A stretch of DNA of 64,000 nt from Ophiosphaerella korrae (lineage: Eukaryota; Ascomycota; Dothideomycetes; Pleosporales; Phaeosphaeriaceae): assembly GCA_028456385.1 (NCBI GenBank), contig JALNQF010000100.1:1-64000 (forward strand), written 5' to 3'. Shown in pieces: positions 1 to 64,000 of this stretch. Made by a program: the position numbers and the translations under genes. How positions within the stretch are numbered: the first letter of the stretch is position 1; every line of letters begins with the position of its first letter. Below the pieces are notes generated by a model. The model ran no database searches. It saw only the letters and a list, made by a program, of their open reading frames with translations, and was not told the DNA's origin.

Positions 1-1238
1 TAACTAGAGCTAATAGTATATAATAACTATAGCTTATCTAAAACTATACTATAGGTAGTAGCTTTTATAGCTAGTACCTAAGTAAGTAACTTTAGAAAGT
101 ATTAAGGAGAGCTAGTAGATAAAGCTAAAATAAAAAAAATACTTATAAGAGGACTAAAGCTTTACTATAATTAACTCCTATTATTACTCTTATACTAAAT
201 AAACCTAGATAGCTATCTAATAGGCGAACTATTTAAGGAAGCTAAGTAAGTCTACCTAACTAGTTACTACTAGATAAGATTATAGACTAAAGTACTAGCT
301 AAACCTATTTAGTATACTAGTTAGTAGATACTAGACTATATATAGGTATATACGTATAAGCTTAATAAATATTATTAATTTATTAAATATAAAGCTTAAC
401 TTATTATATAAAGAGACTAGTAATAAAACATTATAGTATAAGAGACTTATACTATAATACTAGCTAGCTAATCTTTTTAGATACTTATAGCTATTACTAC
501 TAAATATAATCTTAAACTAAAATAGTATAACGTAACTAACGCCTTTATTTATATAGTAATAGACTAAGAAATCTATATAAGAATACTAAGGAGACACTAA
601 AAGAAGAGTATAATCTTTAGAGTCTAAAAAGCCCTATATAGTCTCTAGATCTTACCTCTTCTATAGTAAAGAGAATTTATAGTTATACTTAAAGCTATAG
701 GCTTTTAAATAGTACTATATAAACTATATTATATAGTTAAAGATAGAATTATTATCTTCTTTTATATAGATAATATTATTATTGTATATAATAAGTAGAA
801 GACTAAAGAAGTATAGTAAGTAACTAATCTTCTAAAAGAGAAGTATACTATTACTAGAGGAATAGATTTCTAATAGTTTCTTAGTATTAAAGTAATTTAA
901 GATAGAGAGTAACGTATAATTTAACTACTATAGGTAGTATATATTAATAAGATAAGTTAGCTTATAGATAAACTATATATCTATTACAATATACTTATAG
1001 CTACTACTAAACTTAAGACCTATAATAGTTAGGTAATACTATCTAAGATTAATAAATACTAATACAAAATTAGTTTACTTCTATTTACTACTATAACTAC
1101 TTATCTAGATATAGCTTTTATAATATTATAGCTAGCTTAATTTCTTATAAACCTAAGCACTACTTACTATAAGGCTACTAATTAAGTACTTATATACCTC
1201 TCTTATATAAAATTAAGAGTACTCTAGCTAGGTAGTAG
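1..1238 (+). mobile_element. Ty1/copia retrotransposon, 5' portion (RIP-degraded reverse transcriptase)
   Basis: Conceptual translation across stops recovers a copia reverse transcriptase on the + strand. Around 535-900 there are remnants of the motif read as DVTNAF (here NVTNAF), of the block ending KALY, and of YVDD (here YIDN near 770), followed by a stretch resembling the copia KYTITGG region. Nearly every expected CAG, CAA or TGG codon is TAG/TAA and ATG is almost absent, the RIP signature. The element runs off the left window edge. Its 3' part resumes at 8308, because a gypsy element is inserted into its RNase H region. It cannot encode protein. Confidence 0.8.
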
Positions 1239-1703
1239 TGTTATAGGTGTAACAAGAGAAATCGAGATAGAACTAATTAATCCCGACTTAGACGCTAATA
1301 AAGTATAAGATAAGCAAGGTAACAATCTTAATTAGAAGACTACTTATAACTAGGACACGTAGTAGTAATCTATAATTACGTATAAATAGATTAAAAGTAA
1401 TCTGTAATAACGTATAAATAGATTAGGGTAATCTGTAGTTACGTATAAATAGATTAGTAGTAATCTATAACGTTATATAAATAGATTAAGACAAGTATAT
1501 AGTTAATAGTAATGCGTATTATTAAGATAGTATTAGTAATTTAATCCTTTAACTATAGAACGCTAATACAAGATAGTTGTAAAATATTTTCTATTGTTTA
1601 TAGTTATTGTAGATTACTATACAAGCTTTTAATATTAACCTATAATCTACTAATAACTTCTTAGGTACTAAGAAGTTAACCCTAGTAATTAGTCCTATTA
1701 CAC
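1239..1703 (+). repeat. Left LTR of the gypsy element
   Basis: 465 bp, TG..CA ends with imperfect 9-bp terminal inverted repeats. It contains four tandem copies of a 31-32 bp unit starting at 1366, 1398, 1429 and 1461. Each copy carries a TATAAATA-like core followed by GATTA. The right LTR at 7844 matches almost base for base. Confidence 0.92.
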
Positions 1704-1783
1704 CTTACTAATTTAGTTATTACAAGAAGTAAAGCGTAAGTAGCGCGTAGTCTAGCTAATATAATAGTAGAAAGTTTAACTAA

Positions 1784-4700
1784 AACAAGTAAAGCCCCTA
1801 AGAGTAGTTATAAGTTAGACAGCACTATATAGGAAATAATTAAAGAACGTATTAATAAACTAATAGATAAAAAAAAAGATATAAAAATAGTAATTAACGC
1901 TTTAGAGACGTAGAACAAGGAACTACAAGACTACTTAAAGTAGAATAAAGCTTAGATTAAAGCTATTATTAAAAGATAAAACTAGATAGAATTAATTACT
2001 TAACAATTAGAGATAAGCGCGACAAAGAAACCGCCTAAGATACCTATTCTTAAGAAGTTTAATAGAATAAGAGAGAAACTAAGACCTTTTATAGCTTTAG
2101 TATAACTCTAGATAGATATATAAGTACTATACTTTAATATAGAAGAAAAGAAGGTAATATATATTAGATTATGTCTTAAAGAAGACGTAATAAGATAGTA
2201 TAAACTATATTAGATAGACTATTTAATATATACACTAATAATATAGAAAGACAAGACTAAAGCTATTTTTAGAAGTTATAAGTACTTTACTAAATAAATA
2301 AGAGTAGTATTTAGGGATATAGATATTACCTAGTAAGCTAAAGAGAAACTTAAGAGGCTTATATAAAGCAAGAGTATTCTAGAATATATATTATAGTTTA
2401 AACAACTAGCTTAAAATATAGAATAGAATAAAGTATCCTTAATATTATAATTTAAACAAAGATTAAATACAAAAATTTAATACAAAATAATCTATATAGA
2501 GAAGCCTAGGATATTAGAAGCCCTAAAGTAATAGGTAATATAGATTAACAACAATTTCTAAGAATAGAAAAAGAACAAGTATAGTACTTAACTAAGAAAC
2601 TAAGATACTAGAGACCTTATAATCCTTAATATAAACAAGGATAAGAAGAAGAAGAAGAATAAAGACTTTACGTACTTTAATTGTAGTAAGAAAGGCTACT
2701 ACGTAAAAGATTACTAATTATAAAAGAAGAGAGATATAGTATATTATAAATATAAGAAACTAAGATACTTTGTAAAAGACTATAAGAGTAAAGACCTAAA
2801 GAAAGAAACTTAGTTAAAGATAATAGAGAAGAAGAAGGAAGTACTACAAGTATAAGCTAAACTTTAAGAAAAAGTAGCTAAAAGTAAAGAACTATAGCAT
2901 GTAATACTCTATTAGACCTTTTATTATAAAGACAACTACTATATATATCTTTCTAGTAAGTAGAGAGTAAGATACTTCTTATAATAGAGAAATAGAGTAG
3001 TAGTAATAAAAGAAAGAATAAAAGTATAGCTAAAAGAGATAGTATATATAATAGACCTACTAATAGAAGATTTAGAGAGAGAAGAGCTCTTAGTACTATT
3101 AATCTAGGCTAAAAGACTAGTACTAGATAAAGAAACTACTACAGCTTCCTCTAAAAGACTATAAAAAAGTAAGAAGTAAGTTAGTATAAGAGGTATAGAG
3201 TACGCCTAGCTAGATATATATAGCTATAATAGCTATATAATAATAGATATAGAGGAACAAAATAAAAAATAGAAGTTTATTTAGATATACTTAATAGTTA
3301 TAAGTATAGAGGAAGCGTATAAAGACTAGAAAGAACGTAATTCTAAAGAAATAAAGTTTATACTATTTTAAGAATAGATAAAATAGTATATAGTTATAGT
3401 AGGAAGAATACCTATATAAAAAGAGTAGTAACACCTTATAAGAAAGACGCGATAGATTAATAAAGCTTATACACTAAGAATACTAGTAGTGTACTATATC
3501 TTAATAATAGAAATACTTAGGAAAGATAAGTACTAGAAAGGGGATAATAAGATAATAGATCTAGAACATCTAGTACACTTTAAAGTATTATAGATATTAT
3601 ACTTAGAAAAGAATTATATTATATATAGAAACTCTAAGATAAATAATAACGTATAGCTTATAAGAAGAAAAGGCTATAACTATATAAGAGTAATTCTAGT
3701 AGAAGATATCTAAAGATAGGAAATAATCCTAGAAGATAGATATTTAGTAGTAAGGCTAAGATATAAACTATCTAAGAAATACATCTAAGGAAGACTATAG
3801 TACAAATATATATACAACAAATATCTAAAATATAAAGAATATAAACTTAAAGTAAGACTATAATCTTAGAAGAATAGATAATTTATAAAGATACCTAAAC
3901 AAGAATAGTTAAAAGGTATAAGAAGCTTATATATTATAAAAATAGGTATATACTAAAAAAGGAGAGTATAATTAATAATTAATAGTAAAGCTATAAGAAA
4001 CTTTATATTAAAGAAGTTTATAGAAAACTAAAGAATATATTATATAATAAAGAGATACCCTTAATAGCTAAGTATAATTAAAGGAAAACTATTCTAAAAA
4101 CCTATTAGGTTTAAAATAGTTCTCTTTATACTAGAACTAGAAAAGATAAAGATTAACAATATAGTTATAGATATAACAACAATTAATAACAAGTAAGAAA
4201 TTATACTAGGAATACTATAGTTATAGATAATAAACCTATACATTAATTAGAGAATAGGAAAAATTAGTTACTACTAAATAGAAAAACTAAGAGCTAATAT
4301 AAGCACCTATAAAGGAGAATTCCTAGAAGAATATAAGAAATAGGAACTACAGCTTATAGAGCTAGAAGACTACCTTCTAGAATATTAGCTATAGGACTTA
4401 GTAATAGAAATAGAAAAAGGAAAAAACGTTAAATAGAGCCTAGTCTACAAAAAGATAGAAGAAGAATCTAAGATTAAATAAGTATTTATTAAAAATACAA
4501 TTAAGAAAAAATAGATACAAGAATCTAAATCTTTAGTAGTATATAGACTTATATTTATAGATAAAAAGAGAATAAGTAATAAAAAGCTTTACGTAGACTT
4601 TAGGAAAACTAACGTAGTTATAAATAAAAACTAATACCCTTTACTATAAATAGACAAGATATAAGCTAGACTAAAGAAAGTAAAAATCTTTATAAAACTA

Positions 4701-7195
4701 GATATCTAGAACGCCTATTACTAAATTAGAATTAGAGAAAGTAATAAATAGAAAATAGCGTTTAGAACACAATAGAAACTATATAAATATTTAGTTATAC
4801 TATTTAGATTAACGAACGTACTAGCTGCGTTCTAAGAAAGAATTAATATAGTACTAAAAGAGTACTTAGATATATTTATATTTATATACCTAGACAATAT
4901 CCTTATATTCTTAGAAATAGAGGAAGAATACGTACAATACGTGTATAAGGTGCTAGAGAAGCTAGTAGAAAATAAGTTATTTCTTAAGATAAGAAAATGC
5001 GAATTCTATATAAAGGAAATAGATTTCCTTAGATTTATTATAGAACTAAGAAGAATTAAGATTAATCTAGAAAAGATTAAGTTAATTAACGAATAGCTAA
5101 CACTAAAGAACCTAAGAGAAGTATAATAATTCTATAGCTTAGCTAACTTTTATAAAAAGTTAATAGTAAGATAGTTAGAAGATATAAAACTAATAACAAG
5201 GCTTATAAAGAAAGATACACTATTTAAATAGATAAAGGAATATAAAAAAGTATTTAATAAGATTAAAAGAAAGTTTATAGAAAACCTAGTTATTAGAATA
5301 TATAACCTAGACCTACTAGTAATAGTAAAAATAGACGCATCTAACTTAGTCTATAGAATAGCACTAATACAAGAAGATCTAAGAACTAAATAAGAATATT
5401 TAGTTAAATACTTTTCTAAGAAAATAAAGCTAGTAGAACTTAACTACTTAATTTATAATAAAGAAATACTAGTAATCTATAAAGTATTTAAGTAATAGAA
5501 AGTATACCTATAAAGAGTAAAATATTAAATAAAGGTCTATATAGACTATAGGAATCTTATAGGATTTATACTAAACAAAGAACTATTATAATAATATACA
5601 AGATAGTAGGAATTCCTATTAACATTTAATATAGAAATTATATATATAAAAGGGAAAGATAACTAATTTATAGATACTTTTAGTAAAAGGCTAAACTTAC
5701 AAGAAGAAGTAAGCACTACTAGTATAGTTCTAGTTAAGAATAAAGTAAGACACTTAATCCTAAATATACCTAAAATAGCTACTATACTTAAAAGAATAAG
5801 TAGCAAGCTAGACGAATAGATTTAGAAAATAATATAAGAAGTATCTAAAGAAATAAGAAAACTAGAGATCTAAGAAGGACTTATATAAGTATATAGAAGA
5901 ATATATATTCTAAGAAAGATTTAGAGAGAATTTATATAGTAATTCTATAAACTACTAGTATATAGCTACTAAGGTATTAAAAAAACATTAAATAGACTAC
6001 TATAGGACTACTATATCCTAAAAGCAAGGTAATTAGTAGAAGAAGTACTACAAGACTATATAGAATACTAGAGAAATAAGTATAATAGATATATACTATA
6101 TAGAATACTATAACTAGTAGAAGTACTAGGATAACTATAGGGAGTTATTATAATAGACTTTATTACGAAGCTACCTAAGTCTAAAGATCTAATATTAGGA
6201 GTAGAGTATAATAGAATACTTACAATAGTAGATAAACTTATAAAGTATATATACTTTAGACTATATAAAGAGAAAAGTAAGATAGAAGTTACTATATACT
6301 AGGTTTTAGGAACTATAATAAGCTAGTATAGTATTCTAGATAAGATTATTATAGATAGAGACGTACGATTTATATTAAAACTATAGAGAATAATAACAAC
6401 GTAATTAGGAATACAATACGTAATGTTAATAGTATATTATCTATAAATAGATAGATAATTAGAACGAATAAATTAAATAGTAGAATAATACCTAAGATAC
6501 TACCTTAACTATAACTAGAATAACTAGGTACAACTACTACTTACAGTATAACTAGCATATAATAGCGTAAAGAATATAGTAATAGGAGTATTACTTTTCT
6601 TTATAAACTATAGATTTAACCCTAGTGTATATAGAATACTAAAAAATATAGAATTATAGACTCTAAGAGGAGAAAACTTTGCAAATAGAATAAAAGAGAT
6701 ATATAATTAGTTAAGATAGGACGTAGAATTCCTATATAATTAGATAGTAAAGTACTACAACAAGAAATATAAAGAGAGACTCTAATTTAGAGAGAGAGAA
6801 AAAGTATAGTTAGTTAGAAAGAATATTAAGAGTAAATAATTTAGTTTAAAACTAGATTATGTTAAAATTAGACTATACAAGATTAAAAAGAAAGTTACAC
6901 TAGTTATATATAAATTAAAGCTACTAAGTAAGATAAAGATATACCTAATATTCTATATATTACTACTAGAATAAGTACTACAAGACGTAAAACTACTAGT
7001 ATATAAAGTAGATACGTATAGAGAATAAGAGGAATAAGAAGTTAAAGAAATCCTAGTATACTAGTTCTATAATAGTAGGAACTACTACTTAGTAAAATAA
7101 ATAAGTATAGACGAAAAAGGACAACTATAGGAAGATATATAAGAACTAGAAGATAACCTTAATTACTTTAAGAAACTAGAGGACTTCTAAAGTTA
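1784..7195 (+). pseudogene. Gypsy gag-pol remnant
   Basis: Read through its stops, this region gives a gag-like segment (about 2030-2570), then two zinc-knuckle-like blocks near 2680-2790. Reverse transcriptase follows (about 4530-5110), with a block resembling YVDFRKTN and an FIYLDNIL version of the YxDD box. RNase H covers about 5280-5520. Integrase covers about 5890-6660, with recognisable TKLPKS-like and DRDVRF-like blocks. The last part (about 6880-7190) resembles a chromodomain. Glutamine and tryptophan codons are replaced by TAG/TAA and methionine codons by ATA, so no product is possible. Boundaries are approximate. Confidence 0.8.
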
Positions 7196-7843
7196 AAATC
7201 CTCTAGAGCGCCTTATAGTAAACTAAGAGGACTAATATTACTACTAAAGGATAGAGAAGTAATAAGAACACTTAATATAATAGGAGTAGTATCTATAATA
7301 GCTTTAAAGTTAAGCTCTAACTCTACGAGAGTAGCTTACGCGATAGACTTCTTATTATTTAAGGCCTTTGTCTTACAAAAACAAAGTAGATAAGTGTAAT
7401 TTTTTACTTATATACTTAGAATCTAATTACGTTCTTTTTTAGCCTTAGTAATCTATTTAGATAGTTTATCTTAAGTATAGTTAATAGCTCTCTTTGTTAT
7501 AAATAAGTATAGACGTAAAAATAAGTATTATAAACCTATACTCTATAAGAGATATACTAAAAAAGTTATAAAATATATAGGCGTTAGTACAAATATATAC
7601 CTTATAAGCCTTACTATATTTTAAAGAAATATACTCTATAAGAGGGTTTAAAGCCTTATAACAAGAATAAAGAAATATAGTAATACTATAGTATAATACG
7701 CAATCTACTAATTATAGACAATAAAGAGTAGATTTAGTAAGTATAGAGATAGAGGATAAAGAACTCTATATTAACAAAGAAACTAGATTAATAATACTAG
7801 CTCTAGGATAGATAAACTAGGACCTACTTAGAAGAGGAAATAG

Positions 7844-8307
7844 TGTTATAGGTGTAACAAGAGAAATTAAGATAGAACTAATTAATCCTAACTTAGACGC
7901 TAATAAAGTATAGGACAAGTAGGGTAATAATCTTAATTAGGAGACTACCTATAACTAGGATACGTAGTAGTAATCTATAATTACGTGTAAATAGATTAAA
8001 AGTAATCTATAATAACGCATAAATAGATTAGGGTAATCTATAGTTACGTGCAAATAGATTAGTAGTAATCTATAACGTTGTATAAATAAATTAAAACAAG
8101 TATATAGTTAATAGTAATGCGTATTATTAAAATAGTATTAGTAATTTAATCCTTTAACTATAGAACGCTAATACAAGATAGTTGTAAAACATCTTCTATT
8201 ATTTATAGTTATTGTAGATTACTATATAAGCTTTTAATATTAACCTATAATCTACTAATAACTCCTTAGGTACTAGGAAGTTAACCCTAGTAATTAGTCT
8301 TATTACA
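7844..8307 (+). repeat. Right LTR of the gypsy element
   Basis: 464 bp, near-identical to 1239-1703, including the four 31-32 bp internal repeats. It is followed directly by the AGTAG target duplication. The two LTRs differ at only scattered positions, mostly transitions, although both are heavily RIP-altered. Confidence 0.92.
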
Positions 8308-8907
8308 AGTAGTAACTTATTATAAGTTACTAGTAATACTTTATTTACTAATAATACTATAGACTAAAAAAGCTTATAAAGCTATATAATTAAACTTTTT
8401 AATAGGCTTATTATATAGAGAGTAAATAAGTAAGATATAGTTACTACTTTTATAACTAAAGCTAAATTACTAGCCTTATTATAAGTAGCTAAAGAAGCTA
8501 TATTTATATTAAAACTACTTAACAAACTATATATTAAACTTCCTACAAATTATATTACTATCTAGTATAATAATACTTAAACAATCTAGCTTATTACTAA
8601 AAAACTAGCTAAGCTATAAACTAAGCTTTAGTACGTTAATATCTATAATTATTAGCTAAAATAAAAGGTCTCTACTAGCTAAATTAAAGTAGAATATACT
8701 TTATTAATAGAGATAATAGTAGATAGCTTTATAATAGTCTTACTAATAAATAAATAAAAAAGCTTCTTAAATTAGCTTAGACTAGTAGAAGTAATAGAAT
8801 ACTAAATAATATATAAAGCACTTCTTAATAAAATCTAAGACTACCTTAATAATCTTATACTTATCTTATAATATCTAGTTTACTAATAAGTTACTAACCT
8901 AAAGGGG
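8308..8907 (+). mobile_element. Ty1/copia retrotransposon, 3' portion (RNase H remnant)
   Basis: The copia translation interrupted at 1238 resumes here. Remnants include a block resembling the DxxFADN start of RNase H, a segment like TTSTTEAELLALSQAAKEA (about 8440-8500) and the final block that normally contains RYVDIHRHW (about 8625-8660). It ends in a purine tract AAAGGGG (8901-8907), which suits a polypurine tract next to a 3' LTR. Stops are frequent and RIP-like. It belongs with 1-1238. Confidence 0.75.
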
Positions 8908-9091
8908 TGTATTAGATAAGTTATATAATTAGATACTTAATACGTAATTAGATACGCGATTATATGCGTAATCGCTAAGCTACTAACCTTACTATAGCTA
9001 AAAGGATTATAGCCTTAACCTTTACAAACAAAAGAATTAAACAAAAAATCTTATATATAAAGAGATAGACTACGTTAGTATAACTAATATA
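8908..9091 (+). repeat. Possible 3' LTR of the copia element
   Basis: The sequence after the purine tract starts TGTATTAG. A near inverted match CTAATATA lies at 9084-9091, so the LTR could be about 184 bp. The end is uncertain because RIP could have altered the terminal CA, and the partner LTR lies outside the window. Confidence 0.4.
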
Positions 9092-10901
9092 ATAAAGAAA
9101 CTAGTACCTTAATAGAAGGAGTATTAAGGATCTAGCTTACTACTATCTTAAGAGACCTAGCTAAGACTACTATATCGTAGATATATAGATAGAGCGTAGG
9201 GCTAGAGATAGATAGTAGAATTAATCTACTTAGTTTATACCTAGTGCTATTAAGTTATAAGTAATTAATCTAAAAAAGGGCTTTTCTAAAAGCCTTAGTA
9301 TCCCTCTCTAATAAGGCCCTTATATAGCTATTACGAAAAAGCCTTTTTATTAAACTATTATAACCTCTTTTAAAATCTAATAACAATCTCTACCTTATAA
9401 TAAAAGCCTAAATTAAACGAAGTAATTCTAAGGGTGCGCCTAAAAGTATTAGTATAGATGCAAAGAGTGCTCTTAGCTAATATAGTAAGTTATTTTAGCC
9501 TTATACTACTATTTACTAATAACTATAAGAAAGGATTGCTAATAGAAGTCTACTTATAGCTAGTCGAGGCTAAGGTAGTAATATAATAAAGCTCTTGCTG
9601 CCTTATTTAGACTTTAAGGGCATTAAAGTATTAATTAAGAGCTTTAAGCCTTGCCTAAAATATATCTTTCTCTATATCTACTTTCTCTAATAATAGATAT
9701 CTAACTTAGATACGATACGACACGATTCGCGAATATCTTAGGTCTGTATAATTAACGTAGTAGGATCTCTAGCATTCTACCGCCTCTTATTAAAGCAGCG
9801 TTAGCAATTCCCTTTAAACCCTATTTCCTAGATGCTAATCTGCAGATCTATATTTAAAGCTAATGTAATAAGAAAACCTGCGCCTCTAAATTTCGCAGTA
9901 CCTATAGGTAAGTTTAAAATCTACTATTAGTAATCTTAGCTAACTAGACAGTTTATACGCTAAAAATTACCTCTTAAAGTGTACTTAAGAAATGAAAGGA
10001 AGGGAAGCATTAAAGCGGCTCTAAGGGAATTACTGATCCTGTAGGTGGGGATTATGTAAAACCTACAATATAGAGTGCCTGGAGGTGGCTGCTGCACATA
10101 TGAGCAAATATCTTGCCGATAATTATCTTTAATGCAAGTGGCAATTATGTGGCCTTACTGCCTATAGCATTAATGCTATGCATATGCATCTTCTTGAGAG
10201 TTATAATACTTACACTTAGAAGACTATACCTACGTAGTTTACGTTTTGCTACGAATGCGCTATATAGATTGAAAGCATACTGGACTGAATGGTATATTGT
10301 GGTCATCATGCTATGAACCCGGGCATTGTTTATAGGCTAGTAACTGTGGAGGGGATTATGGCGTTACCTGGTTGATGCCTATATTGTATGGGAGATGGGT
10401 TTTATACCTGGATAACTAGTACTACAAGTTTTCTAACGCATGTTGACAGCTATATATAGCAAGAGCGCAAAGAGCTTGGGTTTTATAAATGTCCTTATTA
10501 TTCCTGTAGAAGGAAAATCTTTGAGACTGGAGCAATTAAGCAACATCTTGATGAGGTGCACGCGATACCTTTTCTACAATACATATAGAAATAGAAAATA
10601 TCATATATATAATTTCGTGAACTTGACAACTTGCATGTAGGAGACCCTTAACTAACGTATCAAATCAAAGTTGTAGATTGACGTAGCGCGATAGGATAGG
10701 AAAGCCCAGGCGACTACAGAGACAGAAGAAACCAAATGACTTACTTTACTCATCCTGGGCGGAAGACTAGAGCAATTAACCCCGTTAGTCACGTCGTTCT
10801 AGTAGCAGACATATATCAAGACGGTATAATCTGATTGGCTTTATTTTAGGCCCACGGTTTAATTTAGTATACAGCATACATAAAAATGAAACTCAGATGC
10901 A
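9092..10901. other. Gene-free transition zone
   Basis: Composition moves from TA-rich RIP sequence (to about 9700) to ordinary sequence. Short ORFs at 10113-10316 and 10440-10640 show no recognisable protein features. I see no gene here. Unidentified repeat debris is likely but cannot be assigned. Confidence 0.6.
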
Positions 10902-12107
10902 TCAAGGCGTGACCTTATAATCTCTATCTTCATCTGCCACATGCTTCGTTGCTCTCTCCTCTTCCATGATATATTTTTCTTCGTCGCTCGTGTTGATTTC
11001 ATCTGGAGGTGTCTCTGACCTTTTTCTCTTCTTTATCTCAGGGACAACAGTATGCCTAATGAGATCGTCTTGCCGTCTTGCCTTATCTTCTGTCGCCTCG
11101 AGATATTGACAGAGTTCTTTAGAGGACACTATAACTTCCGGTTGCTCACTATTAATTCCCTCCTTCGTAAGCTCTTCGCAAGCAAAGTCAGATAGGTAAA
11201 GCCGTAGACCAGGATGATCAGTAGGGTTGCCTTGCTCGTCACGAAACACCTGCGAAATGCATTAGGATGGAGAGTAGATAGAGCAGGTTAGAAGTGGCAA
11301 GTACCTCATCTGCAACTTCTTTGTATGCGCGTAGCTCATCCCCATCAGCCGTACGGAAAATTTGAGTCCGCCAAACCGATAATGTTGCCTTTTTGGTCAC
11401 CTTCCTTCCATACTCAATATCTAGCCCAACAACTACTTGCACGCTCGCATCTGAGTCTAGAAGATAGTTCTCCGCTAACCGGTTGAGCCTTTTCCGCTTC
11501 TGCGAATATGCAACCTCAATAATAACCCCAGGGTATTGTGCATCATTATGCTAGAAAGAGGTATCTGGCTCATACTTTGACTTCGCTCTAGACGGATCAT
11601 TGTCGACTGGAAGGTAAATCTCGGTAGATCGAGCAGGATGCACATTCTGTGCGAAACGAGCTGCTTTACCTGATCCACAACGTATCACTTTCAGCTGGCT
11701 TCGAATTGCGTCTTCGACCCGGTCGATAAAGCGCTTGTGTACGCCGGTTGGCATCCGCACGACAAGACGACGGTTATCTAGGTCGTAATCATATCTGTGC
11801 AACCGTGGTTAGCAGCTGCCTTAATAACTTTTCAGCGAACATGCCGTATTTTATCCTTTACGTAGCCCGACAGCGCCTTCTTGTGATTAAGGAGGTATTT
11901 TATTTTATCGTACTCTCCTGGCTCGACCTGAAATTCTGTCCACGGACCTTGCTTAATGTGATTTCCGGCCTGAATGTCTTCGAACAAGGCGACAACTCTT
12001 TCCGCTTGAACGAAAGTCTTCTTTTCCGTTGATGGAGGCGTCCAAGGGTCCACGAAACTAGACGGCGGTGTAACGTATTTTACCGAAGGACTGAATTGCA
12101 TAGACAT
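10902..12107 (-). pseudogene. Fungal conserved protein of unknown function, disrupted
   Basis: The reading starts near 12107 or 12101 (ATG). It passes a segment rich in PPSTEKK and FEDIQAGN-like text, then continues in a second exon with RLVVRMPTGVHK. It then runs through VVVGLDIEYG and ends at 10902 after KKRKRSETPP and an acidic tail. The order and wording match a family I remember from fungal genomes, with no assigned function. An intron at 11250-11304 (55 nt) splices cleanly and joins VADE to VFRDEQ. Two lesions are visible. An in-frame TAG at 11551-11553 falls where the protein clearly continues (SF*HNDAQYPG). The junction near 11795-11840 also has intron-like ends but does not restore the frame. 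No function is assigned. Confidence 0.65.
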
Positions 12108-12301
12108 AGCCAAAGGCTGCGCGACGATGCAAAGTGGCACGATGCTGTCGGGCGGACAGGTAGCGGCATAAACGAGGCTGAGGGTTGACTCAGTAACAGC
12201 GCTAACCGGCGAGCCAATGATAGATGTGTGGCTAAGTTGAGTACTCTTGGCACACCAAAGCCACCAAGGAAAGCTACTGTCACAAGGTTTCAAGGTCTTT
12301 A

Positions 12302-12760
12302 TTGAATGCTAGCTAAATAATGGTAAGGCGGACTTAGATGACTAACGGCCGACGCGATGCGGAAGCGTTGTTCTGCGCCGCTCCACGTTACCAATGCAAT
12401 AGCCAGCTTTTCCTGAAAGCCTAGAGCATAAAGTTAGCACTAGTTACTATCTTACAAGCACAGGATCTCGTTCAAGAAGACTACAATTCAGACGATAAAT
12501 TCAAGCAGTAATTATTTTGAATGTGGGTCTATACTGGATTAACTCAAATTAATACATTCTCGTAACTAGAGCCCTTCTATGTGACGACATATAGAGAAAG
12601 CGATGCCTGTGGACACTGCGGCGATGCGAGATGCAATACACTGTCGTCGTCGAAATATCAGCTGCGCAAGGACATATGAAACATTGGCGGTTATTCTATT
12701 ACGAGTGGGTGCACGTTATATGATTTGCTACACAAGAGCTAAGAATTCCATGCGGTCGCG
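12302..12760. other. Intergenic, nothing recognised
   Basis: About 460 bp between two decayed genes. A 64-codon ORF at 12603-12797 looks accidental and overlaps the end of the neighbouring pseudogene. No motif was identified. Confidence 0.5.
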
Positions 12761-15461
12761 CTATTCTGTACCTACTACACGTCTCTTTGCTGGCTGAACT
12801 CCGCTTTGGTCGTCTGTGTTATCGCCTCCATCGCTACTTTCAGAGGCCTGACGCTTGCGCGTGCATGGGACATTTGGTGGAATACCATGAACAGATTCTG
12901 CATGTTTCCAAAAACCTTCTTCGGAGTCTAATTTCTCACGGCATCGCGGATATGGATATATAGGCGGAGGCCCTTCCGTCTCGAGGTGTTTTTTCATGTA
13001 CTGATGTAGGAGGTGAGTGTCCGCGAATTGGATAAAGCGTTGGAGAACGGGGTTTGTCCGGCACCCTAAACAGAACAGGCAATGCGCAGCAATGATAACG
13101 ACTCCGTTAACCGTGATAAGCCCACAGAAGTCGTTGATGTAGGGAGCGTGCTCTTGGAAGAGGTGCTAGGCCCACATCTCATTAGAAGCATGCCACTCAT
13201 CATGCTCAAAGCAGTAATGCATGCTGGTTCGCATAGTCCGCTCGTTCGGCACACCATGTTCTTTTGAGATATGATGAGCGAGTTCAGAGGTATTAATGAA
13301 CTGTGTTCTACAAGGACCCCACAGACACTGATAGAACTGCATACGGTAGAGATGGTCAGTGACATGTGCACTATAATGCGCACAAGTGTTTCGCCGAAAG
13401 AGGTGTTACAGTCATTCCAGAGGCAGATTTGGACCGCAAGCTCAAACTGGCGAGTCATATGCTGTTTTGTATCTTTTATACGTTTCTTGCGCGTGCAAGC
13501 GAGAAGATGGTCATTCTTTCGCTTTGGGCGTGTCCTATCATCCTTAGCAAGTACAGAATAATACCTTCCCCTAAAAACTGCTTACATAGGAAGTTCTTCC
13601 TTGCATACACTACAGCGGTTGTTGTGCGGCGCCTCGACTGAGTTGCACGTATATCTAGGTCTCCGTGGATTTGATATTTCAACCATTGGCTCAACGATAG
13701 TCTCTAGGGAAAGCGCACCCTTATCGTGCAGAGTGCCATCTGGGTAAAGTAAATCAACTATTTTCCTTCGACTATGCTGAAACTTGAACAGCGCCTTGAG
13801 ATACCGAGAGGGCAGGCGCCGAGGGTCAACTGTAGGTGATAATTACTCACCGTCCAGAGGTGGTGCTTGGAAGAATTCCCTTCGATCCTTCTTGTATGCC
13901 CTGTTTCGCGAATGTCTTCTAACCTCGTATTGCTGCTTAGGGGTAAGCCATACTCTTGCTACAACACTATTGTCCTCATCCTCTAGGATATTATTAGTGT
14001 TGAAATTATCTATTGGCGTTGGCATTCGATAATCGAGTTGTGCCCCAGGTGGTTTAGGTGCCAGAAGGTTTCTGCGTGACATCATAGATATTGATCCATC
14101 GACCACACTCTGTCGCTGAGGCTCCCCACGGATAATAGCCTGGGTGTCCAGGTCTTGGATTCCAGTCACGTAATACTCTATAGTATCATCGCTTCTATGA
14201 CCCATCCCCCTCATTCTCTTTTGTAATGGCTGAGACTCTATTTAAAATATTAGCAAGAATAGGTAAAATTATATAGATGCATACTTTTGAGAGCTCGGGC
14301 AAATCCCCGTCGGAAACAGTAGGCTGTTAGCGTCTCTTCATAGTATGCCCGTTGTCCTAACCCTTTCATCGCCTTAGATGCAGCTTCATAGGTGAGTATT
14401 CGATTCGAAGATACTTCTCCCGATTTTTCAATTGATCGTAAGACTGGAAGGCGCTTTGCGCTGTCCTTACAGTAGCAACGAACTCGGCTATCTCCTGGCC
14501 TGATTTTCGCAGTCTCAAGATCAGCGAAGGAGTTGATACCCTCAAGAACCTGATTTGCTAGGGCTAACCCAAGAAAATGAGCAACTGGGCATAGAGGCCG
14601 ATCATCGCTGTTCTCGTAAAGTTGTAACACGGGGCTGATTCAGTTAATCTACCAGAAAATTATTAGGTAGAGCTTACTTGCCAGTGCTTCCTATTATTCC
14701 TATGTCCCTTTCGGTTTCGCAGTCTTATGTGGATCATATACCCAATATAATCCCCTTCACCAAGGCGTACAAGGTCGATGTCACCATACAACAATCCTTC
14801 ATTACTTCATATCCATCCGTCAGACCCAACAACCTCTCCAGGGCGACTACCCATTTCTGTATAGATATCAATGAGGAAGGCAATTTGAGGGTATGCGCGT
14901 GGGTGAGGCTGCTGATATTCGTCGCAAGCCCACAAGAAATGGATAAGATCCTGTGCAACCTCTAGTGGAGCAACTGGTTTTGCATACCCAGCAGTTGTGA
15001 CTGCCCCATTTTGTACTAAGTCGATGACAGCATCGTTAAGTTGTCTATTCTGTATGCTGTTATACTGGTAATTTGTAAACATCCTGGTTATACGTTTCTG
15101 CCATGCAAGACGGTTCAACAAGGTTCTATCAGTAATCTTCTCCTCTATAATACCAACGCGAGTTTGGGTGAGCCATTTAAGAAAGAGTATGAGCTGGTAT
15201 ACTGAGGGCGCAGACGATATCTCCCCAATAATCGGTATATCTAATATATCCTCTGAAAACCTAGTTATTGTTAGAGAGGTAATAAATTCTGTATCCTTAT
15301 CTGGCGTACTCTTTCCAGAGCTTTACTGTAAGGCGGAACGGATCAACTTGGCCAGGTAATCGTTTCTCTAGTTCTTCAGTTGTAACAGGGGCTGGGGTAG
15401 TTTCTTGTTGTGCAAGTGTACGCAGATGCGACAAGTCAACAGCTCTCTTCTGGGGAGGCAT
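12761..15461 (-). pseudogene. DUF3435 tyrosine-recombinase-like protein with C-terminal C2H2 zinc fingers, decayed
   Basis: The likely ATG is at 15461. Read with introns, the protein has the DUF3435 (FluG-like) order. A box-A-like SRPGEVV block lies near 14850. Then come DRPLCPVAHFLGLALANQ and YCFRRGFA near 14310. GMGHRSDDTIEYYV, at about 14160-14210, follows. Together these give the R, YxxR, H and Y residues of tyrosine recombinases. The tail (12761-13750) has several C2H2-like units, the last near 12880-12960. Lesions include a frame change near 15315, a TGA at 14807-14809 with coding sequence continuing in frame, and frame changes in the finger region. DUF3435 includes the captain recombinases of Starship elements, but many family members are not captains. 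The finger-bearing C-terminus does not look like a typical captain. Confidence 0.7.
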
Positions 15462-16664
15462 TTTTAGTATTGCAGGTTCAGAAAAAGGGAGATGGGGGCG
15501 GGGGGGTAAATACGTGTCAAGCCTTTAGTACCGCATTTAAACTTAAAGCAGCCGTAGATCAATAAGACATTCTGTGCCTGCTATGCCTACACTAGTACAA
15601 GGTTGTGGTTGGGTACACGATACTGAAAACGGGAATTTGTATGTGCAACATAACCTCCAAAAACGGGAAATTTTTGGATGCAGGTACTTGTAGCGCTAGA
15701 GCGGGCTGTTTTGGCGTTCCCGTTTCTGGGGATTAGTTGCATAGAAAATGGGGACAGAATAATAACTTATATTGGAAAACTTCCATATTAGGACTAGTAT
15801 TACTATATCCGGACTAGCGTTCATGGCAGTTCAGACAGGAAGCCCTGTTCTCAAGGTCCTATGGTCGTATGTAAAAGAACAATGATTTTAAAATGATTAT
15901 AACTGTGATTTGAAATGTCATCCGTAGTGTTACTTTGGGAACATGTTGCTCAGATCTTGGTTAAAACTGCCTGTATCAACTATCTCAATAATTAATGGAG
16001 GCGTGACGTAGGAAAAGGGCTAATTACAATCAAGATCTTACTTACCGGTCAGGTTACAATCTTAGACAGTGGAAAATCCCATGCGTGAAATTTGCACATC
16101 ATGTTTAGTCAGGCTCCACCGTCCGCAAAATACCTCAGATATATTCTACTTATCCCACCGACTACAGGTCAGCACCTGCCCCCTACTTCATCGAGCATCT
16201 CAGTATGCTGCAATACAAAAAATAATGTGGCAATTGGAAATTTGTGAACGGTTCTCATCATACCGGACTCATACTCTACGTCTCCTAAAATATACATTGT
16301 CACAGTCCTGCCTCCCATTGTTTTATAGCCATGACCGTGGTATTGAAACTCCAGCAGCATTCTTCACCAACAGAACATTCTTCACATCAACAGAGGGAGT
16401 CCAGGGTTGTGATAATAGACTTCTAAACTGGGTACAGAAGGCTTCTTAATCCAGCGAGTCCATCCCCATTGGGAAATCTACCATCAAAGAAATACGAAGC
16501 TACTTACCAGTAGACCACCAAAGCAATACAATTATATCACAGAAAATAGAGTCCACATGACTTGGAATCACTAGGTTGACACATTTTGCAATAATATGGA
16601 AACATTTAAAGAAGTATTCAACTTTACCAAGTCCTTTCTAGCCCCGCTTTCGACAAGAACTGCT
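15462..16664. other. Intergenic region with AAACGGGAA repeats; no clear gene
   Basis: Upstream of the recombinase pseudogene there are three copies of AAACGGGAA: direct at 15627-15635 and 15661-15669, inverted at 15717-15725. A 126-codon + strand ORF (16069-16449) and a 63-codon minus ORF (16169-16360) overlap each other. Neither has features I recognise. The rest is featureless. Confidence 0.5.
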
Positions 16665-18164
16665 TTAAATAACTAAAGCCGGTGCAGTAGCAGATTGAAC
16701 CTTTGCCACATTTATATCGGATACGGCTAATCGTTTTTTATCCTTTTGCCAAAGGAAGTAGGGTTGATCCATCGGATTGTATGTTGCATCTTCTACAAGA
16801 CAGACCGAGAGCCCACAACACTTGCACTTTTTGCGCGAAATGAATATCGCTAACGGAGCAGCTGCTAGTAGTAGATAAAGACAGAGATGCAAGATATGGA
16901 CTCCTTGAAATGCGATCACGAGCGCGGGTGTGGTGGACATGTCGTTGCATCGATCCTTGCATGAGAGAACGGCGATGAAATACATGACGAAAGATGCTAT
17001 GAATGCGGAAACAAGGGGGAGGACGAAAATAAATCTGTACAAGAAGAGCTTGAGGAATATAACACTGACTGCGGAGAGAATACAGGGGAGGAAAGTGTGC
17101 CTATCAAAAGTCAGCAGCCGAGAAGATCTTGAGGCATGGGGCGTAATACTTAAAATCATTGATGGCCCCATCCTTCATGTATACAGCGAAGACGACTGCG
17201 AGGCATAATTCCACGAGTGTTAGGACGTTTCCTGCCCTAATAAGATATTCTAGGATTTCGAGACCGAAGATGGTGGTACGGAAATGAAATCGCGGCAAAG
17301 ATCGCGATACAGTAGGTTGGAGAAAAGGTGTGGTGGTAGAAGTGACAATAACTTTGGGGTCAACAGCGGAGGACTTGGATACACTAGTAGGGTTTGACAT
17401 TGAATGTATTGACGCTGAAGAAGATGCCGTAGATTGACTTGTCACATCTGAGCCAGCATCTGAACTGGTATCGGAATGGGTACTTGGGTGAATAGAAAGA
17501 GTGAATTCCTGTAGCTCAGTCAACATCTACGGTTTTATGTTGCTTTCTTGTCTGGTACACTCACTGGTATCGATAAAGGCTTACCTGATAATCGCAAAGG
17601 CATCTCGTTAGTGCTTGGCGCAACAGTCTCCTCTAGCCGAGGACCCTTCAATTCTCTATATGCACTTGCAAGCGAACTATCTTCGTCTACACCATCAAAA
17701 GACGACATTGGGATTGTGTGATTGTCCAAAGCGATCTTTTTCAATAATAAAACAGGTTCGCGGGAAGAAAACAAAAGGTGATGGAAGTAAGCGTGAAGCC
17801 ACCATCGAAATACCGTGGGTACGAAAAGAAAGCAGACAGCGCAAAGTTGTTTCCACAAAGCCGTAAACTCGACAAAATTGTGTAGTATGAGGCTCAGACT
17901 CATAATAGAACTCAACGACTCAGCAATGATGCCGATTCTGAAAAAGAGTCGATAAGGTAATGATATGCTGCTGGAAGGTACGAGAGGGGGGACAACGAAT
18001 AGGGCCTCGACAAATGCCAACGCAGCGGCGACTCCAAAGAGAATATTTGCTACCTCCGGTATTGTAAGACGGGCGTAAAACGACATAAGTGGAGGACGAA
18101 GACCAAGCGCAAGCGCCGTCATAAGCAGTCCTTTTTCGGATGCAAGAATTTGTTCATTCGACAT
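16665..18164 (-). CDS. Multi-pass membrane protein of unknown function
   Basis: Three exons join cleanly: 18164-17565, 17508-17150 and 17100-16665, giving 464 residues. The introns are 56 nt (GTGAGT, with a TTGAC branch) and 49 nt (GTATTA, with a GCTGAC branch). The N-terminal half has about four hydrophobic segments, including ones near residues 38-65, 70-100 and 105-130. A serine/threonine-rich hydrophilic middle (about residues 165-260) follows. The second half has about four further hydrophobic stretches and a short cysteine pair region (KCKCCGLSVC). The overall plan resembles an integral membrane protein with a long cytosolic loop. I do not recognise a family, and no signal peptide is evident. 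It lies between broken genes and a HET gene but appears intact. The function is unknown. Confidence 0.6.
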
Positions 18165-18389
18165 AACTGGAAAGTTGGCGGTATCATGCCGTACAGGCCG
18201 GAAGATGGAGTATATATCTCCCTGGTTGCGGTAGGAGGATGGGGGCGGAGAGTCTCATGAAACCGAGACCAGGCCACCAACATGGTGGCGCAGCGCGTGC
18301 CTAATTTGGAACAGAAGGGGCGCAGGCGGAAACTCTCACGTATATTCTCACAAATCACGCCATTCATCCATTTCATATTTTTAACCACA

Positions 18390-20761
18390 ATGACTCTCTG
18401 CTCAGCATGTCAAAAATTCTCCCTGCACAGCTTTTCCAAAGACCCCGATGGCATCCGCGCATACAAACTCCCAGTCATTCAGGATGGCGCTGAAAGCGGA
18501 TGCGAGTTTTGCAAGCTCATTGTTACAGTGATGAGTGAGGATATTGCTTGTGCGCCATATGCAGCGTCCAAAACCTGGGTTAGGATGAGGTTTGCAAGCG
18601 AAATCGAACGAAAGGGAAAAGAATCTAGTCTTGGATACACCAAATTCTACGTCAAACTTACAGCCAATATATTTCCTAAGGTTCGACAACAAAATGAGGA
18701 GGGTGGGAAGGAATACGAGCTATGCATCGCTGCAGATGAACGTAAGTCAGTTTGGAAAGCAAGTATGCAAATCATTGTCTTGATTTCCATTGCATATCGG
18801 GGGATATTGTCGCCCAACTGAATACAAAAGGCTCGCTTCAACAGAGACAACTCTATCTACATTCGTTTAAGCTTACAATCCCAACAGGTAGTGCTGCAGC
18901 CAAGAACGGAGATATTCTAGGGAGATATCTCGGTGAAAATCCTTCATCTGACCAACACATCGCAACCATCCTTCAGTGGCTTCACGAATGCAACACACAC
19001 CAGGCTTGCAACTGGACCAACTCAGGCACCGTTCAACTGTATACAGAAAATTCGCCACTTCCAACTCGTTGCATCGATGTACAGTCTGAAGACCTTGTTC
19101 TCCGAGAAACAAGCGGATCATACGGTTCTTACCTTACACTAAGCCACCGCTGGAACTCAGAGACCGAAAGATGCAAAACAACCACCGCAAACATCCTCTC
19201 CAGAACAAACAGCCTCGACTTCACCCTTCTTTCCAAAACCTTCCAAGACGCCATCACCCTCACCCGCCGCCTCGGCTTCCGCTATATATGGATCGACTCC
19301 CTCTGCATCATCCAAAGCGGCGACTCCGGCGGCGACTGGTCAAAAGAAGCACTGAAAATGGGCCAATACTACCAGTACTGCACATTTACTATCGCCGCAA
19401 CCGAGTCCTCCGCTCAGCACGGCTTCATCGCGCCGCGCACACAGCGCCCCTTTACGTCCCTAGTGCGCCTCCCGTACCGCGACAGACAAGATGTCCCGGC
19501 GGGGTACATGTACATGTACAAGCGTGTGCACCCCATGGATGAGCAGTTCTTGCACGGCGTGTGGAACAGCGCGCTCCTGAAGCGCGGGTGGGTGCACCAG
19601 GAGTGGCTGCTGAGTCGGCGCGTGGTGTACTTCACGCCGACGCAGATCTTCTTCGAGTGCGCGGCGGGACGCCTATGTAGCGAGTCGGGTGACACGCTTA
19701 AGTCCCCTGCTGCGCCTGCGGGTCTCGAGCGGATGTTCAGTCTGAAGAACGATTTGAGTTTGAGTCCGGCGTCGGTAAAGGATACGTGGTATCGCATTCT
19801 GGAAACGTATTCGCGTCTAGATTTTACGGTTGCGGGGAAGGATCGGATTGTTGCGTTGGCGGGTATTGCGGGGGAGGTGAGAGAGGTGTTTGCAAGGGAG
19901 AACCAGATGAGGAATAGTTCGGAGCCGCTTGAATATGTTTCGGGAATCTGGCTGAGAGATTTGCACCATGGGTTGCTGTGGGAGCAAAAAAAGGCGCCAG
20001 ATGAGTATTTGCGTATCGCGACGTTGCCGACTTGGTCGTGGGCGTCGATCTTGCTGGAGTTGAAGTGGCCGCAACGGCGCAAACGGACGAGAGCTGCGTT
20101 TCGAGTCATTGGCTTGGTTTCTGCCACAGGGGCGAGGTATGATGTAGGGCCATCCGGTGATATGGCATCTCGTAGGCCGGACGACGCATCTTCTGTGCCT
20201 TTGCTCAGCGCGACTGAAGAAGATGGTTATGACTACGATGTTGGCAACACGTTTACAATGCTTCACATTCACGGCAGTGTCATTCCCTTGATCCAACACG
20301 GACTATTCAGCTCCAAGGCCGACATCCGTACCGCGGCGTTGAATACAGGCGTGAAGATACCCCATCGCGATCTCCTATCTTGGGTGGGCAGCCTCCAAGC
20401 AGAGTCTGTAGATCCGGCAGAATGGGAGGCTGCACTCGGCATTGATTCCAAGTCCAAGCCCTGGCGGACGATATGTTCGCCCAATGCCCCGGATATCATT
20501 GTCGGCTGGGGATCGTTTGAGAAGACTCTTTCCATCACTGGGTCAGATACTGTCGAGACACTACATATCTCTACCGAATCGGGTATACCCGGTGGTTTAG
20601 CTGTGGGTTCGCTGGGTGTGAGTCATGAAGTAGCGAATGTTTTGTTTGTAGAATGGATAGGCGACGGGAGATATCGCAGGATAGGCGTTGGTAAAATATT
20701 TGACCAGAGCGTCATCGGCAGCTTTCGTAACAAAGCGTTGTGCGACCTAGAGTTGGAGTGA
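18390..20761 (+). CDS. HET-domain (heterokaryon incompatibility-type) protein
   Basis: Two exons, 18390-18741 and 18831-20761, separated by an 89-nt intron (GTAAGT..AAAAG), encode about 760 residues. The start ATG has a good context (CCACAATG). The HET domain lies at about residues 210-320, with YLTLSHRWN, then a region ending FRYIWIDSLCIIQ, then SKEALKMGQYYQ and ATESSAQHGF. The RGWVHQEWLLSRRVVYF block follows. HET proteins in Pezizomycotina trigger or modulate cell death on non-self recognition after hyphal fusion. Whether this one is an incompatibility locus cannot be told. A short cysteine motif (CSACQKF) lies at the N-terminus. The exon 2 acceptor was chosen because it keeps the frame; RNA data could shift it. 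Confidence 0.88.
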
Positions 20762-21178
20762 TGGGCAGCCTAAGGGAGAAATATTGAAATAGTGAAGCAC
20801 AAGTTGAGTCACTACAAGATAGAATTGAGTGAGTAGCACAGGCCTATCGCTAGCCATTATCGTTTTTGGGTCGCTGGAGAGACTAGCCCACGAATAGTCA
20901 AAGTGCGGGGCTGCTTTCCATGGAGAGAAAGCCCTCCTCTGATAAGACCGAGTACGTTACGGCGTGGATAACATGTCCGGATCGGGCTATCCGAAAGGCG
21001 GCCCAGCCAATCGCAAAATCGCGAACATAATTCCGATCACTGGACCGGCAACGAGCTACCAACCACAGATCCTGCTCAATCCCACCGGTAAAGAGTGAGA
21101 GAATTCTTATCTCGTACATAAAACGGAAGCATCGTAAAGATTCCTAGAGTATGTAAAAGTCACATATTAGTAGCCAAG
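20762..21178. other. Intergenic, promoter side of the monooxygenase gene
   Basis: 417 bp. It contains a CCAAT-type pentamer near 21005 and a perfect CGGAT-N6-ATCCG inverted repeat at 20978-20993. No ORF with protein character was seen. Confidence 0.5.
20978..20993. promoter_or_regulatory. Candidate Zn2Cys6-type operator (CGGAT-N6-ATCCG)
   Basis: This perfect inverted repeat has CGG/CCG ends spaced by 10 bases, about 185 bp upstream of the monooxygenase ATG. Fungal binuclear zinc-cluster regulators bind inverted CGG triplets. The assignment is inference from one site. Confidence 0.25.
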
Positions 21179-22910
21179 ATGCAACGCACACTATTCAAAA
21201 ACCAACCACTTGACACCCGCTGCGACACCCCTCAATCAGAGCCTGATCATGTCCTCGACGTGCTGATCATTGGTGCTGGATTCGCAGGCTGCTACACGCT
21301 CTACAAACTCCGTCTAGCGGGCTTCACATCATCGAAGATCCTAGAAGCTGGCACTGATCTCGGGGGTGTTTGGCACTTTAACTCGTACCCTGGTGCTCGC
21401 GTCGATTCGCAATGGCCTATCTACGCGCTGAGCATCCCTGAGCTGTACCAAAACTGGACTTGGAGCGAGCACTACCCAGGCCATGAGGAGATTAAGCAGT
21501 ACTTCCGGTTTGTGGGGACGAAGCTTGATTTGTATCGAGATGTCTGCTTCGGACAAACAGTTGTGAGCGCAGAGTGGGATGTGGCAATGAAGAGGTGGAA
21601 AGTAAAGAGTGATACAGGGATGCTAGTGCATGCGAGACATGTAATTACCTGTACGGGGTTTGCGGCCAAGAGATACTTCCCGGATTGGAAGGGGTTCGAT
21701 TCGTTTAAAGGAGAAATGCATCATACCAGCTTTTGGCCGCAGGAGGGGGTTGATGTGCGGGGAAAGAAAGTTGCAGTGGTGGGGACGGGAGCAACTGGTG
21801 TGCAGGTTATTCAGGAGTGGGCAAAGGAGATTGGGGAGGGTGGGTTGCTAAAAGTTTTTCAAAGGACGCCCCAGATGGCATTTCCTATGCAGCAGAAGAA
21901 GATATCGAGAGAGGAGCATGAAGCAATGAGCGCGAATCTTGCAGATGTTATGAAGATAAGTAGAGGAACAGCTTCAGGCTTTGGATTTGAAGCAGAAACG
22001 GTGTTGAAGACATTTGATCATTCTCCAGAAGAGAGAGAGAGATTTTATGAAAATTTGTGGTCCCAGGTAAGTTGAGGCTTGCTTTTCAGCATTAATGGCC
22101 TTTTGTACTCATGTGTGACAGGGTGGTTTTCGGTTCTACGGAATGAACTATAGCGACTTGTTAAAAGATGAGACAGCAAACGAGGAGGCATACAGGTTTT
22201 GGGCTAGAAGAGTCCGCGCGAGGATCCAAGATCCGAGAAAGCGAGATCTCCTTGCTCCCTTAGAAAAGCCGCATTTCATAGGAGCAAAGAGGCCCAGCAT
22301 GGAGCAATGGTACTATGACATCTTTGACCAACCGAATGTTGACATTGTCGATGTCAAAAAAACAGCTATTCAAGAGGTCGTCCCGGAAGGCATTCGAACA
22401 GCTGACGGAGTCGTTCACGAGCTTGATATAATTGCGTTGGCTACTGGTTTCGATAACGTTACCGGAGGTCTCAAGGATATGGAAATCCGAGGAACGCAAG
22501 GATTATTAAGAGACAAATGGGAAAAGGGTCTTTGGACATATCTCGGTATGAATGTGTCATCGTTCCCGAATTTCTTCATGATATATGGACCACAAGCTCC
22601 AACGGCCCATGCTAATGGCCCGAGTGCAATTGAGCCTCAGGCTGACTGGATCGTGAGCGCGCTGAGTGACCTGAGGGATCAAGGGAAAGAAAGGATTGAA
22701 GCCCAGCCGGAAGCGGAGAAGGAGTGGAAGGAGCTGGTGGCGCACTCGGTCAGACACTCACTGCGATACAAGGTGGCAACTTCATTCAACGGCGGTAATA
22801 TTCCAGGCAAGGTGCAGGAGCCGCTATCCTATGCTGGAGGGTTGGCCGACTATTGCGACAGGATAGACGAGGTGCGAAGAGAGGGCATGAGAGGATATAC
22901 AATCAGCTGA
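21179..22910 (+). CDS. Flavin-binding (Baeyer-Villiger type) monooxygenase
   Basis: Exons 21179-22066 and 22122-22910, separated by a 55-nt intron (GTAAGT..GACAG), encode 558 residues. The N-terminal FAD Rossmann motif is GAGFAG (residues 32-37). The type I Baeyer-Villiger fingerprint FxGxxxHxxxWP is perfect (F176, G178, H182, W186, P187). The NADPH Rossmann motif is GTGATG (202-207). Such enzymes insert oxygen next to a ketone carbonyl using FAD and NADPH. Substrates in fungi range from cyclic ketones to polyketide intermediates. No polyketide synthase or other biosynthetic gene lies nearby, so a catabolic or detoxifying role is equally possible. No signal peptide or obvious membrane segment is visible. 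The gene appears intact although its surroundings are decayed. Confidence 0.93.
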
Positions 22911-24502
22911 TGAGGCCCCATTAAAGCGAGACGTTGTAGCATTGATGTATAGAAAGCGAAGCCATGTGCACTTCTGTCTTGTCGTCTTGTCGTCTTGTCG
23001 ACAGAGTTTGGATTGAGTTTGATGGGGCTTGGCCCTATTTACACCTTCCCCGCAGAGCTGCGAGGTGCAATTTGGTCTCGTAATGCCCAACGCAAGAATA
23101 GAGGAACTCTCTGATCTCAAGGGACCATGTGTTTGTGCATGTCGGCCCTTTTCGGCAGGCGACGAGCCACAACAGTCCAAATTGGTTTCGGGGTGGCTGA
23201 TCAGGCGTCCAATAGGAAGCGCCGACGGGCACTCTGTTTCGAACTGCTTGGCTTTGGAGGCTGACACGGCCGACGTTCCCAGGACCCGCACGGTGACGAC
23301 ATGGGTGTTCTTTCGAGGTGGTGATGTTCTTACCTGAGACCCGAAGCGTGGTGGCACGAGCATGGCTAAGGAAGCGGTGGCGTGAGGAGTGCAGGCAGTA
23401 CGCAGAGGGTGGGAGGTGCGCTGCTTCTCTCGGGTACCATTACCAGTAATCATATTCACGTCCCGGCCCACTAGACACGCGGTTTGCAGCGGGCGGGTAA
23501 TTACACAGCAGGTGTCGTTGATAAGATGAGGTTCGGCAAGGCTGTGGGAAGCCAGGGCGTTTGATAGGATCTTGGCCAGAGGGCGGCCACTCTATCTCCA
23601 GCCATTCCTCCAGGAGAGGTGCAAGGAACAGGCTAGCGCCTTGCCGCTTTGGGTAGGATGAAGCATGGGGCTAAACGGCCTAACGGCATGAAATGCACTT
23701 GCAGCCAATCGCCGCCACGCTGCCCTGATGAGCTCCCGTGCCGCTGCCGCCAGCAACACCATCAGAGTCCCCGAGTCTTGCTCCCTCACGATTCACCACT
23801 CGTGCCCGCCCTTGTGCTCCCCAGATAAACACGTAGACGCTGGCGCTGCGTGCATCTTCTCGTTGCTCCTTAGCCCGCACTTGCCCATTCGCACTCGGCG
23901 TCTCCTGCCATTTTGCCCCCAGCGCACATCGCGCCTGCCACTCCTTGACAATCGCCACCCAACCAATCGCTCACCCATCTGTCGCCTTCACCGCGCGACA
24001 ACTTCAAACAACAATAGAAAACAGTCTTTTTGAATAACAACACACAAACACGGCGCCTCTCTCGGTTCATATACCGAGCTTTGTCGGTCGGGTGCGTCTT
24101 ATCCGTTGTGCCAGCCTTGCGCTTCTCAGACACCACCTGCTCCATCTCTGTTTTCGCATCATGCACGCCGCTCTCTGCTAGCTCCCGAATCCTTTGCATA
24201 GCAACCAAGCCCTACCCCTAGCACCTGGCCCAAGCATCAATTTTGCTATCGGCCTGTCTGTCAAAAGCGCAATCCCCTGCTGCTTCTTGACTGCCCGCTA
24301 GTGGTGAACAGCAGGCCTGTCACCGCCCGACCACGCGCCTTCACTTCAGCCGACACCCTATCTTCCATCGCCGCTTCCTAGGCGCTTTCCATGTGCCTCT
24401 AGTCGACAAGTCATTCTTTACACCGCCAGCTGGACTGCAGGCGACTCCCGTTGACCGGATTTGCTACCATAGATACCCACTAATAATTCAACATCTCCAA
24501 CC
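22911..24502. other. Intergenic; long upstream region of the KCH1-like gene
   Basis: 1.6 kb, GC-richer than its surroundings. It has a short tandem run of GTCTTGTC near 22976-23001 and several accidental ORFs on both strands. The C-rich stretch before 24503 looks like a long fungal 5' UTR/promoter. No gene is supported. Confidence 0.5.
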
Positions 24503-26470
24503 ATGGGGTGCTGTGGAGACCGCGAAAAGGGTCTCATCGTGTCCGAGGAGCAGAAATGGGACTACATTGTGCGTACTTGCGGAAACCCTCGACTACCAAT
24601 TGCATGCTAATCGGCGTAGAACCTCTCTGATTTCAAGTCTACCTCCTGCCTCGCCCCCTTCTCCTACGTCTGGCTATGGATGCTCGTCGTCATCTCTTGC
24701 GCCATCTATGCCGCCGACGCCTTCACCGCAGTCAACCTTCTCGCATTCAACAATTGGTCCAGCCAAGTCAAGCCCGCCGTGCCATTCGACATCGCAAAAT
24801 GGATCTTTGCCATCACCATCATCATCTCTTACGTCTTCCTCTTCTACCGCTACTTCCGCGCTGTTCGCGTCATCAAGTCTGGCAGTGTGACGGAATGCTA
24901 TCTAGAACCCGTTGCTGCCATCTGGCAGAGTATGCGCATCACTAAAGCCGGCCAAGGCTGGCGACGCTTCTTGGTTTTCGCCGAGTTGACCAAAAGTAAG
25001 AAGGGTGCCAACTACATTGCCCTCTTTGTCTACTTCCAGTTCAAGAGCGCATTGCTCATCATCGTCGCCCAAGGCCCTCGTGTCGCCATCAATGGCATGA
25101 CCTTGTATGCCGTTATGCAAGCACAGCTACTTCCAGTAGGTGATCACGCTTCCAAGGACCGCTCCAACTTTGAGCAATTCTTCATGAATATCAAAGTCTT
25201 GGTCGAAACTGGCAATAGGCAGGAGACTATTATTTACTTCTCAATGCTGTTCTCCTTGTTCATATGGGTCATTGCTGCTTTGGGTTTGATAATCTCGGCG
25301 CTTCTCTACATACTCTTCCTCTGGCACTACATTCCCAAAGCTGATGGTTCTCTGACTGCCTACTGTCGCCGAAAGATTGAGACTCGTCTGGAGCGCATTG
25401 TGGGCAAAAAGGTCAAGAAGGCAATTGAAAAGGCGAACCAGAAGCAACGAGAAGCAGAACGAAAGGCCATCAAGAAAGGCAACCTCGACCCCACCAAGAC
25501 GCGTCCTACATTGCCAAACCTCGAACCAGATGATGACAACTCTACTGTGATCTCCCTGGCACGTTCCGACACTGTGAGCACGAACACTACGCTCCCACCA
25601 TATTCAGCAAATGCACCAGGCAGGACAAACACCATGAACACCAATCGTTCCGGTGTAAATCCTCCGTACTCGATGATGGATGACAGGCCTAATATGCCCA
25701 CTCGGTCGAATACACAATTCACAAATTCCTCCTCAACGAGCTACCGATCCAATGCGCCGCTACTATCGCAGGCTGGATCTATGGGTACTGCTACGCCTAC
25801 CGACTACACAATGCCACCTTACAGCCGTGGTGTAGATTATTTCGACCAGCAGCCTGTCCGACCTTACACACCATCAGGCCGTCCTTTCTCACCAATGTCT
25901 CAAGGCAGAGCATCGCCAATGCCACCACGTGGAGCCCTCCCACCCGTTAACACAAATGTTTCAAGTCACCGCCTTGATTCGACCCCACAATCGATTTCTC
26001 CCCTTCCCAACGATCTTCGAGGGCCATCTCCCACTGCAGCCCGCCCGTATCCCGAATTCAGCCCCTTTGACAGCCGTGATGCGCAAAGTCAGCAGTCCTA
26101 CGAACTCTCGCCCGTTGACAGAACGCCCTCGAGCAACTACTACCCTACCTCACGTAGCCCCGAGGAGATCAGAGCACCCCAGCTTCCCAGTTCCCTACGG
26201 ACCGGGTCGCCAGTAATGTCTCAACTAGCAACAGGCCTGCCAACCCCCCGCGCAGGAACCGCTCCTCCACCACGCTCAGGCACCGCACCTCCCCGCCCCG
26301 GCCTCCCTGCATCTCTCCAATCCGCCATCCAACGCCGCGAAGCCTCGCAGCCCCTCCCCAATCGCAACACTCCCAGCGCCCTCGGCCAACAACGCAGCGC
26401 CACCGCACCCATCCAACAACCATCCTGGAACTCGCCCAACACCCACGACCAATCATCCTACCGCTACTAG
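24503..26470 (+). CDS. KCH1: KCH1/Prm6-family potassium transport protein
   Basis: Exon 1 is 24503-24568 and exon 2 is 24620-26470. The 51-nt intron (GTGCGT, branch GCTAAT, end GTAG) gives 638 residues. The N-terminus MGCCGDREKG offers a G2 myristoylation and C3/C4 palmitoylation pattern. Hydrophobic segments follow: residues about 38-60, 75-95, 135-160 and a long one about 230-265. This agrees with the KCH family of fungal low-affinity K+ channel-like proteins at the plasma membrane. In yeast these support K+ uptake and Ca2+ entry during pheromone or stress responses. After a basic, coiled-coil-like stretch (about 270-305), the C-terminal 330 residues are Pro/Ser/Thr-rich and probably disordered. 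The 22-codon first exon decides the start and restores the family's expected N-terminus. Confidence 0.85.
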
Positions 26471-27418
26471 TTCCCGCCCCACTACCACTTCAATTTCCTC
26501 ATGCATTGACGGCGTTTCTCTTCTCATTTCTATTAGATACAGCGTCCCATCTACCATTGGTACGACTCTTTTTCTTTCCAATACGACGCTCTCATGGTTT
26601 TGGGAGGGCTTGATGACTTTTTTTTCCTTTTTGACTTGCTGGCATGGTGTTGCTGCATGTGTTCCAAGATACCCCTCACCGCTGGTATCGGACGTCCATT
26701 CGTTTTTGGGAGGTGATGAGGGTTATGAGGAAGTGGAGTGGAGTAGCATGTAGGATATGGAATCTAGTGAGGGGAGAGGGGTTTGTAGGATATTCTATCA
26801 GAATTTAAAAGTATTATGATAAGTTAAGAAGGTAATGTGATGTTGAGAGTAGTTTGTGTAAGATTGTGATGAGAGACTATGTATGCTGGTTTCGGTTCAT
26901 CTGAGAAACTTATCTGTGCTAATTCCTGTCTCGCTTGTTTGCTCAAGCGTTTGAGGATAGTGTAGTAACGCACAGGTAATGGTTTTTAGTCCTCTCGCTC
27001 CAACCTGGTGCGCGTTGTGGCCAGAGCTACAGTGCCTTCAAATGGTGGAGCGCATCCTTATCAAAGTTTGACGAATTACGGCTCTAAATTACATCAGCTT
27101 TTATGCTCTGATCCGCCAAGCTTTGATAGGGATGCACTCCATGCGAAGGCACATATATCTTCTAGTCTCGAGTGGCTCGTGCGGCTTACACTATGTCAAG
27201 CATGGTCCGTGCTAGGCTTACTTCGCACACCGTAACCTACGTTGCAGTTCTTCGGGATCGAGCGTATTCACCTTTCTCACTTGATTTTTTTATATATCTG
27301 GTGTCCCGCATTGCCTGGCTCAGTGTCTAGGTAATAAATTCTGCCTTTTGAAAATCTCGGTTGAGACCTCGGGAGTGTGCGTGTTTGTCGTTCACCACCT
27401 AGGCACCTACCTCAGACA
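26471..27418. other. Intergenic: 3' UTR region plus a MITE-like element
   Basis: AT/T-rich 3' UTR-like sequence to about 26900, then a 124-bp inverted-repeat element at 27030-27153, then the promoter of the next gene. No coding feature is supported. Confidence 0.5.
27030..27153. mobile_element. Mariner-like MITE (short inverted-repeat element)
   Basis: Terminal inverted repeats of about 39-41 bp (27032-27072 against 27114-27152) match at most positions and enclose a 41-bp core. TA dinucleotides flank both sides (27028-27029 and 27154-27155), and the left end reads CAGTGCC, common at Tc1/mariner termini. It is too short to encode a transposase. Only one copy is visible here, so family membership is inferred. 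Confidence 0.55.
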
Positions 27419-29600
27419 ATGTCAGATACATCTGAGGGCGTATACAATTTCTGTAAGCAATGGAAAATCAATGATGAGCCTTCAATTGTTCGTCGCTCTT
27501 CTACTTACGCTGCTTGTGTCCAATGCGGTTGCAAGACCTGCACACTGGCCGAACAGCTTTTGAACGTTCTCGGCTACGTAAATCAAGACATACTTCAGAA
27601 ACAACCTGGGTTAATGATAGTATGCAATATTCCTACTTGGTATCCTTCTCCAATTTTTGGGGGCATTTCTCTAGAAGTTCCGCAAGATGATCGTGCTGGG
27701 AATTCAATCGTGCTTTCTGGTTTTGGAGGTTAGTTGGCCATTCACCTTCAAATAGGTTGCTGACACTGTCATAGAGCAAAATTTCTCATTTATACCAGCC
27801 GATGGCAGGATTTGCGGCGATACTAGCTTGAAGGACAGCTGGTTGATGGCCAAGAAGTGGATGCTTCAGTGTCTAGAGCGCCATGGGTGTTCCAGCGCAA
27901 CGCCAAATCAAGCTATTCTCCCGCACAGAGTGCTCGACTTGCAGGGCCCTTGCCCTTCCGGGATTCTCCTCTATGAATCTATCTGCCAGCAGGGCAGTTA
28001 CGCCTGCCTGAGCCATCTTTGGGGTAAAAGTCAACCGCTAAAAACCCTCAGAGCATCTCTTGCCAACCTGAAGAAGGAAATTTCTACAAGCGATTTACCA
28101 AAAACCTTTCTCGAAGCCATTGAAGTAGTGCGGTTTCTGGGTATTCGTTATCTGTGGATTGATTCTCTTTGCATTATTCAGGACGACCTTGATGACTGGC
28201 GACGGGAAGCGGCACTCATGGCGCAGGTATATCAAAACGCCACCATCACCATTGCGGCCACTGCATCCTCCGGTCCACAATCCGGATTATTCAAGAAGAA
28301 TCCTGTGGCAGCCTTTCGGGAGGTCTCTGATTTGACAAGAAACGTGGACCACAAGGGGATTTTCATCGTAGAAAGGACCTATCACGGAATTAGAAACCAG
28401 AAAGGTTTACCGGATCTACTGAAGCGAGGATGGGTGAGCTTCTTAATGCACAGATTACAAGTGATATAATTGACGTTATAGGTCATGCAAGAGCGCTGTC
28501 TCAGTCCACGTATCCTTTACTTCAACCACGAGCTCATTTTCGAATGCCACCAATTGACAACTTGCGAGTGCCCCTATCGCTCCCAACCTATTGAATTTTC
28601 TCCCCTTTCTGAGAAAAATATTATTCATCAGTTAGAACTCGTCGGGCAAAAGTCATGGCACTCGCTCGTTAGGTGGTTGCCTATCATTCGGCAGTACTCA
28701 ACCTTGCACCTAACCTTCGATAGTGATGTGTTACTTGCAATATCAGGCATAGCAAAAAGATTCCGTAAATACATGGGCGGTAAATATATTGCGGGGATGT
28801 GGGAACACTCTCTTTTGTTCGAGCTAGGCTGGAAAACGATAGCGCCTCGTTCCACCACGCGCCGCTCACCATGGGCAGCTCCGAGTTTTTCCTGGGCATC
28901 TGTCAAAATTTCCGAGTCACCGTTTGAGGAGGCTCGTGGCGACCACAACCATTGGGGCAATGATTGGGCGACTATCATTGCTACACACCGGCCTTTTCGC
29001 CGATGCGAAATCATAGATGTGGCCACAACACTGGCTGGATGCGATGAGACTGGCCAGGTCACAGCTGGGTACCTGGTTTTGAAGGGGCTTCTATACCCTA
29101 CTATTGTCAAGGGGCTTAACCAACTTGTATCGCCTGTTGAGCCACCGCTTGCTGAAGGCGAAACGCGGACTTTTTATGCAGATTTTGACTTTACCAACCC
29201 ATCCCCACCCCAGCATAACATCGAAAATGGAACTCAGGTTTATTGCCTTGTTCTCTGGTCTTATAATACACCGTCTTTGGATCATTCGAGTATGAGTCAG
29301 GGAGAATATTCCATAGACGAAGCGTACAGTTTGGTACTCAAGAGAATTGGAGATTGGGATGGAATAGAGGGCTTTTATGAGAGAATAGGAGTTATGAAAT
29401 ATACAGGTCGTTTTTGGAACATGACAAATGAGGAATCCACGAATGTGATCACGCCTTATAGTTGGGCATTCAATTTGGAAGATATTGGGACTATGTCTCC
29501 AGAATCAGGGATTGAGTATGTTCCATGGATAGAAGGTATTAGGAGAAGGTCAGGAGACGGAATCGGAGTTGTTGAGAATGCTATTGTGAGGATTGTCTGA
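27419..29600 (+). CDS. HET-domain protein (second copy type)
   Basis: Three exons (27419-27728, 27775-28433, 28482-29600) with 46-nt and 48-nt introns encode 695 residues. The HET domain begins near residue 178 with YACLSHLWGKS. It continues through FLGIRYLWIDSLCIIQDD, the AALMAQVYQNATITIAAT block and, across the second intron, RGWVMQERCLSPRILYF. The N-terminal 175 residues include a CVQCGCKTC cysteine cluster. Like its neighbour at 18390 it belongs to the fungal allorecognition/cell-death superfamily, but the two sequences are clearly different genes, not a recent duplication. Both splice junctions keep the frame and use consensus donors. Partner and specificity are unknown. Confidence 0.88.
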
Positions 29601-29879
29601 ACTGCAGATAGGCAAACAGAAATGCACAACGTTTGGCTACGAGTGAGATCATAGCTAGCAATCAAAATTTCTGTGGCACTGATATCTTGAATGTCGTATT
29701 TTATACGTATGGGTGTTGGGCTTTATTGTTCCAACTATTTCAACTTCTGAGAACTGAGTCTCAAAGACTCAAGATTCTACATCAGCCAGCCCTGCTCTTG
29801 ATTCCTAAGGCAACAAGAGCTAAAAAATAAACCATTACGCTTCCCACGTATACATTCGAAGCCCGTCTTGCATACTAGC

Positions 29880-31044
29880 TTAGTTATTATCATAAGGGCA
29901 TCTGATTTCGAAGTAGGAGAGAAACGGCCGACCTTGCGGAAAGTCGATAGTCTTTTCTCGACACATTTTTAACAGCCATCTGCTTTCACCAAGTTGATTT
30001 GGGTCGTCCCAGACATAATCTTCAAAAGGTTTTTCATGTGCATGTCGCATATTATCTAGCTCATCCTGCACTTCGGAAATCGCGCCATATCGTTCAATGT
30101 GTGTTTTCATGCTATTGCGTGTATATCGACGATAGTGTAAACCCCAAACAGGATACCGCTCACACCAGAGTAACTTGAGAAGGTACCTATGAGTCCAGCC
30201 TTGGGAGGTACAGGCTGTGCAGAAAAAGCCGTCTTCATAACGTGCAGTTGGTGTATCCTAATATGGGGCACGAATAACAGTAGCGTATCGAAGATAATGG
30301 CCGCTTACCAACCCGGTCGCTTTGATTACGGGGAAATGGCGCCGCAGTGCGCGCAAATCAAGCCCGAGCATCGGTACTTTGAGACTTCCTCTAGAAAAAT
30401 GGCCGTAGGCTCCCGATTGAAGTTGTACATTAGGGACCCGCGCAAGAATCTTGCACACCTTTTCTGTATCCTCAGGGCCTTTGCATCCTTGGACTGCTAA
30501 CTCAGCATCGCTCAACCAACACCTGTAACACCAGCGTTCTGGCGTTACTAGGTATAGAAGGTCGCCAAAATCCCACAGATGCTGCATCGTTCATCAACAA
30601 TATACAGCGCAGCATTTTTCCAACAGTATAGGAGCGGTATTGTAGCGCTAAGACGGCACCCAAAAGTTTTGGAAATGAAGCTACCGTTCAAAAACAAGGG
30701 AATTTGTCAACGTGGCCTCTAGCGTGCTGGTTGACCCATCTAAAGGCGAGGAGCGAGCAGATGTCGAGATAGGTAAAGATATGGTAGAGCAGTTTGGCGG
30801 GTAAGTTATCCAGATTGCCTAGATACGACCGTAAGGAGGTGTAGGACGAGACTGTATCGCTACGGTACTCTTGCTCAAAACACGAGACCGGATCAACGTC
30901 CCCGTTGAGTGTTGGAAAGTCGCCTAAGAAGTAGCCAGGCCGTGGCGCATGAAATGTGTAATCCTCAAATTTACGTATTGCAGTTCTGTTCTCCGTGGAG
31001 AATCCTCTGCCATTGCCCTGAATTTGGTATTCCCATATGGCCAT
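29880..31044 (-). pseudogene. F-box protein with zinc-binding motif, frameshifted
   Basis: From ATG 31044 the frame reads to an F-box (NLDNLPAKLLYHIFTYLDI, residues about 79-97) and then breaks near 30698. Coding sequence continues in another frame to DERCSICG near 30585. It then needs one extra base to enter WDFGDLLYLVTPERWCYRC. Those cysteines resemble the zinc motif following the F-box in a family I remember. A 51-nt intron (30258-30308) then splices cleanly to a final exon ending at 29880 with an HIERYG block. F-box proteins recruit substrates to SCF ubiquitin ligases. Two frame changes in otherwise good coding sequence argue for a pseudogene; assembly error is the alternative. Confidence 0.6.
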
Positions 31045-32275
31045 TTCGGTTATGGTAACCTCAAAACGACGAGGGGCAACATATAAGCTACGTGAAAGAA
31101 AAGGATACTAGAGACCGAAGGAAATGCACGCAGAAATATTGAGGAAAGCAATATGCTTTTGTCAAAGTGAGCTGTTAGATGCGTGGATACAAGGAGCCAG
31201 ACCTGCGATGGGTGAATTGGGAACGAGGTCGTACTGGTAAGGGTGTGAAATACTTTCTATGTAATTGGGTGGCGTAGTCCTGTAGCTATTTATGTCAGCG
31301 TCTGAACATAAAATTCCGACGGAATTAGCATCATGGAGATTTTAAAACAGATTCTTGCGATATACTGTGTCATACTAGTATGCACGTAGAAGTAGGAGGT
31401 AGGTGGCGACCTGCAGTTGGCGGGATGAGTTGAAATATATAGATTGAGTAGCTACATGACGAGTTGGTGTCGGTGTCTCTCTGCCCCATCCGATCTCACT
31501 TGGAGCCATTGCAGAGCCGCAAGGCTGATCTAAGACTCACCAATCACGTGCGGTTCTACTACGCCACAATACATGAGTTGAGTAACTATTTGACGAGTCG
31601 GTGTTGGTGTCTACCTGCTTCATCCAATCTCACTCAGAGGCCCCTGCAGACTCGCAAAGCTGACCTAACGCTCCCCGACCACGTGCGGTTCTGCTACACC
31701 ACAATACAAAAACAAGTAGTATATATGTGGATACTTAAACTAGTGGAAATTACCGAGTTGTTGACTGTTGACGCCGCACTTGGATGACCAATTGGCTGAA
31801 CATGAATACAAACAAAAAGCTGCCAAGCGCACTTGGCGTACAGAAACCATGACTCAAATTCTATGATCAGTTTCAGGTCTTGTGCTAACTAGTAAACTTA
31901 GAAATTCAAGTCAACCAAATCAGCGTCCTCGAGAACAGGGTCCTTTGGCCGATTCTCCACCGGTGCCGAACCATAAACTCTGTAGTGAGGGTTCTCCTAC
32001 GCGTCCGTAGCAAGACGCTACGATTATGAGTACCTCAATAAGCTTTCCAAAGTTTTTACGGCGAAACCTGGAAATTTATGTTTACACGAGCATAATCATT
32101 TAAAGATGTGCTACTCTTCTTTCATGTAAGAATCGAAAGGCTATATGTTTCTTATTCACTGATAGCGCCTTTTGGTCTATCAATTCCATAGCTATCGCTA
32201 TCATCATTGGACAGCAGTGTATGTTCTCTTCTAAATTCATGACCCTTCCATTCATTGTGGATAGTACTAGTGATG
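31045..32275. other. Intergenic with a 134-bp tandem duplication
   Basis: Apart from the duplication at 31444-31708, I see no gene or motif. Confidence 0.5.
31444..31708. repeat. Tandem duplication, two ~134-bp units
   Basis: Unit A (31444-31577) and unit B (31578 to about 31708) both begin TTGAGTA and end with CCACAATACA. Most differences are C/T or G/A transitions. A conserved CACGTGCGGTTCT block is present in both. Confidence 0.75.
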
Positions 32276-33253
32276 CTAGGGGTATCTGGCCTTCAACTCA
32301 CGCACAACCTCAGCGAGGCACGCTTGCTTATCATACTTTACGAGATTAGGCGAGCCATGTCTGTAATAAAGAGACTGTAGCAGTACTGGAATTCCATCCA
32401 GGATCAGCTCACCCACAGGAGTTCTATCAGTCTAAATATCGATATTGCTCTCATAATTTATCGGAATGAAGTGGAGTTGGCGCAAGTGATTTTTTTGCGT
32501 TTCGAAGAAATGACGGACAGGCCAGCAAGGACCCCACTGCGTCAAATCCATGTGTTCAGACTCATTTTCGTTATCTTCTTCGTTTTTATCTTCAGAATCT
32601 TCATTGTTCTCTCCGCCTCGGCCCTCGTCGTCCGACGTTGGAGGTGTTTCCTCATCGCCAGAAACATTGCTTTTGCTTTCAACCACAAAAGCATCGTCTT
32701 CGAGAACAACTATTGCTTCCCCATGCTCAGACTTGCTTATTTCTTTTGCTTCATCTTCTAGTGGATAAACTAAGAAAAAAGGCTGGGGTGTAGAGGCCTT
32801 TAAGATCTCGTCCGGGCATGCCATCCAGCGAACGATTCCGCTTTCCGTATCCAGTACAACGACGTCCTTGTCGCGTTTGCCATACATGAGGCCAATGCAG
32901 TGCTGTGGCACCCTACCTATAAATTTGTATTCATATCCCCCAGACATAAGAAGTGCGAGCTCAGGATGGTCGTTCCCATTTACCAAATCGTCTGCAGTAG
33001 TAGCCCAGTCAGCCAGCATGCATCTTGGGAGACCCTGCGGACTGACTGAACAAGGTTTGCTGACAAAGTATAGTAAGTGCCGGAGTAGTGCGGTAACTTC
33101 ATCAGTCTTTCTCAAGCCTTGCATAGTTTCGGTGGTGATGTTTGGCCAGCCACCTTGAGGCAGTTTAGTGCTGACCATAAACATCTTTGCGAGGAATTCA
33201 TAATAATCTCGAATGGCGGTGACATCCTCGTCGCGCGAGTACACTAGATTCAT
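32276..33253 (-). pseudogene. Protein of unknown function with in-frame stop before its last 51 codons
   Basis: ATG 33253 opens a 273-codon frame ending in TAG at 32432-32434. The same frame then stays open for 51 further codons of protein-like sequence (begins TDRTPVGELILDG, ends LKARYP) to a TAG at 32276-32278. The protein has an N-terminal part with DYYEFLAKMF and GGWPNI. A mid-part includes HCIGLMYGKRDKDVVVLDTESG. A long Asp/Glu-rich tract lies at about residues 185-235. The shape resembles fungal proteins of unknown function; I cannot name the family. It may still make a truncated 273-residue product. Confidence that it is a gene is fair; that the first stop is a lesion is inference. Confidence 0.6.
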
Positions 33254-33645
33254 TGGTAGAAACCTTATACGTTCTTTGGGCGTAATGCGAGCAGTTGAGC
33301 AGTTGAGCAGATGTGCTCCTTATATGGGCGGGCGGTTCTCGGCATGATGCAGGCTTGAGGGGACAAAATTTGATGCAGTTAAGAGCAGTCCCATGGTGTG
33401 TTATGTCAATTGTTCTCGACAACCATTACCAGAAATAAATCTGTCCGACACTGTCTGTCATAGTATATGTAGGTATCTACCTCCGGTACAGGGTGCTATG
33501 AACTTAACGATAGATGTTTTAGTGTGGATAAGTTTGCTCCGTAGTTCATCTTATTGATATCATTATAATTTTTCCGCGAAGCGCCTTCCAATTTTCATCT
33601 ATTTTGCTTCTGTTACTGTCCTTTTTACCTCATGCCCACTAAAAA

Positions 33646-34014
33646 TTAATAACCCGTAGCTACACAGTGCGCATAACCAGGCCATAACCCTCCGCTGCTT
33701 GATTCAACCACTGGATTTAGGGAATAAAATGTTTCCAGTTGCACGCCCGCAGCTTTCGCTATATCGGCATAGAATACACCGTTTCTTTGGAGGATCCACT
33801 TTGTGCAGTTATATGGGACACCAGTTTGCGTGGGGCTAGGAGCAGCAGGCCACACGCCAGGACAAACGTACTGTCCTTTTGATAGATTCCATCTGCAAGG
33901 TAGAGGTGTGGCTGGAGAAGCGGCTGGAGAGGAACTGAGACAAACTCTTATGGCGGGGAACAAACTAGAATTCAATACAAAACGAAGATTTTTGTATGCC
34001 GAAAGTTTACCCAT
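33646..34014 (-). pseudogene. LysM-domain protein fragment
   Basis: The 122-codon frame has no signal peptide. It holds the tail of one LysM-like unit (SSLFPAIRVCLS), a WNLSKGQYVCPGV segment and one fuller LysM unit (about residues 66-120), with YNCTKW, FYSLNP and LWPGYAHCV. Fungal LysM proteins bind chitin and are normally secreted, often with several units. The missing start and signal sequence suggest a 5'-truncated relic. An undetected upstream exon is possible, but I did not find one. Confidence 0.55.
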
Positions 34015-35041
34015 TCAGAAGTGTCTACTGTGTGGCTCTCAAGCTCCAATTTTCCATGTTGAATAACCGCTAGCTCGAATTTTACCACGATTTTATTTTT
34101 TAATTATTCTAGACGGTTAAGCGTGTCACATTCTCCTCTTAGGTCATGTATATACGTGACCAAAGTCGTCGCACTCGCAAAACTCTAAGCAAGAAAGGAG
34201 TGCTATAACAGCAAAAGGCCTAGGGCTTACGATATCGAAGCCACAGCCTGAGACTTGAAGTAAATTAGCTGAGAGCATAACAAGTCTCCTACAAGAGGTA
34301 ATCCTGGTTCAGGCGCCCAACACAAGTTCAAGCTATAAAGATTATGGGTCATGCACGAAATGTTCGGTGCAATACCTGTCAGTAATTTTAAAAGATATTT
34401 ATCCCTTAGGTAGCGAATTCGATTCAACGCGTTCTTTGATAGCCAACAAGCTTCATTCCAATTCCCACGATCGTTGTTGAGGGCTTGTCTTAGAGCATCA
34501 TGTGCTGCTCGGCCCGTTTTGGTCGCTCTCCAATGAGATCCTTGCAAGCAAAAATCACGAAGCACCCACCATTCTGTAGAGTAAAGGACCGAAGGTATCG
34601 AATAGTTGTGTGCAAGCTATGATTGCACCATGTGGATGCTCGTTGTAGTGACTTTGATGTAGATCAAAAGTTTGGTGTTGGTAAGGCGGAACACAAGGCT
34701 ACCGCAGGCGTAATAGGGCCTTTTGTGAACAACAATTTATCTAGTCAATCCACACTGCGTAAATGCGCCAGGATCCTCAAATTGGCTTAGGAAGATCAAG
34801 GATACAACCGCCTTGCTGCTAAATTAGGTCTCAATTTGGGAGCCCAAGACTGTGTATGGGTGTTCGTCATTGGTTCAGCGCCTGGTGCATTAGCGGCTAA
34901 GTTGACGCCTCACATTGGCTGAAACCTTGAACATCTCGCGATAAACTGCGCCGCATTTGTTTCGTCTTGTCAAAATACTTCCCGAGGACAAATTCTGAAG
35001 AATGTGATTGCATATAGTTGACTTCTTCTCGCCTTTTCATC
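34015..35041. other. Intergenic with one weak minus-strand ORF
   Basis: A 112-codon minus frame (34227-34565) has ordinary amino acid composition and no stop, but I recognise no motif. It could be an orphan exon or chance. Otherwise nothing was seen. Confidence 0.35.
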
Positions 35042-37142
35042 ATGGCGCAGGTTGGGCCTTCCTCGCAGCCACTCCTTCAGCAGCCATTTCTTAACAACGC
35101 CAACATGTCCAACCAGGGGAACGGCTCAGCCCAATAGGCAGGACCGACACCAACGCATCCAGCAAGCTTTCCACAAGCGCCGTTACACTCTAAAACAACA
35201 ACGACACTCGTTGCCCCTAAAAGGGGTACAACAACAGTGCTTGGAGCTTTATCCAAAATCCCGGGCGTGGGACCTTTAAAACGATTATGGAATAGTAGCT
35301 GGACTGCCGAATGGCTCAGCTGTGTCTTCGCCGTACTTTCACTTTTAGGCCTTGTTGCTACACTTATCGCGCATCAAAATAAGCCTCTTCCGCAATGGCC
35401 GCAATTAGTCTCTCTCAACCCCATCGTTTCTTTGTTCGCGCTTCTTATTCGGTCGGGTACGACAGTTGTGCTTTCAGAAGGTTTGTTGACTGACCGTAGG
35501 AATAAGCCAGTCGAAATGGCAATGGTTTCGGCGATCAAGAAAGTTAAAGGATATGGAAAGCATTGATTCTGCTAGTCGTGGAGCCTTTGGCTCATTTTTA
35601 TTGCTTGTCAATTTTAGCCCAAGATCGCGACCCTAGTAAGTCTGCTTATCTGCGCTGGCTTGCTATTTGCTTATGTTTTCCTGAAGCTACATCGCTGCTT
35701 TTGGCGCATTCCTTACTATGATGTCCGCTTGGGCTGGATTTACTTCGCAACAAGTAATTTCGTTCAGTCAATGCGCAGTGCCAAACCATGCTGCGGAAGC
35801 AGGAGTTCTTAAAACAAATTATTACGACGACAAAACCGACTATGTTGGATCCACACTTCGCGGCGCCCCTATTGATTCTATGGTTGCTGCTATTGAACTG
35901 GGAATGATTCAGTCACAATCTCCTCGAGAACTTACGGGCGTACTTAGCTCAGGGTGTCTTTCCGGAAACTGCACTTTTCCGTCGACCGATGGAGCAAGCC
36001 TCCAAACCCTTGGAGTAGCTCATTCTTGCAGGAATGTAACATCCTATGTACGCAAAATACACCATCATTCACTGAACAACGGCTCAGTGAATGATGCTTG
36101 GTTCTGGGCAAACGTTAGTTACCCCGTGAATACAAATATCACAAGGAACCTAGAGAGGCAAATAGGAATTGAATACGGAAATGGCGCGACAATGTTGGTG
36201 ACTGGCTCCCATATCGACGAGGGCCAGTTTGGAACAGTCCAATTAATGTGGAGGGACAAGCTCGGCCCTGATGAAAACTACACAGCCATGCATTGCAACC
36301 TGTATCCAACCATCAACACGTACGGAGTCGCTATTACAAACAATATTATAGATGAGAAGTTAATGGAAAGTGTTCCTATAGGTATCAACGGAGCATACAA
36401 GTATTCAAATGTCAGCATTTTAATCAGGAGCAGGCGTGCGGGCAGAAAGGTACCGAGGAACAGGCGCTGGGAAAACTGCAAGCGACAAGCTGCTGAGGAT
36501 AAAGAGCTGATCCCCGTCGTGGAAGAAAACATCGACACTACCCCGGAGGAATTCAACAACAGCACTAAGTCACCGGATGGCCGATGGTATTATGAACGAG
36601 ATTGTGTTTATTCCGTGCACGCCTGGTCCATGACTGGGTCTAGCTAGTATCTAACCGAGATGTTCGAGGGGAAAAAACTCACGGTATTTGGAGGCATCAT
36701 GGGTTCGGTATACTTGCGAAGATTATGGCGAGAGGGCAACATCACCATGAACTCTGTGGACCAGGCGATGGGAAACCTGGCTGCCTCTATGACAACAGTC
36801 GTCAGATCTCATGGAAATGTCAATCAATCCTTTCCAGCGAAAGGAACTGTGTGGCAAACAACAACATGCCTACAAATTAGCTGGCCATGGCTTTCTTTTC
36901 CCGCAGCCATGATTGGCCTGTCTATCATCTTTTTGGTGTTAGTGCAGATCGAAAACCGAGGAATCAAGAGTGAAAGGCTCTGGAAGAGCTCGGTTCTTGC
37001 GACATTGTTCCGCGATGTGGACAACACAATGACGGCAAACCTAGGGAAGCTAGTAGAGAAACAGGACATGAGCGGGATCGCAAATTCGACAAGTGTGAGC
37101 TTGGAGTCGAATAGCCAAACATTGAGACTGGTTCAGAGATAG
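35042..37142 (+). pseudogene. DUF3176-family membrane protein, disrupted
   Basis: From ATG 35042 the frame hits TAG at 35135-35137 (SAQ*AGPTP) but stays coding. It then reads the DUF3176 N-terminal membrane block (TAEWLSCVFAVLSLLGLVAT). A 19-nt insert at 35481-35499 (GTTTGTTGAC..CGTAG) shifts the frame. Past it, ISQSKWQWF and SIDSASRGAFGSF continue the family pattern. A normal intron fits at about 35635-35691. Another TAG at 36645-36647 (SS*YLTE) precedes the C-terminal part, whose last membrane segment is near 36885-36945. DUF3176 proteins are fungal multi-pass membrane proteins of unknown function. With two stops and one frame change, this copy is almost certainly dead. Confidence 0.75.
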
Positions 37143-38694
37143 TCCAGTGGCTGGGCGACTGGTCAAAGAGCATGCACAAACGTTCCTGTCTGTGTTCACC
37201 TTCAACCTTGTATGCGAATCTTGATCTTGGTCTTGATAATTCTAGCAGGCCCCACCACAGCAACTCTGGTGGTAGATCGAGAGCCCCATCAACCTAGGCC
37301 GATGAGAAAAAAAAAATACTAGAAGAGAATTTGAGCTTGTAAGAAATTCTTTTCAAAGGATAAAGGCTGATTGGAACAATGTGGAAAGGCATGACGAAAA
37401 CGAACAAATTGCTTCATGATTTTTCCGCTTGCCGTTGGTGCCGTACCTGCTTCACCCTGACCCGTGCGTGAACGTTGAGCGAACGGTGGCATTCCACGTC
37501 GCATGAGGCTTACCTTAACATGGTGCTAATCCCTGTTGTTCCTGGATACTACTGGCTGGACGCCCTTTTAGTTTTTCAACTTGCACATGCGATCGGTCGC
37601 CACATTGCGATAAACTCTTATCCTCCCGTGCCCGTGTCATGATGAGGCTCACAAACATTACGTTGGCACTGGGTGCATCATCTCAAGTGGAGTCCCTAGT
37701 GCACTGCTGCACATGGCGATAGATGAATAGGTACCATGGGTATCTTATACCTAAATGTCTAAAAGGAGATTATCTTGCACTGATGAGGTGACGCGTCAAT
37801 GAACAGCAGACCGACTCTGAGAGATGGCTGGTTGCAAAAGCATGGATTGAGCTGGGAGCTGCAACATGTCAACACATGCGTTGACACCCCGAAAATCGCA
37901 CAAGAACGGGTTGTGCGTTGGCCAATCCAATCAGACCTGCAGCTGTTGAGAGATGAGGAGTGGGCAACTGATGGGATTCAATCGGAGCAGATGCGTTCTG
38001 GAAGAACTGGTCTCCACAAGCATTGACGATTCCTAGAGGCCGCGCATGTATCCTGACGGGTTGCCCCACAGCGTTGGCGATCACAATTGCGCGGCCCATC
38101 ATTTGCTTCCTTCCCCGGACATGTTGAGCTGTGCGCCACAGGCGACAATAGGCGCAGACTCAGTGCGATGTTGGACAGCCTGCGCGTGCGATTGACGGTG
38201 ACAACATGTTGCTCTGTCATGTCAGAGGCTGGCGTATGGAGCGACAACACGTTTGCAAGCCTGTTTTTTGCTGGTCAGCTTGGCCAGACTCAGCATCTGA
38301 AACAGCGGGTTCCTGAGCCAGGAACACCAATCAGGAAGGCTAGCAGTAAGGCCCCATTTACAGGCACGGCTCCCTATTCGCTGTGCCTAGATTAGCATGG
38401 CGATTGTCCGTGGCACGCCATTCCTCTTCTGTTGATAGGAGATGAGATGGGGGCCCCCGGCTGAACTGCCTTTTCATCTGTGTCTGTCCGCACGCTGTCC
38501 CCTTCTCCTTCTCCTTCACCGCTGTCCTAGGTATTTTACCCTACTGTCCCTCTTTTGACACCAGCACATTCTGCGCGTTCACTCCTTCACGCCCGAATAT
38601 CTGCTTTGCGTTCATCCACTCATTTCAACTCCAACGCTGTTGAACGACGTTACGACTCCAACCCTACAACTGTAAACGATTCTTGACAATCAAT
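37143..38694. other. Intergenic boundary between accessory and core parts
   Basis: 1.55 kb. Small ORFs on both strands lack protein character. The last ~250 bp are C/T-rich, as in fungal promoters, and precede the secreted-protein gene. Nothing else was recognised. Confidence 0.5.
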
Positions 38695-39763
38695 ATGCGT
38701 TACTCGTCCGCTGTAGTGCTTAGCACTCTCACTGTCGGCCAGGCCGTTGCTGCCAACCTGCACAACCGTCATGCCGGCTTCCATGCGCGCCGCGAAGCGT
38801 GAGTCGCTTGGCAACAGCTGCGTATCGTCAGTTCTAATCTGTTGCAGGGCCAAGAGAGGCGAAAACGATGTCGACTGGAAAGCTGTCGCCTATGACCTGA
38901 AGGATGTCAAATGGGATCAAGTCAACTGGAGCTCTGTTTTCGCATCCTCTACTGCGCAGCCTACGCCAACCCCTCAGGAGAAGAGGCCCGTTGCCACGCC
39001 CACACCAACTCCTGAACCAAAGAAGGAGATCCCTGCCTCGCCTACCTCAAAGCCTGCCGATGCATCCAAGTCATCCGCGGCTCCTTCAAAGCCAAGCTCT
39101 ATCGGCGACAAGATTGATGATGTTGTTGATGATGTGATGGATGGCGTCGCTGCCCTCGCCGCCCAGTTCAAATATAAGGTTGGCACAAACTCCAAGTCGT
39201 CCTCGGGTCAAAATATCTGGATTGGCAAAGATGGTACCTACGGCATGGACGTCACCAACGTCGGTACCGATGATGCTGTATGGTACTGCTGGGCTGATCC
39301 AGTAACATCAGCACACGCTGCCCCGTTCGTCAACACCGCCACTCCAGATATTTCGGTTAGCATCAAGCCTGGCAAGACCGTCTATCTAAGCTTCCCCCCA
39401 AAAATGCCTACTGCTTGCGCACCTCTGAAAGCCGGTCTGCCTGACCCATATGGTATGATCTCAAACACGTGGGCTGAAGCAAACTTCAACAGCGGCTATT
39501 TAGGTATCTTTGATGTCTCCCGCAACCCCAACATGCAGGGTTCTGTTATCACCATGAAGGGATCCAAGTGCACATCTGATTTCAAAAACTGTGTCTTTCA
39601 GTGCAAGGACCCAAACGCTACATCCTGTAAAGAGAACTATGAGCTCGTCAACTGTGGAGCACACAACGGCGGTCAAAGTGGCATCGATACCCAGTGGGGT
39701 GCATCCGGCGGTGGTTGCGAAATGACAACAGAGCCTGAGAGGCTCAAAGTCACCTTCACCTAG
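38695..39763 (+). CDS. Secreted Asp f 4-like protein
   Basis: Exons 38695-38798 and 38848-39763, separated by a 49-nt intron (GTGAGT, branch TCTAAT, TTGCAG), encode 339 residues. The N-terminus (MRYSSAVVLSTLTVGQAVAA) is a signal peptide. A dibasic region (residues about 30-40) could be a propeptide cleavage site. A Pro/Thr/Ser-rich linker (about 68-120) follows. The C-terminal domain (about 140-339) contains IWIGKDGTYGMDV, VYLSFP and several cysteines. It resembles fungal secreted proteins of the Aspergillus Asp f 4 group, whose biochemical role is unknown. The upstream exon supplies the signal peptide and decides the start. The call rests on remembered family pattern, not alignment. Confidence 0.72.
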
Positions 39764-40866
39764 AGATTCGAACATTTTGGCTCTCTCTGGGCTCCTGGCT
39801 GTGTCTTGTATACTCCTTCATACCCTTATCTCTGCCCTGGATATTCCTCGTCCAACGCAGCAATTGTCCTGGGAAATCCTTGGTTCTAGCAGAATACCCT
39901 GCGCATCGCTTTTGGATATTAGTTCGTTCAATATTGGACTGGGGCGTTTTACTTTCCGGCTCTTATTGGCCAATGTCTTCGTGTATAATTGTTTGAACGT
40001 GTCTGTAGCAAAATTAAAATTTAAAAAATACCTCGGTGGACTGGCCTAATGGCGATTATGAGCTTGTGGCGCCGTGACAGATTAATCGACTTTGATGACC
40101 AGCACCTGGTGTAGTGAAGACATTAACAAGAGGACGAATGACATCGCATGTCGATGGTACTATTTGGTGAACCGGTTTTGAAGTTTTGTCAATGGCCGCC
40201 ACAAGCCAGTTGCTCAGGCACTAGTTGTTTCAACAGGCGGTATCCTTAGGATCATAACTCTTGGATTGGCTGAAGACGAACAACGAAGCATGTTATCGAT
40301 AAGCGCCATAATCTACCATGGTGGCTACCATCCGATGGTAGAGAGAAATAGCTGTTCTTGATTCAAAAGATTGGCATCCGACGACGGAGTAACGTGGACC
40401 ACGCCGCAAAGAGATGAAACAAGGAACAAACTCAGCGACGTTTCGGGTTTAGGCAATTCTGCATAGAAAAGTCAAGAAAGAATGCAACAGATTGTTGGGG
40501 ATCTACGAACTTATCAAAGGACCATCACGTAAGGGAAGGTGCCGGTGCCGTGCGGATGCATTGAGGGGCCCGCTCTTTCTCCCTTGAGTGCCAGACAGTC
40601 GGCGGCATGCACGGAGGCCAACAAAGCTGCATTTCCTAGCAAAAGTGCGGCACGGGTGAGGCACAGTGAGGCACGGTGAGGCGCAGGTTTCAATTTGAGC
40701 TCATCCATATTGTCACAGCTAAAAAAACTCCGCCTTATTCCGTAGAGGTCTAAGCCAGCCACTGACGACGGTACTTGTACACGGTCGAACCAAAGCGACC
40801 CCAAAATTTGGCTAGCTCTATGAATTCAAGGGAAAGAGATGCACTTTTACTCCGCTACGTCACCAT
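39764..40866. other. Intergenic between two convergent genes
   Basis: 1.1 kb. It contains a hairpin-like CTACCATGGTGG/ATGGTAG region near 40315-40343 and three 10-bp direct repeats (40656-40685). No gene is supported. Confidence 0.5.
40656..40685. repeat. Three 10-bp direct repeats (GTGAGGCACR type)
   Basis: Units start at 40656, 40666 and 40676, the third with one change. A small minisatellite with no assigned role. Confidence 0.6.
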
Positions 40867-43800
40867 TTACAACTCGTCGTGATCGGGCTGAGCATCCTCA
40901 CCGGCGCCACCAGCCGAGCCGTAGAGCTTGGAGGTGATGGGGTAGGCAACGTCGGACAGCTTCTGGAACTGCTCATCAAAGTCCTCAGCAACAGCTGTAG
41001 CAGCGTTCTCCTCAAGCCAGTCCTGGGTCTCCTTGACGGCATCCTTGATGGTCTCCTTGTCGTCATCCTCAATCTTGCCACCTAGACCCTCTTCGTCGTT
41101 GACCTGGTTCTTCAGGCTGTAGGCATAATTCTCAAGCTTGTTGCGAGACTCAATGCGTTCACGGTTAGCCTTGTCTTCCTCAGCGTACTTCTCGGCCTCG
41201 TCAACCATGCGCTGAATGTCGTCGCTGCTAAGGCGGCCCTTGTCGTTGGTGATGGTGATGCTCTCAGCCTTGCCAGTGCCCTTGTCGACAGCGGAGACCT
41301 TGAGGATACCGTTGGCATCGAGCTCGAAAGTGACCTCAATCTGGGGAACACCACGGGGAGCGGGACTATCATCTGATTAGTTTATACAAGTGTTGGCCAA
41401 TACGAGATGACTTACGGGATGTTGGTAAGCTCGAACTTGCCGAGATTGTTGCTGTGAAACGAGTCAGTTGATAATTCCACAGCGACGCTTGTGACGAGCA
41501 GAAAATTGATGGCGATGAAGGACATTCCGGTCTTTGGCTGAGTACTCGCAAGGTTTGCAGTAGAGACCACAGCCGTCGGCGACAACGGATTTGTGGCGGG
41601 GACTGGCAAGGTGGCGCTGCAGATTGCTTGACCTTGGGAAAGAACGATCACAGGGAGAGCAGTGGAACTTCTTCTCCTTGAAATAACGCCTGTCTTTGGC
41701 CGTGTTCTTGGGCTGCGACCTCTTATTGCACTCAGCCTTGAAGGCGAGGAACTTCTTCTGCTCCGCTGGGGTTCGCTCTGCCTTGTTCTTCGCATCCCAA
41801 ATTCTCCGGACCTCGTGCTTTCTCTTAAGAGAGATAATGGCCATGAATTCCAGCTGTTCAGCAGTAAGGTCGAGGTCGTCGACTCCATTGATGCACTTTT
41901 CGGAGAGTGGACTGTGAGAGGAGAGGCCCGACCATTCATAATCATCGCGCGACCAGGGACTATCCGGAAAGCTGTACTTCGTGGTCCGCTTGTACATAGA
42001 CCAGAATATGAGATAAAATGCGGCCTCGATGGCGATGAGTGCAGCGCGGAATGTTGGGACATGCGCTGGAGCAGGAATTGGACAGTGGCAAAGCAATGCT
42101 GCATGGATCTGCTTGTAGCCCTGGTTCTTCGCATCTCGGACTCGACTGGGCTCGATTCTACGGTTCTTGTGCTGTACCAGGCGTGTTTGGACTCTATATT
42201 TTTTGGTGTCGGTTCCAGAGCCGATGTAGACCATGTACCGACTGCCCTTTTTTAGGACAAGGACATAGATACCCCATGATTTGGTAGGGACGGCGTCAGG
42301 GAGAGATAAGAGCCAGTCAACGCTTGGTGGCGAACTGCCTTGGACGGCGTCGAAAAGCCCGTCAACGAAGGTGAGACCGAGTTGAGGAAAGAGCCCGACC
42401 AAGTTGTCAAGTTCAGGAAAGAGAGCACGAAAGCGAGGATTGATCCAGTCCTGAACAGAAAGGCACAGCCAAGTTGCATGTAGAATGAGTGATTCGATGT
42501 CGACTGCATCGTAGAGCATCTTGCCTGCATTGCTCGGCATCCGTGAGGCATGAGGGAAGAAAAAGGCGACGAGATGGCATACGACTCATCTTCACAGCCA
42601 GAGGCAGGTGCATGTGGATGGTAAACACCCTGTCTGAGTAGGTGCGCTGGGCACCGAGTCCGCTGAGGAAGGTGCAGCACGGAATGTCCAAAAAGTAGAA
42701 AAGGAAGAAAATAATAAAGAGGAACACTGAATAATAGAGAGGAACACTCACTTGTCTTTCGTCAAAGCACGTTCGCCTTCAAATACCTGGATCAAGACTA
42801 CTGGCTGGTTATCGGCGGCCGTGGAGAAGATCTGGCTCTTCTTAGTGGGAATGTTGGTACCGCGCTTGATGAGAGTGGTCATAACGCCTCCAGTGGTCTC
42901 AATACCGAGGGTAAGCGGGTTGACATCCATGAGAATGATCTCCTCGGTAGCCTTGTCACCAGAGAGAACACCACCCTGAACAGCAGCGCCGAAAGCGACA
43001 GCCTCATCGGGGTTAACGTCCTTGCGAGCCTTCTTTCCGAAGTACTCCTCAAGCATAGCCTGAACCTTGGGGATACGAGTAGAACCACCAACGAGGACGA
43101 TGTCATCGATGTCGGCCTTCTTCAACTTGGCGTCCTTGAGAACCTGCTCAACAGGCTTGAGCGTCTTCTTGAACAGGTCGTTGTTGAGCTCCTCGAATTT
43201 GGCGCGCGTGAGGGTCTCAGAGAAGTCGTTGCCTTTGTGGAAAGACTCAATCTCAATCTTGGTTGTCTTCTGGGAGGAAAGCGTGCGCTTGGCCTTCTCA
43301 ACCTCGCGCTTCAGCTTACCCATCGTCTTGGCATCCTTGCTGATATCGACGTCGTTCTCCTTGTTGTACTTCTTGACAAAGTGGGAGATGACACGGTTGT
43401 CGAAGTCTTCTCCGCCCAAGTGAGTATCACCCGCAGTAGATTGAACCTCGAAAACGCCCTCCTCGATTGTAAGGATGGAGACATCGAAAGTACCACCACC
43501 AAGATCATAGACGAGAACCTGGCGCTCCTTCTTGTCGGCGACCTTGTCAAGACCGTAAGCCAAAGCGGCAGCGGTAGGCTCGTTGACGACACGGAGGACG
43601 TTGAGACCGGCGATGGTTCCGGCGTCCTTAGTGGCGGCACGCTGGGCGTCGTTGAAGTAGGCGGGAACAGTAACAACGGCGTTCTTGACGGGCTCGCCAA
43701 GATAGCTCTCGGCAATCTCCTTCATCTTGCCGAGAACCATGGCTGAAATTTCCTCAGGTGTGAAAGTGGTCTCCTTCTTGTGGACCTCAACACTGACGCG

Positions 43801-44342
43801 GGGTTGGCCACCCTTGTTGATGACCTTGAAGGGGAAGTGCTTGATATCATTCTGAACGGCCTTGTCTGTGAACTTTTGTCCAATGAGACGTTTCTGCCAC
43901 ATGTCAGTACTCAATGGTTGGAATTCTGGCCGAGTTGCTTACGATGTCAAAGATAGTCCGGTGGGGGTTGCTGGCGTACTGATTCTTTGCAGCGTCTCCA
44001 ACAAGACGCTCGTCGTCGGTGAAGGCAACCCAAGATGGTGTGATACGGTTACCTGGTGAAGATGATCAGCTTATGTCGGTTGGGAGGGCGGCGTCCGAAC
44101 TCACCTTGGTCGTTGACCATGATCTCAACCTTTCCATGCTTCATGATACCGACACAAGAGTAGGTCGTTCCCAGATCGATACCAATGACGGGACCAGAGA
44201 CGGCGTTCTCATCCTTCAGAGGCTCTTGGTCCTGGGCGTGTGCCGTCTTTGCCAGCATCAAACCGCCGACCAGGACGAGGAGAAGATAGAAGGCAATGGA
44301 CCATGATGAGCGCTTGCTAGCACTCTGCGAGCTCCGTGCCAT
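40867..44342 (-). CDS. KAR2: ER chaperone BiP/Kar2 (HSP70)
   Basis: Five exons (44342-44105, 44052-43943, 43893-42752, 41451-41416, 41365-40867) encode 674 residues. An N-terminal hydrophobic signal (residues about 15-36) precedes the HSP70 ATPase motifs: [26 protein letters not shown] and [13 protein letters not shown]. The peptide-binding domain begins near [12 protein letters not shown], and the protein ends in HDEL, the ER retention signal. BiP folds secretory proteins, drives post-translational import and senses unfolded protein. Introns 1, 2 and 4 are 52, 49 and 50 nt. Intron 3 is 1300 nt and holds a nuclease ORF. Exon 4 is only 36 nt. All splices keep the frame and the protein appears fully intact, as expected for an essential gene. 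Confidence 0.96.
41464..42540 (-). CDS. GIY-YIG endonuclease with two C2H2 zinc fingers, nested in a BiP intron
   Basis: An uninterrupted 358-codon frame. The GIY-YIG core spans about residues 85-180: G90-I91-Y92, Y105-I106-G107, the Arg/His block TRLVQH at 119-124 and the likely metal-binding E172 in AIEAAF. Two zinc fingers follow with identical spacing C-x2-C-x12-H-x5-H (C294, C297, H310, H316; C328, C331, H344, H350). A nuclease head with a zinc-finger DNA-binding tail recalls intron-homing I-TevI. Similar GIY-YIG/C2H2 proteins are, to my memory, scattered and unnamed in fungal genomes. The ATG at 42540 is the first in frame after an upstream TGA; how the ORF is expressed is unclear. Its TGA stop lies within the host intron's branch site. 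The intact frame implies recent activity or selection. Confidence 0.85.
   Translation of the reverse strand: MPSNAGKMLYDAVDIESLILHATWLCLSVQDWINPRFRALFPELDNLVGLFPQLGLTFVDGLFDAVQGSSPPSVDWLLSLPDAVPTKSWGIYVLVLKKGSRYMVYIGSGTDTKKYRVQTRLVQHKNRRIEPSRVRDAKNQGYKQIHAALLCHCPIPAPAHVPTFRAALIAIEAAFYLIFWSMYKRTTKYSFPDSPWSRDDYEWSGLSSHSPLSEKCINGVDDLDLTAEQLEFMAIISLKRKHEVRRIWDAKNKAERTPAEQKKFLAFKAECNKRSQPKNTAKDRRYFKEKKFHCSPCDRSFPRSSNLQRHLASPRHKSVVADGCGLYCKPCEYSAKDRNVLHRHQFSARHKRRCGIIN
42711..42750. repeat. 20-bp tandem repeat abutting the BiP intron 3 donor
   Basis: Units 42711-42730 and 42731-42750 match at 18 of 20 positions and end one base from the splice donor (42751). The inner copy contains a near-copy of the donor context (TCAGTG instead of TGAGTG). 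Confidence 0.8.
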
Positions 44343-46558
44343 TGTGAATGTGGTGTAAAACAGTCTGAACGACTGAGAAGGCGCGAATGCCTGGGTGGGT
44401 GCGGGGCGAAACCCTTTGAGCTCGCTGGGCGGTGAGGTGCCAGAAGCTCCGGGTATTGAAAGGAACAGGCAATAGGAAAGGCAAAGGAAGAGGCGAGGCG
44501 CAGTTGACCTTTCGCAGTGGAGTGAGGATTGAGAGGGAAGAGTGCCCACCAGCGGAAGAGTGGACGTTATATGGAGCACCGTGTGTGTGCTATTCGAAGT
44601 GAACACCTTTGCGATTTCGAAATCCCTTCCAGATGTGGCCTAGCGCAACTTTCCATCCAAGCGCCACCGTGGTTTCTTCCCCCATCTGCCCACAATCAGC
44701 CTCAAATTCACCTATTGTCCATGCAGCGGTGTACAGGACACGTGTAGTCCGTCCCCATGCCCCAATTTTTTGTCTATCTAGCACTTTCCATCCCCGTGTC
44801 ACGGTGCGCACCCGGCTACTTGTATTATACACCTATGTCACTGCTGGAGCTCGTTAATTTTTAGGACAGGGAGCAGAGGTAGCTTGCTCGCCTACCAAGT
44901 ACAGGGCTACGCTGCCTCAGCCATGTCTCGAATAAAAAGCCCCTCCTCTGCCTATCGCCTATCGCAGCCAACCCCGCCCTAGTCGAGTCAGCCTCATATG
45001 CATCGAACAGGTGCAGGTTGGCAGCATTCCTCCAAGTGTCCTCTCCCAGACTGAAGCGCGGCAATCTTGGCCATCTTTTTCTTCGGCGCATGCTGCACCA
45101 ATGAGCAGAGCTTATCCTCAGTGACTTCTGCAACGTCTCCTGGAAATTCCAACACCGTTGACAGAGAGTGACTCCAACTTGTCCTTGACACATTGCATCA
45201 ATGCTTCAGGCAGTGCCTCACCATCTCTGCCGGAAATAGCTGCAAAGACACGCTGTTCAAACTGCACATGATGTCTGGTCGCTCAGTCGAGAATCGAGAT
45301 GCTGTCCTCTTTTCCGCGTCATGTTTTCAATCATTCTCGGATCTTTCAGTGCTTTTCTCTCTCCTGTCCGTAACCGCCACATCACACATCCCTCGTATTA
45401 TCTTTGAAGCTTATTTCACCACTACACCTCTCTCACGCACTGTTGTGCTACCACATCAGGCAGTTCCTTCGAAACCATCAATCACAGCACTAGAGGCTTA
45501 GCACTGTGAAACACTTTGTGTGGCCAGATCTGTCTATTTCAACGGTCCGAGAGACCTGAGCCAGGGTTAGAGGCATCTTGCGAACACTGCATAGCTAATC
45601 TGCTCGGCATAAGTTCTTGGTTTACTCGATTTGGGATGAATTTCGGTGGTGTTGATTCCAGCACTAAATATTGGCATTCAGGCACCGCTCGACTCGACTT
45701 TACCAAGCAATTTCGCCAATGCGCCGAACGCAAGACCAGAGCCAATGTGCCACCAACTATCTCATGTGATACGCGTTCAGTGTGTAGGACCAAGGCGAAT
45801 TAAAGTAAGTCATTAAGTTGCATACTCGTTTGGAAGTCCTGAGATCATGAGAGGAAGTTTCACTCCCATATCACGGTTGCAGTACAATTTGGAGTAGTAT
45901 CGGAACGTACACCGCCCCAAAGGACTCTAGCATCGTTTAATCAGTATGGCCCACCACTGTCAATCGCCGGAGCTCGACTCGAAATAGATTATTTGAGCAT
46001 ATCCGAATACAGTGATTTTGCGTCATGGCATCGATCACAGCACTAGGGGCTTGGGACGGCGTTGTTCGGCGCCACGGCTCACAGCAGACGGCCCTGTGCA
46101 CATTCCCCGATTCTACCCCGAGGTTCGCCACACCAGCACAAACAGCTTGCTTAGGAACTCGTAAATACAACAAGCATCAAGATGCATGCGCGTTATCATG
46201 GAGCATGATTAGCAAGGTTCAGGCCGTGAGACAGTGGTACGCAATCACTTCTTGCGCTCAGTAAGACTCTGGATGGCCAATCAGTTGCAGAATGTGATGC
46301 ATCGAGCAAATTATAGATAGTGCAGTAAGCCTCTGTACTGTACTTATCAATTTACATCTTACAAATCAAGGGCGAGTTTCGCTCAGCCAATAATGACGTG
46401 CACGTTCAAAACAGGCAAGTGGGGCTGACCTCATGAGATATTTTGGTGATAAGAGGAAGAAAGTATAAGAATGCTATAATTGCCCATTTTTTACATCCAC
46501 ATTAATTACAACTTGTAACATTTCGTCCTCCTACGTAAAACCAACGTTAATCTCAAGG
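44343..46558. other. Long intergenic region, divergent promoters
   Basis: 2.2 kb between the diverging BiP and old yellow enzyme genes. The first ~550 bp hold the BiP promoter/5' UTR. I could not identify a convincing unfolded-protein or heat-shock element. ORFs of 60-110 codons occur on both strands without family features. A ~25-bp phrase (ATCACAGCACTAGRGGCTTRG) occurs near 45479 and 46032. No RNA gene was found. Confidence 0.5.
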
Positions 46559-47882
46559 ATGGGCGCCAAGGCTGATAGCACGAATCCGCACTCGTACTAT
46601 GCACTTCCAAAGGATTCCCCAGAGGATAACGGCTTGAAAAATAAGCCTGCGCCTGGCGTATGCACTTTTCATGGATAAATCGATTAAAAATTAACTATCA
46701 TAGATTTCATACTTCACGCCTGAACAATCACCAAAAGCTGGTACTGCCATTGGAATGCTGGATGGGAGCGCGAAAATTCCAAAACTCTTCACCCCACTCA
46801 AACTTCGTGGCCTCGAATTGCAGAACCGCATTGCGCTCTCACCTCTATGCCAATACTCCGCTGAGGATGGCCACCATACAGCATGGCATCTGACCCATCT
46901 TGGCGGCATTATCCAGCGTGGGCCAGGCCTGACCATCGTAGAGGCCACAGCTGTGCAAGCGGAGGGTCGAATTACGCCAGAAGACAGCGGTCTTTGGAAG
47001 GACTCCCAGAAGGAGCCTTTGCGCAAGATTGTTGAGTTTGCCCATTCGCAGAACCAGAAGATTGGTATCCAACTCGGACATGCTGGGCGAAAAGCCAGCA
47101 CGGTCGCCCCATGGCTAAGTAAAGGAGATATTGCTGGGAAAGAATTGAATGGCTGGCCTGAAAACGTGTACGGTCCATCAGCAATCGCCTTCAACGAAAA
47201 TCATTGCCAGCCCAAGGAAATGACGATTGAGGATATCGAGAACTTCAAGACTGCCTTCAAGCAAGCCATCGAACGTGCAGTTGATGTTGGTTTTGACACT
47301 ATCGAGATTCATAATGCGCATGGATACTTACTGCACACGTTTCTTTCGCCCGCCTCCAATCATCGTACTGACAAGTATGGCGGCTCTTTTGAAAATCGCA
47401 CACGCTTGACGCTTGAAGTCGTTGACCTTGCACGTCAGACGATTCCGGCCGATATGCCTCTCATCCTTCGCATCAGCGCCACTGATTGGCTTGAAGAGGC
47501 TGGTATCGAAGGCTGGACACTGGACCAAACTGTAAAGCTCGCCGAGATTCTCGCCGACCGAGGGGTCGATCTGCTCGACGTATCATCTGCCGGCCTCCAT
47601 GAGAAGCAACATATCCATGCTGGCCCAGGATATCAAGAACCATTTGCTAAAGCCGTCAAGGATAAGGTTGGCGACAAGATGCATGTTGGTACAGTTGGCT
47701 CTATCACTAGTGGTAAGCAGGCGAACGGCTATCTTGAGGATGACAATCTGGACATTGTATTTGTCGGGCGCATGTTCCAGAAGAATCCCGGCCTTGTCTG
47801 GCAGTTTGCGGACGAACTTGGAGTAGAAGGACGCTGGGCTAATCAGATTCGATGGGGCTTCGGAGGGCGTGGCAAGAAGTAA
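46559..47882 (+). CDS. NADH:flavin oxidoreductase, old yellow enzyme (YqjM-like)
   Basis: Exons 46559-46657 and 46704-47882, separated by a 46-nt intron (GTATGC, branch TTAACT, ATAG), encode 425 residues. After a fungal N-terminal extension the barrel starts with LFTPLKLRGLELQNR. SPLCQYSAEDG carries the cysteine that tunes FMN in the YqjM subclass. HLGGI and the catalytic region IEIHNAHGYLLHTFLSP follow, then NHRTDKYGGSFENR. The VGSI, GRMFQKNP and FADELG blocks close the FMN phosphate region. OYEs reduce activated C=C bonds with NAD(P)H and FMN; physiological substrates are usually unknown. The first exon is required to reach the family's normal length. No transit or signal peptide is evident. 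Confidence 0.93.
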
Positions 47883-48544
47883 GTCGCTTGCCATATCTGC
47901 TCCCTACATATCGCTCGTGGATGATTCCATTTCCTTCTTCCACCATCTCTTGGACCATACGTTTGGTCATTGTGTACCATAATTTAGCGAGCAAAGACGA
48001 TCCTGATAGATTTTGATAGGGACGATATCATCAAGAAGAATCAATTCGCAAATGAGGGTGCATTTACAATGCACAAAGACAATTAATGTCGTACTTGGGT
48101 CTGCCTTACGCTTATCACAAATAAAATAACTTTTGATACAACAGGTATTGCACAATACTTGGGCTAGGTACGCTATTCGGCTGATGACGTTACCACTCGA
48201 TACAATATTTGAATATCTAACTCAACGAAATTGGGTTTTGCCGTTGGCGCCGTGTCCGTAGCCACTTCCTTATTGACTTAGGCTTGAACAAGCCACTTTC
48301 ACGCATTGGGGTTAGCTCAACTCTTCGTAATTGGGTATGCAACTTGTAAGACGTCATGCTATCGTCCGAACATCATCTCGCATTAGTTAGTGCTAAACAT
48401 TATCCATGCTTGTAGCCAAGCTATTCTGCGGATTATTCAAATATTCGAACCTCGATCAGTCACGGGATTATTGTACGGTCGTTCTACCACAGTCCCTTCC
48501 ATCTTCAATTTGGTACAGCATCTCTTTTAACACAAGCCCGAATC
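47883..48544. other. Intergenic
   Basis: 662 bp between tandem genes. A 16-bp phrase at 48238-48253 (TTGCCGTTGGCGCCGT) nearly recurs near 37427, perhaps a relic of an old repeat. Otherwise nothing was seen. Confidence 0.45.
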
Positions 48545-49884
48545 ATGGGCAAAGATAGTGTTATCGATCCATCCGCACGGGATAAATACCTCCTCCATGG
48601 TTTGTCGTAATCCCTATCTCAACTCCTGCGTCGCTAAACCAACTAGTGACTGCCGGTTCATCCTACAACCCGTCAACGCAAAAAGAAATCCCAGTCAATG
48701 GGCTTGATTTCACATATTTTGAGAGTGACCTAGTGACATGCTGGCTCAAAGTGCAAATAAAAGACTACCATGGCCTTCCCCACGGCTCACCGTCTTCATC
48801 ACCATACTTTGACCACGCTCTCCATACCTCCGATCGATACTCCATCGCCTTTTCATTCGTGCCAAAGAATGATCTAGCTGGCGATGATATAGTAATGGGG
48901 TTCGACTATGATCATTCTATTCGACATCAGTTACCACCAGGTTTCAAGTACGCCATGAAGATTGCCACCTCGATGCTGGATCCAGGATTGTATTCAGATC
49001 CTTACTCTGATAACCCATATCTTTATGGCCCTGCTCTATCCGGCATATTCACATTGAACATTGGCGAGCGCACGGATGAGATGTCTGCAGAACAACAACT
49101 AGCAATCTTGAAGGGGACAGACGGCGTGATTGAAGAGGGTGCTTATGGAAGTGGCCAAGCTATACGTGAGCAACACCAATTACCAGCAAAGTGGAAAAAG
49201 AGACGGAAGCACTTCCTGAATGCCGAAGCGCTTAAAAGCTTTGCATTCGAAAAGGGGCGTATGTATCATGCAGATTTCTTCAATCCGTATCTCGATTTTG
49301 CAAACTTTTCGTTGCGACTACCTGGTTTTTCCATCTCGGTTGCGAGGTATATCGATGAGAAGACGCACCATTTGCGGTTTGTGTTAAAGAATAGGCGGAC
49401 AGACGAACTGCTGTTTGTTGTGATCTTCAAGTTGTTGTTTGGAGAGGAGCTTGAAAAGACTTTAGAGGCGAGGAAAAGTGAAGCAAAAGGAGGAGGGGCA
49501 CGCGATGTTGAGAACCTACGAGACAACCCACTCTTAGTTGATGATTTGAACGCTACAATAACAGAGCCGGTAAACCTTCCGGATACCAGATCTGTATATT
49601 CAGAGAAGCAGATCTATTCCCCTAGGTTCTCGGCTCAAGAGAGTGGAAAAGAAGTCGGTAGCAATGAAAATTCGGTAATGGCGGCACCCACATCTCTTTC
49701 AAACGCCATCTACGCAGCAATCGTTAGAATGGGACTTTGGGATGACGCATCATCTTCAGACACCGATATACCAAAGCGAAGTCCATCACCCGACGCTTCA
49801 AACCGATCATTGAATGCTAAAGTTGACAATTTAGACGATACAACAATAGAAGCGTATCTACAAAGTCGGCAGAATAGTGCTTGA
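48545..49884 (+). CDS. DUF1769-family protein
   Basis: Exons 48545-48599 and 48647-49884, separated by a 47-nt intron (GTTTGT, branch GCTAAA, ACTAG), encode 430 residues. The DUF1769 hallmark lies around residues 215-275: MYHADFFNPYLDFANF, then LRLPGFSISV and LRFVLKNR. Upstream are FDHALHTSDRYSIAFSF and YGPALSGIFTLNIG. This is a fungal family of unknown function, probably soluble. The C-terminal third (about 315-430) is low-complexity and probably disordered. The 18-codon first exon is the only source of a start in a good context. The gene ends 41 bp before the convergent fumarate reductase gene, so their transcripts probably overlap. Confidence 0.85.
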
Positions 49885-49925
49885 GTGCGTAGCGAGCAAT
49901 AAAATTTGATTCTCTCAAGCAAGCC

Positions 49926-51428
49926 TCACTTGTTATCTCCATCTACTTGACTAACTTGATCACCAGCTGTTCTACCAAAGACAACGCATTCTAGCAGTGA
50001 TGAGCCACCAAGGCGATTACCACCATGTACGCCGCCCGTGATTTCACCCGCGGCCCATAATCCTTCAATCTTAGCACCATCTTGATCCAATACCTCGCTG
50101 TTCTCAGTGATGAGAACACCACCCATCGTGAAATGTACTACAGGGGTTACAACGCCCACATATATCACCGAATCCAGCTGCGGGTCTTTCAGTGTCCAGT
50201 TTGCAAATGAAGATCTGCCGAATGTGTCTACGGCCTTGCCGGAAGCAGCGTTGGAATACTGCTTGATGGACTCTAGGGCATTAGGGCCTAGATCGGAGAT
50301 AACAGCCTTCTTCATTAATCCTTTGAAGATGTAGAAATCGATATGACTTTTAGCGGCGGTGTATGTTCCCTCATCCAACACAAGATGCACAGTCCATTGT
50401 TTCGGCAAATTGGACGTTGACGGTTTTGATGTTATTGCATTTGTGACATGTTCGCGGGTGTCAAGTTCATTTACGAAGCGTTTCCCATCTGCATGCAACA
50501 ATAGCCCTCCTTCTCCTCTGAGGACTTCAGCGGCGAGAAACTTGAGCGGTGATTCTGTATTTGCTGGGTCGACGAAGCCTGTTGGATGAACTTGGACTTG
50601 GTCCATATCGATCAACTGCGCGCCGACGGCAGTTAGAAGTGGCTGCGTGCCAGGTCTAGGGTCATTTGTCGATGGGTAGCCAGAGAGATCTGGGCGATAT
50701 TGCTTCAGTAGACCTTCCGCATCGCCACCAAAACCCCCTGCTGCAAAGATAACCGGCCCGTATATCTCTTCTTTTCCGCCATCTGCGCACTCATATTCTA
50801 GGCCTGTGACGCGCTTCTCCTTCTGCAAGACTTTGGTCACAGTGCAAGAAGTCCGCAAGTCGAAAAGCGAATTCGCTTTAAGGTCTTTCAACAGCGCGCT
50901 CACAATCGCAAAGCCAGGTGGCGTTTGTCCGCTTCCTCTATGCGTCCTGGGATACGAATGCCCACCCAATTGCGCAACCTTTTCTAGATTGACACCCTTC
51001 TCTTTTACAAGCCATTCAACCGCAGCCGCGGAACTTTTGGTTACTTTTTCAATCAATTTCTCGCGATGTGCGGTCAATGTGCTCATTGAGTGTCCTGCAG
51101 ACTTAACGGTGTCGGAGTAGAATGCATTGGGCGGTTCTGTTACAGGTTGATACGTGGTCGGTGCGCCGTTGATTCCAGACGACGCTTTTATGCTATTTCC
51201 GCCGGGCTTTGGGGAATGTTCAAGCAGGATAACGGGGATCCGGTGGGAGAGGAGTTGGGACGCAGCGCTAAGGCCTGCAAGACCGGAACCTACGACTATT
51301 GCATGTCTTGTCATGTCTCCGGCTGGTGCACCCGACATTGGGTTTGGAGTGGCAAAATTGTAGAGATATGCGGCAAAGAGTACAAAAACTGACAAAACTA
51401 TAATCTCTAAAATTCGAGGGGATCGCAT
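49926..51428 (-). CDS. OSM1: FAD-dependent fumarate reductase (Osm1-like)
   Basis: A single exon of 500 residues from ATG 51428. An N-terminal hydrophobic segment (about 8-25) acts as a signal anchor or targeting peptide. The FAD dinucleotide motif VGSGLAGLSAA follows. Then come EHSPKPGGNSIKASSGING and the substrate-side blocks THRGSGQTPPGF, QVHPTGFVDP and RGEGGLLLHADGKRFVNEL. The C-terminal flavin motif is GLWAAGEITGGVHGGNRLGGSSLLEC. Yeast Osm1 and Frd1 reduce fumarate to succinate to reoxidise FADH2/NADH, and Osm1 supports ER oxidative folding under low oxygen. Placement in ER or mitochondria is not decided by the sequence. No lesion was seen. Confidence 0.93.
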   Translation of the reverse strand: MRSPRILEIIVLSVFVLFAAYLYNFATPNPMSGAPAGDMTRHAIVVGSGLAGLSAASQLLSHRIPVILLEHSPKPGGNSIKASSGINGAPTTYQPVTEPPNAFYSDTVKSAGHSMSTLTAHREKLIEKVTKSSAAAVEWLVKEKGVNLEKVAQLGGHSYPRTHRGSGQTPPGFAIVSALLKDLKANSLFDLRTSCTVTKVLQKEKRVTGLEYECADGGKEEIYGPVIFAAGGFGGDAEGLLKQYRPDLSGYPSTNDPRPGTQPLLTAVGAQLIDMDQVQVHPTGFVDPANTESPLKFLAAEVLRGEGGLLLHADGKRFVNELDTREHVTNAITSKPSTSNLPKQWTVHLVLDEGTYTAAKSHIDFYIFKGLMKKAVISDLGPNALESIKQYSNAASGKAVDTFGRSSFANWTLKDPQLDSVIYVGVVTPVVHFTMGGVLITENSEVLDQDGAKIEGLWAAGEITGGVHGGNRLGGSSLLECVVFGRTAGDQVSQVDGDNK

Positions 51429-52265
51429 TGCAGAAGACAAAAGGACGGGAATTGATTGCTTAATGTCAATTGCTATTGCGCCGTCAGCGTCCGAAGGTTG
51501 TCGTCGTCACCTGAGATCAGGCGATGCTCACGCTGTTGCGAGCATACAACTATACCTGCGCGCTGAGCATCGCACAAGGAGACCAAAGCTACTGGTACAT
51601 CTGGTGGTTTCCAACGGATGTTTTCATTCAATGCAAAATATTCCAATACACTGGGTGAGTGATATGAAAGGGCTGAAGCCGAGGAGCTGGACAGACATCG
51701 AGGCCATAGCGCCCTAACGCACGTCCATCCCGTTACTCACGTGCCGGTGAAACTCCTCCTGACACACCCTTTGTATCCATACCTCCCTCAGCGGCAACAT
51801 TACACGCATCGACAACGCGCGTTGCTGAATCGCAGAAACCGAAACCGAACCCAATACGCATGTCATCCAGTCACTAGCCGCCGGGCCGGTTAGCGTTTGC
51901 ATCTCATGACGAGATCAGCTTCCCGGAACCAAGAGCTTCCATAACACTAGAACGCTTTGTTGCAAACAAAGCGCCCATAACGGCCAAAACGAGACATGCT
52001 AGGATACACTTGCACGTAAGATATCTACGGGGATTAAGTTGCCGTTAGAGCGGAAGATTATGTTCCAGTGAGATCTTTGCGTGGCGCGGCTTCATGCGTT
52101 CCGAAATGGGCACCTCTTCTTATGTATAGCTCCTGCATGTTGAATTTACTCGCCAATTGTTACTTGTGTCGTTCATATCTTTCTTCGGCACATGACTATT
52201 TCGATATTATCTTATTGCTTTTCTGCTGGTTCGGGTTCAAGGCTATAAGTTAAAGAGAAGGAAAG
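51429..52265. other. Intergenic, divergent promoters
   Basis: 837 bp between the divergent fumarate reductase and secreted-protein genes. Short ORFs at 51463-51717 and 51714-51902 show no protein character. Confidence 0.5.
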
Positions 52266-52325
52266 ATGTTGAGCACTTGCCTCGACCTCGCGCTGCTGTG
52301 TCATCCTGTGGTTGCATTTCTCACC

Positions 52326-53325
52326 ATGTCCCGATCAAAGATGCGGACCCAGAATTCGCGGGTACAATGGCTTCTCTTCAGCTTTTTCTCAATACTAGCG
52401 TTACGGTATGCGAGCGCTTCGTACTTCACCCTACCGAGCGAGATAGTAGCAGAGACAGAGATGTGCCAGACACATGATCAGCCCAATCCGATTGCTTCGT
52501 TATATCCAAATAACGCCACGGGAACTCTGAACGGAACAGTTGCAGTCATTCCCATCTCACTGGCGCTGGCAAGGAGCATCATTCCATCACAATACCGCAT
52601 CCTGGAACACGCATATCGAGACCTTTTGCCATCTTTCCCAGAAGGAATGTACCCTGCCGTTGTCCAGGCACTTCACGATCATGAAGTCCAGGCTTTCGGA
52701 TACCAAATCTCAGACTTTACAGTAAGTACCTTGGCAATCTGCGATCAGACAAGCAACTCACCTATCTTAGCGAACCGGAATCGAATTCCCTTTTCTAGAC
52801 CTCCTTGGCGATAATAGCACATCCTTCAAATGGGCGCCCACCCTCCTAATGACCGCCGGTCACGAAATCGCGTTGAAAGGCGCAATGGACTACGGCACCA
52901 AAACATTCGCCTCCATCTTCGACCCACCATGTGACGCCTACCGCTCAGTCCCTTCTGCCAAGGACCCCCACACCACATCCTTCACCGCCAAAAGCGCAGA
53001 CTCAAACGCCGCAGCCTTCAGTGCGCTTTTCTCTCCAACGCTCGACTTCCCGTTCCCGCTCTCCTTTTTCAAAAACTTCACTAATCAACCCACATTTGCG
53101 GACGGCAAGACATGCGACAACATGATCCGGTTATTCGATACGAGCGTTACTACCGCGCCTAATGGTATCGAGACGGTGAGGGGAAATATTAGAGCGAAGA
53201 TGCTGCCGTTTGTGGACGAGCAGGAGTGGAGCGGTGCTTATGGTATTCGGTTGGCCACGGCGTTTATCGAGAATAATTACTTGCCGTGTGAGAATTTCCG
53301 TGGATATGGTGGGTGGGTGGATTGA
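52326..53325 (+). CDS. Secreted or membrane-anchored protein of unknown function
   Basis: Exons 52326-52721 and 52771-53325, separated by a 49-nt intron (GTAAGT..CTTAG), encode 316 residues. The ATG at 52326 sits in CACCATG; an upstream in-frame ATG at 52266 is possible. A hydrophobic stretch (WLLFSFFSILALRYASAS, residues about 15-32) looks like a signal peptide. The mature part has N-glycosylation sequons near its start (NNAT, NGT). It also carries EGMYPAVVQALHDHEV, IEFPFLDLLGD and ENNYLPCENFRGYGG. I remember similar proteins in other Pezizomycotina and suspect a distant acetoacetate-decarboxylase-like fold, but cannot show it. No catalytic residue is assigned. Confidence 0.65.
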
Positions 53326-53599
53326 AGGAGGTTTATGATGTGATTTATGAAGATACCCATTAATTGATAATACGGAGGATATACCCTAATACAAATTTTA
53401 CATGCAGCTTTTGTGGGAGACGATGATGTAATGATATGCTCCGTGCTGTGTTTATAACAAGGCAACATCTTGATTCACGTGACCGACATTGATGACGAGT
53501 CCATTTCAGTCGGCATATGCGTGAGGATAAAGACCAAGATGTACGACGCCCTTCCATATGTATCAATCATATTTTCTACATGATATACGCTAAGTGTCA

Positions 53600-55398
53600 T
53601 TACGGTCCAAGTAAACCCTTGACTCGTTGCACCTTGCCCAGCAAGGCGCTTTTCAATCCTCCATTGCCACTAGCCGCCGCCTCGTCAACGCCCACAAAAC
53701 GTCGCACAAGTAAATTGAAGATATTACCAAATCCTAGCGCCATGACAGTGCTCGTGAGAATGATGACATTGTATGGCATACTGAAATCAGGAGTGGGTAG
53801 TGGTAGCAATAGCGATGTAGTGCGGACGTAAACGCCCTTGTAGTCTCCAGATTGCGGCAATAAGACGCGAATCACGGCCGGTGGAGCATCAAATCCTCGG
53901 TTAGCGTCAGGGGGGTATTCGGTGTAGCGGAGAATGGCCTTCTCAAAATCATAGGTAAGTGTGATTGTAGAGCTAGGAGGAATAATCATGCGCAGCTCAA
54001 GATGGGTCCCGCGCTTCCGGTCTATGGCCGGGCGGTAGTATGTTTCTTTGATGGGGCTCTCGGAGGTACTGTCGATGCGAGCGCGCAGGGTGTGCAGATA
54101 TGGCTTCATGAACCAAGGGAGAGACTCTAGGTATACAAGCTCGACTGTGTCAGTGCCTGAGGGATTGCGGATTACTGATTGGATGCTACCGCGTTCTTGC
54201 CCGTGGCCATTGATAGACCTGGCAGCGAACAGTGGAGGATCAGGGCGCACTAAACCAGTTGTCATTTGCTGTTCTGGTAGAACAAGGTCGAAGTCTGCAC
54301 CAGTAGGCAGTTTATAGCAGCGCAGAGTATCCGAAGCCAGCTTAGACTCGACAAAATCGCCCGTTGTGTTGACGTTGACAGTGCGCTCGGGCGGGGTGTT
54401 GATACAGACCGTGTTGGCAGCGTCGCCGCTTTCTCCTGTGAGCGGACATGCTCCCTTGAGTGGTCTGCCAAACACCTCTTCTAATGTCCAGGAAGGCTCT
54501 GTGCCTTTGTTCAGAGGATAACAAGTGTCATGGTTATTGTATCCCTTTGATGGGTCGCACTCGATCTCTTCTCTTGGCAGAGGTCGTGGGATGGGGTTGT
54601 TTTGTGGGCGCTTTGAACGAGCCACATCCAGCACCATGTCGACAGTCTGCTCCATCTCTACCGAGCAACCAGTGCCCGTGCCCTCACACACGGGGCGCAC
54701 GTCTATTGCCATTGTCTGGAATGAGGCGTCAAACAGCTTGTGGCCGTCGAGTAAACTGGAGATGCCTGCCTTGGCCTTGCAAGGTAACAGCTTCAGGAAA
54801 GGAGTCAGGTTTTCTGTGCATACAACTTCATGGGGCAGGGTGCCATGGAGCAGGTGCAGATTGGACGAGCTGCCGTGGTGGCCTTCGGGGGCAAAAGACA
54901 TGATGGGTCGTATCGTCTTGGTGGCATCGATGAAGTTCATGGAGGCGCAGAAGAGGCCAGAGAGGGCATTAGTGAGGGTGAGCCAGCGCGCCGACGCTCT
55001 GTCCTGTTTAGCGTAAGAATTCCTCTGGACATATCTGAGGCATACTGATCCTCATTGTCTGCCTCTACCCACGCCCATAGCTCTACACCCGTGCCCCCTT
55101 CTCTTGCGCCGTTCCAGGGTCGCTGGCCCCAGCTGTCTGCATCCCACCTGCCCACGCTGAATCTCAGGTGGAGCTCTTTTGCGTGGGCATGTTGCAGGAT
55201 CTGCCCAAACGACCTCGGGAAGTAGCGGAAGTTCTGCTGGTCAAAGGCTGTCTGTGTCTCGTTGCTGACAAAGTCGAACGAGGCAAGAAGCGTGCCCTGG
55301 GGGAGAGGGCGAAGAAGAAGTCGCTCGTGGTAGCCGGTGCTTGCTGCTACGCTTGCTACGAAGGCATTGAGCAGAACGAAAGGCAGAGACGAAAGCAT
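53600..55398 (-). CDS. GPI16: GPI transamidase subunit Gpi16 (PIG-T)
   Basis: Exons 55398-55046 and 54998-53600, separated by a 47-nt intron (GTATGC, branch GCTAAAC, GACAG), encode 583 residues. A signal peptide (MLSSLPFVLLNAFVASVAAS) leads a large lumenal domain with YHERLLLRPLPQG, then FSVGRWDADSWGQRPW, then GGTGVELWAW. VVCTENLTPFLKLLPCKAKAG follows, whose cysteine pair region is typical of Gpi16. A C-terminal membrane segment (about 530-555) ends in a short basic tail. Gpi16 is an ER subunit of the complex that attaches GPI anchors. The second acceptor AG was chosen because only it keeps the frame. The start lies 202 bp from the divergent LUC7 start. Confidence 0.93.
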
Positions 55399-55600
55399 TT
55401 CAGCATGGCACTGCGCCCCTGCAGGAATGTGCCGTCGAGGGAACGAGGTTGGTGGTGAAGGACAGGCCATGTCATGTGATTGGCTATGGCGGCTGGGGCT
55501 TGGCATTGCCGCGGTCGCGATTTCTTTGAGCTGCCCATCAACCCTCACCCCATCCGCATCTTCGCCATAGCAGCAGTCTCGGATCAGACCAGCATTCACC
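55399..55600. promoter_or_regulatory. Bidirectional promoter of GPI16 and LUC7
   Basis: 202 bp separate the two ATGs, so both genes must share this interval. No specific element was identified. Confidence 0.6.
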
Positions 55601-56570
55601 ATGGCCGCAGCCGAGACGCGCAGGTTGCTTGGTGTGTCCCTATACATGTAGTCGCGTGCGCTCATTGCTAACATTGCCCAGAGCAGCTCATGGGCGAGCA
55701 GTCCATGTCTGGAACCGACCAGCGCGCGCCGCAGCTCAGCATCACCGACCCCAAGATCTGTCGCTCGTATCTCGTTGGAAACTGCCCCCACGACCTCTTC
55801 ACAAACACCAAGAACGAGCTGGGCCTCTGCCCCAAAGTGCACAATGAGGCACTTAGGACTGAGTACCAGGAGGCTGATGCCGACCAGAAACGCCGATGGG
55901 GCTTCGAGTTTGACTATATGAGAGACATGCAACACCACATTGACAGCTGCAACCGCAAGATTGATAGCGCCCAGCGCAGACTGGAAAAGACCCCCGAAGA
56001 GATCCGGCAGACTAATGCTCTGGTGAGTGCCTCGCGCCATCCGCCCATGCTCGCTCTCGCGCTAACCATGCACAGCTGAAAGCTATCAACGAACTCACCA
56101 AATCCATCGAGGCCGGCATGCTCGAAGTTGAGATTATGGGTGAGGAGGGCGCTGTCAACATGGCTGTCCAAGAGTTTACCAAGGTCCGCATGAAGAAGGC
56201 TGAGAAAGAAGAACGTGAGCGAGAGCTGAGAGCTTTGTCCGACACAGGAGGCCCGTCTGGCCACCAGAAGCTCCAGGTCTGCGACGTGTGTGGCGCCTAC
56301 CTCAGTCGTCTTGACAATGATCGCCGTCTAGCAGATCACTTCTACGGAAAGATGCACTTGGGCTATGCCCAGATGCGCAAGTCTTATGACACCTTACAAA
56401 AGGAACTCAAGGGCCGCGCTCCTCCGCGCGACGCGTTCCAACCGTCGGGTGACGACATGGGTCCACGTGGCGGCCAGGGAGGATGGGGAGGAGGTGGTTA
56501 CGGTGGCGGTGGCTACGGTGGCCGAGGAGGAGGAGGTCGCCGTAGCCGCGGGCGACGAGGCGGGTGGTAG
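55601..56570 (+). CDS. LUC7: U1 snRNP protein Luc7
   Basis: Exons 55601-55631, 55682-56022 and 56076-56570, with 50- and 53-nt introns, encode 288 residues. The N-terminus (RRLLEQLMGEQ) leads the first zinc finger (CRSYLVGNCPHDLF, ending in CPKVH). A coiled-coil stretch (about 75-165) follows. The second finger, QVCDVCGAYLSRLDNDRRLADHF with the H of GKMH, starts near residue 190. The tail is RGG/glycine-rich (about 250-288). Luc7 stabilises U1 snRNA pairing with 5' splice sites. The 31-nt first exon is supported by the family N-terminus. Confidence 0.95.
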
Positions 56571-57362
56571 TTTGCTTTCGATTTGGCGTTCAAAGGTGTG
56601 TCTACGACGATTCCCAAAAGGTGCAACTCACAGCAGCATTGTGCCGACCTATACTCTACCATTCCCTCGGCGATACTTGTACAACACAAAGGCTTCTTGG
56701 AAAACTGCTCGGGGCTGCGATCCGCCTCCCTAGTCCAATCAAAGACCTGTACGCTTTCTCCATGATGCACTTGACATGCTTCTAACCTTTTTCAAGGGAT
56801 CTGAGTGTTACTGCCGAGGCTGACTCGCTTAGCTACTGTGTGCTTTCTGCCCTTAGTACTCATAAGACCATTGGTAAGTCTGTCCTCAGTTAGTCAATGT
56901 TTCCTTTCCAGTGTGAAACATGAGTGAAATGCTTTCTTTTCATTCACTCTAATACCCCCTGTATGACGTCTGTGCACCTATGTTGAACAATTGACCCCGC
57001 TAGCCATTGGTTTGACGGTAAGCGTACCATTTGCACAGTTCGAGTGTGAGCAGGCTAAGTGCAAGCATGCTGTACTGAGAAATGTCAAGTTCAAGCTGCT
57101 TGCTTGCTCACATAATCAAGGTCAGGTACCCGTGGCGTTTAGATACGTCTAAGTCGCACAAGCTTGGCGCGTGCTTTATAGCATAGGAATGCAGCGTGGC
57201 CGCAAGACGGCATCCCCGGCACCTGCGTCAGGGCCTGAGACTTTTCTGAACTCCTTTTATATGTGCGGACCCATTCGGCAATTATATTTCAGCAGCACAG
57301 CTCTATATAAACTCCAAGCATTAAACGTTCAATCTGATGTCAAACATCTCTTCTATATCACA
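56571..57362. other. Intergenic
   Basis: 792 bp of LUC7 3' flank and upstream of a dead protease gene. Small ORFs only. Confidence 0.5.
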
Positions 57363-58852
57363 ATGCATTCAGCCAAACTGTCGCTTTTCATTCTTAGCGT
57401 CCCAGCCCACAGCATATTTGCCGCAAAGCGTGAAGCTCCTAGGCATATTGCTAGCAGGTCTTTGAATACCAGTACTCCTCGAGAAATAACTAATATTTGC
57501 AGCGACTAACAGTGCCCTTGAGCTCTCCACCATTCCTTATGCCCCTCATCTCATTCCACCCTCTTCCAAACATGTAGCACGACGTCGTAATAACAATAAA
57601 TCCAAGGTTTCGTCGTCGAGATGGTCCCTTAGGAGCAATTCAAGAAGATCTCATTGGCATCGGCAGACAGATTTACATGACGAACGTCACCCTGGCCGGA
57701 AAGATATATGCATTGCTAATCGACACAGGCTGTTCAGATACCTGGGTCGCCCAAGCTAATTTCCAATGCGTGAACCCTATCAACCAGGCCCTAATATTCT
57801 TGCAAAATTGCGGTTTTGGTCCAATGTACGATCGTGCGGCATTGTCGACTTTCCAGTCCATTAATTATAGTTTTGAAGTGAATTATACGGGGGGTTGAGT
57901 TTTTGATTGGCCGAATGGGCACTGAGCAATTTGGCATAGTCAACGGGGGATACTGGCTCGGCGACGGAATCAGCAGTGGATTGATGGGCATGAGATTTTC
58001 AGCGCTGGCGAGAGGAATCAACTGACAACAACTCAACTACACATCCATGATATTCACTCTGTAAGACTTGTTTCAAAATTACCAGTTCGCTTCCCATTCT
58101 ACCACTAAATCTCACAGTTTTCAAGGTCCCAAAACCCCACTCATCTTTAACCTCGCCCTGCGCCGCCCTACACTCAAGCAACCCAGGGCAGGCGGCCTGC
58201 TCGCAATCAGCGGCACCCCTGATAGCTCCCACGACAACAACTGGGTCCAAGTCCCCATAGAGCCCATCGTAACCCGCACCTACGCATGGTACGCCATCAC
58301 TATCGACGGCTTCTCCATCACGCCGCCACCATCCCGCTCTAAAATGCCCTGGAAATCGGCTAATTCGGCGAAACCCCAGAAGCACCAGAAAATTGAGGAC
58401 TTCTCCGAGGCAAAGAATATAATAATCATCAACCCGGGAACGACGCTGGTTTATGTCCCCGACCAGATCGCTGCGTATATTGGATCTCTATTCGTTCCCC
58501 CCCCAGCGCAATACAATCCGGCGACAAACACTGACATCGTGTCATGTAATGCGCGTGGCGCCACGTGTCGGCGCGGTTGTCGGCGGGCAGGCTTTCTTCA
58601 TCCACGAAGACGATTTGATGAATCGGGGGCCGAATGCCGTGGGTGGTTCGAGCGCGGGCGCGGGGTGGGGCCAGTGTATGCTTGCGGTGTAGAGGGCGCA
58701 GGGGGACAGTTTTGTGTTGGGAGATACGTGGTTAAAGAATGTGCTTGTTGCGTTTGGTCTGGAGAATGGGACTGATATTAGGATAGGGGGGATGGGTCGA
58801 GATGGAAACGGTGGAGGGAGTGTGAGGATCGCGGGGAGGGAAGTGTATTGAG
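57363..58852 (+). pseudogene. Pepsin-like aspartic protease, decayed
   Basis: ATG 57363 opens a signal-peptide-like frame that soon ends. Coding sequence resumes near 57610 and reads YALLIDTGCSDTWVAQ, the first catalytic DTG of pepsin-type proteases. Frame changes follow near 57900 and 58060. The second lobe reads IIIINPGTTLVYVPDQIAAY, with NPG where the second catalytic Asp (DSG/DTG) belongs. A third frame (from about 58570) has VGGQAFFIHEDDL. It then meets TAG at 58690-58692, beyond which QGDSFVLGDTWLKNV continues to a stop at about 58852. Loss of one catalytic Asp plus several frame breaks means no active enzyme. Confidence 0.7.
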
Positions 58853-58947
58853 GATAGAGTAGAGTTTTGGAAAGGATTTTGCTTGTTTGGGCCGTGGTTG
58901 GCTCAGGTATATATTCTAAGCGATGGGGCTTATCATGCTTGATTGGT

Positions 58948-61344
58948 TTAGTCGTCAAGTCCAAGCCCATCTACTGCTCCTAAGAATTCCAAGTTACCTT
59001 CTCCCGCCATGAGAGCTTCCACGTCGATCCCGCCACTTGTCAGATACCTTGCACTGACTCCTGTGTTGATCCTCTCGCTCAAGAGTCCCCTCAGTTCTGC
59101 TCTCAATGCTTGCTGTTCTCCTTTAGTCATCTCACTGGCTTCCTTCTCCTTCTTCTTTCTCCCACTTCCTCGCCCTCTCTTTCCCTTTGCTTCTTTTTCG
59201 AACTCGTCGCTGTCGTAGTCAACACCTAGGTCCTCCGCAGCTTGTCGCATTACATCGTCTTCGCTGTGCTTCTTTTCTTTCGCGATAACAGTGTCCGCAA
59301 GTTTCTTCGCGATGGTGGCACGTGGCTTAAGACGGGCGATGATACGACGGTCAAGATCAAGCGTGCGGATGAAGTACGCTGTCTTTTTGGACTTTGGTGC
59401 CTCGTCTGAGCGGGCGTGCACCTTTGCAATAAGTCTTCGAACACCTCCAACTTCCTCTGGGGCGCATATCAAAATACTGGAGCCTGACGCTTCGGCACGG
59501 GCCGTTCGTCCAGACCGATGCACATACGTGTCGGCAGCTCGAGGAAGATGGTAATGGATAACTACCTCAACTTTCGGGATATCCAAGCCGCGTGCTGCAA
59601 CGTCTGTGGCAACAAGGATAGATCCTGGTCGCTCAGTGAAGCGCTCGATAGACCTTAGACGAGCTTTTTGAGCCATGCTGGAATGCAATGGAAGAGCGGG
59701 TAGTTGGAGGTTTTGAAGGAAGGGCGCAATGCGACGCACTGCTGATATTGAATTGGTGAAGATGAGCGCACGTTTCTTTGGGTGAAACATCAAGAGCGAG
59801 TAAAGATAGAGATCCTTTTCCGTGCCCGCACACTCAATCAGACCCTCTTTTAATCTGCTCGCCATTTGCGAGGTTGGATTGGCGTCGATGAATTTGGGCT
59901 TCTCCTCTCGGAACTTGAGTTTCTTCAACAGGTACTCCATAGATTGTTGCTTGCTCATGAGCTCTCCACCCCCCTTGGCTTTGCCCGCAAGTTTCTGCTG
60001 GAGGCTCTTCTGGAAAGTTGCGGAGAAGACTAGAGTTTGTCGCTCCACTGCACCTACTGGGTCTATTTCAGCAGCACCCTCGATTGTGTCTTCCTTTTCC
60101 AGAATCTTGAGAATTTCCCCGAGCTCTTTATAGTTCCCTTGGCTCAACAAGCGATCAGCTTCGTCGACGACGAGGAATCGGATTTGTTTGAACTTCTTCA
60201 AAAGACCCTGACCGTTACTGATGACCTCCCATAGTCGTCCTGGTGTGCCGACCACAATATCCGCCTTCTCTAATTGTCGACGCTGTTTCTGCACGGCGAG
60301 GCCGCCCGTGACTGATGCAATATTGGGAGCATCAAAGTCACCCTTAGAGCACAAGGCGACTAGATGGGCTGTGATCTGATGTGCTAGCTCTCGAGTAGGT
60401 GCAATGATTAAAGCGAGGGGTACTTTGTTTTTCTGGTCTTTCGAACGATCCTTGGCAGCAAGGAATGCTTCGACAATGGGTATCCCAAAAGCCAATGTTT
60501 TGCCAGAACCTGTTGACGCTTTGCCAACGACATCCCGTCCCGCCATGATTTCGGGTATGGTCGATGCTTGAATTGTGGTCGGCTTGGAGAACTCGAGCTT
60601 TGCGAGCGCGTCTAGCACTTTTGTTGAAAGCTCCAACTCCTCCCAGGCGGACACATCTACCTCGTCATCTTCATCATCGGCACGATTTGCAAGGATGTCG
60701 AACGCATTTAGGCCGATGCTTTCTGCATCGCTTGTGTCGTCTTTGTCATTGCCTTCGTCCCCGTCTTCTTCTTCTTCTTCTTCTTCTTCTTCTTCTTCTT
60801 TCACCCCATTGTTTTGGCCGCCATTTACTACAGTCACATCGTTCTTTGGCTTCGCATCCTTCTGTTTCTTCTTATCGACTTTAGTCTTGGCTGGTTCCTC
60901 AACACCTTCCACATCTTCATCGCTGAACCCTTCCCATGAATCGTCATCATCATCGTCAGGTGTTGTTGCTTTGCCCTCAGCTTGAACGATCTCTTCAGTC
61001 TTTCCCTCGCCAAAGGTAATGTCTGCCAGCCGCTTTGCCTCCTCCTCTTCACGCTGGTAAGCCTCTTGGATTTCGCGCCTGATTTGTTGGTCTGTCTTTG
61101 TAGTCTCGAATGACACGTTCCCCGTAACAGCATCTTTGACTATCGATACATCTTCAATCTCTTCAAGCCCGTAGAAGCCCTCAAAATCGTCCAGTCGATC
61201 TGGTAAAGTGACCTGGGTCCACCCGAGATCGTCGAGTCTGATCTTGCGCTTGGGTATATTCACTTCCTTTCGCGGACCTTTATCGAGCTTCTGTCGCTTG
61301 TGCGCCTTGTGCGCTACCTTTGGAACACCATGAGGTCGCTTCAT
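58948..61344 (-). CDS. MAK5: DEAD-box RNA helicase Mak5 (ribosome biogenesis)
   Basis: A single exon of 798 residues from ATG 61344 (MKRPHGVPKV). The frame stays open upstream to 61500, but the family start is here. The N-terminus is basic (nucleolar-type), then an acidic region includes a poly-Glu run encoded by a GAA repeat (about 60774-60801). Helicase motifs: Q motif near KPTTIQ, Walker A KASTGSGKT (about 278), PTRELA, TPGR, VDEAD (about 395), SATF, then HRSGRTAR (about 613). A Lys-rich tail follows. Mak5 unwinds pre-rRNA during 60S subunit assembly in the nucleolus. It shares a 282-bp promoter interval with TRM7. Confidence 0.94.
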   Translation of the reverse strand: MKRPHGVPKVAHKAHKRQKLDKGPRKEVNIPKRKIRLDDLGWTQVTLPDRLDDFEGFYGLEEIEDVSIVKDAVTGNVSFETTKTDQQIRREIQEAYQREEEEAKRLADITFGEGKTEEIVQAEGKATTPDDDDDDSWEGFSDEDVEGVEEPAKTKVDKKKQKDAKPKNDVTVVNGGQNNGVKEEEEEEEEEEEDGDEGNDKDDTSDAESIGLNAFDILANRADDEDDEVDVSAWEELELSTKVLDALAKLEFSKPTTIQASTIPEIMAGRDVVGKASTGSGKTLAFGIPIVEAFLAAKDRSKDQKNKVPLALIIAPTRELAHQITAHLVALCSKGDFDAPNIASVTGGLAVQKQRRQLEKADIVVGTPGRLWEVISNGQGLLKKFKQIRFLVVDEADRLLSQGNYKELGEILKILEKEDTIEGAAEIDPVGAVERQTLVFSATFQKSLQQKLAGKAKGGGELMSKQQSMEYLLKKLKFREEKPKFIDANPTSQMASRLKEGLIECAGTEKDLYLYSLLMFHPKKRALIFTNSISAVRRIAPFLQNLQLPALPLHSSMAQKARLRSIERFTERPGSILVATDVAARGLDIPKVEVVIHYHLPRAADTYVHRSGRTARAEASGSSILICAPEEVGGVRRLIAKVHARSDEAPKSKKTAYFIRTLDLDRRIIARLKPRATIAKKLADTVIAKEKKHSEDDVMRQAAEDLGVDYDSDEFEKEAKGKRGRGSGRKKKEKEASEMTKGEQQALRAELRGLLSERINTGVSARYLTSGGIDVEALMAGEGNLEFLGAVDGLGLDD
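60774..60801. repeat. CTT/GAA microsatellite inside MAK5
   Basis: A continuous CTT run on the + strand, giving poly-Glu in the helicase's acidic region. Length variation would keep the frame. Confidence 0.85.
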
Positions 61345-61626
61345 CGTGTGTTGATAGAAGCTGTGTGCTCTTGCGCATTCGAGAGCTGGCCTGCAATTTT
61401 TTCTGCTTCTGAGACTTTTAGTCGGCGTTCGGGAGTCCGACGGTCGCCGCTCGGCTATTCTTGCCTTGTCAAATCTCCGCACACCCCACGTGGAATACAT
61501 TCACTAACATCGAGACTAAGACTATTCAAAAATCCCCACGGACAGACTACTGTTGGAAGCAACAAAAATCATTGGACTGGGGGTTAAGAGGTAATTTGGC
61601 TCTTTTCCAGCCTCAGGGTAGCTAAC
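61345..61626. promoter_or_regulatory. Bidirectional promoter of MAK5 and TRM7
   Basis: 282 bp separate the divergent ATGs of two RNA-processing genes. No specific element was identified. Confidence 0.55.
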
Positions 61627-62766
61627 ATGGGAAAATCTTCAAAGGACAAGCGAGACGCATACTACCGCCTTGCTAAAGAAGAAGGCTGGCGAGCACGATC
61701 TGCCTACAAGCTTCTGCAGCTAGACGAAGAATTCAATCTGTTTGATGGCGTTACGAGAGTTGTGGATCTTTGCGCAGCGCCTGGCAGCTGGAGTCAAGTA
61801 CTGTCGAGGGTGCTGATCAAAGGAGAAAAATTTGGAAGGGCGGGATGGCAAGAAAAGCAAGCCGCAACGCGAAACTATGTACTTGGGCTAAGGAATGAGA
61901 AGACAGTCAAAGATCCGCTAGAGAATCTTGAAATCAAGGACGAACAGCCGAAACAACGAGAAGAAGTCCGAATAGTTGCCATCGACCTGCAGCCCATGAG
62001 TCCGTTGGAGGGTGTTACCACATTACGCGCCGACATTACACATCCTTCCACGATACCACTCATGTTGAAGGCACTGGATCCAGATATGTATGACTCCAAA
62101 ACGGCCAAGGCCTCTTCACCGGTAGACCTCGTCATCTCAGACGGCGCCCCTGATGTTACCGGCCTCCACGATCTAGACATTTACGTCCAAAGTCAACTGC
62201 TCTGGGCTGCTCTAAACCTCACGTTATGTGTACTCAAGCCAGGGGGCAAGTTTGTCGCAAAGATCTTTCGAGGAAAGGATGTGGACCTACTGTTTGCGCA
62301 GTTGAAGGTTGTATTTCAGCGAGTAAGGGTAGCTAAGCCACGAAGCAGTCGTGCAAGCAGTATCGAGGCATTTGTTGTATGCGAGGGCTTCTGCCCGCTA
62401 GAAGGGTTCATAGCGAGTCTCGATCAGCCATTGGGCGCAGGAACACAGCTCCCTACACCACAAGTTGTGTCGCAAAAACAGAAGCAAGCTACGGCAATAA
62501 CGAGGGAAGACGGGTGCATCGAGATCAATCCAGGCTCAGGAAGTGAAGATGAAGATGATATAGAAGAGGGTGGAAGGCGATGGATAGCTCCATTTCTCGC
62601 ATGCGGTGATCTTTCAGCGTATGATTCAGATGCTACATACCAACTACCTAAAGGCAGAGTAAGCCTCGATCCAGTCCAGCCACCTACTGCACCGCCCTAT
62701 AGAAGAGCACTCGAGATGCGTAAATTGGCTGGTGGTGCGTACGGAAAGACGAAAGTGGGGCAGTAG
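61627..62766 (+). CDS. TRM7: tRNA 2'-O-ribose methyltransferase Trm7 (FTSJ1)
   Basis: A single exon of 379 residues. [20 protein letters not shown] is the Trm7 N-terminus. SAM motif I is [14 protein letters not shown]. The K-D-K-E tetrad is visible: K28 ([11 protein letters not shown]), Asp in VISDGAPD, Lys in FVAKIFRG and Glu in SSIEAFVVC. Trm7 methylates positions 32 and 34 of the anticodon loop of tRNA-Phe and others, with partner proteins Trm732 and Trm734. An insertion of about 60 residues between motif I and AIDLQPM is longer than in yeast. An acidic C-terminal region follows the catalytic core. A cytosolic soluble enzyme is expected. Confidence 0.94.
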
Positions 62767-62830
62767 TTTCACTGAGGTGAATGCCATCGTTATTGTCACT
62801 GGGCCATAAAAGGCATTTCGTCATAACAAT

Positions 62831-62853
62831 AACGAACGAACGAACGAACGAAC
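62831..62853. repeat. AACG tetranucleotide microsatellite
   Basis: Almost six AACG units between TRM7 and the last gene, in its probable promoter or 5' UTR. Further downstream (about 62942-62986) are loose repeats of TTGATCAACT-like text. Confidence 0.8.
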
Positions 62854-63042
62854 AGAAAAACTTTCACTTCGACTTACTCGTTTCCATGTACATACTGCTC
62901 TGCCTTCTCCCAGTCCTACTTCTGAACCATCCGCCTGCAACCTGATCAACTCAACAAAACTTGATCAACTTGACCAACTCGACCATAGAAATCGACTAGC
63001 TCAACCAAGCTACAACAACCGCGACAACCGGCTTCTTTCAGA

Positions 63043-63786
63043 ATGTCGACCATGATCAATTCCACCATTGCTGGCGCCGCTGCGGGCCCCTCAGTTACCT
63101 TCGCCTGTCCGCTTCTAACCATGACATACTCGCCCGAGGGTCTTAGTTACACATTCCTCTCGTCCTTCCTCCCATGGATTGTCTACCTCAAGGAGCTCAT
63201 CTCCACCAGGATGTTCGCCCTTCTCACCATCCTCGGAACCAACGCCATGGCCATCCTCACCATCGCCTACCTCTACACCCGTCTCACGGCGCTTGAAACG
63301 GCGCACAAAAACCACGTCGCGTCCACCACCCGTGCCCAGAACCGCGTTAACGAAATCCTCGCCTCCATTGCCACCAGCCTCGAGACCATCCCGCACACAA
63401 GCGAGCAGGAAATCGAAGCCGTGGCCGAGGACCAGAGGGTGACGTTGCAGGAGGCCATCGAAGCCCAAGCCAAGAAACACGACAGATTGATCTGGAGGTA
63501 TAATTCCCTCGAGGAGGCATTTGAGGTTCTCGAGCGCAATCTCGACCAGGCGCGCGTCATTCTCCGTGAGAATTTGTCTGACGAGGAAAACGAAGATGGA
63601 TTGCTCATGGGTGATGATGTGTTTGGCTTCTGGGGCGAGGAGGTGTATGCGAGGCAGGATGCCAATGATTTGGAGGAGGAACCAGAGGATGTTTCTGTTG
63701 ATCTCGAGGCAACTTCGAAGAAGGTTTTGTCCTGGGTGGAGGAATGCCCAGTGCAGTGTGAAGATGCGGAGGACGAAATGTTTTGA
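63043..63786 (+). CDS. Small membrane protein with coiled coil, unknown function
   Basis: A single exon of 247 residues. The N-terminal 45 residues are mostly apolar. A clear membrane segment (about 57-82) contains MFALLTILGTNAMAILTIAYLYTRL. A long helical, heptad-like region (about 83-180) rich in Glu, Ala, Gln and Arg follows, then an acidic tail ending CEDAEDEMF. The layout suggests a membrane-tethered coiled-coil protein. I do not recognise a family. The ATG follows a long A/C-rich leader and has an A at -3. Confidence 0.65.
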   Translation: MSTMINSTIAGAAAGPSVTFACPLLTMTYSPEGLSYTFLSSFLPWIVYLKELISTRMFALLTILGTNAMAILTIAYLYTRLTALETAHKNHVASTTRAQNRVNEILASIATSLETIPHTSEQEIEAVAEDQRVTLQEAIEAQAKKHDRLIWRYNSLEEAFEVLERNLDQARVILRENLSDEENEDGLLMGDDVFGFWGEEVYARQDANDLEEEPEDVSVDLEATSKKVLSWVEECPVQCEDAEDEMF

Positions 63787-64000
63787 AAAAAATTGGTAAG
63801 TTTTGGAGCAGTGCAGGGCTGTGTGGAGTGAAGACGAGGAAGGTCAAAATCTGCCGGCGTTTTACTTTTGGAGAGGATGGGTTACCAGCGCGTCACAAGC
63901 GCTTGGTCCTAAGGATACCTGTTTTGTTGAGACCTGGAGGAGATTACGATTTGATTTTGCCCAGCCGAGGCCGTATATGAATGATACCAGTAGTTACTAC

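Follow-up and report, generated by a model that had tools for sequence, protein, structure and literature searches.

A candidate homing-type endonuclease gene within a spliceosomal intron of BiP/KAR2 in Ophiosphaerella korrae

The gain and spread of spliceosomal introns is a long-standing open question, and the BiP/KAR2 gene of Ophiosphaerella korrae raises it in a concrete form: why does one intron of a nuclear housekeeping gene reach 1300 nt, and what is an intact reading frame doing inside it? The gene lies in contig JALNQF010000100.1, positions 1 to 64,000, and this whole stretch of 64,000 nt is referred to here as the window. The answer which we favour, with moderate confidence, is that the intron lodges a homing-type nuclear endonuclease gene, one of a small and mostly decayed family found at housekeeping genes.

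BiP is encoded on the minus strand, and reading of its exons and introns gives four introns of 52, 49, 1300 and 50 nt. The contrast between the third intron and its neighbours of about 50 nt, pointed out in an earlier note made from the sequence alone, is thereby confirmed. The relevant parts of the gene, in the order of transcription, are:

42752..43893, minus strand: BiP exon 3, upstream flank of the intron 3 site
41452..42751, minus strand: BiP/KAR2 intron 3, 1300 nt, phase 2, with donor GTGAGT, branch-like CTGAC and acceptor CAG
42710..42748, minus strand: 19-nt tandem duplication, copies 95% identical, beginning three bases past the donor boundary of intron 3
41416..41451, minus strand: BiP exon 4, 36 nt, downstream flank of the intron 3 site
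40867..41365, minus strand: BiP exon 5, ending with HDEL and the stop

The splice junction of intron 3 reads AAAGACAA/GTGAGTG...CAACTGACTCGTTTCACAG/CAACAATC, and a full-length protein, from the signal peptide through HDEL, results when the exons are joined, as the same note had claimed for the splice signals and for the HSP70 sequence restored by removal of the intron. At the sequence level, intron 3 therefore has the GT-AG spliceosomal form, with excision restoring the host protein. A self-splicing intron was rejected, as Rfam matched no group I or group II intron in it (E<=10, both strands). The short exon 4 is wedged between the 1300-nt and the 50-nt introns.

The age of the intron is hardly informed by the other Hsp70 genes of this genome. 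A search at E<=1e-5 gave three Hsp70 paralogues, all uninterrupted at the insertion site; these tell little on this point because they presumably split from BiP long ago. One of them, an uninterrupted gene on contig C457 (L041) which was read as a cytosolic Hsp70, has nearly identical DNA at the position of the BiP insertion (GACAACAAC..CTCGGCAAGTTCGAGCTTAC), and it could therefore be a second target.

Intron 3 holds an ORF on the same strand as BiP, with the following elements:

41464..42540, minus strand: intact 358-codon ORF (358 aa plus stop) for a predicted GIY-YIG-type nuclease with two C2H2 fingers
42265..42273, minus strand: GIY motif, residues 90-92
42220..42228, minus strand: YIG motif, residues 105-107
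42181..42183, minus strand: Arg120, invariant in the four-member alignment
42025..42027, minus strand: Glu172, putative metal ligand, likewise invariant among the four aligned members
41593..41661, minus strand: C2H2 finger 1, residues 294-316
41491..41559, minus strand: C2H2 finger 2, residues 328-350

The frame, its strand, the GIY and YIG motifs, the Arg, Glu172 and the two equally spaced fingers had all been described before and were all recovered. Both fingers follow the spacing C-x2-C-x12-H-x5-H, starting at residues 294 and 328, and the ORF ends with a TGA that forms part of the branch-like CTGAC, 12 nt short of the intron end. The chance of 358 open codons in one given frame, at this base composition, is about 5e-7. 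With a GC content of 52%, the ORF has codon usage of the native nuclear type: it scored 0.141 bits per codon, in comparison with 0.116-0.259 for the training set (nine ORFs of the window) and a maximum of 0.033 in 500 shuffles. One antisense frame of the same region scores 0.158, so codon usage by itself is no proof. Pfam identified zf-met with 33.8 bits (cut-off 21.2), and at E<=1 only zinc-finger families were matched, GIY-YIG being absent.

The assignment of the protein to the GIY-YIG superfamily comes from its motifs and from a weak profile similarity that is in register. GIY and YIG stand at the usual spacing with Arg and Glu downstream, and of 200000 shuffled versions of the ORF protein, 18 contained the pattern GIY-x(8,16)-YIG. 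When the ORF was aligned with three relatives from the same genome, 12 columns were invariant, among them Y92, R120 and E172, which we take to match three catalytic residues of the superfamily. The profile of these four members was compared by hhalign with a set of seven GIY-YIG domains encoded in this genome; six lie on the mitochondrial contig C92 and one elsewhere, the latter presumably SLX1-like. This alignment brought GIY, YIG and Arg onto their counterparts with a score of 21.1, a value that none of 300 column shuffles reached (at most 17.9), at a probability of just 8.6%. An HMM built from the seven domains gave 8.2 bits for the BiP ORF, a score found in none of 3000 shuffles (best 8.1), and 1.8 bits for the copy near ATP2 described below, which 25 of 3000 shuffles equalled; the ORF beside RPT1 was not listed by this HMM.

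Neither Pfam nor fold searches confirmed the assignment. The seven matches of PF01541 in the whole genome include none of the five family loci, and Pfam GIY-YIG matched none of the four aligned members. Structure models predicted from single sequences were poor (pLDDT 37.6 and 61.4); the domain model with pLDDT 61.4 runs strand, strand, short strand, helix, strand, helix, and no GIY-YIG structure stood among the best 50 matches listed by each of three structure searches. The protein is likely a divergent GIY-YIG-type protein; of the nuclease proposed in the earlier note, the motifs stood and were joined by the in-register profile match, with Pfam and fold searches giving no confirmation.

Is the BiP ORF alone? 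Searches of the 63-Mb source genome, the only fungal genome covered, with the ORF and its relatives found at least five nuclear loci, the counts being lower bounds. Copy 1, in BiP, is intact, and the others are:

C1:702195-702705, same strand as pyruvate carboxylase (PYC): copy 2, in a 966-nt intron (L015 4332-5297)
C334:498005-498820, same strand as RPT1: copy 3, 205 nt past the RPT1 stop, open over 272 aa
C334:664505-664735, same strand as ATP1: copy 4, 331 nt past the ATP1 stop, broken
C30:89679-90131, minus strand: copy 5, broken, between plus-strand GBE1 and ATP2

The earlier note had suggested looking for related ORFs in introns of other conserved genes, and copy 2 is such a case, although a broken one, being frameshifted with one stop and no detected zinc-finger part. 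Its 966-nt intron neighbours one of 48 nt, and the joined exons restore PYC, reading TICYSGDMLKPNAKYNL. The copy beside RPT1 retains the Tyr, Tyr, Arg and Glu positions with YIG changed to YIC, and no fingers were found in it. Recognisable fingers are present in the BiP copy only, besides a decayed finger region about 380 nt beyond the copy beside ATP1 (E 0.005). Thus, three of the four relatives of the BiP ORF are broken, and two of the five members, those of RPT1 and ATP1, lie 3' of a coding sequence rather than in an intron of one.

All four loci other than BiP either lie at a deeply conserved gene or bear a fragment of one. As a control, core genes made up 4 of 15 window ORFs (three genes) by our own reading of Pfam names, a loose comparison given that the ORFs were chosen and named by hand; the BiP copy, as the starting point, was left uncounted.

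Several weaker candidates were dropped: C209 (E 1.27 in one search and 0.24 in another), C190 (E 0.698, read as a kinase-like ORF), and C1:673020 and C103, which matched in the zinc-finger tail only at E above 0.05. Scans of viral and prokaryote collections yielded nothing confirmed. No significant flanking DNA common to the copies was found, the best match of intron 3 to the four other loci having an E of 0.011, and the mobile unit therefore cannot be delimited. Introners, similar introns present in many copies, are one form in which spliceosomal introns spread. In contrast, the DNA of the whole BiP intron 3 had itself as sole match in its own genome; an introner or a transposon with shared ends was rejected on this ground together with the best match between loci.

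The surroundings of copy 5 deserve separate attention. The functional ATP2 gene has an intron of 377 nt (L016 7997-8373), and a 309-bp copy of the 3' part of this intron and the start of the next exon, 82% identical, lies at L016 3924-4232 (source 8226-8533). It shares the strand of copy 5 and follows it at a distance of about 520 nt, counted from the last residue that was matched; with respect to ATP2 itself, it is inverted. G to A and C to T changes account for 27 of its 54 substitutions, which is suggestive of repeat-induced mutation. No other fragment of ATP2 was found: the ATP2 intron as query matched itself and this fragment and nothing else, and the exon as query gave the fragment, ATP2, and three matches at only 26-28% identity. 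In the BiP copy, the equivalent residue is about 550 nt from the end of the intron. Given this similar spacing, an ATP2 intron may formerly have housed the ORF, copy 5 being a displaced part of it. On the other hand, nothing more of the ORF could be recognised in the gap between copy 5 and the fragment, and a weak repeat is common to this gap and nearby DNA, so the match in spacing may be accidental.

The favoured reading, a homing-type gene, could operate as follows. If expressed, the protein would recognise BiP DNA that lacks the intron, at the highly conserved sequence around ACAA/CAAC, and cut it; repair off the intron-bearing homologue would copy the entire intron into the cut allele, and the intron would then shield the site from further cutting. 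The insert would be hidden and harmless because the host spliceosome removes the intron. The same events at other conserved genes are suggested by the PYC copy and by the fragment of ATP2, and a second solution, behind the 3' end of a gene, by the copies of RPT1 and ATP1. Mostly decayed copies at conserved genes are as expected from the gain-decay cycle of homing genes, and the intact BiP copy may be mobile at present.

Such an arrangement is no longer without precedent, since 334 endonuclease genes, 132 of them GIY-YIG, were described in November 2025 in spliceosomal introns of mirusviruses, named shintrons; the paper calls the association of endonucleases with spliceosomal introns previously unobserved (PMC12768974). 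Shintrons resemble BiP intron 3, with its candidate nuclease gene, in having an endonuclease gene, GIY-YIG among other types, in a GT-AG spliceosomal intron, in lacking any group I/II signature and in residing mostly in conserved key genes. They differ in their mirusvirus hosts (PMC12768974), the BiP case being in a fungal nuclear housekeeping gene, with C-terminal zinc fingers and members also 3' of genes; the resemblance is one of arrangement. Among the literature matches listed, judged by titles and the starts of abstracts within a scope that leaves out most subscription papers and all of bioRxiv, there was no cellular shintron-like case and no further shintron paper. BiP intron 3 is, as far as these searches show, the first cellular case.

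Another relevant comparison is with the WHO elements of yeasts, whose endonuclease domain is of the LAGLIDADG type. In Torulaspora and Lachancea, an intein-derived nuclease of these elements replaces the 3' end of FBA1, and in all five WHO10 insertions the endonuclease gene is directly followed by a fragment of FBA1 (PMC7282813). WHO elements and, on the favoured reading, the BiP family are both nuclear and selfish, combine an endonuclease with a zinc finger, adjoin a conserved metabolic gene and have many decayed copies. The copy near ATP2 recalls WHO10, with a fragment of the target gene downstream, here about 520 nt off; behind the RPT1 and ATP1 copies no target-gene fragment was found. A WHO-style displacement of the 3' ends of RPT1 and ATP1 by their copies was rejected, as nothing convincing appeared at E<=10. 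The BiP family also differs from WHO elements in its predicted GIY-YIG-like nuclease and in having two of five members within introns of coding sequences. No LAGLIDADG or intein-type Pfam match was obtained for any of four family members.

Two further systems are closer in part. Group I introns of organelles and nuclear rDNA likewise carry homing endonuclease genes and leave the insert silent, but they are self-splicing ribozymes (PMC9548176), whereas Rfam matched no ribozyme in BiP intron 3. Ustilago maydis has a GIY-YIG homing endonuclease gene in its nuclear genome as well; that gene is telomeric, came from the mitochondrion, interrupts a helicase gene and was judged non-functional (PMC7593156).

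A stronger version of the favoured reading is that BiP intron 3 is an active cellular shintron, in which the spliceosome takes the place of the ribozyme or intein, the family enters conserved genes by way of an intron or, as WHO elements do, at the 3' end, and spliceosomal introns in cellular genes arise or spread in part through homing. We regard this as a tentative possibility, somewhat below an even chance. For the selfish homing element using the spliceosome, as the earlier note had put it, what stood is the spliceosomal form, the lack of a ribozyme match, the dispersed nuclear family, the PYC intron member and the ATP2 intron/exon fragment; the RPT1 and ATP1 members 3' of coding sequence and the motif-level GIY-YIG assignment count in part against a simple model of the intron as vehicle.

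Other explanations of the same loci have to be weighed. Copies of a nuclease gene could have landed by ectopic repair of breaks, with the harmless ones in introns and 3' flanks surviving and no homing taking place here. The 3'-flank positions of the RPT1 and ATP1 copies and the repeat-bearing DNA around copy 5 agree with this account, as does the lack of an obvious common target motif, by eye, at the BiP, PYC and ATP2 junctions; WHO10 in T. globosa likewise spread without site homology (PMC7282813). However, it does not lead one to expect four further loci at or carrying conserved genes, in comparison with the 4 of 15 window ORFs of the loose control, nor an intact BiP ORF terminating at the branch site, and we consider it rather unlikely.

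It is less probable still, though not negligible, that the ORF is a domesticated host gene, kept for a cellular function and inherited vertically inside the intron. Its intact frame, native codon usage and two well-formed zinc fingers would be natural for such a gene, and the broken state of three of four relatives also fits. Against this, no sign of a host function emerged in the analysis, decayed relatives are usual among selfish genes, and the family is small and scattered. Relocation of a mitochondrial homing endonuclease to the nucleus would have a ready source in C92, mitochondrial by its genes and with six GIY-YIG matches, yet those loci have 26-30% GC against the 52% and native nuclear codon usage of the ORF, on which grounds this origin was rejected, and none of the six is among the whole-genome matches of the ORF at E<=10; its probability is very small. 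C92 (L002-L007) is about 88 kb long, and some of its GIY-YIG matches are in frames that continue mitochondrial genes.

In the literature found, endonuclease-driven homing of spliceosomal introns is proposed for mirusviruses only (PMC12768974). If the homing reading is true, essential cellular genes would offer an example on which the mechanism could be tested in a fungus, and this would hint that the shintrons of viruses and the WHO elements of yeasts follow a single principle with two different results. It could also account for some of the unusually long introns of conserved fungal genes, and nuclear introns may serve as hiding places for selfish genes.

Elsewhere in the window, two features of a different nature were recorded. 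Positions 1-10000 form a stretch of about 10 kb at 23-26% GC, in comparison with 43-57% elsewhere, with the look of a mutated repeat block, and positions 18746-20758 contain an ORF of 671 aa with a HET domain (heterokaryon incompatibility).
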